Of a DNA stretch of 42,727 nucleotides, positions 1-42,727 are shown in pieces (the first letter of the stretch is position 1; each line of letters starts with the position of its first letter). The DNA lies in NCBI GenBank assembly GCA_947040945.1, contig CAMRCO010000007.1, positions 1 to 42,727 of the forward strand, in the 5' to 3' direction. A program made the position numbers and the translations under genes. Below the pieces are notes generated by a model. The model saw only the letters and a program-made list of their open reading frames with translations, did no database searches and had not been told where the DNA came from. The DNA is from an uncultured Spirochaetia bacterium (GTDB lineage Bacteria; Spirochaetota; Brachyspiria; Brachyspirales; Brachyspiraceae).

Positions 1-1223
1 CACTCACATTCATCTTCACAGTCAATATGTATCTGTTTTAATACATCAAGACCATCATAAGTAACCCATTCTTCTACTATTTTGTTATTTTTTACCGTGT
101 AATGACTAATACCTAAAATAACTACTGATTTACCAGTTGGGTTTCCAAAATATCCAATTCCTTCGTTAAGTCCTCTTAAGTACCAACGAACAGCTACATC
201 TTGATATGTTCCGAAGTCATTAATAGTTACTCTATCAATTGAGTATTTAGCATTTGGGAATGAAGCGAATAGGCTTACTAACATACCTTGAATTTGATCA
301 TATCCTACTAAGTCTTTATCACAAATATAGTGTACTACAGCATTACTTTCATAATATTTTTTTACTGTATTAAATAATTTGCATTCGTAAATATGACTTA
401 ATGCTTCAAGCATGAACTCACCAACAGTATTGTCTTTAGCAATATATTTTTTAGGAGCAAATTGTCCGTCCATAGATTCAGCAAGACCAAACTCAGTTTG
501 CAATGCTGGTAATTTACTTTTAGCGTTTTTAGCCATTTTTTTAGCGACCTCCAAAGGATTAAGTCCAAGTTGTTGCACTATCCATAAATTATCCCTTACC
601 AACCACTCTTCATACACATAGTTTTTTTCAACAGCACAATCTACAGTTGTTCTGAAAGAAACACGTTTTCCTGTAGCAGGACCAAATGAAGAATCATTTA
701 AGTTTGTTGCTACTGATAATATTCTATGGCTTGATAAAAAACCATCGTCCCCAAGTCTAGACCACACAACATTTTGACCAATTAGGCGTCTATCAGGAAA
801 TGAATGCAGTGTTTGTAAAGTTCCAGCTACAATTTCTTTAACTCCAGAAATATTTACTGATCCTGTATGCATAACAATATTGTTACCATAAGTATCATAA
901 ATTACGCCTAAGCCTTTTTCTTCCCAAATCCAATGAGTGATTTTTAAGATATAATCTACAAAATCACCATAGCAGTCATCAAAACCAACCATTTTTTGTT
1001 TTTTAGGTTCATTCTCAAGATATTTTTCGTATGGTAAAAATCTAATTGAGTTCACCTCTGACACATCTCCATAAAATACTTTACTGTTTTCTTCATTAGC
1101 CATTGAATTAATCCTTTTATCTAAGTTTTTTTTATTTTTTTCTACTAGTTCATTTTTAGCCTTTTTAGTTACTTCTTCCTCCTCATTTTTTTTGCTAATT
1201 TCACTATCTTTATCCATATCCAT
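1..1223 (-). CDS. SnoaL-like / NTF2-fold tandem-domain protein (3' end cut by window edge)
   Basis: The reading frame is open from the ATG at 1223 to the left edge, giving 407 codons with no stop, so the C-terminus lies outside the window. After a charged Lys/Glu-rich N-terminus (about 40 residues) there are two SnoaL-like (NTF2-fold) domains. Domain 1 covers about residues 60-200 and contains FPDRRLIGQNVVWS, DDGFLSSHRI and VEEWLVRDN-type segments typical of SnoaL-like ester-cyclase annotations. Domain 2 covers about residues 240-400 and has an FASFPNAKYS / VEEWVTYDGLD segment. Such proteins bind or convert small hydrophobic or sugar-like ligands; the substrate cannot be told here. A strong ribosome site (AAGGGGGC) lies 8 bases before the ATG. 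The gene has its own promoter, a LacI-type operator and upstream repeats (separate entries), so it is probably induced by a sugar-like ligand. Family call is good; function is unknown. Confidence 0.75.
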   Translation of the reverse strand, partial: MDMDKDSEISKKNEEEEVTKKAKNELVEKNKKNLDKRINSMANEENSKVFYGDVSEVNSIRFLPYEKYLENEPKKQKMVGFDDCYGDFVDYILKITHWIWEEKGLGVIYDTYGNNIVMHTGSVNISGVKEIVAGTLQTLHSFPDRRLIGQNVVWSRLGDDGFLSSHRILSVATNLNDSSFGPATGKRVSFRTTVDCAVEKNYVYEEWLVRDNLWIVQQLGLNPLEVAKKMAKNAKSKLPALQTEFGLAESMDGQFAPKKYIAKDNTVGEFMLEALSHIYECKLFNTVKKYYESNAVVHYICDKDLVGYDQIQGMLVSLFASFPNAKYSIDRVTINDFGTYQDVAVRWYLRGLNEGIGYFGNPTGKSVVILGISHYTVKNNKIVEEWVTYDGLDVLKQIHIDCEDECE

Positions 1224-1250
1224 AATTTAAGCCCCCTTTTTCATTATTTG

Positions 1251-1264
1251 TGTAACCGATTACG
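1251..1264. promoter_or_regulatory. LacI/GalR-family operator-like palindrome
   Basis: TGTAACCGATTACG matches the TGnAAnCGnTTnCA core of LacI-family operators with the central CG, and 10 of 14 bases are self-complementary. It lies directly after the -10 box, over the predicted transcription start, a classic repressor position. No lacI-type gene is in the window. Confidence 0.6.
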
Positions 1265-1270
1265 TTATAA

Positions 1271-1298
1271 AGTATAAACATAAATATCTTATTGTCAA
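1271..1298 (-). promoter_or_regulatory. sigma70 promoter of the SnoaL-like gene
   Basis: On the minus strand TTGACA (1298-1293) is followed by 16 bases and TATACT (1276-1271). Expected start of transcription is near 1264, so the leader is about 40 bases. This is close to the sigma70 consensus. Confidence 0.75.
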
Positions 1299-1309
1299 GA
1301 GAGAATTTG

Positions 1310-1393
1310 ATTTTATGTATACTTTATGATGTTTTATATATAGTTCGGCATGTTTTATGTGTACTTTATAATGTTTTATGTATGCTTTAAGTA
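1310..1393. repeat. four tandem 21-bp direct repeats upstream of the SnoaL-gene promoter
   Basis: Units at 1310-1330, 1331-1351, 1352-1372 and 1373-1393 share a GTTTTATGTATACTTTAT-like core. Units 1, 3 and 4 are alike; unit 2 diverges in its second half. The 21-bp period equals two DNA turns, so all copies face the same side of the helix. The array starts 11 bp upstream of the -35 box. With the promoter and operator it fills most of the roughly 308-base gap at 1224-1531; the rest (1394-1496) shows nothing recognisable. Confidence 0.7.
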
Positions 1394-1496
1394 TAAAAAA
1401 TAAAGGCGTTAATATAACTATAAAAAGTATATTTAAAACAGAACTTGATAAACTACTAACTGAATAAATATAAAAGCTCTATTATCAGCATATAAC

Positions 1497-1524
1497 TTGA
1501 CAATAATCATCATATTAGTATAAT
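1497..1524 (+). promoter_or_regulatory. consensus sigma70 promoter, leaderless for the VWA gene
   Basis: TTGACA (1497-1502), 16 bases, TATAAT (1519-1524): both boxes are perfect. The ATG at 1532 begins 8 bases after the -10 box, about where transcription should start, and there is no ribosome binding site between. Confidence 0.75.
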
Positions 1525-1531
1525 AATCAAC

Positions 1532-2503
1532 ATGTTTTTTCAATATGCATATTATGCGTTCCTTTTTTTATTAGTGCCATTATCAATTTATTTGTTTTTG
1601 AAATCTATAAAAAATTATAACCTAATAATAAAGTCTTATTTCAATTCAATTAAGCTTAATAAAAATGCTCGAAGACAAAAGAATATTATAGCTGTAATGA
1701 TAATGCTTTCTATGACTTTATTAATTATAGCCATAATGCAACCGAAATGGGGCAGAGAAAAAGAAACTATAAAAATAAACAGTTATAACATATCAATAGT
1801 TATAGACTTATCTGAGTCAATGAATGCAAAGGACATTAACCCATCAAGGCTCGAGAAAACAAAGCTTGAGATAAATAAGTTTGTAAAAGAAAATAATAAT
1901 ATCACAGTGTCTTTAGTCGGATTTGCAGGAAGTAGTTTTATAGCAAGCCCGCTAACTCAAGATACTGAAACATTTTCAATTATATTAAACGCACTTAACA
2001 CAGACTCGGTAACTTTGCAAGGAACGAGTATTGCGACCGCCTTAATGACATCAATAAAATCATTTCCAGAGACTCACTCATTGCCACGTTCAATTATAAT
2101 CATAACAGATGGCGAAGATCATACGGGTGATTTTGATAATGTTGTAAAACAATTAAAAAATAGTGATATAAGCCTCTATGCTGTTGCTATAGGAAATGAA
2201 GCTGGGGAGTATATACCAGATAAAAAAGACGATATGGGAAACAATATTTTATCTAAGCGAACTGATAATATTCTTTCTTCGTTGGTTAATGAAACTAGAG
2301 GAAAGTTTTATGTTTCAGAGAATGGTAATATTCCATTTAATGAAATATACAGAGAAATAGAAAAAAATGGTAATGTGTCTTCAATTAAAAATACCATGTC
2401 ATATAAAAATAGATTTCAATTTTTTCTTCTGCCAGTAGTTATTTTACTTTTAATAGTGGCAATTCTTATGGCTTTGGTGGGCAAAGATAAATCAGAACAA
2501 TAG
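1532..2503 (+). CDS. Bat-like membrane-anchored VWA-domain protein
   Basis: A 323-residue protein of the BatA/BatB aerotolerance-operon type. It has N-terminal membrane segments (about residues 5-24 and 52-70), a von Willebrand factor A domain (about 85-275) with an intact MIDAS motif DLSES (Asp92, Ser94, Ser96) and a later TDGED segment, and a C-terminal membrane segment (about 295-315). The VWA domain should lie outside the cytoplasmic membrane and bind partners through a metal ion. Family members normally sit with moxR, a DUF58 gene and further bat genes; none are here, so this is an isolated copy. The ATG follows a perfect promoter by 8 bases and lacks a ribosome site, suggesting a leaderless mRNA. 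The stop codon abuts that of the convergent next gene. Confidence 0.82.
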   Translation: MFFQYAYYAFLFLLVPLSIYLFLKSIKNYNLIIKSYFNSIKLNKNARRQKNIIAVMIMLSMTLLIIAIMQPKWGREKETIKINSYNISIVIDLSESMNAKDINPSRLEKTKLEINKFVKENNNITVSLVGFAGSSFIASPLTQDTETFSIILNALNTDSVTLQGTSIATALMTSIKSFPETHSLPRSIIIITDGEDHTGDFDNVVKQLKNSDISLYAVAIGNEAGEYIPDKKDDMGNNILSKRTDNILSSLVNETRGKFYVSENGNIPFNEIYREIEKNGNVSSIKNTMSYKNRFQFFLLPVVILLLIVAILMALVGKDKSEQ

Positions 2504-3391
2504 TTATTTTATAGTAATAACTTGCTTCCATTGAGGTAATGGGTATCTGCCAGTGTTCCCAATATGGTTTCCAAGCTTGTCTGTTACTTGTGCTTCTACG
2601 TAAAGCAAGTATCTACCACTTGGTAAAAATGTATTCTGTGTAGTTCGACCACTAAAGTAAAATTGTGTTTGTGCTTGTCCGTCTACAACATATATTTTTG
2701 GAAGTCTGAAAACTGGTGTTCTTGAAAGAATTTCATTATTTCTTGAAAGGCGTCTTGCATAAACTCTAATACTTGTGAAAAGTGCTTCCTCTGGTGCTTT
2801 TAATACTACTGTAACCAAAATTGGATTAGAACGACTTGTTACAAGCTTATCATTATAGTTTAATATAATGGCACTTAACCTAACAGGGTCTTTTATTGGA
2901 ATAGCTGGTACATAAGGAGTCATATCCTCTTTCTCAAACTGCCCAGCAGTATTGTTTTTTACTCTAGGTATTTCTGTCATAGTTTTTTGACTAGTAGTTA
3001 TCGTGTTACTTTCCATATTTACTTTATTGCTTGCCACAACCATTTCATTGCTCTTCATAGTTAAAGTATTAGTTTCTAAAGCTAGAACATTAGTTTGCAT
3101 AGCTAATTCATTGCTTTTCATAGCTAAAGCATCACTTTCCATAGTGCTATCTTTAAACATTTCAGAATCACTGTTTAAGAAAGCCATATCCTCACTTGTT
3201 ACGTCATCACCAAGTATATCGTCTAATGTGGTGTCTTCATTTAAGGCGTTTGTATCTTTGCTAAACTCATCAACAAACATGTCATTAATAACAACATTAT
3301 TAGTAGTAAAAAATTTTATAGCAAAATATCCACCAGCAGACAAGCCCAGTAGAATAATCGTTACTAGAGCAATTTTAATATATTTTTTCAT
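2504..3391 (-). CDS. membrane-anchored protein with seven tandem heptads and a beta-rich C-terminal domain
   Basis: I do not recognise the family. The 295-residue product has an N-terminal signal anchor (about residues 5-24), an acidic stretch (about 40-80, rich in Asp/Glu/Ser), then seven consecutive 7-residue repeats at 84-132 of the form M-x-S/T-N-x-L-x. A short linker leads to a C-terminal domain (about 165-295) of alternating hydrophobic strands that reads like an Ig-like or other beta-sandwich fold. It is probably periplasmic and anchored in the inner membrane. It lies 69 bases downstream of the sigma-factor gene on the same strand, so the two may be co-transcribed. No strong ribosome site precedes the ATG. 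Its stop codon touches the stop of the convergent VWA gene with no gap. Confidence 0.7.
   Translation of the reverse strand: MKKYIKIALVTIILLGLSAGGYFAIKFFTTNNVVINDMFVDEFSKDTNALNEDTTLDDILGDDVTSEDMAFLNSDSEMFKDSTMESDALAMKSNELAMQTNVLALETNTLTMKSNEMVVASNKVNMESNTITTSQKTMTEIPRVKNNTAGQFEKEDMTPYVPAIPIKDPVRLSAIILNYNDKLVTSRSNPILVTVVLKAPEEALFTSIRVYARRLSRNNEILSRTPVFRLPKIYVVDGQAQTQFYFSGRTTQNTFLPSGRYLLYVEAQVTDKLGNHIGNTGRYPLPQWKQVITIK
2996..3142 (-). repeat. seven in-frame 21-bp units coding for heptad repeats
   Basis: Codes for residues 84-132: MESDALA, MKSNELA, MQTNVLA, LETNTLT, MKSNEMV, VASNKVN, MESNTIT. Position 4 is Asn in six copies and Asp in one; position 3 is always Ser or Thr; position 6 is always aliphatic or Met. 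The units have diverged at DNA level, so the array looks old and selected for protein pattern. Confidence 0.85.
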
Positions 3392-3460
3392 AATTATTTT
3401 ATCCCAAAAGCATTATTGTATTAACAACTTCGGTTAATTGTAAGTTTATATTAGACATAT

Positions 3461-4396
3461 TTAATCCCATAAAAAGCTTTTAAGCTCATCTGATAAATTA
3501 AGCTCTCTTATTTTTTTTAATGCTTTTATTTGAATTTGCCTAACACGTTCTCTTGTTAGGTCAAGTTGTTCTCCTGTTTCTTTAAGCGTTTTAGATGCAC
3601 TTCCATCAAGACCAAATCGTGCTATTAAGACAGTGCGTTCTTTTTCATCTAAATGTTTGAGAGCTTCATTTATAATTGATTTTAAATTTGAATTAATCAA
3701 TTCATGATGTGGTGAGACAGTCGTTTTGTCTTCTATAAAGCTTATAATTTCATTGCTATTACTATTGCTGTCTGTAAAAAATCCATCTATACTACTTATT
3801 TCTTGTGAGAAAACCATTATAGAAGCGAATGTTCTTCTGTCAATCTTCATTTCATCAGCTATTTCATTATAATTAGGTTCTCTTCCAAGCGTTTGGTTTA
3901 GCTTTCTAGAAACTTGAACGCTATTTCTTATGATTCTTGAAATGTAAATAGGGAGTGTTATTGCATTGTTTTTAATTGATATTATCTTTATAATTCTTTG
4001 TCTAATCCACCAAACAGCGTATGTTGAAAACTTATAACCTTTTACATAATCAAATCGTCTAACAGCTTCAATAAGCCCTATATTTCCTTCATCTATTATG
4101 TCTATAAATGGAATACCGCTGTTATAGTAACGTTTTGCGATACTGACAACAAGGCGTAAGTTTGACTTAACAAGTTTGTTTTGAATAGTTTCAATTTCTA
4201 ATTCTATTTTATTAACTTCTTCATCATAGGTTGGGCTGTTTTTAGATAAATCTTCTTTTATTTTTTTGATTTCATCAAAGTGTTTCCATAACTCAAGTTC
4301 TTCTTCTTTGGTCAAACGCCTCATATTTCCTATTTGTTTTAAGTAAATAGCTACAGCACCATTGCTATACTCTTGACTTGGACCACTTTTACTCAT
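3461..4396 (-). CDS. sigma-70 family RNA polymerase sigma factor (RpoD/RpoS-like)
   Basis: A 311-residue sigma factor with regions 1.2 to 4.2 but no region 1.1, so shorter than a standard RpoD. Region 1.2 is GAVAIYLKQIG (about residues 13-23). Region 2 contains NLRLVVSIAKRYYNSGIPF, DIIDEGNIGLIEAVRRFDY and FSTYAVWWIRQRI, the core-binding and -10 recognition surface. Region 3 follows, and region 4.2 has TLKETGEQLDLTRERVRQIQ, the -35 recognition helix-turn-helix. It could be the housekeeping factor in a reduced genome or a group 2 (RpoS-like) factor; the missing region 1.1 favours group 2. A ribosome site (GAGG) precedes the ATG, and the gene has its own promoter in the divergent gap shared with the PHP gene. 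Confidence 0.9.
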   Translation of the reverse strand: MSKSGPSQEYSNGAVAIYLKQIGNMRRLTKEEELELWKHFDEIKKIKEDLSKNSPTYDEEVNKIELEIETIQNKLVKSNLRLVVSIAKRYYNSGIPFIDIIDEGNIGLIEAVRRFDYVKGYKFSTYAVWWIRQRIIKIISIKNNAITLPIYISRIIRNSVQVSRKLNQTLGREPNYNEIADEMKIDRRTFASIMVFSQEISSIDGFFTDSNSNSNEIISFIEDKTTVSPHHELINSNLKSIINEALKHLDEKERTVLIARFGLDGSASKTLKETGEQLDLTRERVRQIQIKALKKIRELNLSDELKSFLWD

Positions 4397-4442
4397 AAAG
4401 AAACCTCGAATTTTATATTGTTTTTATTGCATAATTACACTC

Positions 4443-4471
4443 ACTATACATGATTTAAAAAAAATTATCAA
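4443..4471 (-). promoter_or_regulatory. promoter of the sigma-factor gene
   Basis: Minus strand TTGATA (4471-4466), 17 bases, TATAGT (4448-4443). The ATG at 4396 lies about 40 bases past the expected start point. Confidence 0.6.
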
Positions 4472-4524
4472 TATAAAAAAATACTTTAAACATCATGTTG
4501 TATTATATATATATTAAATTGTTC

Positions 4525-4553
4525 TTGAGTAATATGCTAAAAAATGTTATATT
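4525..4553 (+). promoter_or_regulatory. promoter of the PHP-family gene
   Basis: TTGAGT (4525-4530), 17 bases, TATATT (4548-4553), about 37 bases upstream of the TTG start at 4591. Confidence 0.5.
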
Positions 4554-4590
4554 GAATTAGTTTAATAAAAATAAAAGAGGTTTATATAAA

Positions 4591-5301
4591 TTGAAAACTT
4601 ACGCTGATTTACATATGCATACTTCTGTAAGCCAACATGCATACAGCACACTCGATGAAATGGTTGTTAAGGCAGAAGAACTTGGTTTGCATGCTATTGC
4701 TATTACAGATCATGGCCCCGGAATGATGGATGGAGCATCGCCAATTCATTTTTATGGGCTTCAAGTGATACCGTCAAAAATAGGAAATGTTACTATATAT
4801 AAGGGTGTTGAACTTAATATATTAAACTTTGATGGGGATGTAGATCTTGAAGAAGGTTTATTAAAAAGACTTGATTTTACTATAGCTTCATATCATTCAT
4901 TTGCAGTTGAACCTTCTACATTTGAAAATCATACTAAAGGTTGGCTTAATGTGATTAAAAATCCGTATGTAGATTGTTTAGGGCATATGGGGAATCCTGT
5001 TTTTAATTGTGATATTGATTTAGTAATAAAAGAATGCCTAAAATATAATAAAATACTTGAAATTAATTCATCATCATTTAAGTCTAGAAAAGGAAGTTAT
5101 GAGGTTTGTAAAGAGATAGCTAAACTATGTAAAAAATATTCTCAGAGAGTTGTTGTAAACTCAGATGCACATTACAAGCATAGTGTAGGGGAACATACGG
5201 CAGCATTAGAAATGTTAGACGAAATAGATTTTCCTGAAAGCTTAGTGATTAATGCTAATATTGATACTTTGAATGAATATTTCAAATCAAAACGCAATTA
5301 A
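4591..5301 (+). CDS. PHP-domain metal-dependent phosphatase, YcdX-like
   Basis: A 236-residue PHP-superfamily hydrolase. Metal-binding motifs appear in order: ADLHMHT (residues 5-11), AITDHGP (about 37-43), GVELN (about 71-75), ASYHSF (about 101-106), CLGHMGNP (about 133-140) and NSDAH near residue 190. The layout is that of the trinuclear-zinc YcdX family, thought to act on small phosphorylated compounds, rather than the PHP domain of DNA polymerase III or histidinol phosphatase. The start is TTG, chosen because the conserved ADLHMHT motif must lie within the first dozen residues and AAAGAGG sits 10 bases upstream. The gene occupies the place upstream of rpmH where dnaA is often found in other bacteria. 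Confidence 0.88.
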   Translation: MKTYADLHMHTSVSQHAYSTLDEMVVKAEELGLHAIAITDHGPGMMDGASPIHFYGLQVIPSKIGNVTIYKGVELNILNFDGDVDLEEGLLKRLDFTIASYHSFAVEPSTFENHTKGWLNVIKNPYVDCLGHMGNPVFNCDIDLVIKECLKYNKILEINSSSFKSRKGSYEVCKEIAKLCKKYSQRVVVNSDAHYKHSVGEHTAALEMLDEIDFPESLVINANIDTLNEYFKSKRN

Positions 5302-5330
5302 AAATATATAGAATTAGAGCTCTGTTTTAG

Positions 5331-5359
5331 TTGACAAAATACTTTTTATGATATAGTAT
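5331..5359 (+). promoter_or_regulatory. promoter of the rpmH-rnpA-yidD block
   Basis: TTGACA (5331-5336) with TAGTAT at 17 bases (5354-5359) or TATAGT at 15 bases (5352-5357). Either gives a leader of about 70 bases that carries the hairpin at 5396-5419. Confidence 0.65.
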
Positions 5360-5395
5360 CAATTGATATTATAGAATGATATAAAGACAGTTTAG

Positions 5396-5419
5396 AGTAT
5401 TTTAAGCTGTTAAAATACT
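5396..5419 (+). promoter_or_regulatory. perfect leader hairpin just upstream of the rpmH ribosome site
   Basis: Arms AGTATTTTAA (5396-5405) and TTAAAATACT (5410-5419) pair perfectly over 10 bp around a GCTG loop. The ribosome site GAAGGAG starts 5 bases after the second arm. There is no U-run after it, so it is not a terminator; a role in mRNA stability or translation control is possible. Confidence 0.65.
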
Positions 5420-5435
5420 TTATGAAGGAGATAAC

Positions 5436-5579
5436 ATGAAACGTACTTATCAACCAAGTAAGTTACGTCGTGCTAGGAAATTTGGTTTCTTTAAGCGTAT
5501 GGCAACAAAGCATGGTCGTGATGTTTTAAAACGTAGAAGATTAAAAGGCAGACATCGTTTAACTGCTGCTGACGAATAG
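5436..5579 (+). CDS. rpmH: 50S ribosomal protein L34 (bL34)
   Basis: A 47-residue basic protein beginning [18 protein letters not shown], with the usual L34 core (FxxRMxTxxGRxVLxxRRxKGRxxL) and a slightly extended acidic tail (TAADE). L34 is a component of the large ribosomal subunit. The strong ribosome site GAAGGAG is 5 bases before the ATG. It leads the conserved rpmH-rnpA-yidD-yidC-jag order, and its mRNA leader carries a strong hairpin that may set its expression. Confidence 0.97.
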
Positions 5580-5597
5580 AATCTGAGCTCTATTATT

Positions 5598-5960
5598 TTG
5601 ACATTGAATGTTCAAGCAAATAAACTTTATATAAAAGAACGTATCAAAAATAGAAGTGACATTTCTAAATTCTTTAAATACGATTTTGGTGTTTCTAAGT
5701 ATTATGGTGCATATTTTAGTTTATTTGCTTTTAAAAATGAACTTGATTATTCAAGGTTTGCAGTTTCTATAAAAAGTAGTAGCTGTAATGCTGTCAAAAG
5801 AAATAGAGCGAAGCGTATAGTGAGAGAGATATTTAGAAATAATAAAAAAGTTATACCAAAAGGTTTTGATTACTTTATTTTTATGAAAAAACCTTCAAGT
5901 GTTTCTTATAAAGTGAAAGAAGTAGATTTAATGTCATTATTTAAGCGAGTCATTAAGTGA
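5598..5960 (+). CDS. rnpA: ribonuclease P protein component
   Basis: A 120-residue basic protein, the protein subunit that helps RNase P RNA mature the 5' ends of tRNAs. The diagnostic RNR region is [17 protein letters not shown] near residues 73-89, after an FAVSIKSS strand. The start is unclear: TTG at 5598 keeps the full N-terminal helix, a second TTG lies at 5604, no ATG fits, and no clear ribosome site is visible. TTGACA at 5598-5603 followed 17 bases later by TAAACT (5621-5626) also looks like a promoter lying over the start codon, which would put its transcripts inside the gene. The gene ends in a 4-base overlap with yidD, so those two are translationally coupled. Confidence 0.9.
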
Positions 5961-6166
5961 AACATTTTTTTGTTTTGTTAATAGTCTTTTATAAAAAAGC
6001 AATATCTCCGTATTTGCCACCGTCTTGTAGATATATACCAAGTTGTTCTGAGTACACAATCGAAGCTATAACTAAGTATGGTGTAATCAAAGGTGTGTGG
6101 TTGGGATTTAAAAGAATTCTAAGGTGTAATCCTTTGTCAAAAAAAATATATGACCCTGTGCCTTAA
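5957..6166 (+). CDS. yidD: membrane protein insertion efficiency factor YidD
   Basis: A 69-residue protein with the YidD signature: an amphipathic N-terminal segment, [29 protein letters not shown], and [14 protein letters not shown]. The three conserved cysteines are present. YidD is a small peripheral inner-membrane protein that aids YidC/Sec-dependent insertion. It starts with GTG overlapping the rnpA stop codon (GTGA), so translation is probably coupled to rnpA; the next gene is yidC. Confidence 0.95.
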
Positions 6167-6241
6167 ACATACTAAATTAATTGGTAACTGTCATATATTA
6201 AAACTCTTAGAAAAGAAATAATTTAAGGAGTTCGTATAATT

Positions 6242-8059
6242 ATGGATAGTAATAAAAGAGTCGTGCTAGCTATAGCACTTTCTACTCTTGTTCTTGTGGC
6301 ATTTATGTTTTATCAGATGAAAACTGCACCTCAAATACCAGTAGAAACTCAAAATCAGACTGAACTTTTAGAAGAAGGATTAGCTTTAGATGTTAGTTCT
6401 CTTCAACAACTTACTCCTAAAACAAATGAAGTAATGACTAATCTTACTAAGGAATCAGTAACATTTGAAAATGATTTAGTTGAAGCTACGTTTGAAAATG
6501 GCTCACTTAAATCATATATACTTAAAGATTTTTTAGGTGCTAATGTAAAGGGTGTGAAAGCTACAAACAATGTAAATTTGGTAGAGCAAGTCTATAATGG
6601 AATATATCCTTTTACCTTGGCATTTCAAACAGTTTCAAATTCAATGATTTCAGATAAAAATTTTGTAATAATTACAGATAATGACATCATATATGAAATA
6701 GAAAGTAAAGATGACGAATCAGTAACATTTGTAACTGATGGTTTAATTGATGGAAACTGGATTAGAATAAGAAAATCATTCGGCTTGACAGAAAAATCTT
6801 ATCAATTAGAGAACTCTGTTAGCATCGAAAATATGAGTGAAAATGACATAAATCTAGCTTATTCTTACTTTTTAGGTACAGGTATCGGTCCATATCGACC
6901 AAAAGCTGACACTATAGCTGAAGATAATACAAAAGTTCAATATTTAAGAGAAGGAAAAAAAACAGCCTCAAAGCTTTTAATCGGTACTTCTAAGAAAGAT
7001 GAGCATATATATAAAAGCTATGAAAAACCAATGAATTGGGCTTCACTTGATAACAGATATTTCACTATAATTTCTACATTGCCCACTAAAAATGCACTTC
7101 TCGAAACATTAGCTTTTTCAAATCCTGATACAAATGAATATAAAAATAACTATCAATTAGCAAGTTTTGTATTGACTCATAATATTAAGAAAGGTCAAAC
7201 TGTAACAGATATGATTCCAGTATATGCTGGTCCTAAAAGCAGAGTTTTATTTGCTAAGGAATATAAAGAAGAGTCATATCAATCAATATTTCAAGAATCA
7301 TTTCTTGGACTTAATTTACGTCCTCTTACATACATACTTGATTTAGTACTTGTTAAGCTTTTTAGTTTTACTAAAAGTTATGCTTGGGCGATAATATTGT
7401 TTACTTTTCTGTTTAAGCTTGCAACATTCCCTTTAACTCAAGCATCATATAAATCAATGAAAAAGATGCAATTACTTAATCCAAAAATAGAGAGAATAAG
7501 AAAACAGTATAAAGATGACCCACAGAAAATGAATGCTGAAGTGATGAGTATATATAAAAAAGAGAAGATAAACCCTTTAGGTGGATGCTTACCGATGTTG
7601 CTACCTTTTCCACTTCTAATAGCTTTCTTCTATCTTATGCAGTCAATGGTTGAGCTTAGAAATGCTCCATTCTTGTGGATAACAGATTTGTCATCACCTG
7701 ATAGATTATTTATATTTGCAGAGGCAATACCCCTTATTGGAGGGTTCAATTTTAATTTGCTTCCTATTATAATGGCAGCAACTAGTTATTTAAGCATGAA
7801 ACTACAGCCCTCTTCTTCTGGCAGTAGTGGAGCAGCGGCGACTCAAATGAAGATGATGACGACAATATTTCCACTTATGATGTTGTTTATGTTTTATAAT
7901 TTTGCAAGTGGACTTGCTCTTTACTGGACTGCTCAGAACGTATTTGGTGTTTTACAACAGCTAATAACAGCTAGAATTGACAAAGCAAGAGGGCAGGACA
8001 CAGCTACTTTAATAGAAGAAATTGAAAGTACTAAAAAGAAAAAAAAGAAAAAGAAATAG
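6242..8059 (+). CDS. yidC: membrane protein insertase YidC (Oxa1 family)
   Basis: A 605-residue insertase of the long Gram-negative type. An N-terminal membrane anchor (about residues 7-24) is followed by a large periplasmic domain (about 60-340) and then the 60KD_IMP core with about five membrane segments (about 355-590), including the RPLTYILDLVLVKLF, ATFPLTQASYKSMKKM and INPLGGCLPMLLPFPLLIAFF segments. It inserts and folds inner-membrane proteins, alone or with SecYEG. The presence of the periplasmic domain supports a didermic cell. The C-terminus ends in nine lysines, a basic tail that would sit near the ribosome. AAGGAG lies 11 bases before the ATG. Confidence 0.97.
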   Translation: MDSNKRVVLAIALSTLVLVAFMFYQMKTAPQIPVETQNQTELLEEGLALDVSSLQQLTPKTNEVMTNLTKESVTFENDLVEATFENGSLKSYILKDFLGANVKGVKATNNVNLVEQVYNGIYPFTLAFQTVSNSMISDKNFVIITDNDIIYEIESKDDESVTFVTDGLIDGNWIRIRKSFGLTEKSYQLENSVSIENMSENDINLAYSYFLGTGIGPYRPKADTIAEDNTKVQYLREGKKTASKLLIGTSKKDEHIYKSYEKPMNWASLDNRYFTIISTLPTKNALLETLAFSNPDTNEYKNNYQLASFVLTHNIKKGQTVTDMIPVYAGPKSRVLFAKEYKEESYQSIFQESFLGLNLRPLTYILDLVLVKLFSFTKSYAWAIILFTFLFKLATFPLTQASYKSMKKMQLLNPKIERIRKQYKDDPQKMNAEVMSIYKKEKINPLGGCLPMLLPFPLLIAFFYLMQSMVELRNAPFLWITDLSSPDRLFIFAEAIPLIGGFNFNLLPIIMAATSYLSMKLQPSSSGSSGAAATQMKMMTTIFPLMMLFMFYNFASGLALYWTAQNVFGVLQQLITARIDKARGQDTATLIEEIESTKKKKKKKK

Positions 8060-8106
8060 GCGGTTTAATTACTAGAATATGCTTTTTTGTTTAGGAGTTT
8101 ATTATT

Positions 8107-8784
8107 ATGTTAGTAAAAGAATTTACTGGTAAAAGTGAAAAAGATGCCATAAATAAGGCTTTAGAAGAACTTAGTCTTACAGAAGATCAAGTTAGAATAG
8201 AGGTTATTGATAAAGGAAAGCGTAATATCTTTGGTATAGGGGAAGAAATCCCTAGTGTAATCAGAGTTTATTATGAAGAGATTTCGACAAATTTAAGCGA
8301 ATTTGAAGACATTATGTCACATATCATCTCATTAATGGGAGTTAAAGCGACTGTTGTTGCCAAAGAAGAGAGCGAAACTAAAATACATATAAATGTTACA
8401 TCAGAGAATCCTGCTCTTCTTATAGGAAAAAAAGGTGCTACACTTGAATCTTTACAATTTTTGTTGTCATTAATGGCATTGAAATATTTTAAGGATTCAA
8501 CTGACAGGCGTATTATTCTTGACATTGATGGATATAGAGAAAGGCGAGAGGAAACATTAAAACAGATGGCACGTCAAGCAGCACAACATGCAAAACGAAC
8601 AAGACGACCTGTAAGCCTTGACCCTATGTCGCCTTATGAAAGACGTATAATACACTTAGAGTTACAAGAAGATTCTGAAATAGATACGAAAAGTGATGGG
8701 GAAGCACCTTACAGATTTGTTAAGATATATTCAAAGCGTAAAAACAATCAAGATGGCAACAGGCATAATAATCAAAGATATTAG
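8107..8784 (+). CDS. khpB: RNA-binding protein KhpB/Jag (SpoIIIJ-associated)
   Basis: A 225-residue three-domain protein. The Jag-N domain (residues 1-55, KEFTGKSEKDAINKALEEL ending with IFGIGEE) is followed by a KH domain (about 75-150) with the loop LLIGKKGATLESLQFL, and an R3H domain (about 155-212) whose RxxxH motif is RRIIH in PYERRIIHLEL. Jag proteins bind RNA and affect cell division and envelope growth. The gene follows yidC by 47 bases, the usual order, and is probably in the same transcript. Its C-terminal tail is basic and Asn/Lys rich. It is convergent with glyQ, and I see no clear terminator between them. Confidence 0.95.
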   Translation: MLVKEFTGKSEKDAINKALEELSLTEDQVRIEVIDKGKRNIFGIGEEIPSVIRVYYEEISTNLSEFEDIMSHIISLMGVKATVVAKEESETKIHINVTSENPALLIGKKGATLESLQFLLSLMALKYFKDSTDRRIILDIDGYRERREETLKQMARQAAQHAKRTRRPVSLDPMSPYERRIIHLELQEDSEIDTKSDGEAPYRFVKIYSKRKNNQDGNRHNNQRY

Positions 8785-8814
8785 ACTTAATACTTTTTGA
8801 TTATTACCCCTTTG

Positions 8815-9687
8815 TTATTTATTCTTTATAAGAGGGTAGTTTAATGCTTCTCTTGACTCTATGTATGCTGTTGCGACTAATTTCATTAAATCACGAACAC
8901 GAGTGATATATCCAGCACGTTCTGTTACGCTAATAGCATTTCTTGCATCAAGCATATTAAACACATGAGAGCATTTTATTACCATGTCATAAGCGGGTAG
9001 TATGCACCTATTGTCAAGACATATTAAGCATTCTTTTTCATATTCATCAAAGTGTCTAAAGTACATATCAACATCTGCTATTTCAAAATTATACTTTGAA
9101 AATTCTTTCTCACCTTGAAGATGTACATCACCATATTTCACGCCATGACCCCATTCAAGATCATAAACATTATCTATATTCTGTAAATACATACAAAGAC
9201 GTTCAAGTCCGTATGTAAGCTCACCACTTACAGGCTTTAATGATATTCCTCCAAGTGCTTGAAAATAAGTAAATTGAGTAATCTCCATACCATCAAGCCA
9301 AACCTCCCAACCAAGACCCCAAGCACCCAGTGTAGGGGATTCCCAGTCATCATGAACAAAACGTATGTCATGATCCTTAAAGTTTACACCTAATGCGGCT
9401 AAACTTTCTATATACAATTCCTGAATATTTTCAGGTGAAGGCTTAAGTAATACTTGATACTGATAATAGTGCTGAAGTCTGTTTGGATTTTCTCCATATC
9501 TGCCATCAGTTGGACGTCTTGATGGTTCTACGTAAGCTACAGAAAATGGCTCAGGACCAAGTGCCCTTAAAGTTGTGGCTGGATTAAATGTTCCAGCTCC
9601 TACTTCTAAGTCGTAGCCATACTGAATAATACATCCTTTTTCAAACCAAAATTGATTTAAGTTAGTTATAAGTTCAGTGAATGTCAT
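8815..9687 (-). CDS. glyQ: glycine-tRNA ligase alpha subunit
   Basis: A 290-residue class II synthetase subunit of the alpha2-beta2 type. It contains the hallmark runs [50 protein letters not shown] and TYFQALGG. It charges tRNA-Gly only together with the beta subunit GlyS. The ATG at 9687 was chosen because MTFTELI is the usual N-terminus and GGAGA lies just upstream; the upstream in-frame ATG at 9756 would add a non-conserved stretch and would sit above the promoter. No glyS gene is next to it: the neighbours are khpB (convergent) and nagB (divergent). GlyS must be encoded elsewhere. Confidence 0.96.
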
Positions 9688-9723
9688 AAATTCTCCATAA
9701 TAATTATATAAAATAACTGTTAC

Positions 9724-9752
9724 ATTATATAATAAAATTATTAATCTATCAA
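9724..9752 (-). promoter_or_regulatory. promoter of glyQ
   Basis: Minus strand TTGATA (9752-9747), 17 bases, TATAAT (9729-9724). Predicted leader is about 30 bases, too short for a T-box. Confidence 0.7.
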
Positions 9753-9780
9753 GCAAAACATTTATATTTGATTAATAATA

Positions 9781-9809
9781 TTGATTAATTTAGATATGTG
9801 TGTTACTAT
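9781..9809 (+). promoter_or_regulatory. possible promoter of nagB
   Basis: TTGATT (9781-9786), 17 bases, TACTAT (9804-9809), about 40 bases before the nagB ATG. TTGATTAAT also occurs about 12 bases further upstream as a short direct repeat. Confidence 0.45.
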
Positions 9810-9849
9810 CTCGACTGGATTATTTTAATATATATATCTGGAGAATAAT

Positions 9850-10584
9850 ATGAAAATTATAGTAACAGAAAATCATTTAGAAAGTTGCGAGAAAACTGCT
9901 AAAATAATGATGGATATTATAAACAAAAATGAAAAACCAATTTTGGGTCTTGCCACAGGCGGTACAGCAGAGCAGGTTTATGAGGAACTTGTAAAGCTTC
10001 ATAAAAACTCTAACTTGAGTTTTAAGAATGTTTCTACTGTTAATCTTGATGAGTATATTGGGCTTGCTCCTACGCATGATCAAAGCTATAGATATTTTAT
10101 GAATCATCACCTTTTTAGTAAAGTTGATATTAATATTGAAAACACTTATGTTCCTTTAGGTAATACTGAGGCTAATGCTGAACTTAAAAAGTTTCAAGAC
10201 AAACTTAATAGCACTAAAAGACATTTTCAAATTTTAGGAGTAGGCCCAAATGGACATGTCGCTTTTAATGAACCAAATGCTAATTTACACGCTAATGCAC
10301 ATATTGTAGACATTGCCGAAAGCACAATTGAAGCTAATTCACGTTATTTTAATAGTAAGAATGATGTTCCTAAAAAGGCATTCACTCAAGGTATGGGGGA
10401 TATTCTTAAGGCTGAGCAAATAGTGCTTCTTGCAACTGGAGCGAATAAGTCTGATGCTATGAAGTCTTTGCTTTTGGGAGATGAAATATCAACAGAATGC
10501 CCTTGTACATTATTAAAAACACATCCTAATACAACTATTTTTATTGATAAAGACTTAGCAACTTTAATTGGTTATAACGGTTAA
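9850..10584 (+). CDS. nagB: glucosamine-6-phosphate deaminase
   Basis: A 244-residue enzyme converting glucosamine-6-phosphate to fructose-6-phosphate and ammonia, the last step of amino-sugar use. Visible are the phosphate-binding loop GLATGGTAEQ (residues 33-42), the NLDEY motif with the proton-acceptor Asp67, and GVGPNGHVAFNEP (130-142) with His136 and Glu141. Asn134 takes the place of the Asp found in the hexameric E. coli enzyme, as in the shorter Bacillus-type enzymes. The length also fits the non-allosteric short type. No nagA or transporter is adjacent; the gene is alone between glyQ (divergent) and the STAS gene, with TGGAGAA before the ATG. Confidence 0.95.
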   Translation: MKIIVTENHLESCEKTAKIMMDIINKNEKPILGLATGGTAEQVYEELVKLHKNSNLSFKNVSTVNLDEYIGLAPTHDQSYRYFMNHHLFSKVDINIENTYVPLGNTEANAELKKFQDKLNSTKRHFQILGVGPNGHVAFNEPNANLHANAHIVDIAESTIEANSRYFNSKNDVPKKAFTQGMGDILKAEQIVLLATGANKSDAMKSLLLGDEISTECPCTLLKTHPNTTIFIDKDLATLIGYNG

Positions 10585-10598
10585 AGTATAACTTTTAT

Positions 10599-10627
10599 TT
10601 GACTTTAATTAGCTTTCTTGCTATAAT
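10599..10627 (+). promoter_or_regulatory. promoter of the STAS gene
   Basis: TTGACT (10599-10604), 17 bases, TATAAT (10622-10627) in the nagB-STAS gap; near consensus, so the STAS gene need not depend on nagB transcription. The boxes as read give 17 bases between 10605 and 10621. Confidence 0.7.
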
Positions 10628-10658
10628 GATAGTTTAAATATCGATTTAGGAGTGTTTT

Positions 10659-10991
10659 GTGAGTATAAATATTGAAGATAATAATGGTATAAAAGTTGTT
10701 AAGTTTGAAGGCAAGCTTGATGTTAGTTTATCAATTTCTATAGAAACTGAATTAGATAAACTTATAAATGATGGTGCTATAAACATGGTTTTTGATCTGT
10801 CTGGTGTCGAGTATTTAAGTTCTAGTGGTCTTAGAATTTTTATAGTATTTATGAGAAGTTTAAAAGAAAAAGGTGGCAAACTAGTTTTGGTTTGTGTTCC
10901 TGATATTGTTACTAGAGTTTTCAAAACAGTTGAACTTAATGATCTTTTTGAAGTTTATAATTCTGTAGAAGAAGGTCTTGCTTCTTTTTAA
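10659..10991 (+). CDS. anti-sigma factor antagonist (STAS domain)
   Basis: A 110-residue single STAS-domain protein of the SpoIIAA/RsbV type. The phosphoacceptor region is VFDLSGVEYLSSSGLRIF, with Ser55 the expected site in the SSGL motif. In such partner-switching systems the unphosphorylated protein releases a sigma factor or another effector from a serine kinase/anti-sigma partner. No kinase or phosphatase gene is close by; the sigma factor encoded at 3461-4396 is not of the usual partner type. The start is GTG at 10659, with TAGGAGT 5-10 bases upstream. It converges on lepB with a 9-base gap. Confidence 0.92.
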   Translation: MSINIEDNNGIKVVKFEGKLDVSLSISIETELDKLINDGAINMVFDLSGVEYLSSSGLRIFIVFMRSLKEKGGKLVLVCVPDIVTRVFKTVELNDLFEVYNSVEEGLASF

Positions 10992-11000
10992 TCAGTAATA

Positions 11001-11720
11001 TTATTTACTTATAACTTTCCCATTTATAAGGCCAAATGATACGCTTCCAAAATTTCTACTATCATATCCATAATCTCTATTGTCGCTTAGTAAGAAGTAT
11101 TCATTGTATCCTATGATATATGGTGCGAAGTTGTCTCTATATGATGATTCTTTATTTAAGATTCTTTTATCTAAATGTACTTTAAGCCATGGCTCATTTA
11201 AAGGTTCTCCATTTATATAAACTGTTTTATCAATTATTTCAATTGATTCATTTGGTAAACCTATAACTCGTTTAACAATATAATTGTTTTCCATTTTATT
11301 AATTCTTCCGAGAGTTAAAAAATACAATGGATATGCAAAAAATTTATTTAAGAAACCTTTTTTTCTAATTTTAGGATCTTTTACTAAAACAATATCACCT
11401 CTTTTTGGTGTTGAAAATACAAATGTTTTTTCTGTAAGCTTAGATATAAATGGATAAATTGTTATAGCATATCTAAGTTTAGATGTAGTTATAAGTTCTT
11501 TTTTTTCAAATGTTTCAAGCATTGTTTCTGAAGGCATTCTATCAAATCTAATAAAGAATGTTATTATACTATATAGTACAAAAGTTATGATTAAAATTAA
11601 GGATATTTTTTTTAATATTACTTTGACAGTCGGATGTATAATAGAAACTATAGAGTAAATAAATAAAAATAAAAAATCTTTTACTTTTTTAAATAATACA
11701 TTCCATTTTATATTACTCAT
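11001..11720 (-). CDS. lepB: signal peptidase I
   Basis: A 239-residue S26-family leader peptidase. A membrane anchor (about residues 38-58) precedes the catalytic serine Ser64 in RMPSETM; the general base is Lys150 in YIVKRVIGLPNE; box C (RGDIVLVKDP) and box E (SDNRDYGYDSRNFG) are present. It cuts signal peptides from secreted proteins at the outer face of the inner membrane. The active-site motif has Glu-Thr instead of the usual Gly/Asp-Ser before Met (SETM rather than SGSM), a small departure. A positively charged N-terminal extension of about 35 residues with its own hydrophobic stretch suggests a second membrane contact. It overlaps gatC by one base, so the pair is an operon. Confidence 0.93.
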   Translation of the reverse strand: MSNIKWNVLFKKVKDFLFLFIYSIVSIIHPTVKVILKKISLILIITFVLYSIITFFIRFDRMPSETMLETFEKKELITTSKLRYAITIYPFISKLTEKTFVFSTPKRGDIVLVKDPKIRKKGFLNKFFAYPLYFLTLGRINKMENNYIVKRVIGLPNESIEIIDKTVYINGEPLNEPWLKVHLDKRILNKESSYRDNFAPYIIGYNEYFLLSDNRDYGYDSRNFGSVSFGLINGKVISK

Positions 11721-12043
11721 TAATTAGATTTTGTTTTATGTTCGCTACTTTCAAGAGCAGCAGGAACCGCAGGCACCACAATATAGCCATATTCTCCAAC
11801 TCTAGCAAGATTCATTATAGTCTCATTATCTAAAGTTTCACCAGTCACATCATCTCTTCGTACATCTTCTAATTTTGTTACATGATAAAGTGGTTCCACA
11901 CCATCTACATTTACCTCAAATAGTTTTTCTACAAACTCTAAATCTTTATTTAATCTTTTAATCATTTCTTCTTTCTTATCTTCATCAATTTTTAATTTAG
12001 TTTGGAAAAGAAGTCCATTAAGTTCATTAATATCAGTTTTCAT
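11720..12043 (-). CDS. gatC: aspartyl/glutamyl-tRNA amidotransferase subunit C
   Basis: A 107-residue GatC. The family signature is the GVEPLYHVTKLEDVRRDDV segment and the C-terminal YIVVPAV. With GatA and GatB it converts Glu-tRNA-Gln to Gln-tRNA-Gln (or Asp-tRNA-Asn to Asn-tRNA-Asn). The ATG at 12043 is preferred over an in-frame TTG at 12055 because GAGG lies 7 bases before it. GatA and GatB genes are not in the window, so the subunits are not encoded in one operon as in many bacteria. Together with gltX here it suggests indirect formation of Gln-tRNA. Confidence 0.93.
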   Translation of the reverse strand: MKTDINELNGLLFQTKLKIDEDKKEEMIKRLNKDLEFVEKLFEVNVDGVEPLYHVTKLEDVRRDDVTGETLDNETIMNLARVGEYGYIVVPAVPAALESSEHKTKSN

Positions 12044-12082
12044 TTTATACCTCAAATCTAAAATATTTTATACCTGTTTGCT

Positions 12083-12111
12083 ATTTTATAATTAAAAGTA
12101 TATTATTTCAA
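12083..12111 (-). promoter_or_regulatory. promoter of gatC-lepB
   Basis: Minus strand TTGAAA (12111-12106), 17 bases, TAAAAT (12088-12083); leader about 35 bases. Confidence 0.6.
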
Positions 12112-12124
12112 GGGTCTAGGGTTA

Positions 12125-12153
12125 TTGATTTTTTTAGAAATAACACCTTATAT
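12125..12153 (+). promoter_or_regulatory. possible promoter of the GT-C gene at 12194
   Basis: TTGATT (12125-12130), 17 bases, TTATAT (12148-12153); AAGG at 12182-12185 is the ribosome site. Confidence 0.4.
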
Positions 12154-12193
12154 TAAATTGAAATAGTTTGTAATATATTTTAAGGTTTTAAAT

Positions 12194-14152
12194 ATGAAAA
12201 AAAGTAAAATTGTTTGTTTTTCAATATCATTAATTATATTAGCATCTTTTATCACTCTTTCATTATTAGGTGGAGTAGAGCGTAAAGGATATTTAGCAGA
12301 GTTTACTCTTTCACAAAAACTAGGTAATAAATATACGTATAACCTACGCATGAAATATTATGATAAAGTTTTTAGGCATAGCGATATATATGGAGTTTAT
12401 CCTAAAAATACTAATTTACCTGAATATATAAAAAGTATTAAATGGGGAGATAATGGGAGTCCTTTTGGAACGCTTATTAGTGAAAAACAAATAAATAAAA
12501 ATGATAAAATAGATATAGGGTATACACTTAAGATAAAACCAGACATAGCTATATATATAATAATAGCTGTTCTTATACTTATTGGTCTTTGTTTTAAGGA
12601 TAAATTATTACTTTGGTCAGAAAATAAAAAATATATACCAAAAATAGCATTTTTAATTATTTTATCTACATTCTTAGCCTTATTAGTAACATTTGTTTTT
12701 TATAATTTAAGTAATGCTAATTGGACTTTTGGTGACGACCATATATATCTTAGAACAACAACTCAAAAACTGACCACTGGATTTGGGCATGGTATGGGCG
12801 GTGATAGATTTGGTCCATTGTTAGATATGCATAATAATTTGCTCATACCTTTTGGAAATAACCCATTTGTATATCTACTATTAAATAACATAATACTTGT
12901 TGCTATGATTTTATGTTTATTTTTTATAATAAAAAGATATTCAAATCAATATATTTCTATTTTCTTTATTTTTGTTTTATTCACTTTACCAGATATAGTA
13001 TATGTCTTCATGAGTAATATTTTTTCTGAACCTTCCTTACTCTTTTATATTTCTCTATTTGCTATTTTTTATCAAAAAGGACTTGATACATCTAAAAACA
13101 GATACTATATTTTAGCATCTATTGCAGCATTAATTTCAACATATTACAAAGAACCTATGTTTGGTCTTTATCTAGTTTTTGCATTAACACAGCTTATATT
13201 TAACTATAAAAACTTAGAAAAAAATCAAAAATATTTTCTAAGCTTTTTAATATTAAATGCTTGTTTATTTGCTTCTCTATACATCTGGCATATAAAAGAC
13301 TTTTCTGGTACTGGATATGCTTCAGGTAGAAGTGATGGACTTAATCAATTTGGTATTTTTGTATTATATGTTAAAGAAAGCACAATGTTTCTTTTAGCTT
13401 TACTCGTTTCTTTAGTACGTTCTTTTTATATTCTTATAAAAAAAGATAAAAAACTTATTATTTTTGATGCTTACCTTTTTGCTGGACTTGCTTACACATT
13501 CGCATACATTATACTTAAGATGCAAGCTTTTTATTATATATTACCTTCTTCTGTATGTTATTTAATTGCTTTTTCAGGGTATATAAATTATTTAATGAAA
13601 CACATAAAAAATAAAAATGCTACCGTAAATAAAAAGACAATTATTTTTAGTAAATTAGCTGTTATTATTTTAATTGGAGTGCCTCTTTTTATAATACCAA
13701 CATCATATATAAAAAATATAACCATAGCAAAAAATATTGTGCGGGGACGTTACGCTACTATACATGAGACTAAATTAATATCCGCCTTAAAAGACGCTGA
13801 TTTTAATATTTATTCGTACTATGGAAATGACTGGAGATATTACGTTTTAAACGCATTTGCTTCATTTGATGCTCATAATGGCGAATATAAAGCTGATTAT
13901 CTTGCAATAGAGAAAATATTTGAAGACAGTGATATTAGTAATATTCACAATTATGATAAAAATATAGTATTATTTGAAAGCAATTATTCAAATTTAATCA
14001 CAAAAGATTATAACCCAATTGAACTTAAATTAGAAGATTATAGTGAACCAGGAACTATAAGCCTTTTTTCTTTAAAAGGATTTGTATCCAAAAAATCTTT
14101 GGATGAGTACACTGAAATTCTAAATGATATTAATGATAAATATTTAAGATAA
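12194..14152 (+). CDS. multi-pass membrane protein, probable GT-C-fold glycosyltransferase
   Basis: A 652-residue polytopic protein with roughly a dozen hydrophobic segments. After the first membrane helix (about residues 5-24) there is an extracytoplasmic stretch to about residue 115, then further helices, with NWTFGDDHIYLRTTT (about 176-190) at the start of an outer loop. An acidic DD pair here is the usual place of the catalytic acid in GT-C enzymes that use lipid-linked sugars. The C-terminal 130 residues are soluble and probably periplasmic. No close family comes to mind; the alternative is a polymerase or ligase of surface glycan. It is convergent with the tandem GT2 gene (3-base gap) and opens the glycan cluster 12.2-18.9 kb. 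Confidence 0.6.
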   Translation: MKKSKIVCFSISLIILASFITLSLLGGVERKGYLAEFTLSQKLGNKYTYNLRMKYYDKVFRHSDIYGVYPKNTNLPEYIKSIKWGDNGSPFGTLISEKQINKNDKIDIGYTLKIKPDIAIYIIIAVLILIGLCFKDKLLLWSENKKYIPKIAFLIILSTFLALLVTFVFYNLSNANWTFGDDHIYLRTTTQKLTTGFGHGMGGDRFGPLLDMHNNLLIPFGNNPFVYLLLNNIILVAMILCLFFIIKRYSNQYISIFFIFVLFTLPDIVYVFMSNIFSEPSLLFYISLFAIFYQKGLDTSKNRYYILASIAALISTYYKEPMFGLYLVFALTQLIFNYKNLEKNQKYFLSFLILNACLFASLYIWHIKDFSGTGYASGRSDGLNQFGIFVLYVKESTMFLLALLVSLVRSFYILIKKDKKLIIFDAYLFAGLAYTFAYIILKMQAFYYILPSSVCYLIAFSGYINYLMKHIKNKNATVNKKTIIFSKLAVIILIGVPLFIIPTSYIKNITIAKNIVRGRYATIHETKLISALKDADFNIYSYYGNDWRYYVLNAFASFDAHNGEYKADYLAIEKIFEDSDISNIHNYDKNIVLFESNYSNLITKDYNPIELKLEDYSEPGTISLFSLKGFVSKKSLDEYTEILNDINDKYLR

Positions 14153-14155
14153 ATA

Positions 14156-16291
14156 TTATTTTTTTACTGAAATTTTAATACCTAAAATATAAAACACATT
14201 AAAGTACCTAGTTTTTTTAATTGAGAATATTCTTTCTTTTAGTGGAATCTTTTGTTTTTTATTACTAGTATTATAACTAAGTAGTTTTTTATAATGTATA
14301 CAAAGTAATTCATAATATAGAGATGGAGTTGTATTATATTTAATATTCATACGTTTTAATTTCTCTTCAAAATTATTTATCAATTCACTTTCGGATACAG
14401 TTGTTATTAAATCTTTTATGTCATACTTACTGTATATTTTGTTATTCTTCATTGCTATACTATACACTTCTTCTAAATAACTTTCTTTAGAGTTTTCATC
14501 GAAGATGTCCCCATTACTAAAAAGCAGTGGCGAGTCATCAATAAAGTATTTGAAATTATTAGCAATTAGATCTAACTTAAACTTATAATCAGATGCAAGT
14601 TTATATGCCAAGTCATAATAACAAGCTATAGAATTATAACAACTTGATTTTATGAAGTATACTTCTTTTGTAGCAATATTATAATTAAAAATAGTGGACT
14701 CTGTTATTTTGCTTGGAATATGCTTTTCTTTTATAATGTAATCATCATCTATTTTTATGATACCTCTGGCTATATAATCAATTTTGTTGTCAACCAATAC
14801 TTCAGAAACACATTCTTCTATAGAGTTTGTAAAATAAAAATCATCACTATTAAGAATAGTAATATAGTCCCCTGAAGCTAGGGGAAGACCTTTGTTTATT
14901 GCGTCATATACCCCTTCATGAGGTTCGCTAATATAATAATCAATATACTCTTCATATTTTTTTATAATGCTTAATGTAGAGTCAGTGCTTCCACCATCAA
15001 TAATGATATATTCAATATTGTCGTATGTTTGGTTAAGAACTGACAAAATAGATCTTTCCAAAAACTTCTCTCCATTGTAGACAGTCATTATAATAGTTAC
15101 AAGTGGTTTATTTTCTGACCCATGTTTATATTTATTTTGGCATCTAAGCCCGCCTTCTGACTTTCTATTATTTGTTAGATCAGGGTATATTATATATTTA
15201 TTTACTATATTGTTAGGAAAAATATTCAGTTTATTTTCAGATATGTTTTTAATAGTTGAATATTCATTATTTTCTTTAAGCTTAAATATATCTATACATT
15301 TTTTAGGATTCTCTTCTAAAACCCGTCTATATAATATTTTTTTTTGATTATCTGTAAAATTATATTTTAATATTACAGAATATACAAAATCAAAAGTATA
15401 CTCACTAAGCCAATTAGCTACAAATTTATATAAACTTTCAAGTTCTTTTATGTTCATATCTTTAAGTCTTTTTGACATAACTTTTACATGTTCTTTATTT
15501 GAAGCATCTAAATTAGAATTACTAGCTCCTCCTAAAGTAAAAGCAACTGTTGAATATCTTATTAATTCATATTTTGGAGACAAATCTATTATCTTAAATA
15601 CTAAGTCTAAATCGCCTGCTATCTTAAACGATGTGTCATAATATCCAATTTTGTTATATATTTTTTTTTCTATAAACATTGTTTGATGACAAGCTGGAAG
15701 TGTCACTAAAAAAGCTACATCATCAAAATTACTTGCTTTTTGTATTCTAATTATATTTTCATGTTCATCTATAATATCAGCATTGGCTGCTATAATATCA
15801 GCATTTGAGGACAAAACCAAATCTACACTGCTTTTTACAGCAAAGTCATAATAAAAGTCATCACTATTAAGAATGGCAATGTAATCCCCTGAGGCTAGGG
15901 TAAGCCCTTTGTTCATCGCATCAAATATACCCTTGTCAGACTCACTAACATAATAATCAATATAGTCTTCATATTTTTCTATAATGCTTAGTGTAGAGTC
16001 AGTACTTCCTCCATCAATAATGATATATTCAATATTGTCGTATGTTTGATTAAGAACAGACAAAATAGCCCTTTCTAAAAATTCTTCCTCATTATAGACC
16101 ACAGTAATAATAGTTACAAGTGGTTTATTTTTTAGACTATGTTTATATTTGTTTTTAGTTCTAAATCCACCTTCAGTTTTTCTATTATCTGTTAAGTCAG
16201 GATATGTTATGTATTTATTTACTATATTCTTAGGAAAAATACTAAGTTTATTTTCAGATATATTTTTAGATGTCGAATAGCATAGATTCAT
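14156..16291 (-). CDS. tandem two-domain family 2 glycosyltransferase (GT2-GT2)
   Basis: A 711-residue cytoplasmic protein made of two GT2 (GT-A fold) catalytic domains. Each has a nucleotide-sugar site beginning PLVTII (about residues 57 and 396), the IIIDGGSTDSTLSII block, and an NSDD DxD-type motif (about 142 and 481). The first 145 residues of each half are about 80% identical by hand alignment, while the acceptor-side halves differ (CHQTMF and GDLDLVFK in domain 1; a different sequence in domain 2). This suggests two sugar transfers with a shared donor or a shared linkage but different acceptors. The C-terminus carries YFNVFYILGIKISVKK, echoed at the N-terminus of the divergent GT4 gene. 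It has its own consensus promoter. Confidence 0.9.
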   Translation of the reverse strand: MNLCYSTSKNISENKLSIFPKNIVNKYITYPDLTDNRKTEGGFRTKNKYKHSLKNKPLVTIITVVYNEEEFLERAILSVLNQTYDNIEYIIIDGGSTDSTLSIIEKYEDYIDYYVSESDKGIFDAMNKGLTLASGDYIAILNSDDFYYDFAVKSSVDLVLSSNADIIAANADIIDEHENIIRIQKASNFDDVAFLVTLPACHQTMFIEKKIYNKIGYYDTSFKIAGDLDLVFKIIDLSPKYELIRYSTVAFTLGGASNSNLDASNKEHVKVMSKRLKDMNIKELESLYKFVANWLSEYTFDFVYSVILKYNFTDNQKKILYRRVLEENPKKCIDIFKLKENNEYSTIKNISENKLNIFPNNIVNKYIIYPDLTNNRKSEGGLRCQNKYKHGSENKPLVTIIMTVYNGEKFLERSILSVLNQTYDNIEYIIIDGGSTDSTLSIIKKYEEYIDYYISEPHEGVYDAINKGLPLASGDYITILNSDDFYFTNSIEECVSEVLVDNKIDYIARGIIKIDDDYIIKEKHIPSKITESTIFNYNIATKEVYFIKSSCYNSIACYYDLAYKLASDYKFKLDLIANNFKYFIDDSPLLFSNGDIFDENSKESYLEEVYSIAMKNNKIYSKYDIKDLITTVSESELINNFEEKLKRMNIKYNTTPSLYYELLCIHYKKLLSYNTSNKKQKIPLKERIFSIKKTRYFNVFYILGIKISVKK
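14835..15259 (-). repeat. intragenic duplication, copy in the C-terminal GT2 domain
   Basis: Corresponds to residues 345 to about 486, offset by 1017 bp (339 codons) from the copy at 15852-16276. Long stretches are almost identical at DNA level, for example the segments around 14860-14900 and 14985-15035 against their partners. Confidence 0.85.
15852..16276 (-). repeat. intragenic duplication, copy in the N-terminal GT2 domain
   Basis: Corresponds to residues 6 to about 147 and is the partner of 14835-15259 in the same orientation. Similarity stops sharply after the NSDDFY motif. Confidence 0.85.
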
Positions 16292-16322
16292 TTTATTGTC
16301 CTAGTATCATTTTAAACACTAC

Positions 16323-16355
16323 TTGAAATTATATCATAAAAGTTTATACTGTCAA
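16323..16355. promoter_or_regulatory. two face-to-face promoters occupying the same DNA
   Basis: Plus strand: TTGAAA (16323-16328), 16 bases, TATACT (16345-16350), driving the GT4 gene. Minus strand: TTGACA (16355-16350), 16 bases, TATAAT (16333-16328), driving the GT2-GT2 gene. The -35 of each overlaps the -10 of the other by one base, so polymerase cannot occupy both at once. Confidence 0.75.
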
Positions 16356-16376
16356 ATATATAGGAGTATGTAGTTT

Positions 16377-17834
16377 ATGAAAAATAATATTTTTTGTTTG
16401 TCTAGAGAAAATAACTTTTTAGTAATTGCAATACTTGGAATAAAAATACGTGTATATAACAAATATTATGCTTTAGAAAGTAGGCTTGATGATTTATCTA
16501 AGTTTACAGCAAAAGTTATCTATGAAGAGAACTTACTTGAGCGTGTAAAAAAATATGAATTAAAAAAACCTAACTCCACTAAACTTAAAAATATAGTATC
16601 TATAAATACTGTAGCTAAAAAAGGTGGAGCTGCTCGAATAGCGTATACTGTTGCTAATACTGTAGGGAAGAGAGGATTTAATAGTGTAATGGCTACAAGT
16701 GGCATCAGTGAAAACCTTAAAGATGAGGAATATGTTAAGTTTTTATCTATTTCATCTAATGAGGAACATAAATTTTCAGAGTATTTAAATAATCAAACAG
16801 GTTACCTAGATTTTTTCTATTATAAAAGTCTAGCCTTAAAAAATAGGGAAGAGTTTAAGAATGCTAGTTTACTACATCTTCATAATTTACATGGTAGCTA
16901 TTTTTCATGTTTTGCACTTCCAGAATTAACAGCACTTAAACCAACTATTTGGACTCTTCATGACACTCAAGCTTTTACAGGACACTGTGCGGGGCTTATA
17001 GATTGTAATAAATGGGAAAATGAAGAGTGTCTAAATTGTCCTAATATATCTTTATATCAAGCATTGCCTTTTGATACGGCTAACTTTATTTATAAAAATA
17101 AAAAATATATATATGAAAATATGGCTAGTGACACTGTTTTAGTATCTCCTTCTAATTGGCTTATTGATAATGTTAAAAAGAGTATACTGCGTAATTATGA
17201 TATACGCTTAATAAATAACGGTATAGATGATAATATTTATAAACCTTATAATAAAGTAGATGTTAGGAATGAGCTTGATTTGCCACAAAACAAAAAAATA
17301 TTGATGTTTGCTTGTGATGGAGGCGACAAAAGTCCTTGGAAAGGTGGAGAGTATATTAAAGAAATATATGACACGTTTAGTAGTAACAAAGATTTGTTTT
17401 TTATGGTTATTGGTGCAGGTAGAAAAGAAGAATTGATAAACAAAAATTATCTAAAAATACCTTATATTACTGATGAGAGTCTACTCGCTAAATATTATAA
17501 TGCATCCGACTTGTTTATTTATCCTTCTAAAGCTGATAGTTTTGGATTAGTTTTAGCAGAAGCATTATCATCTGGATTACCTGTGATTACATTTAATACT
17601 GGGGGAATACCTGAAATAGTTGAGCACATGAAAACGGGGTATATTGCTGAGCATTGCAATATAGATGACTTTATAAAGGGCATAAATACATTTTTATCAG
17701 ATAGCAATTTAATGGAAAAAGCTTCTATTTTAGGAGTAGAAATAGTAAAAGAAAAATTTACTAATAAATTAATGGTTGATAAATATTTGAATCTTTACAA
17801 TGAAGTGTACGAAAAAAGACTAGCCTTAAAATAA
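16377..17834 (+). CDS. family 4 glycosyltransferase (WcaC-like)
   Basis: A 485-residue GT-B fold enzyme. The N-terminal half holds NTVAKKGGAARIAYTVAN (about 78-95), a GGAAR acceptor-side motif, then WTLHDTQAFTGHCAG and a cysteine cluster (CAGLIDC, ECLNCP) seen in WcaC-like colanic-acid type transferases and probably metal-binding. The C-terminal half holds the donor site, with the E-x7-E motif in SKADSFGLVLAEALSSGLPV (about 382-401) and NTGGIPEIV. It probably adds a hexose to a surface polysaccharide. AGGAG lies 10 bases before the ATG. Residues 14-26 (FLVIAILGIKIRV) match the C-terminal tail of the divergent GT2-GT2 protein. Confidence 0.88.
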   Translation: MKNNIFCLSRENNFLVIAILGIKIRVYNKYYALESRLDDLSKFTAKVIYEENLLERVKKYELKKPNSTKLKNIVSINTVAKKGGAARIAYTVANTVGKRGFNSVMATSGISENLKDEEYVKFLSISSNEEHKFSEYLNNQTGYLDFFYYKSLALKNREEFKNASLLHLHNLHGSYFSCFALPELTALKPTIWTLHDTQAFTGHCAGLIDCNKWENEECLNCPNISLYQALPFDTANFIYKNKKYIYENMASDTVLVSPSNWLIDNVKKSILRNYDIRLINNGIDDNIYKPYNKVDVRNELDLPQNKKILMFACDGGDKSPWKGGEYIKEIYDTFSSNKDLFFMVIGAGRKEELINKNYLKIPYITDESLLAKYYNASDLFIYPSKADSFGLVLAEALSSGLPVITFNTGGIPEIVEHMKTGYIAEHCNIDDFIKGINTFLSDSNLMEKASILGVEIVKEKFTNKLMVDKYLNLYNEVYEKRLALK

Positions 17835-17866
17835 GTATTTAAATAATAATACCATTAAATCAGAAG

Positions 17867-17895
17867 TTGAATTTTTTTAAACTAGAATATATATT
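17867..17895 (+). promoter_or_regulatory. promoter of waaF, apparently leaderless
   Basis: TTGAAT (17867-17872), 17 bases, TATATT (17890-17895). The ATG at 17903 is 8 bases after the -10 box, where transcription should begin; no ribosome site lies between. A second TATAAT at 17895-17900 is too close to the ATG to act as the -10. Confidence 0.55.
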
Positions 17896-17902
17896 ATAAT
17901 TT

Positions 17903-18898
17903 ATGAAAAAAATAAATAAAATACTAATACATGCGCCAAATTGGCTTGGTGATATAATGATGTCCTTACCCGCTATGACTCTTATAAGAGAAAAATATAG
18001 TGATGCACATATATCAATTTTTCTTAAAAGTAGTATGTGTTCTGTATTTGAAGAAAGCGACATAATTAATGAAACTATACCATTAAGTAAAATTGACACT
18101 ATAAAAAGTAAAAAATTTGATATGGCTATTTTATTTCCAAACTCATTTATAAGTGCTCTTAGAGTATTTGGTAAAGGTATTAAGTATAGAGTAGGGTATT
18201 CAGGTGATTACAGAAATATGATGCTCACTCATATTGCCGACAGAAAACCTGTTAGGTGGATTAATACAACAGCATATTATGTAAATATGCTTAAAGTTAT
18301 CGGAATTGAAAGCGAAGTTCCAAAAGTAAAACTTAATATTGGTAGTAAAGCTTTAGAGAGAGCATCTTTGTATTTAGAAAATGAAGATGCATTATCTAAA
18401 CCTATATTTGCTTATGGAGTAGGGGCTACAAATAGTTTTGGGAAAGTGTGGCATGAAAAACATTTTGCGGAAATTATGAATACTTTATCAAAAAAATATG
18501 ATGCCAAAACTCTAATTATTTCTACACCAGAGGAAAGTGAAATGGTGAAAAATGTTGTTTCTTTGCTTGACCATAAACCTCTAATTCCTCATCGTGATTT
18601 AGCAACAATATCTGCTATGCTTAGCCTTTGTAAAGGCTTTATAGGAAATGACTCAGGCGCTATGCATCTTTCTAGTGCGATAGGAATCCCAACACTAGGA
18701 CTATACTTCGCAACTCCTCCATATCAAAATATGCCAATAGGTGAAAGAAGTGACATAATAGTTAAGCAACTTCCTTGTGCTTTTTGTGGTGGACAAAAAT
18801 GCAAATTAGGTACATTTGAGTGTAGAGAAGTTATAAAGCCAAATGAAGTTTTAGCAAAATTTGAAAATATGATAGAAAAAGTTAGCTCTAAAAATTAA
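17903..18898 (+). CDS. waaF: ADP-heptose:LPS heptosyltransferase II (GT9)
   Basis: A 331-residue GT-B enzyme of family 9 that adds the second heptose to the lipopolysaccharide inner core. Diagnostic segments are ILIHAPNWLGDIMMSLPAM (residues 7-25), GVGATNSFGKVWHEKHFAEI (about 172-191) and GFIGNDSGAMHLSSAIGIP (about 250-268), with the donor-binding GNDSG. A late cysteine group (CAFCGGQKC) is common in WaaF. It supports an LPS or lipooligosaccharide with a heptose-containing core. It lies 68 bases after the GT4 gene but has a promoter 8 bases before its ATG and no ribosome site, so it may be translated from a leaderless mRNA. Its last four bases overlap the end of the opposite-strand gene. Confidence 0.9.
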   Translation: MKKINKILIHAPNWLGDIMMSLPAMTLIREKYSDAHISIFLKSSMCSVFEESDIINETIPLSKIDTIKSKKFDMAILFPNSFISALRVFGKGIKYRVGYSGDYRNMMLTHIADRKPVRWINTTAYYVNMLKVIGIESEVPKVKLNIGSKALERASLYLENEDALSKPIFAYGVGATNSFGKVWHEKHFAEIMNTLSKKYDAKTLIISTPEESEMVKNVVSLLDHKPLIPHRDLATISAMLSLCKGFIGNDSGAMHLSSAIGIPTLGLYFATPPYQNMPIGERSDIIVKQLPCAFCGGQKCKLGTFECREVIKPNEVLAKFENMIEKVSSKN

Positions 18899-19278
18899 TT
18901 TTTATTTTTAAGCTCTAATGCCTCATGTACTATTGGTATAAGCACATCGAAGTCGAGAGGTTTTTCTATAAGCTTAAATACACCTTCTTCTATAATTTCT
19001 CTTACCATTTCATTATTTCCATAAGCTGTGATAATGATGATAGGTATAGATATACGTCTTTTTTTCATTTCTCTTATAAAAGCAAGCCCTGTCATTGTAG
19101 GCATTAATAAGTCAGTAATTATTACATCAACAGCATTATTTTCAAGAAGTGTAATAGCTGCTTTTCCATTATCAGCTGCTATAACTTCAATATTGTTAGG
19201 TTCAAAAGTGTACCTCATTAAGTCTCTTATGCTACTTTCATCATCTATAATAAGAGCCAATGGTTTTCCATTTTTCAT
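18895..19278 (-). CDS. single-domain response regulator (CheY-like receiver)
   Basis: A 127-residue receiver domain with no output domain. The acidic pair is Asp12-Asp13, the phosphoacceptor is Asp56 in VIITDLLMP, and Thr84 (IITAYG) and Lys106 (IEKPLD) complete the switch. It must act by protein contact, for example as a CheY-like or phosphorelay intermediate. No histidine kinase is adjacent. GAGGAT lies about 7 bases before the ATG. It follows gltX by 24 bases on the same strand, so it is probably the last gene of the 25.2-18.9 kb leftward run. Its stop codon interlocks with the waaF stop in a TTAA palindrome. Confidence 0.93.
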   Translation of the reverse strand: MKNGKPLALIIDDESSIRDLMRYTFEPNNIEVIAADNGKAAITLLENNAVDVIITDLLMPTMTGLAFIREMKKRRISIPIIIITAYGNNEMVREIIEEGVFKLIEKPLDFDVLIPIVHEALELKNKN

Positions 19279-19302
19279 TTTTTATCCTCAAATAAGTATA
19301 CG

Positions 19303-20745
19303 CTAAACAAATTTATTTAATCTATATAAAATACTTTCTTTTCCTAAAATATCGCATATATGTGAAAGCTCGCTTCCCTCAGAAGTTCCTGTTAAAGCAT
19401 ACCTAATTGGATGATAAAGTAGAGGTCCTTTTACTCCAACTTCTTTTTGAGTAAGTTTTATCAAGTCTTTAATATTTGCGTCTTCTATAGTATCCATTTC
19501 TGATATTTTTTCTTTAAAGAATTTAAGTACTTTTTGGCTCTCTTCTTTTTCTAGAATCTCTTTCATTTCAGTTGTAATCTCAAAATCATTTTGAAAAAAT
19601 ATTGGTACATATTTTGATATGTCATTTAAGACAACACAATTATGTCTGATAACAGAAACAAGTTTTTTTGCCCAAGCACCTTCCTCTTCAGTATAATCCT
19701 CTTTAAGGAAACCGTCTTTTATCAAAAATGGCAAAAACAGATTTGTAATTTCATCTAAATCAGTATTTCTAATATGCCAAGCATTTAAGTGTCTAAGCTT
19801 TGCTGTATCAAATATCGCAGGGCTTTTTGAAAATCTATTTAATGCAAATGCTTTTATCATATCCTCATCTACCATAGTTTCAAGAGCCTCAGGATGAGTC
19901 CAACCAAGTAATGCTAAAAAGTTTCTTATAGCTTGTGGTAAATAACCTTCATCTTTAAAATCCATTAAAGTTGAAGCCCCATGCCTTTTTGATAATTTTT
20001 CTTTATCACTTCCAAGTATCATTGCAGTGTGTGCAAACTTTGGCACTTCAAAACCAAATGCTTGATATATTAAAACTTGTTTTGATGTGTTTGAAATATG
20101 GTCTTCGCCTCTGATAACATGTGTTATTCTCATTAACATATCATCTATAACAACAGCATAATTGTATGTTGGAAAACCATTTTCACGACACAAAACAATG
20201 TCGCCAACTTCATGGCTTGCTTTTTTTACAGTGCCACGTACAAAGTCTTCAAACACAGATATTTCATCTTTAGGGCAATTAAACCTGACCCTAGCAAGTT
20301 CCCCATTTTTAATACGTTCTTTAGCTTCATCTAATGACACAGCCTTACATTTTCCGTCATAAGTGATTAATTGATTTAAAGTTTTTTGCATGGAAGATTT
20401 TTTTTCAAGCTCTTCTGATGTGCAAAAACAATAATAGGCTTTGCCTTCTTCTAAAAGTTTATCTGTATATTCTTTATATATTTCAAGTCTATCTGATTGA
20501 TAATATGGTCCATAAGGGCCTTCAATTTCAGGACCTTCATCCCAATCGATATTAAGCCATTTAAGGGACTTAATAGCCATATCAACAGCTTCTTTAGTGC
20601 TACGTTTTTGATCAGTATCTTCTATTCTTAAAACTAATATTCCACCGACTGATTTTGCATAAAGCCAGTTAAACAAAGCAGTTCTAGCATTTCCAATATG
20701 TAAAAATCCAGTAGGAGATGGTGCAAAGCGAACTCTAACTTGCAT
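19303..20745 (-). CDS. gltX: glutamate-tRNA ligase
   Basis: A 480-residue class I synthetase that charges tRNA-Glu, and probably tRNA-Gln as well given gatC here. It has the HIGH motif in FAPSPTGFLHIGNART (residues 7-22, HIG at 16-18), RIEDTDQKRS, the KMSKS-type motif KLSKRHG near residue 255, and a zinc site with Cys106, Cys108, Tyr129 and Cys133 in exactly the E. coli spacing. GGAG lies 9 bases before the ATG. A weak promoter (TTGATA 20804-20799, 15 bases, TATAAA 20783-20778) is possible in the 73-base gap after mltG. Whether it discriminates against tRNA-Gln cannot be read by eye. Confidence 0.96.
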   Translation of the reverse strand: MQVRVRFAPSPTGFLHIGNARTALFNWLYAKSVGGILVLRIEDTDQKRSTKEAVDMAIKSLKWLNIDWDEGPEIEGPYGPYYQSDRLEIYKEYTDKLLEEGKAYYCFCTSEELEKKSSMQKTLNQLITYDGKCKAVSLDEAKERIKNGELARVRFNCPKDEISVFEDFVRGTVKKASHEVGDIVLCRENGFPTYNYAVVIDDMLMRITHVIRGEDHISNTSKQVLIYQAFGFEVPKFAHTAMILGSDKEKLSKRHGASTLMDFKDEGYLPQAIRNFLALLGWTHPEALETMVDEDMIKAFALNRFSKSPAIFDTAKLRHLNAWHIRNTDLDEITNLFLPFLIKDGFLKEDYTEEEGAWAKKLVSVIRHNCVVLNDISKYVPIFFQNDFEITTEMKEILEKEESQKVLKFFKEKISEMDTIEDANIKDLIKLTQKEVGVKGPLLYHPIRYALTGTSEGSELSHICDILGKESILYRLNKFV

Positions 20746-20818
20746 TTGTAAACTCCATTTAAAAATTAATAAGACAGTTTATACTAAATAAAAATAAATA
20801 TCAAATATTATATTAAAA

Positions 20819-21835
20819 TTATTTTCCAAATATATATCTGTCAATATACTTTAAATGTTGTGCATAATCTTTTGAAAAAGCATGTTTACCTGTTCCGTCA
20901 GCTACAAAAAAGTAGTAATCAGTTTTAGCAGGAAACATAGCTGCATTTATAGCCTTCTCGCCACTACTAGCAATAGGTCCAGGTGGTAGCCCTGAAACTT
21001 TATATGTATTATATGGATGAATCATTAGAAGATCATTTCTCCTCAAATTTGGTTTTTCTATTGAATCACCCTTTTCTAAAACCATAGCATAAACAGTTGT
21101 AGGATCTGCTTGAAGTCTCATGTCAATAGCAAGTCTATTATAATATACAGATGATATAAGGGTAGGGTCATCATTTGGTCCCATTTCTTTTTCAACCAAA
21201 GATGCCATAGAAAGTAATTGATGCATTGTAACACCAAGCTCACTTGCTCTTTTTTTAAGTTGTTCTCTTGGATAAACTTTAAAAAGTGTGTTTATCATTG
21301 TTTCTATTATAGTTTGTGCATTATTCCCTTTTATTATGTAATACGTAGATGGGTATAAATAGCCTTCAACACTTGATGCTGGTATATCATATTTTGAAAG
21401 TATCTCTTTGCTATGAGCCAATTCTAAAAATTCATCTCTGTTAGCAAGACCCAAGCTATCTAAATGATTTGCTATGTCATATATGTTTTTACCTTCTGGT
21501 ATTGTAAAAGAAATTAAAACTTGACGACCTTCATTTATGTAGCGGAGTATATTTATTGTACTCATCGAACTATTTATTTCATAAAAACCCGCTTGAAGTT
21601 TTTTATCATATTTTAAGTATTTTGCCAAACCTGTAAATAGTTTGCTATTTCTGATGAGTTTATCGCTTTCTAGCCTTTTACCAATAGAGTAGGCTGTGTC
21701 CCCTTTTTTTACTTCAAAATAAACACTTTCATTATTGCCTTCATTTGTTGGGCCTAAAAGGTAAAAAAATGTTGCTCCTAAAATAATGCCCACAACTAGT
21801 ATTGAAGTTATACTAATAATTATATTTTTTTTCAT
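20819..21835 (-). CDS. mltG: endolytic murein transglycosylase MltG (YceG)
   Basis: A 338-residue inner-membrane enzyme that cuts nascent glycan strands of peptidoglycan. An N-terminal membrane helix (about residues 5-26) is followed by a LysM-like region (about 38-105) and the YceG catalytic domain. The catalytic glutamate is Glu215 in MASLVEKEMG, with VEGYLYPSTY, LQADPTTVYA and NTYKVSGLPPGPI conserved. It lies 4 bases after hisS, so the two are in one operon; the usual partner tmk/holB genes are not here. Confidence 0.95.
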   Translation of the reverse strand: MKKNIIISITSILVVGIILGATFFYLLGPTNEGNNESVYFEVKKGDTAYSIGKRLESDKLIRNSKLFTGLAKYLKYDKKLQAGFYEINSSMSTINILRYINEGRQVLISFTIPEGKNIYDIANHLDSLGLANRDEFLELAHSKEILSKYDIPASSVEGYLYPSTYYIIKGNNAQTIIETMINTLFKVYPREQLKKRASELGVTMHQLLSMASLVEKEMGPNDDPTLISSVYYNRLAIDMRLQADPTTVYAMVLEKGDSIEKPNLRRNDLLMIHPYNTYKVSGLPPGPIASSGEKAINAAMFPAKTDYYFFVADGTGKHAFSKDYAQHLKYIDRYIFGK

Positions 21836-21839
21836 AAAC

Positions 21840-23090
21840 TTACTTATTTTTTAGCTCTTTTTCTATATTATCTAAAGATACTTCTTTTTCGTCTCCACTG
21901 TCCATATCTCTGATTTTGCAAACATTTTTAGAAATCTCATCAGTACCTATAATAAGAGTATATTTTGCATTCTTTTTATTAGCAAGTTTAAACTGTGATT
22001 TTATAGATTTTAAATCGAAATCAAAGTCAGATTTTATATTATTTGCTCTTAATCTTTTAAGTATAGGCATAACATGATTTATAGTTTCCTTAAAAGCGAT
22101 TATAAATACGTCAAGCCTGTCTTCTATAAATTTTTCATTTTCAATCATAAATATGAGTCGCTCTATGCCCATAGCACTCCCTACAGCAGGAACATCTACG
22201 CCATTATTAAACATGCCTGCGAGTTTATCATATCTACCGCCACCTAGAATTGCACTTTGTGCTCCTAAATTACTAGACTGAATTTCGAAAGCAGTTTTAG
22301 TATAATAATCAAGCCCACGAACAAGCATAGGGTTTATAGTAAACGCTTGTCCAAGCCTTGTAAGCTCCTCACAAAGACCGTCAAAATGTTCTCTACACTC
22401 ATCACATACAAAGTCATAGAATGTAGGTATTTTTTTTATAATTTCTTGACATGTTGGATTTTTACAATCGAGCATTCTTAATATATTTTTGTCATATCTA
22501 ACTTGACATGTCTCACATAAATTATCTTTTTCTGAAGAAAGAGATTCCCTTAATGCTTGATTATATTTTGGTTTACAGTTAGGGCAACCCACAGTATTTA
22601 TAACAAGTTCAGTTTCAGTTATATTAAAAGAATCAAGTATAGCTACATTAAGGAGTATAGTTTCGACGTCAGCAAGATATGAACTTGAACCTATACACTC
22701 AATACCAAACTGATGAAACTCTCTATATCTTCCTTTTTGAGGACGCTCACCTCTATACATTGAGCCTATATAAAAAAGTTTATTCATAGCATATTCTTTT
22801 TGTAGAGAGTTTTCTAAATATGCCCTCACAACAGCTGCCGTATTTTCTGGTCTAAGTGTAAGAGAACGTCCACCTCTGTCTAAAAATGTAAACATTTCCT
22901 TAGATACTATGTCAGTTTCTTCACCAATGCCTCTTGTGAATAATTCAGTAGACTCAAATATTGGTGTTCTTATTTCACTGAATCCATGTATTGTAGCAAT
23001 TTTGTTTATTTCATTTTGTACAAAGCTCATTTTTTTAGCACTTTCATAAAATAAGTCGTTAGTGCCTCTTGGTCTTTTTATTATTAACAT
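21840..23090 (-). CDS. hisS: histidine-tRNA ligase
   Basis: A 416-residue class II synthetase. Visible are PRGTNDLF (residues 7-14), motif 2 with YRGERPQKGRYREFHQFG, the histidine loops LVRGLDYYTKTAFEI and LGGGRYDKL, and a C-terminal anticodon-binding domain (about 320-410). An insertion at about 165-225 carries cysteine pairs (GCPNC, LCETC, DCKNPTC, VCDEC), common in bacterial HisRS of this type and likely zinc-binding. A GGGGAAAG ribosome site precedes the ATG. It sits between the secreted TPR-PEGA protein and mltG with gaps of 36 and 4 bases, in one leftward operon. Confidence 0.97.
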   Translation of the reverse strand: MLIIKRPRGTNDLFYESAKKMSFVQNEINKIATIHGFSEIRTPIFESTELFTRGIGEETDIVSKEMFTFLDRGGRSLTLRPENTAAVVRAYLENSLQKEYAMNKLFYIGSMYRGERPQKGRYREFHQFGIECIGSSSYLADVETILLNVAILDSFNITETELVINTVGCPNCKPKYNQALRESLSSEKDNLCETCQVRYDKNILRMLDCKNPTCQEIIKKIPTFYDFVCDECREHFDGLCEELTRLGQAFTINPMLVRGLDYYTKTAFEIQSSNLGAQSAILGGGRYDKLAGMFNNGVDVPAVGSAMGIERLIFMIENEKFIEDRLDVFIIAFKETINHVMPILKRLRANNIKSDFDFDLKSIKSQFKLANKKNAKYTLIIGTDEISKNVCKIRDMDSGDEKEVSLDNIEKELKNK

Positions 23091-23126
23091 AATCTTTCCC
23101 CATAAATATATAAAAAATTTAGCCTA

Positions 23127-25199
23127 TCAGTTTGAAAGAAGCAAAATAGAATATGACTCATTTTGCTGTGTGTCTATGTCTATATAAAATATTTGGCTAC
23201 CCCAATTTATAGCTAATTTATTTTTCCCTAAAAATAATTTATCTTTATAAGGTATTTGATATTTAGTATCATTAACAGACATAAACTGAATTGTAGTATT
23301 ATTTGATTTTCCTAATAACTCTATATATAGTGGTATATCTCGTACTTTAATTTTTGATTTATTACTGTTTTGACCCGGATGAGATAAAAAAGCTTTAGCA
23401 GTTATTCTACTTGCGGGTAATACTGATACTTTTGAATCAATTTTAGGGGACATTATCGCAAGTATTTGATATTCTCCTGTTTTCATATCTAGTATAGATG
23501 TAGTTTTTGGTCTGCTAAGTATTTTTTTTTTAAGTTTTGATGTTTCTTTAGCGTCAATAGCACCAATTCTCACTCTCCAATATTCTATAGTTGCTAGATA
23601 TTGATTATGATTTGTGCCTTCTATTTTTTTTGTAGCCGAAACTAAAAATCTTTCAGCATCATTATAATTACCATAAGCATATGCTTCTATATTAGCTAAG
23701 TATATTTCTGTATTAATTAAAATATCTGTATTATTATAGACAGTTGCAATATTGTAAATATCTGTATTAATTAAAGAGCTTCTATTATTATAGACAAACT
23801 CTAAGTCAAATTTAGATTGTGCAGCATACAAAGGATTTTGATCCCGTAAAAATTGTTTATAATACGCAACTCCTCTATAATATGAATATTCTTCAGGAGT
23901 CATATTATAGCTAGATCTATAATAATTTATATTAAACCACTTTATCGCAAGAGCAGGGTCTTGTAGTAACATATTTTTTATTTTATCTATAGTTTCATTA
24001 CTTTCTGCCTGATGTCTTTTCGAAGTATTACTTCTTTTAATACCATCTAATGTAATAATAAACTGAACATAACTTTCTTTAGATGCTGGGCTTTGTGCTA
24101 TTATGGTTAGTATATTTGTTTTATCATTATTAACAGTTATAGAATTAGTATAGGATTTTTTATTATATGTGCTTACAATATTATATGTGCCGGGGTTTAT
24201 ATAAATAGTATATTTTTGTGATTTCCTAGTTAGAATCGTTTTTCCTGCGACTTCTATTTTTATAGGAATATCATCATCATTTTTTTCTACTATAAGCCTA
24301 AAATCAGCCATGTCAGATGCTTTTAGATTTTTAGATGTAGCTTTTATATTAGTAGTATTTGTTACTGTCTTATTTGTTTTAGTAGTAGTTTTTTCTATTG
24401 TCTCTGGTATTGTTACTACTGATGGTTTTAGTATTCCTTTAGGTCTAACATATCGTTGTTCTTTTGCCATTTTATTTGGAATATTTGGGTTATCAAAAAT
24501 TTTTTCATTTAAGATAACTAATTTTATTAATGTGATTATATCAGTGGTATCTCGACTCCATTTATATTGCTGTAATGATACCTCTTCAGGACTATCTAAT
24601 TTTTTCATAATTTGAAATAGCGCTTTTGTCGAAGCAGTGGAATAATCATATACTATAATATTCTTGTCTTCTGAAAGTTCAAGCAAGGTTTCATAATTAT
24701 ATCTATAATTAGTAGGGTTTAAAAATCTTAAATATGTTTGCCAAAAAAGGGCAGTTGTATAATACGGATGCGTGGTTGGAGCATTATCTACAAAATATTG
24801 AAATATACGAGCTGAAATTTCTTTGTCATCTCTAAATTCCATTAAACACGCTGCTATATATAGAAGAGCTCTATCACTATAGTACTCATTATAACTTGTT
24901 CCAGATGTTAGGACTTTATAAAAATCTTGAATAGCTAGTCTAAGTTCTGATACTGCTCCAAGATAATTTTGATATGATGAAAACCGAGCAACACCTCTAT
25001 AAAAGTCAAAAATATTTTCATCTATTTTATGCTTATTATAATCATATTTATTTTTTCTAAACCAGCTGATAGACGCTTCCATATCATTATATTGCATCTC
25101 TTCTACAAAAGTAAGAAAAGATTCTGGACTGTTCTGAGAAATTAAAGTATAGTTAATAGAAAGTATTAATATAATTATATTACAAAACATTTTTTTCAT
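23127..25199 (-). CDS. secreted protein with two TPR-like halves around a PEGA-like domain
   Basis: A 690-residue protein I do not recognise by name. It has a signal peptide (about residues 1-21, ending TLISQ). Residues 24-165 form helical TPR-like repeats. A Thr/Lys-rich linker (about 265-295) follows, then a beta domain (about 300-365) with IKIEVAGKT and INPGTYNIVSTYNKKSYTN, typical of PEGA modules. A second TPR-like block lies at about 395-545, and a C-terminal beta domain (about 560-690) ends the protein. The two helical blocks resemble each other (FYRGVARF against YYRGVAYY). It is probably periplasmic or surface-attached with a scaffold or peptidoglycan-contact role. A strong GGAGGAA site precedes the ATG. 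It heads the hisS-mltG-gltX run. Confidence 0.7.
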   Translation of the reverse strand: MKKMFCNIIILILSINYTLISQNSPESFLTFVEEMQYNDMEASISWFRKNKYDYNKHKIDENIFDFYRGVARFSSYQNYLGAVSELRLAIQDFYKVLTSGTSYNEYYSDRALLYIAACLMEFRDDKEISARIFQYFVDNAPTTHPYYTTALFWQTYLRFLNPTNYRYNYETLLELSEDKNIIVYDYSTASTKALFQIMKKLDSPEEVSLQQYKWSRDTTDIITLIKLVILNEKIFDNPNIPNKMAKEQRYVRPKGILKPSVVTIPETIEKTTTKTNKTVTNTTNIKATSKNLKASDMADFRLIVEKNDDDIPIKIEVAGKTILTRKSQKYTIYINPGTYNIVSTYNKKSYTNSITVNNDKTNILTIIAQSPASKESYVQFIITLDGIKRSNTSKRHQAESNETIDKIKNMLLQDPALAIKWFNINYYRSSYNMTPEEYSYYRGVAYYKQFLRDQNPLYAAQSKFDLEFVYNNRSSLINTDIYNIATVYNNTDILINTEIYLANIEAYAYGNYNDAERFLVSATKKIEGTNHNQYLATIEYWRVRIGAIDAKETSKLKKKILSRPKTTSILDMKTGEYQILAIMSPKIDSKVSVLPASRITAKAFLSHPGQNSNKSKIKVRDIPLYIELLGKSNNTTIQFMSVNDTKYQIPYKDKLFLGKNKLAINWGSQIFYIDIDTQQNESYSILLLSN

Positions 25200-25273
25200 A
25201 AATAAAAATTCCTCCGTATATTATTATCTGTCAAAAACTTTATAAACTTTAGTTTAAATGCACATAAATTTGC

Positions 25274-25301
25274 TTGACAAACATAATACTCTGTATATAC
25301 T
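25274..25301 (+). promoter_or_regulatory. promoter of pepD-abgT
   Basis: TTGACA (25274-25279), 16 bases, TATACT (25296-25301). The leader of about 30 bases contains the G7 ribosome site at 25327-25333. Confidence 0.7.
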
Positions 25302-25338
25302 CTAAACTATTATATATTTTTAACAAGGGGGGGCATAT

Positions 25339-26784
25339 ATGGACAATGATACAAAAACTATATTATCTTTTTTTGAGGAACTTACTAAAATACCTAGACC
25401 AACAAGAGGTGAAGAGGCTGTAGCTAATTATATTCTTGGTTGGGCAAAATCAAATAATTTAGAGGCAGGTAAAGACGAGACTGGTAATGTTATTATACGT
25501 GCTAAGGCTACTAAGGGGCGTGAAAATGACCCTATAGTAACAATTCAAGGTCACATGGATATGGTATGTGAAAAAACAGCAGAAAGTACAATTGATCCGA
25601 GTACACAGCCTTTAAAACTTATTTATGATGGTGACTGGCTTAGTGCAGATGGAACAACACTTGGAGCCGATAATGGTATAGGTCTTGCTTATGCTATGCA
25701 TGCTGCTACAAATGACAGTATTTCACATCCTGAACTTGAATTATTATTTACTATAGCTGAAGAAGATGGTTTTGATGGAGTTCATGGACTTAAACCGAAT
25801 ACTCTTAAAGGTAAATATTTAATTAATCTTGACTCTAGTGCTTATGGTGTGTTTACAGTAGCGTCAGCATCTACTCAAAATACAGGTGCTACTCTAAAGC
25901 TTTCTAAAACTAACCTAGACTCTAATCTTAAATATTTAGAAATTGTAGCTGACAATATGATGGGTGGGCATTCAGGCATAGACATCGCTAAAATGCGTGC
26001 TAATGCTTCTATTGCTCTGTTTTACTCACTTAAGGATGCTTTTCCTAAGGCTAAGTTTAATTTAGTTAGCTTTGATGGTGGTACAAGAAGAAATGTTATA
26101 CCTAGGCGTGCTACAGCTATTATTGCAGTTGAGGCTGGAAGTGTTGATATTATAAAAGAATCAATTAAAGAAAGCGAAAAATATGTAGCAAATAAATATA
26201 CTGAAGAGACTAACCCTACAATTACAGTAACAGAAACTTCTGCAATTAAAGATGGTTTATCAATTGAAGACACAAAAAAGGCTATCGACTTTATAACTGC
26301 TTTACCAAATGGACTTGAATCATGGAGTAAAGATTTAGAAAACACAATTGAAGCATCAAACAACATAGCTATTGTTAAACTCGAAGATGCTGGACTTACA
26401 TTTTTAAGTTTACAGCGCGGAGCTACAATGGAGGGGCTTAACAGAATTACAGGTAAACTTGTTAAAGCATGTACAGACTTTAATATTGATGAAAAAGACA
26501 TTGACGTGCAACAAAATATATCAACTCCTTGGGCACCAAATCCAAGCTCTCCATTACTTGCAAAATCACAGAAAGTATTTGAAAGTTTATTCGGAAAGAA
26601 AGCTGCTGTTTATGCGACTCATGGTGGACTAGAATGTGCTTGTATTGGTGAGAAACATCCTGAAATGGATATGATTTCATTTGGCCCAAGTATAGAGGAC
26701 TTACATTCACCTGATGAAAGACTTTTTATACCTTCTTTAGAGCCTACTTGGAAGCTACTTGCTGGTATATTAGCAGAAATTTAA
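25339..26784 (+). CDS. pepD: beta-Ala-His/cytosol nonspecific dipeptidase (M20C)
   Basis: A 481-residue zinc aminoacyl-dipeptidase that splits a wide range of dipeptides in the cytoplasm. Metal ligands are His72 and Asp74 in QGHMDMVCEK, Asp111 in LGADNGIGLAYAM, Glu141-Glu142 in TIAEEDGFDG (general base and ligand), the Asp in NLDSSAYG, and a late His in ISFGPSIEDLHSPDE. A lid domain lies at about 190-385. The usual acidic patch after NLDS (normally SEEEGE) is replaced by SAYGVF, a small difference from E. coli PepD. The ribosome site is an unusual G7 tract 5 bases before the ATG. abgT follows by 44 bases, so the two probably serve peptide uptake and use. Confidence 0.94.
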   Translation: MDNDTKTILSFFEELTKIPRPTRGEEAVANYILGWAKSNNLEAGKDETGNVIIRAKATKGRENDPIVTIQGHMDMVCEKTAESTIDPSTQPLKLIYDGDWLSADGTTLGADNGIGLAYAMHAATNDSISHPELELLFTIAEEDGFDGVHGLKPNTLKGKYLINLDSSAYGVFTVASASTQNTGATLKLSKTNLDSNLKYLEIVADNMMGGHSGIDIAKMRANASIALFYSLKDAFPKAKFNLVSFDGGTRRNVIPRRATAIIAVEAGSVDIIKESIKESEKYVANKYTEETNPTITVTETSAIKDGLSIEDTKKAIDFITALPNGLESWSKDLENTIEASNNIAIVKLEDAGLTFLSLQRGATMEGLNRITGKLVKACTDFNIDEKDIDVQQNISTPWAPNPSSPLLAKSQKVFESLFGKKAAVYATHGGLECACIGEKHPEMDMISFGPSIEDLHSPDERLFIPSLEPTWKLLAGILAEI

Positions 26785-26828
26785 TTAATTGATTTACATA
26801 AAAATAATATCTTGAAGGGGAATATAAC

Positions 26829-28418
26829 TTGGAGAATTTAGAAACTAATAAAAAAAATTGGGTTGAGAAATCTATACACTTTATTGAATACGTTGGAAAT
26901 AAATTTCCACATCCTTTTTATTTGTTTGGAATATTGTTTTTTATTACAATATTTTTATCTTTTGTATTACATAAATTGGGGTTTAATGCCTCATATTTAG
27001 ACAAAACAGCTGGAAGTGAGGCGATGAAAGTAATTGAGGTGGTTAACCTTCTTACGTTTGAAAATTTAAGAGATTTTTTCTCAAATGTGCCATCTATATA
27101 CGCAGCATATCCACCTTTAGGGCTTACAATCATTATGATGATGTCAATAGGTCTTGTGGAGACTACAGGTTTTTTTCATGCTATTATGAGAAAATATCTT
27201 CTTGATGCTCCTAAGCCTTTAATTACCGCCGCTTTAGTATTTATAGGTATAAACGCGAATATTATGTCAGATGCGGGAACTATACTTACATTTACTTTAG
27301 GTGGTATTTTATATGCGTCTATAGGTAGAAATCCTAAACTAGGTATAATAGTTGGATTTGCTTCTTGTAGTGGTGGATTCACAGCTAATATGTTTGTTAC
27401 ATCAACAGATGCCTTGCTCGCGGGTATTACGCAGAGTGCTGTAAGTAGTTTGGGTATGGAGATTATTGTAAGCCCACTTGCTAACTACTACTTTATGGCA
27501 GTGTCTACAATATTTTTAACATTAACTATTACATTTCTTACAGAAAAGTTTATGGTTAAATGGATTGGAAATGACTATGTGCAACCTGATGACGAAGACT
27601 TGCTAGAAAAATATAGGGTTACTCCTGAAGAAACTAGAGGATTAAAATTCTCTTTATTTAGTTTTCTTGCGTTTTTGGTGATTCTACTTGGATTATCTGT
27701 CCCTGCGAATGCTTTCTTTAGGTCTCCTGACAATACATTTTTGCCAACGTCTCCTTTATTGTCGTCTATAGTTATCATTACATTTTTTATGTTTTGTTTT
27801 ATAGGCATAGCTTATGGAGTTGGTGCGGGAACTATTAAAAAAGCTAAAGACATTCCAGTTTTGCTACAGGCAGGAGTTTCTAAATCAATGCCTCTACTAG
27901 TTACCATATTAACAGCAGCTTCTTTTTTATATATGATTAACAAAAGTAATATATTTAGAATTGTTGCTGTAAAGCTTTCAGATACTCTTAGAGGAGCAGA
28001 TGTTAGTGTATTAATGCTTTTATTCTTAGTTATACTAATAACAGCACTAATAAACCCATTTGTAACATCAGGGTCAACTAAGTGGATAATATTAGCACCT
28101 ATGGTTGTTCCTATGCTTGCATTACTTGATGTAAATCCTGCTTTTGCACAATTAGCATTTAGAATAGGGGATTCTGCTACAAACATTATTTCACCTATAA
28201 GAGCTGATATACCTATTATACTAGGTTTGTTTGCCCAATATGATGCTGAAATATTTGCACGTACGAAAATAAAAAAGACTGAAGCTGGGTTTGGAACTCT
28301 ATTCTCAATGACGCTTCCATACTCTATAGTTATTTTATTTACAATGGTAACTATTATGACTCTATGGTATTTTTCAGGACTACCTATAGGGCCTGGTGTT
28401 GATATGTTCTTAAAATAA
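26829..28418 (+). CDS. AbgT-family transporter (p-aminobenzoyl-glutamate type)
   Basis: A 529-residue polytopic inner-membrane protein with about 12 hydrophobic segments. AbgT-family marks include FPHPFYLFGILF (residues 26-37), PPLGLTIIMMMSIGLVE (about 95-111), NANIMSDAGTI (about 144-154), FTANMFVTSTDALLAGIT (about 186-203) and the re-entrant regions NPFVTSGSTKW and FRIGDSATNIISPI. The family imports p-aminobenzoyl-glutamate or exports sulfonamides, driven by ion gradients. It starts with TTG at 26829, with AAGGGG 10 bases upstream and no better ATG. It is downstream of an M20 dipeptidase, as abgT is of the M20 abgAB genes in E. coli, but here the peptidase is of the pepD type. A terminator follows at 28451. 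Confidence 0.9.
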   Translation: MENLETNKKNWVEKSIHFIEYVGNKFPHPFYLFGILFFITIFLSFVLHKLGFNASYLDKTAGSEAMKVIEVVNLLTFENLRDFFSNVPSIYAAYPPLGLTIIMMMSIGLVETTGFFHAIMRKYLLDAPKPLITAALVFIGINANIMSDAGTILTFTLGGILYASIGRNPKLGIIVGFASCSGGFTANMFVTSTDALLAGITQSAVSSLGMEIIVSPLANYYFMAVSTIFLTLTITFLTEKFMVKWIGNDYVQPDDEDLLEKYRVTPEETRGLKFSLFSFLAFLVILLGLSVPANAFFRSPDNTFLPTSPLLSSIVIITFFMFCFIGIAYGVGAGTIKKAKDIPVLLQAGVSKSMPLLVTILTAASFLYMINKSNIFRIVAVKLSDTLRGADVSVLMLLFLVILITALINPFVTSGSTKWIILAPMVVPMLALLDVNPAFAQLAFRIGDSATNIISPIRADIPIILGLFAQYDAEIFARTKIKKTEAGFGTLFSMTLPYSIVILFTMVTIMTLWYFSGLPIGPGVDMFLK

Positions 28419-28450
28419 TTAGATTTTTTTAATTAAGCTTGAAGTTTAGT

Positions 28451-28486
28451 GGCTTGTCTATTTTTTATAGATGAGCCATTTTTATT
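28451..28486 (+). terminator. intrinsic terminator after abgT
   Basis: Arms GGCTTGTCTAT (28451-28461) and ATAGATGAGCC (28467-28477) pair over 11 positions with two G-U wobbles around a T5 loop, followed by ATTTTTATTT. It functions for the plus strand only and overlaps the last codons of the convergent GT2 gene. Confidence 0.7.
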
Positions 28487-29474
28487 TGTCATTAAAGGAT
28501 TTATATTTTTTTATAGAAAACTTAGATATTCTTTTTTTTCCAGATAATAATCTAATAATCCCATAAAAAAATCCTAGCCCATAAAAGAAATGTGTTATAA
28601 AAAACATGCAAGGATAAATTATAATACCTTTAAGTTTATGATCTGTTTTCATAGCAGTTATAATGGCGAATATACTATTCATTATTATGTAAACAACAAT
28701 AGGTATAAAATATAGGCATAAATATTTATTATTATTTTTACTAGCTATTACAGCCATTATAGGTAATGATAAAATATAGAGAGTAAAAAAAGATGGAATA
28801 GTAAATATAAAATTTTTAATACTAAACTCTCGTGCAGTTTGTTCAAGCCGACCACGTCCATAATTAAGAAGCATTTTAATATATGAAAGTATAGTTGAGC
28901 GAGGAGGACGTTTTACAATAATATCAGGATGATATATTAATTTATATTTTAATTGTAATATCTTATCTATTAAAGCATTCTCTTCGTTTGGGTATAGTCT
29001 TTCATCAAAAAGCTCTGCTTCAATCATTACTGAATGTTTTATAAATAAATTGCATAATATAACGTCTTTATCAGTACCTTCTCTTACAGCTGAATTTTTT
29101 CTGCAGTAGCGATTAGATATTGGACCTACAGCAAAAAAAGATGATAAACAAGTATCTATATATTTTTCAATATTGGTGTTTATTATATGTATGGCAGGTC
29201 CACCAACAATTGCAACGGATGAATCTTTTTCGAAAATATCAGTAGCTATTTTAATGTTTGAAGACGACACTACAGAATCATTATCTATAAAATAAAGTAT
29301 TTTACCTTCTGCTTCTTTTATACAAGCATTTCTTTGTTTGGTAGGGTGTGTTCCTTCAGCTTGAAATATCTCTATATTTTCTTTAGGGTAGTCAGATAAA
29401 TATAAGGCTAATAGAGTATCTTCTATGGATTCGCCTTCTCTGTGTGGTATGATTACACTAACTTTTAATTCCAT
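28482..29474 (-). CDS. membrane-associated family 2 glycosyltransferase
   Basis: A 330-residue GT2 enzyme. The catalytic domain (about residues 1-215) begins KVSVIIPHREGE and has YFIDNDS as the DxD-type motif (about 61-67); CNLFIKHSV and DERLYPNEENAL lie on the acceptor side. About four membrane helices follow (about 218-310). This layout is typical of enzymes that pass sugar to a membrane lipid acceptor during surface-glycan synthesis. It is a single gene convergent with abgT and divergent from cmk. The ribosome site is a distant AGGGG. Its promoter holds a perfect palindrome (separate entry). Confidence 0.82.
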   Translation of the reverse strand: MELKVSVIIPHREGESIEDTLLALYLSDYPKENIEIFQAEGTHPTKQRNACIKEAEGKILYFIDNDSVVSSSNIKIATDIFEKDSSVAIVGGPAIHIINTNIEKYIDTCLSSFFAVGPISNRYCRKNSAVREGTDKDVILCNLFIKHSVMIEAELFDERLYPNEENALIDKILQLKYKLIYHPDIIVKRPPRSTILSYIKMLLNYGRGRLEQTAREFSIKNFIFTIPSFFTLYILSLPIMAVIASKNNNKYLCLYFIPIVVYIIMNSIFAIITAMKTDHKLKGIIIYPCMFFITHFFYGLGFFYGIIRLLSGKKRISKFSIKKYKSFNDK

Positions 29475-29499
29475 TTAATATTGTACCCCTAAGCAATAC

Positions 29500-29528
29500 A
29501 TTCTATAGTATATTACTATAATAAACAA
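29500..29528 (-). promoter_or_regulatory. promoter with internal palindrome upstream of the GT2 gene
   Basis: Minus strand TTGTTT (29528-29523), 17 bases, TAGAAT (29505-29500). The spacer is filled by a perfect palindrome, TATAGTA-TAT-TACTATA (29504-29520), a plausible operator. Confidence 0.45.
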
Positions 29529-29643
29529 TAAAAGCCTACATTTTTTTAGTATTAGGTCTTTTACTATACATAATATTTAGAACCCTAAAAATTTAACTGT
29601 TTGAATAATTAAATACACTTTTTTTTGCTTTATGTTGACTTGC

Positions 29644-29684
29644 AATAAAACAGTATTTGTAATAATATTCAATACTGTTTTATT
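29644..29684. promoter_or_regulatory. 14-bp perfect inverted repeat around the cmk promoter -10 region
   Basis: Arms AATAAAACAGTATT (29644-29657) and AATACTGTTTTATT (29671-29684) are exact complements, 13 bases apart. A promoter TTGACT (29635-29640), 17 bases, TGTAAT (29658-29663) places the -10 box between the arms. The second arm is followed by T6. It could be a repressor operator or, read from an upstream start, a leader attenuator. The rest of the 29475-29708 gap shows only the GT2 promoter and AT-rich DNA. Confidence 0.65.
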
Positions 29685-29708
29685 TTTTAAACCTTAAAAA
29701 GGAAAAAT

Positions 29709-30371
29709 ATGTCTGATAATATAGTTGCTATTGATGGACCTTCAGGGTCTGGAAAAAGTTCTGTTTCTAAACTTCTTGCCACTAAATTAGGCTTTAAGTA
29801 TTTAGATACAGGGGCTATGTATAGAGCTATTACTTTTTATATTATCAGAGAAAGCATAGATATAAATGACATACCTAGCTTAGAAAAACTCCTTCAAAGT
29901 ATAAAAATATCATTTGATACTTCTTTTAATGTTTATCTCAATAATGAGAATATAGCAAAAGAAATTAGAAGTATGCCTGTGGTTGAACGGGTATCAGAAA
30001 TTGCATCAATAAAAATTGTCAGAGAAAACATGGTCGACTTACAAAGGCGTATAGCACTTTCTGGCAAATATGTTCTAGATGGACGTGACATTGGTAGCGT
30101 TGTTTTTCCTAATGCTAAGCATAAATTTTACTTAGAGGCAACAATAGAAGAGAGAGCTAAAAGAAGACACAAAGAAGAAGTAGAAAAGGGTTCTAGCATT
30201 TCTTTTGATGAGGTAAAAGAAAGTATTGCTAAAAGAGATGAGTTTGATAAAAATCGACTAGAAAGCCCTTTAATTATACCTAAAGATGCTATCCTTATAG
30301 ATACAACGAATTTGGGTATTGAAGATGTTATTAATACAATGGTTTCTTATATTGGTGAAATTGTTGATTAA
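29709..30371 (+). CDS. cmk: cytidylate kinase
   Basis: A 220-residue nucleoside monophosphate kinase that phosphorylates CMP and dCMP. The P-loop is GPSGSGKSS (residues 10-18); DTGAMYRAIT (about 33-42) and LDGRDIGSVVFPNA (about 124-137) are the CMP-binding signatures; the lid region is RAKRRHKEE with RDEFDKNR. It precedes rpsA by 36 bases, the widespread cmk-rpsA pairing, and both probably share the promoter and inverted repeat upstream. The ribosome site is AAAGGA. Confidence 0.96.
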   Translation: MSDNIVAIDGPSGSGKSSVSKLLATKLGFKYLDTGAMYRAITFYIIRESIDINDIPSLEKLLQSIKISFDTSFNVYLNNENIAKEIRSMPVVERVSEIASIKIVRENMVDLQRRIALSGKYVLDGRDIGSVVFPNAKHKFYLEATIEERAKRRHKEEVEKGSSISFDEVKESIAKRDEFDKNRLESPLIIPKDAILIDTTNLGIEDVINTMVSYIGEIVD

Positions 30372-30407
30372 GATAAGTTACAAACGTAGTTATAAAGAGA
30401 GGCAAAA

Positions 30408-32066
30408 ATGGAAGCTAATAGACCTTCAGAACAAGAACAAGAGTTTTTGGACGCTTTTAATAGTGTAAGCGATGTTAAAAAAGGAAGCATCGTAACTGGT
30501 ACAATTATAGAAGTTAAAGATGATCAAGTCATTGTCAACTTAAACTATAAACTAGAAGGAAAAGTAAATCGCTCAGAGTTTGACAAAGAGCCTGCTGTCG
30601 GTGAAGCAATAGAAGTTAAAGTTATGAGTGAAGATAATGAGTATATAACTTTATCTAAGTCTATGGTTGATAGAGATCGTTCTCAATCGATACTTGAAGA
30701 TGCATGGATAAATCAAACAGAAATTAAGGGTACTGTAAAAGAATCTATTAAAGGAGGATTTAGCGTATCCCTATATGGAAATATCGTTTTTTGTCCTTTT
30801 TCACAGATGGATGTTTCAAGATACACTAAACCTGAAGATCATATTGGTAAAGAATATGACTTTAAGATTACTAAAAAAATGAATAGAGATATTGTAGTAT
30901 CAAGAAGAATTATACAAGAAGTAAAACAGAATGCTGAAATTGAAGCATATTTAAATAATCTCAAAGAAAATGATATTGTAGAAGCTAAAGTAAAAAATAT
31001 AGAGCATTTTGGAGCTTTTGTTGAGCTTACAGATGGTTTAGATGGATTTGTTGCTTTAATAAATATGTCATGGAGCAAAATTGTTGACGCTAAAAAGATT
31101 TTGGCTAGAGGGGATATTAAAAACTTTAAGATTCTTTCAGTAGATAAAGAAAAACGTAGAGTAGATTTAGGACTAAAACAACTAGAAGATGATCCTTGGG
31201 GTGAATTCGTTAATTTATATAAAATTAATGATGTTATTGAAGGTGAAGTTACTAATATTAAGAAATTTGGTCTTTTTGTAAAGGTTTACAATGGCGTAGA
31301 AGGACTTGTACATATATCTGACATTACTTGGAATAACTATATTAAAAACCCTGCTGAGTTTGCTAAAAAAGGTGATTTCTTGGAGTGTAAAATACTTGAA
31401 ATGAATGTTCCTGAAAGGCGACTTACTTTAGGTATTAAACAAGTTAAAGATAACCCATGGAAAGATGTTGAAGCTCTTTATCCTATTGGCAAACCTGTTA
31501 AGTGTTTAGCAAAAAGGATATTAAGAGACTTTGTAGTTCTTGAGCTTCCAAATGGATTAGAAGGTATATGTGATATTAATTATTTCGATTGGAAAGAAAA
31601 AGTTATCAACATAAATGACTATGTAAAAGAAGGCGAAACTATTGATATGATAGTTTTATCTATTGATAAGAGCAAACAGAAAATAAAACTTAGCTATAAA
31701 CACACTAAAGAAAGTCCTTGGGATTTATTTGAAAAAGAATATCCTGTAAACTCTATAATTAAAGGTGTTGTAAAAGCTATAATAGAATCTGGAGCTATAG
31801 TTAATTTACCTGATGAGCTTACTGGTTTTGTTCATGTTTCACAAATTGATATGCCAAGAGGTGCAAATATTGCAGACTTCATTACAATTGGAGAAGAGTA
31901 TCCATTTGTAATTAAAGATATAGATCATATTAAAAATAGAATATCTCTTTCAAGACGTGAATATATGGAAACAGAATCTAAAAAAGAAATGAAAGGTTAT
32001 TTAAGTAATGAAGAATCTACATCATTGACATTTAATTACTTTGATGACCTAAATATGAAAAAATAA
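30408..32066 (+). CDS. rpsA: 30S ribosomal protein S1
   Basis: A 552-residue RNA-binding protein with six S1 (OB-fold) domains, at roughly residues 20-75, 100-160, 190-255, 270-340, 358-425 and 443-515. Domains 3 and 4 are the most typical (EHFGAFVELTDGLDGFVALINMSW and KKFGLFVKVYNGVEGLVHISDITW type, each followed by a VGLKQL or LGIKQV segment). S1 brings mRNA to the 30S subunit, which matters most for mRNAs with weak ribosome sites, several of which occur in this window. Start chosen by GAGAGG before the ATG. A glucosyltransferase gene begins 5 bases after its stop. Confidence 0.96.
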   Translation: MEANRPSEQEQEFLDAFNSVSDVKKGSIVTGTIIEVKDDQVIVNLNYKLEGKVNRSEFDKEPAVGEAIEVKVMSEDNEYITLSKSMVDRDRSQSILEDAWINQTEIKGTVKESIKGGFSVSLYGNIVFCPFSQMDVSRYTKPEDHIGKEYDFKITKKMNRDIVVSRRIIQEVKQNAEIEAYLNNLKENDIVEAKVKNIEHFGAFVELTDGLDGFVALINMSWSKIVDAKKILARGDIKNFKILSVDKEKRRVDLGLKQLEDDPWGEFVNLYKINDVIEGEVTNIKKFGLFVKVYNGVEGLVHISDITWNNYIKNPAEFAKKGDFLECKILEMNVPERRLTLGIKQVKDNPWKDVEALYPIGKPVKCLAKRILRDFVVLELPNGLEGICDINYFDWKEKVININDYVKEGETIDMIVLSIDKSKQKIKLSYKHTKESPWDLFEKEYPVNSIIKGVVKAIIESGAIVNLPDELTGFVHVSQIDMPRGANIADFITIGEEYPFVIKDIDHIKNRISLSRREYMETESKKEMKGYLSNEESTSLTFNYFDDLNMKK

Positions 32067-32071
32067 GTGCT

Positions 32072-33184
32072 ATGAAAAAAATATTAATTATCAGTTCAGA
32101 ATATACAGGGCATGGACATAAAAGCGTTTCCACCGCTCTCAAAGAATCTTTTAGTTATTATTATAAGGATGAAGTTAGAGTCTCCGTTATAAATGGATTC
32201 GTTTTTACAGGTCTACTTCCTAGTAAATTTGAGAGACTCTATAATCCTTGTGTCAGATATGCTCCTCATGTATGGGACAAAATATTTAGATTATCATCTG
32301 AAAAACCTAGTTATATTAACAAATATTCTAAAAAAATGATTAAAAGAGCTTTCTTAAAGCTAATTAATAAATATAAACCAGATGCCATAGTAAGTGTGCA
32401 TCCCGGTTTTGTAGGTAATATTCTAAATATACTTAGTGAAAATAATAAAAGTAATATAAAATTTTATGTTTTAATAACAGACTTAATTAGTATTTCTAAT
32501 ATTTGGATAGATAGTAGAGTTTGTATGACTATAAGTCCATCAGAAGAGGCGACAGATTACGTAATGAAATCGGGCTTATCCAATGATAAAGTTGTAACAC
32601 TTGGTCTTCCTGTTAGAAATGGTTTTTTTATAGACTATAAGTCGGAAGAAGATGTTATAGAGAATACAAATCTATCACAACCATTAAAAATATTAGTACT
32701 TAATAATTTTGAAAAAAGAAAAAAACTTGAATATATATTAAATAATTTACTTGATAAGTATGATTGTACTGTAACTTTGATATGTGGTAGAAGTAAAAAA
32801 TCTTACTCTACGATGAAACAGATTTTCGATAATAATGAAAGAGTGCATATACATGGGTATAGTAATGATTTACCACTTCATTTTAAATCGAATGATATTT
32901 TAATAACAAAATGTGGGGCGGCTTCTATCATGGAAGCAATAAACTCTATGATACCTATAGTTTCTATGGGTGCTTTACCTGGACAAGAAGAAGATACTCC
33001 TTACTTCATTGAAAAAAATGGACTTGGATTTTCTACTAACTCTACAAATGATATTTTCAATAAAATTGACTTGTTTACTCAAAATAACAGAGAACAATTA
33101 CTTTCTACTCGTTTAAATCAATTTAGATATAAAGGTCGCAATGTAGAAAAATCTATCGTAGATTTAATTTTACAAAATATTTAA
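32072..33184 (+). CDS. processive diacylglycerol glycosyltransferase-like enzyme (UgtP/MGDG synthase family, GT28)
   Basis: A 370-residue GT-B enzyme. The N-terminal MGDG-synthase-type domain has SSEYTGHGHKSVSTAL (residues 8-23) and PDAIVSVHPGFV (about 102-113). The C-terminal half has the donor-site motifs TKCGAASIMEAI (about 285-296) and PGQEEDTPYFIEKNGLG. It differs from MurG by its GHGHKS loop. The family adds hexose from UDP-sugar to diacylglycerol, giving membrane glycolipids. Only 5 bases separate its ATG from the rpsA stop and there is no good ribosome site, so its translation is probably coupled to rpsA. MurG-like or other lipid acceptors cannot be excluded. Confidence 0.85.
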   Translation: MKKILIISSEYTGHGHKSVSTALKESFSYYYKDEVRVSVINGFVFTGLLPSKFERLYNPCVRYAPHVWDKIFRLSSEKPSYINKYSKKMIKRAFLKLINKYKPDAIVSVHPGFVGNILNILSENNKSNIKFYVLITDLISISNIWIDSRVCMTISPSEEATDYVMKSGLSNDKVVTLGLPVRNGFFIDYKSEEDVIENTNLSQPLKILVLNNFEKRKKLEYILNNLLDKYDCTVTLICGRSKKSYSTMKQIFDNNERVHIHGYSNDLPLHFKSNDILITKCGAASIMEAINSMIPIVSMGALPGQEEDTPYFIEKNGLGFSTNSTNDIFNKIDLFTQNNREQLLSTRLNQFRYKGRNVEKSIVDLILQNI

Positions 33185-33230
33185 ATTTAAACTTATATCT
33201 ACTCATTTTTTAAAAATAAGCACTATATAT

Positions 33231-33269
33231 TGTGTTTTTATTGTTTATTATGCACTAAATTGCGTGTAA
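33231..33269 (+). repeat. 39-bp direct repeat, copy 1, upstream of radC
   Basis: Matches 33309-33347 at 33 of 39 positions, with the core TTATTATGCACTAA (from about 33245) identical. Copies start 78 bp apart. A related half, ATAAGCACTAT, lies just before copy 1. Confidence 0.8.
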
Positions 33270-33308
33270 GAAATTTATGTTATTTTAGCACCCATCCTAT
33301 ATATAAAA

Positions 33309-33347
33309 TGTGTTTTTATCGCTTATTATGCACTAAGTTCTGTTTAA
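33309..33347 (+). repeat. 39-bp direct repeat, copy 2, upstream of radC
   Basis: Partner of 33231-33269. It ends about 35 bases before the radC ATG, so it probably lies in the radC promoter or leader region. A TATATAAA box at about 33356-33363 may be the -10. Confidence 0.8.
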
Positions 33348-33382
33348 CAAAGGCATATATAAAAATAAAAAAGGAGTAAAAT

Positions 33383-34024
33383 ATGTGTCAAGGTCAAGAA
33401 GTTTTGTCATATATGCTTAGTTCTGGTTTGTGTAAAGAAAAAGTTGCGATACTAATAAATGAACTATATTCGAAATACGGTAACTTATACAATATAATTC
33501 ATGCTGATAGAAAATCTCTATTAAACATAAAAGGTATGGGAAATCGTAGGGTAGAGTTGCTTAAATCAATTCCTATTATGACAGAATGTTATTCTCTTAG
33601 TAAGCTAGAGTATTCTCCACCGCCTTTTAAAATGAATGATCTCGTAAATTATTTGTCTATATCTCTTAAAAATCTGAAGTTTGAAGTCTTTACTGTTGCA
33701 GGTATTGATCATAGAAAAAGATTTTTAGGAGTAGAAAAAATGTTTAAAGGAAGTATTAACTCAGCTACACTTTACCCTAGAGATGTTGTTCAATATGCTT
33801 TAAAACTTGGAGCATCCTATTTAGTCTTGGCTCATAATCATCCATCTGGTATAGCTAGTCCATCAAAAGAGGATATAGAAATAACTAAGTTATTATATAA
33901 AGCTCTTATTGTGATGAATATTACTATAGTAGACCATATTATCATAGCAGGCAATGTTAGATATAGTTTTAAGAATGAAGGTGTTTTGGATAAGATTAAA
34001 GACAATGTACTATCTACAATTTAA
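33383..34024 (+). CDS. radC: RadC-family JAB/MPN domain protein
   Basis: A 213-residue protein with an N-terminal helix-hairpin-helix region (about residues 1-65, with LLNIKGMGNRRVELLKSI) and a C-terminal JAB1/MPN-like metal domain (about 85-210). The metal signature HxH-x7-SxxD is present as AHNHPSGIASPSKEDIEI, and LYPRDVVQYAL precedes it. RadC proteins resemble deubiquitinase-type metalloproteases; their role in DNA repair is not established. Chosen ATG has GGAG 6 bases upstream. The XRE gene follows by 17 bases, so radC-xre is probably an operon controlled through the repeats at 33231-33347. Confidence 0.92.
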   Translation: MCQGQEVLSYMLSSGLCKEKVAILINELYSKYGNLYNIIHADRKSLLNIKGMGNRRVELLKSIPIMTECYSLSKLEYSPPPFKMNDLVNYLSISLKNLKFEVFTVAGIDHRKRFLGVEKMFKGSINSATLYPRDVVQYALKLGASYLVLAHNHPSGIASPSKEDIEITKLLYKALIVMNITIVDHIIIAGNVRYSFKNEGVLDKIKDNVLSTI

Positions 34025-34041
34025 TTAATAAGGAGTTTATT

Positions 34042-34509
34042 ATGTTAACAAACGGTTTAAGAAAAAGTTTTATTTCTGAAAAAATTTATGATCAAGAAAA
34101 AATTAATGTTGTAAAAGAAGAAGAGGATATTAAGAAAAAAGAAATTGAAAGTAAAGATACTATTCTTAATATTATCGGTTATAACATAAGATCTATGAGA
34201 AAAACCCAAAAGTATACTATAAGTCAATTAGCAACAAAGGCAGGAATATCTGCTAAATATTTACAAGGTGTTGAGGTAGGAAAAAGAAATATATCTGTAA
34301 CGAATCTTAATAAGGTTGCTAGAGTATTAGATGTAGAACTCGTTGTATTTTTTAGAAACATTGATCCAGAAAAATCAAAAAGGTTATTTTTAATATCAAC
34401 TAAACTAAAAAGATATAATTTAGATCAACTTAAGAGTATTGAATTTTTTATAAAAAACTTTGAAGATCTTGTCGATGATTCAGATAATTCAGATGATTTA
34501 GATATATAA
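34042..34509 (+). CDS. XRE-family helix-turn-helix regulator
   Basis: A 155-residue protein. A charged N-terminal arm (about residues 1-40, rich in Lys/Glu) precedes a HTH_3 domain (about 43-103): IGYNIRSMRKTQKYTISQLA then AGISAKYLQGVEVGKRNIS, VTNLNKVARVLDVEL. The C-terminal part (about 110-155) is helical and ends in an Asp/Ser-rich acidic tail. It likely binds DNA as a dimer; candidate sites are the 39-bp repeats upstream of radC. AAGGAG is 8 bases before the ATG. Its stop codon is one base from the stop of the opposite-strand gene. Confidence 0.87.
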   Translation: MLTNGLRKSFISEKIYDQEKINVVKEEEDIKKKEIESKDTILNIIGYNIRSMRKTQKYTISQLATKAGISAKYLQGVEVGKRNISVTNLNKVARVLDVELVVFFRNIDPEKSKRLFLISTKLKRYNLDQLKSIEFFIKNFEDLVDDSDNSDDLDI

Positions 34510-34510
34510 T

Positions 34511-35980
34511 TTATTTTAATAAAGATGGAAATTTGTATATAGTATATCCTCCAATATTTGTAAGAACTATAGCATTATTAGTGGATAGATAATTCATTTC
34601 TCTTTCATTTCTGTCTTTATTCCAATTTATAGATACTATATTGTCAACAATAGAATACATAATATCGGGGTTGTCAGATGTTTTTATATTGAGATGAGAA
34701 AAATATGTAGTAAATATATCTTCGTATTGATAAGACATACTTCCTCCAAAATTATTATATATTTTTATATTACTTTCTTTAGAATCTTCTTTTATAAACT
34801 GAGCAACTTTTTCAATATTTTCGTAGTTTCTTGGCTCTTCAAATAATTTGTAATATCTTGTAAGTTCGCCTGTTAATGAAATAATATTGAGTATTAATAT
34901 TATTGTAAGTATATATAATTTTTTATTATTTAGCTTAATAACATTTTCTTTTTGTATAAAAAATAATATTATTGGGATAAACGATAATGCGAATGCTGAG
35001 TAAAGATAGTGAAAAGTTCCTGATTTTGATTTAAATATAAAGAAGCTAATTATTGTAATTGGAATAAAAAGTATCAGTATAAACATAAGTTCTTTACATG
35101 TTTTTTCAGTTTTGATTTTAGAAACGTAATTTTTTTTAATTAAAAATATTACTGCTTTAATAAATGCATAAAGTGAAAATATCATTGAAAAAAATAAAAA
35201 TATTAAACCATAAAAATATGGAGTACCTGTCATCCAAAAATATTTAGTAGAATTAAACCTAGTTCCAAGAAGCACAGATATCTCGTTTGTAGGAAATATC
35301 AATAAAGCATAAAGTTGTGGAATTGGGAATGCAGTTAATCCTTCACGCACATTTAATGCTAATCTTAAATTAACAAAGTCATTTTGTATTTCTGATATTA
35401 AATAGGGTAGATATAGTAAAAAAGAAATAAATACACCTAAAGACCAATAAAGAATATATATTTTTATTTTTTTATGCTTTATAATTAAATAAATTATTAT
35501 GGTTGGCACCATTGAGAAAAAGACAGTAAAATGAGCTTGTGCCATTATTGCCAATATTGGAAATATAAGTATACTAGAAATTATTGTAATATTGACAGTA
35601 TCTTCAGCAATATATTCATATAATAAAATTAATAAAATAAAACTAAATAGTAAAGTTATATTAGGATTCCAGAAATTAATTACAGCACTTATAACATATC
35701 CATTACATAAAATAAAAGCAGATATAATGGATGTTATTAAAATATTAAATTTCTTATAACACCAAAATAAAAATAAAAGTATTATAGTAAAACTAAATAT
35801 CAAATTTAGAAGCCGAGCACCATCTAGATTTTCATTAGCAAGCTTATAAAATAGTGTATAGAAAATATAATAAGCTCCACCGGGAACACGAGGTGTAGTA
35901 AACTCATCTTTTGTTACAGCGGTTGCTATAAATCTGCTACCTGTTGTTGGCAATTTACCAGACTCATAATGAGCTTTCAT
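34511..35980 (-). CDS. multi-pass membrane protein, probable GT-C-fold glycosyltransferase, 5' end disrupted
   Basis: The first canonical start, the ATG at 35980, gives a 489-residue protein with about nine to ten membrane segments and a soluble C-terminal tail (about residues 390-489). The frame is open further upstream to 36133 without ATG, GTG or TTG, and codes for a convincing signal anchor followed by FDKESVGHDQTLHFYDM, where the Asp of GHDQ sits at the usual GT-C catalytic position. The true protein therefore must begin near 36106-36111 and the ATG at 35980 would miss the active site. Either a rare ATT start (36106) or a one-base frameshift near the ATG at 36111 is involved (separate entry). 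It follows oppF by about 40 bases on the same strand. The substrate is unknown. Confidence 0.6.
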   Translation of the reverse strand: MKAHYESGKLPTTGSRFIATAVTKDEFTTPRVPGGAYYIFYTLFYKLANENLDGARLLNLIFSFTIILLFLFWCYKKFNILITSIISAFILCNGYVISAVINFWNPNITLLFSFILLILLYEYIAEDTVNITIISSILIFPILAIMAQAHFTVFFSMVPTIIIYLIIKHKKIKIYILYWSLGVFISFLLYLPYLISEIQNDFVNLRLALNVREGLTAFPIPQLYALLIFPTNEISVLLGTRFNSTKYFWMTGTPYFYGLIFLFFSMIFSLYAFIKAVIFLIKKNYVSKIKTEKTCKELMFILILFIPITIISFFIFKSKSGTFHYLYSAFALSFIPIILFFIQKENVIKLNNKKLYILTIILILNIISLTGELTRYYKLFEEPRNYENIEKVAQFIKEDSKESNIKIYNNFGGSMSYQYEDIFTTYFSHLNIKTSDNPDIMYSIVDNIVSINWNKDRNEREMNYLSTNNAIVLTNIGGYTIYKFPSLLK

Positions 35981-36111
35981 ATCGTAAAAATGTAATGTTT
36001 GGTCATGTCCAACAGATTCTTTATCGAATGCATAAAACTGTATAAAAACGGATGCTATTAAACTTAATAAAAATATAGCAAAGATACAAAGGAAACTTTG
36101 TTTAATGTCAT
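35981..36111 (-). pseudogene. out-of-frame 5' end of the GT-C gene beside an A9 tract
   Basis: An ATG at 36111 is preceded on the minus strand by CTGG and a run of nine A (36119-36111), but its frame stops after 15 codons. The adjacent frame, starting with ATT at 36106, runs without a break into the GT-C gene and encodes KQSFLCIFAIFLLSLIASV, a typical signal anchor. Adding one A to the AAA run at about 36099-36101 would join the ATG to the gene (M-T-L-N-K-S-F-L). This may be a frameshift mutation, a phase-variable state, a rare start codon or a sequence error. Confidence 0.6.
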
Positions 36112-36140
36112 TTTTTTTTCCAGAATTGAATTTTTAATTA

Positions 36141-36158
36141 TTGTATAGTTTTATACAA
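36141..36158. promoter_or_regulatory. perfect palindrome at the oppF stop codon
   Basis: TTGTATA-GTTT-TATACAA has 7-bp perfect arms and a 4-base loop, and covers the oppF stop codon. No T-run follows on either strand, so it is a poor terminator; it may be a processing site or an operator for the downstream GT-C gene. Confidence 0.4.
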
Positions 36159-37113
36159 AGTGGCAAGCACAATAATGATTAAGAGATATTTCTCTAAACT
36201 CTGGGGTTTTTTCAGAACATAAAGTTTCAGCTATAGGGCAACGTGTTCTAAACTTACAACCACTTGGTGGGTTTATAGGAGAAGGAATCTCACCTTTTAA
36301 TATTATACGTTCTTGATGTTTCGCAATATCAGGATCAGATATTGGAATAGCAGAAATTAAAGATTTTGTATATGGATGTAAAGCGTTAGAGTATAGAGTA
36401 CTACTATCTGTAAGCTCCACTATATTACCTAAATACATAACAGCAACTCTATCAGATATTTGTCTAATTACGGCTAAGTCATGTGCTATAAATAAATATG
36501 TAAGACCAAGTTTTTTTTGCATATCGTCTAACATATTAATAATTTGTGCTTGTATTGAAACGTCCAATGCAGACACGGGTTCATCACAAACTATAAACTC
36601 AGGGTTTACAGCTAAAGCACGAGCTATTCCTATACGCTGTCTTTGACCACCTGAGAACTCGTGAGGGTATCTTGTCGCTTGTTCAGTATTAAGTCCTACA
36701 AAATTAAGTAACTCTTTAACTCTGTCTCTGCGTGCTATTTTGCTAGCACATAAATTATGAATATCTAATGCTTCACCCACAATGTCTTCAACTGTCATAC
36801 GTGGATTAAGAGATGCATAAGGATCTTGAAATATTATCTGCATTTTTTTAGCATAAGGTCTGTAATTTTCTTTTGTAATTTCTTTTCCATCATAGAATAT
36901 CTGACCACTTGTAGGTTGATATAAATGAAGTATACTACGCCCAAGTGTTGTTTTTCCAGATCCAGATTCTCCTACTAAGCCAAATGTTTCACCTTTATTT
37001 ATATGAAAAGAAACGCCATCAACTGCTTTAACAGTTTGCACTTCTTTACCAAAAAATCCACCTAGAATAGGGAAATATTGTTTTAAATCTTTTACTTCTA
37101 TTAATGCTTGCAT
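36151..37113 (-). CDS. oppF: oligopeptide ABC transporter ATP-binding protein OppF
   Basis: A 320-residue ABC ATPase of the peptide/nickel family. Walker A is GLVGESGSGKTTLGRS (about residues 46-61), the Q-loop is IFQDPYASLNP, the signature is EFSGGQRQRIGIARAL, Walker B is FIVCDEPVSALD and the switch His follows in FIAHDLAVI. The C-terminal oligopeptide domain has GCKFRTRCPIAETLC. The ATG at 37113 (MQALIEVKD) is preferred to the GTG at 37128, since it gives the normal N-terminus. It pairs with OppD to power OppBC. It is the last opp gene and is 22 bases after oppD. Confidence 0.93.
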   Translation of the reverse strand: MQALIEVKDLKQYFPILGGFFGKEVQTVKAVDGVSFHINKGETFGLVGESGSGKTTLGRSILHLYQPTSGQIFYDGKEITKENYRPYAKKMQIIFQDPYASLNPRMTVEDIVGEALDIHNLCASKIARRDRVKELLNFVGLNTEQATRYPHEFSGGQRQRIGIARALAVNPEFIVCDEPVSALDVSIQAQIINMLDDMQKKLGLTYLFIAHDLAVIRQISDRVAVMYLGNIVELTDSSTLYSNALHPYTKSLISAIPISDPDIAKHQERIILKGEIPSPINPPSGCKFRTRCPIAETLCSEKTPEFREISLNHYCACHFV

Positions 37114-37135
37114 AAAACTTAAACTCACTTATAAT

Positions 37136-38107
37136 TTATTTGTTATATAACCAACAAGATACTTTATGTGTATTTTCAAACTTGTGCTCTTCTGGTTTAT
37201 GATCAATACATACTTTTAGGCATTCATTACATCTAGGACTGAAAGGACATCCTAAACGCATATTTATTAGGTCTATTGGTGTGCCTTCTATAGGAATTAG
37301 TTTATCTTGTTTTATATCTACACGAGGAAGCGATTTTAATAAACCTCTCGTATATGGGTGTTTAGGATTCTTAAATATATCATAAACACTTCCTGACTCT
37401 ATAATGCCACCACCATACATAACAATGATGTCATCAGCTAAATCAGCCACAATACCAAAATCATGAGTAATCAGTATTACAGCCATATTTATTTTTTTCT
37501 GTATATCTTTAATAAGCTCAAGTATTTGTGCTTGTATTGTAACATCTAATGCTGTTGTAGGCTCATCTGCGATAAGAACTTTTGGGTCGCCTGCCAAAGC
37601 CATAGCAATCATTATACGCTGTCTCATACCACCTGAAAGTTCATGTGGGTATTGTTTAATTCTTTTTCTAGGGTCATTAATACCAACTAAGTCTAGTAGC
37701 TCGACAATTCTCTCGGTAGCTTTATTTTTTGTTGTTTTATGATGAGTAGCAAGAGCTTCTCCTATTTGCATTCCTATAGTATATACAGGATTTAATGATG
37801 TCATAGGGTCTTGAAATATCATTGATATTTGATCCCCTCTAAGTTGTCTAAGCTCCTCAGCAGATATTTTAAGTAAATCACTACCTTCAAAAAATATCTC
37901 GCCACCTGTAATTTTTCCGGGCTTATCTATTAATCCCATAATACTGTATGCGGAAACTGATTTTCCAGAACCAGATTCACCTACAATACCTAAAACGGAT
38001 GATTTTTCAAGTTTATACGATACATTATCTACAGCCTTAACCTCTCCAAGTGGTGTAAAAAATGATACGCTAACATTTTTAAGTTCAAGCAAACTATTAT
38101 TTTCCAT
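37136..38107 (-). CDS. oppD: oligopeptide ABC transporter ATP-binding protein OppD
   Basis: A 323-residue ABC ATPase. Walker A is GIVGESGSGKSVSAYS (about residues 40-55), the Q-loop is IFQDPMTSLNP, the signature is ELSGGMRQRIMIAMAL, Walker B is VLIADEPTTALD and the switch is LITHDFGIV. The C-terminal domain contains LGCPFSPRCNECLKVC, a four-cysteine group common to the OppD/DppD C-terminus. The ATG at 38107 is chosen over 38122 because GGAGTG lies 7 bases before it. It lies 26 bases after oppC in the oppBCDF operon. Confidence 0.93.
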   Translation of the reverse strand: MENNSLLELKNVSVSFFTPLGEVKAVDNVSYKLEKSSVLGIVGESGSGKSVSAYSIMGLIDKPGKITGGEIFFEGSDLLKISAEELRQLRGDQISMIFQDPMTSLNPVYTIGMQIGEALATHHKTTKNKATERIVELLDLVGINDPRKRIKQYPHELSGGMRQRIMIAMALAGDPKVLIADEPTTALDVTIQAQILELIKDIQKKINMAVILITHDFGIVADLADDIIVMYGGGIIESGSVYDIFKNPKHPYTRGLLKSLPRVDIKQDKLIPIEGTPIDLINMRLGCPFSPRCNECLKVCIDHKPEEHKFENTHKVSCWLYNK

Positions 38108-38133
38108 AGTGGAACACTCCATAAACTACTTTA

Positions 38134-39132
38134 CTATCTTTTCATTCTAGGATCTAATGCATCTCTAAGTCCATCACCAACTAAGTTAAAGCATAAAATA
38201 ATGACACTTATCAATGATGCAGGAAATAAAAGCTGGTATGGATAAGAATACACACCACTTATAGCATTTGAAGTAAGTGAGCCTAATGAAACCATAGGAG
38301 CGCTTACGCCTAAACCTAGAAAACTTAGGAATGATTCAACAAATATAGCATTTGGTATTTGAACCATTGCTGAAACTATTATCGCACCCATTGCATTTGG
38401 CACTAAATGTTTAAATATTATACGTCCATGAGATGATCCTAAAGCACGAGCAGCAGTTACAAACTCTTGGTTTTTTAATGCGAGCATTTGCCCACGAGTC
38501 ATTCTCGCCATGCTTGTCCAATAGAGTAGGGATATTACAATAAATATACTGAAAAGACCAGGGCCAAGCAAACCAATGCCTCGTAAACTTTCATTTTGTA
38601 AAAACAATTTATCCATAGGAGATTTAAGCACAACAGACAAAAGCACAACAATTAATAGACTTGGCACAGCATTAATAACGTCCACAATACGCATCATTAT
38701 AATGTCGAGCATACCGCCAAAGTACCCCGATGTTGCTCCATAAGTAATGCCTATTAAAACAACTAATGTTGCTGACACTATACCAATTAATATTGATATT
38801 CTTGCACCAATCATACATCTTACAAGCAAATCTCGTCCTAAAGTATCGGTACCAAATGGATGAGCAAATGATGAAGTTTGATTTTCAACACCACGATTTA
38901 TTTGAGCATAACCATATTGAGATACCATAGGTATTGTTATCGCAAATATGCTTATTATACCAATAAGTATCATTGATACTAAAGCTACTTTATTTTTCTT
39001 AAACCGCCTAGAAGCATCTTGCCAGTAGGTAACACTTTCTCTTGTAATTTCAGCTGAAGCTCTTTCTTCAAGTGTTGCTGGTTCAAACAATGACGGGTCT
39101 ATATTTTTAAGTGATTGTTCTATATTTTCCAT
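38134..39132 (-). CDS. oppC: oligopeptide ABC transporter permease OppC
   Basis: A 332-residue inner-membrane permease with a long cytoplasmic N-terminus (about 45 residues) and six membrane segments. HPFGTDTLGRDLLVRCMIGARISI (about residues 92-115) and the EAA loop, TAARALGSSHGRIIFKHLVPN (about 226-246), are typical. It forms the translocation path with OppB. The N-terminal OppC_N region with RFKKNKVALVSMILIG is present. It sits between oppB and oppD with gaps of 27 and 26 bases. Confidence 0.94.
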   Translation of the reverse strand: MENIEQSLKNIDPSLFEPATLEERASAEITRESVTYWQDASRRFKKNKVALVSMILIGIISIFAITIPMVSQYGYAQINRGVENQTSSFAHPFGTDTLGRDLLVRCMIGARISILIGIVSATLVVLIGITYGATSGYFGGMLDIIMMRIVDVINAVPSLLIVVLLSVVLKSPMDKLFLQNESLRGIGLLGPGLFSIFIVISLLYWTSMARMTRGQMLALKNQEFVTAARALGSSHGRIIFKHLVPNAMGAIIVSAMVQIPNAIFVESFLSFLGLGVSAPMVSLGSLTSNAISGVYSYPYQLLFPASLISVIILCFNLVGDGLRDALDPRMKR

Positions 39133-39159
39133 AATTTCAATTAAATCCTATAATATAAG

Positions 39160-40080
39160 TTATTTTTCTATTTTTATTCTAGGGTCTATTACTCCATAAG
39201 AAAGGTCAACTAAAAAGTTCATGGCTATTAGAAAAGCACCATAAAATATTGTAACCCCAAGTATGGTTGGATAATCTCTTTGAGTAATACTTTCCACAAA
39301 ATATCTTCCAAGCCCCGGTATATTAAAAATCTTTTCTATTACGAAAGAACCTGTTAGAATACCCGCCGCAAGTGGCCCTAAATAAGTAACTATTGGAAGT
39401 ATTGCGTTTCTTAAAGCATGTTTAAATATGACAACATAAGGTTTAAGTCCCTTAGCACGAGCTGTTCTAATATAATCTTGGTGTATTACGTCAAGCATAG
39501 AACTTCTCATAAGACGTGACATAAAACTAAGTGAACCAAAACTTAATGCAAAACCCGGCATAATGTATTGTTCAAATCTATCAAACCCGTATGCTGGTAA
39601 CACTCTAAGCTGAACTGAAAATATAATTATAGAAATGGTCGCAATAACAAAACTCGGCACAGCTATGCCAAGAGTTGCCGTAAGCATAACGGCTCGGTCT
39701 TGCCAAGCTCCATGTTTTAATGCGGCTATAACACCAAAAAGAACTCCTATAGTAGTTGATATAAACATACTAAAAAGACCTAATTTTAATGATACGGGAA
39801 ACGCTCTCATTATTGTACCTGATACAGATTGCCCAATTTTTGTGAGAGATTCACCTAAATCGCCTTTCAAAGCATTTTTTAAATAATTATAATATTGCAC
39901 TGGTAAAGGTTTATCAAGCCCATACTTTTTATTTAAGTTTGCTAATGCCGCCTCTGAAAGTGGTTTTTCGCCAAGGAATGGACCACCAGGAACTGTGTGC
40001 ATTAGGAAAAATGTAATAGTTATTATTATAAAAAGTGTGAACACAGATATTATGAGTCGTTTTATTATGTATGAAAGCAT
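39160..40080 (-). CDS. oppB: oligopeptide ABC transporter permease OppB
   Basis: A 306-residue permease with six membrane segments. MLSYIIKRLIISVFTLFIII is the standard N-terminus, HTVPGGPF and LDKPLPVQYYNYL the periplasmic loop, and TARAKGLKPYVVIFKHALRNA (about residues 203-223) the EAA loop that contacts the ATPases. It is the first gene of oppBCDF; no oppA (peptide-binding protein) gene is in the window, so binding proteins must be encoded elsewhere. AGAGG lies 8 bases before the ATG and a good promoter lies about 36 bases upstream. Confidence 0.94.
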   Translation of the reverse strand: MLSYIIKRLIISVFTLFIIITITFFLMHTVPGGPFLGEKPLSEAALANLNKKYGLDKPLPVQYYNYLKNALKGDLGESLTKIGQSVSGTIMRAFPVSLKLGLFSMFISTTIGVLFGVIAALKHGAWQDRAVMLTATLGIAVPSFVIATISIIIFSVQLRVLPAYGFDRFEQYIMPGFALSFGSLSFMSRLMRSSMLDVIHQDYIRTARAKGLKPYVVIFKHALRNAILPIVTYLGPLAAGILTGSFVIEKIFNIPGLGRYFVESITQRDYPTILGVTIFYGAFLIAMNFLVDLSYGVIDPRIKIEK

Positions 40081-40115
40081 ATAAACCTCTAGGAATCTTT
40101 TTTATACCACAGTTT

Positions 40116-40144
40116 ATTATGTACTTTATTTGGATAAAAGTCAA
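40116..40144 (-). promoter_or_regulatory. promoter of the oppBCDF operon
   Basis: Minus strand TTGACT (40144-40139), 17 bases, CATAAT (40121-40116); the leader is about 30 bases. Confidence 0.6.
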
Positions 40145-40177
40145 GCATATTATACTTTTATATAGAATAATACTTTT

Positions 40178-40218
40178 TTAACATAAAATACATCTTCCGA
40201 TAATGTCTATTATGTTAA
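40178..40218. promoter_or_regulatory. 9-bp perfect inverted repeat upstream of the opp promoter
   Basis: TTAACATAA (40178-40186) and TTATGTTAA (40210-40218) are exact complements, 23 bases apart, lying 34-74 bases upstream of the opp -35 box and just after the outer-membrane protein gene. No T-run on the minus strand, so an operator is likelier than a terminator. Confidence 0.45.
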
Positions 40219-40282
40219 GTTCTACAATATTTTTTTTATTTCAATAAAATATATTTTAATAATTTGTTTCAATGAGTATTTC

Positions 40283-41275
40283 TTAAAAATAAATAGTAGT
40301 TTCAAATCCCCAATATTCTTCAACTGTTGCGTAAGAAATTGGCTGTCTCGATTGCATTCTGCTATATTTAATTCCAGCTGTATAATTGTATATTTCAATT
40401 CCAACACCCACAACTATAGCAGGATTTAACTGTTCATTTTCAGAATATAATTCACCTGTTCGCATATTATACTCTCTAATTAGATCATAATTAAGTGCAA
40501 AATAAAAACCAGTTATAAAATTAATTTCACCCCAAATAGGTATTCTCACATCTGTACCTATGTTTGCTCCAAATATAGTTGCGTATGGAGCTTTATCTAA
40601 ACCTGAATAAGTAAAGTTGATTCCTCCATAAAAAGTAAAATAATTCCAGTTATAGAAAGCTTCTATAATCATACCCTCAATGGCAAGATCAGTTACTCTG
40701 TTTTTATAAATATCACTAAAACCAAAATCCCCCATATAATCACCTGATGCATGAGCACAAGAATGAGATAATGGCGCAAACCTTATTTTTAGGCTATCAT
40801 TATATATAGCATCAAAGTGTAGACCAACACGCATATAGTCCGACATAATTATGCTACCATTAAGGCCATATAAAGGCTCAGATCCTTTCTCATAAAGTAT
40901 AAACTGTAAATCAACAAGAAATGAAACTCCAACACGAAACATCCAGTCATCAATTCTGAACGCTATAGGATTAATATCAGCCACAGCAGTTACTGAAAAA
41001 AAAACAATACTATCATCTATATTCCAAGCAGGATCAGCTAATGTTTCATTTTTACTTATAATATCTCCAATCCAAAAACGCATTAAATAAGAGTTAGGAT
41101 CAAGCCATCCTGTAAGTTTCTTTTCGCCGTCCACTTTCTTAAAAGGATTATATTGCCACTCAGCTTTTGTTTTTTCTATTTTTTCTGTTGCTTTTTCATC
41201 AAAAGTATCTATTTGTGTATAAACAGGCTTTATTAAAAATAAAAATAAAAACGCTACTATTAAATATACTCGCAT
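40283..41275 (-). CDS. predicted outer-membrane beta-barrel protein
   Basis: A 330-residue exported protein. The signal peptide is about residues 1-20 (MRVYLIVAFLFLFLIKPVYTQ). A charged stretch (about 22-48) follows, then alternating aromatic strands to the end, which is ETTIYF with a C-terminal Phe, the BAM-recognition feature of outer-membrane barrels. Residues near 165-180 (APLSHSCAHASGDYM) hold two His and a Cys that resemble the conserved His/Ser/Asp region of DUF1207 proteins; I cannot confirm that family by eye. The -10 box TATAAT (41300-41295) and GGAGAAG lie just upstream of the ATG. It is followed by the opp operon on the same strand. Confidence 0.7.
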   Translation of the reverse strand: MRVYLIVAFLFLFLIKPVYTQIDTFDEKATEKIEKTKAEWQYNPFKKVDGEKKLTGWLDPNSYLMRFWIGDIISKNETLADPAWNIDDSIVFFSVTAVADINPIAFRIDDWMFRVGVSFLVDLQFILYEKGSEPLYGLNGSIIMSDYMRVGLHFDAIYNDSLKIRFAPLSHSCAHASGDYMGDFGFSDIYKNRVTDLAIEGMIIEAFYNWNYFTFYGGINFTYSGLDKAPYATIFGANIGTDVRIPIWGEINFITGFYFALNYDLIREYNMRTGELYSENEQLNPAIVVGVGIEIYNYTAGIKYSRMQSRQPISYATVEEYWGFETTIYF

Positions 41276-41333
41276 ACTTCTCCATGAAATAAATATTATA
41301 ATAAATCAGTTATCATAATATTTATTTTTTATA

Positions 41334-42305
41334 CTAACGCTCTATATATAATAAACCAGAGCACGCTACCACTTCAAAACTTTTTTTAGTTTTTTCTCTT
41401 ATAGCCTTAAACATAAGATTAAGTCCAAGACTATCACTTGCAATATGCCCAGCACACACCACATTAACATGATGTTTTTCACATTCTTTACGATGAGCTT
41501 CAGGCAAATGCATAACAATTATTGTACCAACACCAGCATTAGCAAGATGTGTCATAGCCTCAACATCAGGAGTCGTTCCACCTGTCATGTCAACCATTAT
41601 TTTCCCTGCTCTATTTTTTTCATTACCAACAAAAACTTTAGGAGGATTATTATTTTGTGAAGCCATTTCATATTCTTCTATATCACCTATAATACTAAGT
41701 ATATCAGAAACTGTTTTCGGACTTTTTTCTTTCATAACATTTAGAAGATATGACTCAACATGATTATCAGCAAATGTATGCATACAAGCATAAGCAATAT
41801 CAAGAAGTTTGGCAGCATCAGTTGCTCTCATGTGATTACTTGGAGAAACACTAAACTCTACTTCCTTCATACGCTTTCTTGTAACACTTTCAGCCTTATT
41901 AATAGGCACGCCATAGCTTTCAATAATTTCTGCTTGCATATTCATAACATCATAAAAGTTAGCCTGAGCATGTCCTTCAGGATGATGAGCTATAGCAAAG
42001 TCAATATTATGTCCTTTTTCATTAAGCCTGTCGGTGAGAGTAAGTTCCCCTACTCCTAAATCAATTCCACATATAACTTTTGATACTTTTTTATTAGTAT
42101 CACCATAAAGTATTCTTGAATCTGCATAAGGATTTTTAAGTGATTCTAAATCAAAATATTTTTTCTTTTTTTCATCAGTTATTTTTTCATAATCTTTTTT
42201 TACTTTAAGAAGTATATCTAAAACTACTTTTTTACCACGTGGGTCAACTTCAATAGCTGCTTCTAAAGCGGCATTAAAAAATTCTTTTATTGTTAATTCA
42301 GACAT
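41334..42305 (-). CDS. NIF3/DUF34-family metal-binding protein
   Basis: A 323-residue protein of the NIF3 (GTP cyclohydrolase I type 2 homologue) family. KVICGIDLGVGELTLTDRLNEKG, IDFAIAHHPEGHA (about residues 104-116) with the His-His metal motif, and late GTIIVMHLPEAH and VVCAGHIASDSLGLNLM correspond to the conserved N- and C-terminal metal ligands. The cellular role of the family is not settled; metal-dependent hydrolase or insertase functions have been proposed. The ATG at 42305 was chosen over 42347 because AAGGGAG lies 8 bases before it. It is a single gene with its own promoter. Confidence 0.85.
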   Translation of the reverse strand: MSELTIKEFFNAALEAAIEVDPRGKKVVLDILLKVKKDYEKITDEKKKKYFDLESLKNPYADSRILYGDTNKKVSKVICGIDLGVGELTLTDRLNEKGHNIDFAIAHHPEGHAQANFYDVMNMQAEIIESYGVPINKAESVTRKRMKEVEFSVSPSNHMRATDAAKLLDIAYACMHTFADNHVESYLLNVMKEKSPKTVSDILSIIGDIEEYEMASQNNNPPKVFVGNEKNRAGKIMVDMTGGTTPDVEAMTHLANAGVGTIIVMHLPEAHRKECEKHHVNVVCAGHIASDSLGLNLMFKAIREKTKKSFEVVACSGLLYIER

Positions 42306-42349
42306 ATAATCTCCCTTCAAAAAAATTAATTTACAATTAGTAACCATAG

Positions 42350-42378
42350 ATTGTAAGATTAAAACAAAAAATAGTCAA
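42350..42378 (-). promoter_or_regulatory. promoter of the NIF3-family gene
   Basis: Minus strand TTGACT (42378-42373), 17 bases, TACAAT (42355-42350); leader about 37 bases. Confidence 0.65.
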
Positions 42379-42694
42379 GTTGTTGTATTCTTAAACGATT
42401 TTAAATTAGATTATAATCACTATTACCACTGTATATAATACTATATACAGAATTATAACTAAAGAAATATTCCATACACATCACATACGTAAAAATGTTA
42501 GATTAATATATCTATTTTATGTTTATAGGATGTATAGCTACAAACACAAAATGTCAATTTAACTTTTAGAAAGTAAAAGTAGTTTTAGTGTACTGGAACT
42601 AAGAGAGTTTGGATTTCTCTTTATTTAAATCTATATAATATATAAATCTGTATTTCAAACTTTTATGAAAGTTTTTGAAGTATGTCCCTAGTTG
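42379..42694. other. non-coding gap with a weak hairpin
   Basis: About 316 bases of AT-rich DNA without a credible gene. The only structure I see is a hairpin at 42654-42679 with arms TTCAAACTTT and AAAGTTTTTGAA (10 bp with a 2-base bulge, loop TATG). No tRNA-like or riboswitch-like pattern is apparent. Confidence 0.5.
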
Positions 42695-42727
42695 CTATAA
42701 TTCCATAACAGCAGCCTGATTAAGCCC
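42695..42727 (-). CDS. possible C-terminal end of a leftward gene cut by the right edge
   Basis: Reading leftward from the edge gives GLNQAAVMEL and a TAG stop at 42697-42695, followed about 16 bases later by the hairpin at 42654-42679. The fragment is too short to identify and could be chance. Confidence 0.25.
   Translation of the reverse strand, partial: GLNQAAVMEL

Follow-up and report, generated by a model that had tools for sequence, protein, structure and literature searches.

Overlapping divergent promoter matches between two glycosyltransferase genes of an uncultured Brachyspiraceae bacterium

Described overlapping promoters and their relation to this locus

The bioA/bioBFCD promoters of Escherichia coli are a classical example of overlapping divergent promoters, and the bioA/bioB region carries a BirA operator. 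Strict bidirectional promoters are defined more narrowly, by a shared −10 element and by starts 7-25 bp apart, 18 bp being the commonest separation (Warman, Grainger and colleagues; PMC12825309, PMC10268837). In five E. coli bidirectional promoters (bioA/bioB among them; starts 10-23 bp apart) basal activity did not suffice for competition, strong competition followed once a −35 had been improved, and engineered interference cut cell-to-cell noise, the Fano factor falling from 0.16 to 0.07 at acrA/acrR (Warman et al. 2026, PMC12825309).

Here we describe a 33-bp block at 16323-16355 of a 42,727-nucleotide window (the whole stretch of DNA analysed), which is one contig (C7; CAMRCO010000007.1) of a 2.17-Mb draft genome of an uncultured Spirochaetia bacterium. 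The block lies between a GT2-GT2 glycosyltransferase gene on the minus strand and a GT4-type glycosyltransferase gene on the plus strand. Like bioA/bioBFCD, it places two promoters in a short region between related divergent genes, where steric competition would be expected; unlike bioA/bioB, no operator or regulator was recognised at this locus. With the shared −10 class it has in common pseudo-symmetrical DNA, on which polymerase could sit in either orientation and give transcripts that diverge, in many cases from genes linked in function. In contrast to that class, whole promoters are superimposed and the −10 elements are separate (16345-16350 and 16328-16333), each touching the opposing −35 by one base, and the predicted divergent starts are about 36-38 bp apart, beyond the 7-25 bp range (PMC10268837). 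The block thus stands outside the strict shared −10 class; what it presents, between two divergent genes, is a pair of opposed promoters whose core elements overlap, as in overlapping divergent sigma70-type promoters. A first-pass annotation had called the promoters "face-to-face", which is the wrong term, since the transcripts diverge. We regard the locus as a new example of a known compact arrangement for starting two genes: probably, these are ordinary overlapping divergent promoters of the housekeeping sigma factor, giving unregulated co-expression biased to the GT2-GT2 gene, with no switch.

Elements of the block and chance expectation

The plus promoter consists of the −35 TTGAAA (16323..16328, plus strand; 5/6) and the −10 TATACT (16345..16350; 5/6), separated by a 16-bp spacer, with a predicted start at 16357 or 16358. 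On the minus strand, the −35 TTGACA (16350..16355; 6/6) and the −10 TATAAT (16328..16333; 6/6), again with a 16-bp spacer, are accompanied by an extended −10, with TG one base 5' of the −10 (TGATATAAT), and predict a start at 16321 or 16320. Base 16328 is common to the plus −35 and the minus −10, and base 16350 to the plus −10 and the minus −35. The first-pass annotation had placed both promoters in the same 33 bp, which is exactly right, and had each −35 overlapping the other's −10, which is also true, by precisely one base at either end. Its description of near-consensus boxes on both strands is correct as well, but the two are unequal, at 12/12 for the minus and 10/12 for the plus promoter. 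With a 16-bp spacer, two full-consensus promoters can be fitted into one another as a perfect palindrome, the double consensus TTGACATTATA-N11-TATAATGTCAA, from which the block departs at two positions; it accordingly forms an inverted repeat, TTGAAATTATA / TTGACAGTATA, with 9/11 positions matched around an 11-bp centre. The combination of TATACT 16 bp from a perfect TTGACA was found again in the source genome.

How far such matches are to be trusted depends on the background, which was sampled in 443 kb from the source genome and 400 kb from a single Brachyspira genome and compared with dinucleotide shuffles in 1-kb blocks (17.7 Mb in all). In the source genome, sigma70-type sites matching 11/12 occur at 0.47 per kb in intergenic against 0.055 in coding sequence, and 12/12 sites at 0.065 against 0.005. 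Upstream of genes, sites of at least 10/12 number 28 in the sense and 10 in the antisense direction over 100 regions, and Brachyspira behaves alike. This sense-side intergenic enrichment indicates that the TTGACA/TATAAT housekeeping consensus applies in the source organism and therefore that both promoters are credible. A published start-site map for Brachyspira was not found in the literature.

Pairs in which both sites reach at least 10/12 at an offset of 32-34 bp were represented in the 443 kb by this one alone, where shuffles predict 0.75 per 443 kb for these offsets and 0.15 at the exact offset; a pair with a summed score of at least 22 never arose in the 17.7 Mb of shuffled sequence. Across the whole genome, 16323-16355 is the one place with at most 3 mismatches to the double consensus, and the reversed-pattern control has no match at that threshold. 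As a sequence match, the minus promoter is secure. The plus promoter, though alone modestly above chance, is likely real.

The principal alternative is a real minus promoter without a plus counterpart, the match on the plus strand being a by-product of AT-richness and of the near-symmetry of promoter elements, with GT4 expression weak or dependent on a poor start. With the minus hexamers held, a plus site of at least 10/12 appears somewhere in about 10% of shuffled gaps (P about 0.10), and strong promoters of the family lack an average excess of interlocked antisense hexamers, both of which speak for this account. Nevertheless, when the exact dovetail geometry is demanded with the minus promoter held, the plus site recurs in about 0.2% of shuffles (P about 0.002); it is, moreover, suitably placed for the GT4 leader, lying a few bases 5' of the Shine-Dalgarno sequence, and no further plus-strand site of at least 9/12 exists in the 85-bp gap to serve GT4 instead. 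A minus promoter standing alone is thus, in our judgement, unlikely. Read-through from upstream was also considered as a supply for GT4 and rejected, the left neighbour gene being antisense.

Gene context, crowding and conservation

The GT2-GT2 gene (14156..16291, minus strand; 711 aa) encodes two tandem GT2 domains, PF00535 matching in two stretches, and the GT4-type gene (16377..17834, plus strand; 485 aa) matches PF00534, PF13692 and PF13439; a GT9 gene (17903-18898; PF01075) follows downstream of GT4. Their start codons, at 16291 and 16377, are 85 bp apart. The GT4 Shine-Dalgarno sequence AGGAG (16362..16366, plus strand) goes with a predicted leader of about 19-20 nt, and AGGA of the GT2-GT2 gene (16299..16302, minus strand) with one of about 30 nt, so that both genes would have short leaders with good Shine-Dalgarno sequences.

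Crowding best explains why the promoters overlap, since of the 47 divergent gaps in the sample this one is the shortest, the 5th percentile being 110 bp. Once two leaders of about 20 and 30 nt are accommodated, the gap would have room for one promoter-sized block, and both promoters would therefore come to share a single 33-bp stretch in opposite orientations.

Several features of the surrounding genes may be recorded here. Within the GT2-GT2 gene, the segments 14833-15262 and 15850-16279 (minus strand; 430 nt each) are 83% identical without gaps, and the protein halves are 56% identical over 267 residues; the gene looks like the product of a recent internal tandem duplication. A short motif, ILGIKI, occurs at the C-terminus of GT2-GT2 (14156-14230), near the N-terminus of GT4 (16377-16480) and at the C-terminus of a Brachyspira fused GT2-GT4 protein (L010:2600-2718); in two of these three proteins, basic residues come after it. 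Furthermore, 12194-17834, which comprises a protein without a Pfam match and the GT2-GT2 and GT4 genes, is a low-GC stretch (24-28%).

The sole other sequenced genome found for the genus is that of an uncultured spirochaete (G001); the two share 78% identity in the glutamyl-tRNA synthetase gene, against about 75% between the source genome and Brachyspira species. In this congener GT9 still adjoins the response regulator and glutamyl-tRNA synthetase genes, GT4 has no match, and the gene upstream of GT9 has no relative in the window. Because GT4 is absent and the genes upstream of GT9 are unrelated there, the comparison suggests that 12194-17834 is a glycosyltransferase block gained or replaced beside the conserved GT9, response regulator and glutamyl-tRNA synthetase genes. 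None of the genome contigs searched contained a close relative of GT4. The nearest homologous GT2 and GT4 genes, in a distant relative (L005), are co-directional and overlapping, and in Brachyspira (L010) the two are fused into one 746-aa protein with both domains confirmed; such pairs would fit a functional partnership of the two enzymes. The first-pass annotation had named conservation of the block as a check, but no orthologous locus with the arrangement was found, the closest GT2/GT4 pairs being co-directional or fused. As far as sampled, the source genome alone has the two genes divergent with interlocked promoters.

Similar blocks, polymerase competition and the absence of a switch

In 29 genomes of the family, the dovetail pattern matches 81 times and its reversed control 18 times, these being sums in which orthologous sites are counted repeatedly. 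Several matches fall at divergent gene pairs, some conserved between species. One might hence propose that TTGACATTATA-N11-TATAATGTCAA defines a separate class of bidirectional promoter, kept by selection in the Brachyspiraceae, in which exclusion fixes the expression ratio of the partner genes, and that members of this class have separate −10s, each with one base in common with the opposing −35, and starts about 36 bp apart. We hold such a class to be unlikely. The surplus follows in part from the enrichment of promoters as such, and in a conditional test interlocked antisense partners were, on average, no more frequent than expected at the strong promoters of the family sample; interlocking is therefore not a general design. 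As a systematic architecture of the family the pattern was rejected on this ground, suggestive as 81 against 18 may be.

Palindromes resembling that at 16323-16355, with at most 3 mismatches to the double consensus and lying between divergent genes, are found for instance at lexA (L034), VWA/ferredoxin (L039), L050 and biotin ligase (L086) loci. These involve other genes, their gaps are wider and the second promoter is weaker, and some of them are conserved between species, whereas the 16323-16355 locus is not. The single dovetailed block of the congener (L086:1501-1533) occupies a 117-bp divergent gap between cytidylyltransferase-like and biotin-ligase-like genes. The block upstream of Brachyspira lexA, TTGTTATTATACTATA(T/C)AAAAATATGATGTCAA (L211-L221 at about 301-333; L034:1501-1533), is invariant at 32/33 positions in 11 genomes. 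In it a 12/12 promoter for lexA is joined to a weaker one in the opposite direction, and conservation does not extend to the flank facing away from lexA. This block may contain a LexA operator, and its conservation could equally reflect that operator.

An operator is also the core of a further alternative for the present locus, namely a regulated switch in which the inverted repeat TTGAAATTATA-N11-TATACTGTCAA doubles as a binding site and a repressor or feedback loop flips expression. The 9/11 repeat across the block and the like-shaped conserved Brachyspira blocks, such as that upstream of lexA, a gene self-repressed in other bacteria, would agree with it. However, the two promoters fully account for the symmetry, the genome has no second copy of the repeat, the locus lacks conservation, and published interference reduces noise (PMC12825309). 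A scan of the neighbouring genes found no regulator or recombinase domain, the nearby response regulator matching in its receiver domain alone. We therefore consider an operator-based switch highly improbable. The first-pass annotation had likewise offered a "noisy switch", which is unsupported, because interference lowers noise in E. coli and the scanned neighbours include no regulator gene; a switch of this kind would need feedback as well. Neither a feedback regulator, nor an operator, nor an invertible segment with its recombinase, as a bistable or phase-variable switch would have, was recognised.

The neighbouring genes encode surface-glycan-type enzymes, which in other bacteria are often subject to phase variation. 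Even so, an invertible promoter segment driving one gene at a time was rejected as almost certainly wrong, since the inverted repeats around the block are only short AT-rich chance pairs, none suggesting inversion, the scanned neighbours lack a recombinase, and promoters are already present in both orientations.

Returning to two ordinary overlapping promoters, we envisage a simple competition. RNA polymerase has a footprint of more than 33 bp, and occupancy in the two directions would therefore be mutually exclusive; the earlier claim that the enzyme can face only one way at a time is sterically sound, following from the complete overlap and the established footprints. Polymerase would thus bind the block in one orientation at a time, and the minus promoter, with its full consensus and extended −10, would be expected to be the stronger and partly to hold down the plus promoter. 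By analogy, a 12/12 minus promoter with an extended −10 appears to resemble the strong-competition case (PMC12825309), from which one would expect a bias to GT2-GT2, some repression of GT4 and noise that is, if anything, reduced. The outcome would be that both transferases are co-expressed without regulation, with a bias to the GT2-GT2 gene.

If both promoters fire, the locus would offer a compact natural test of RNA polymerase competition with one side at full consensus, a regime that the tested E. coli bidirectional promoters reached only by engineering. For the organism itself, the effect of the arrangement is likely modest.
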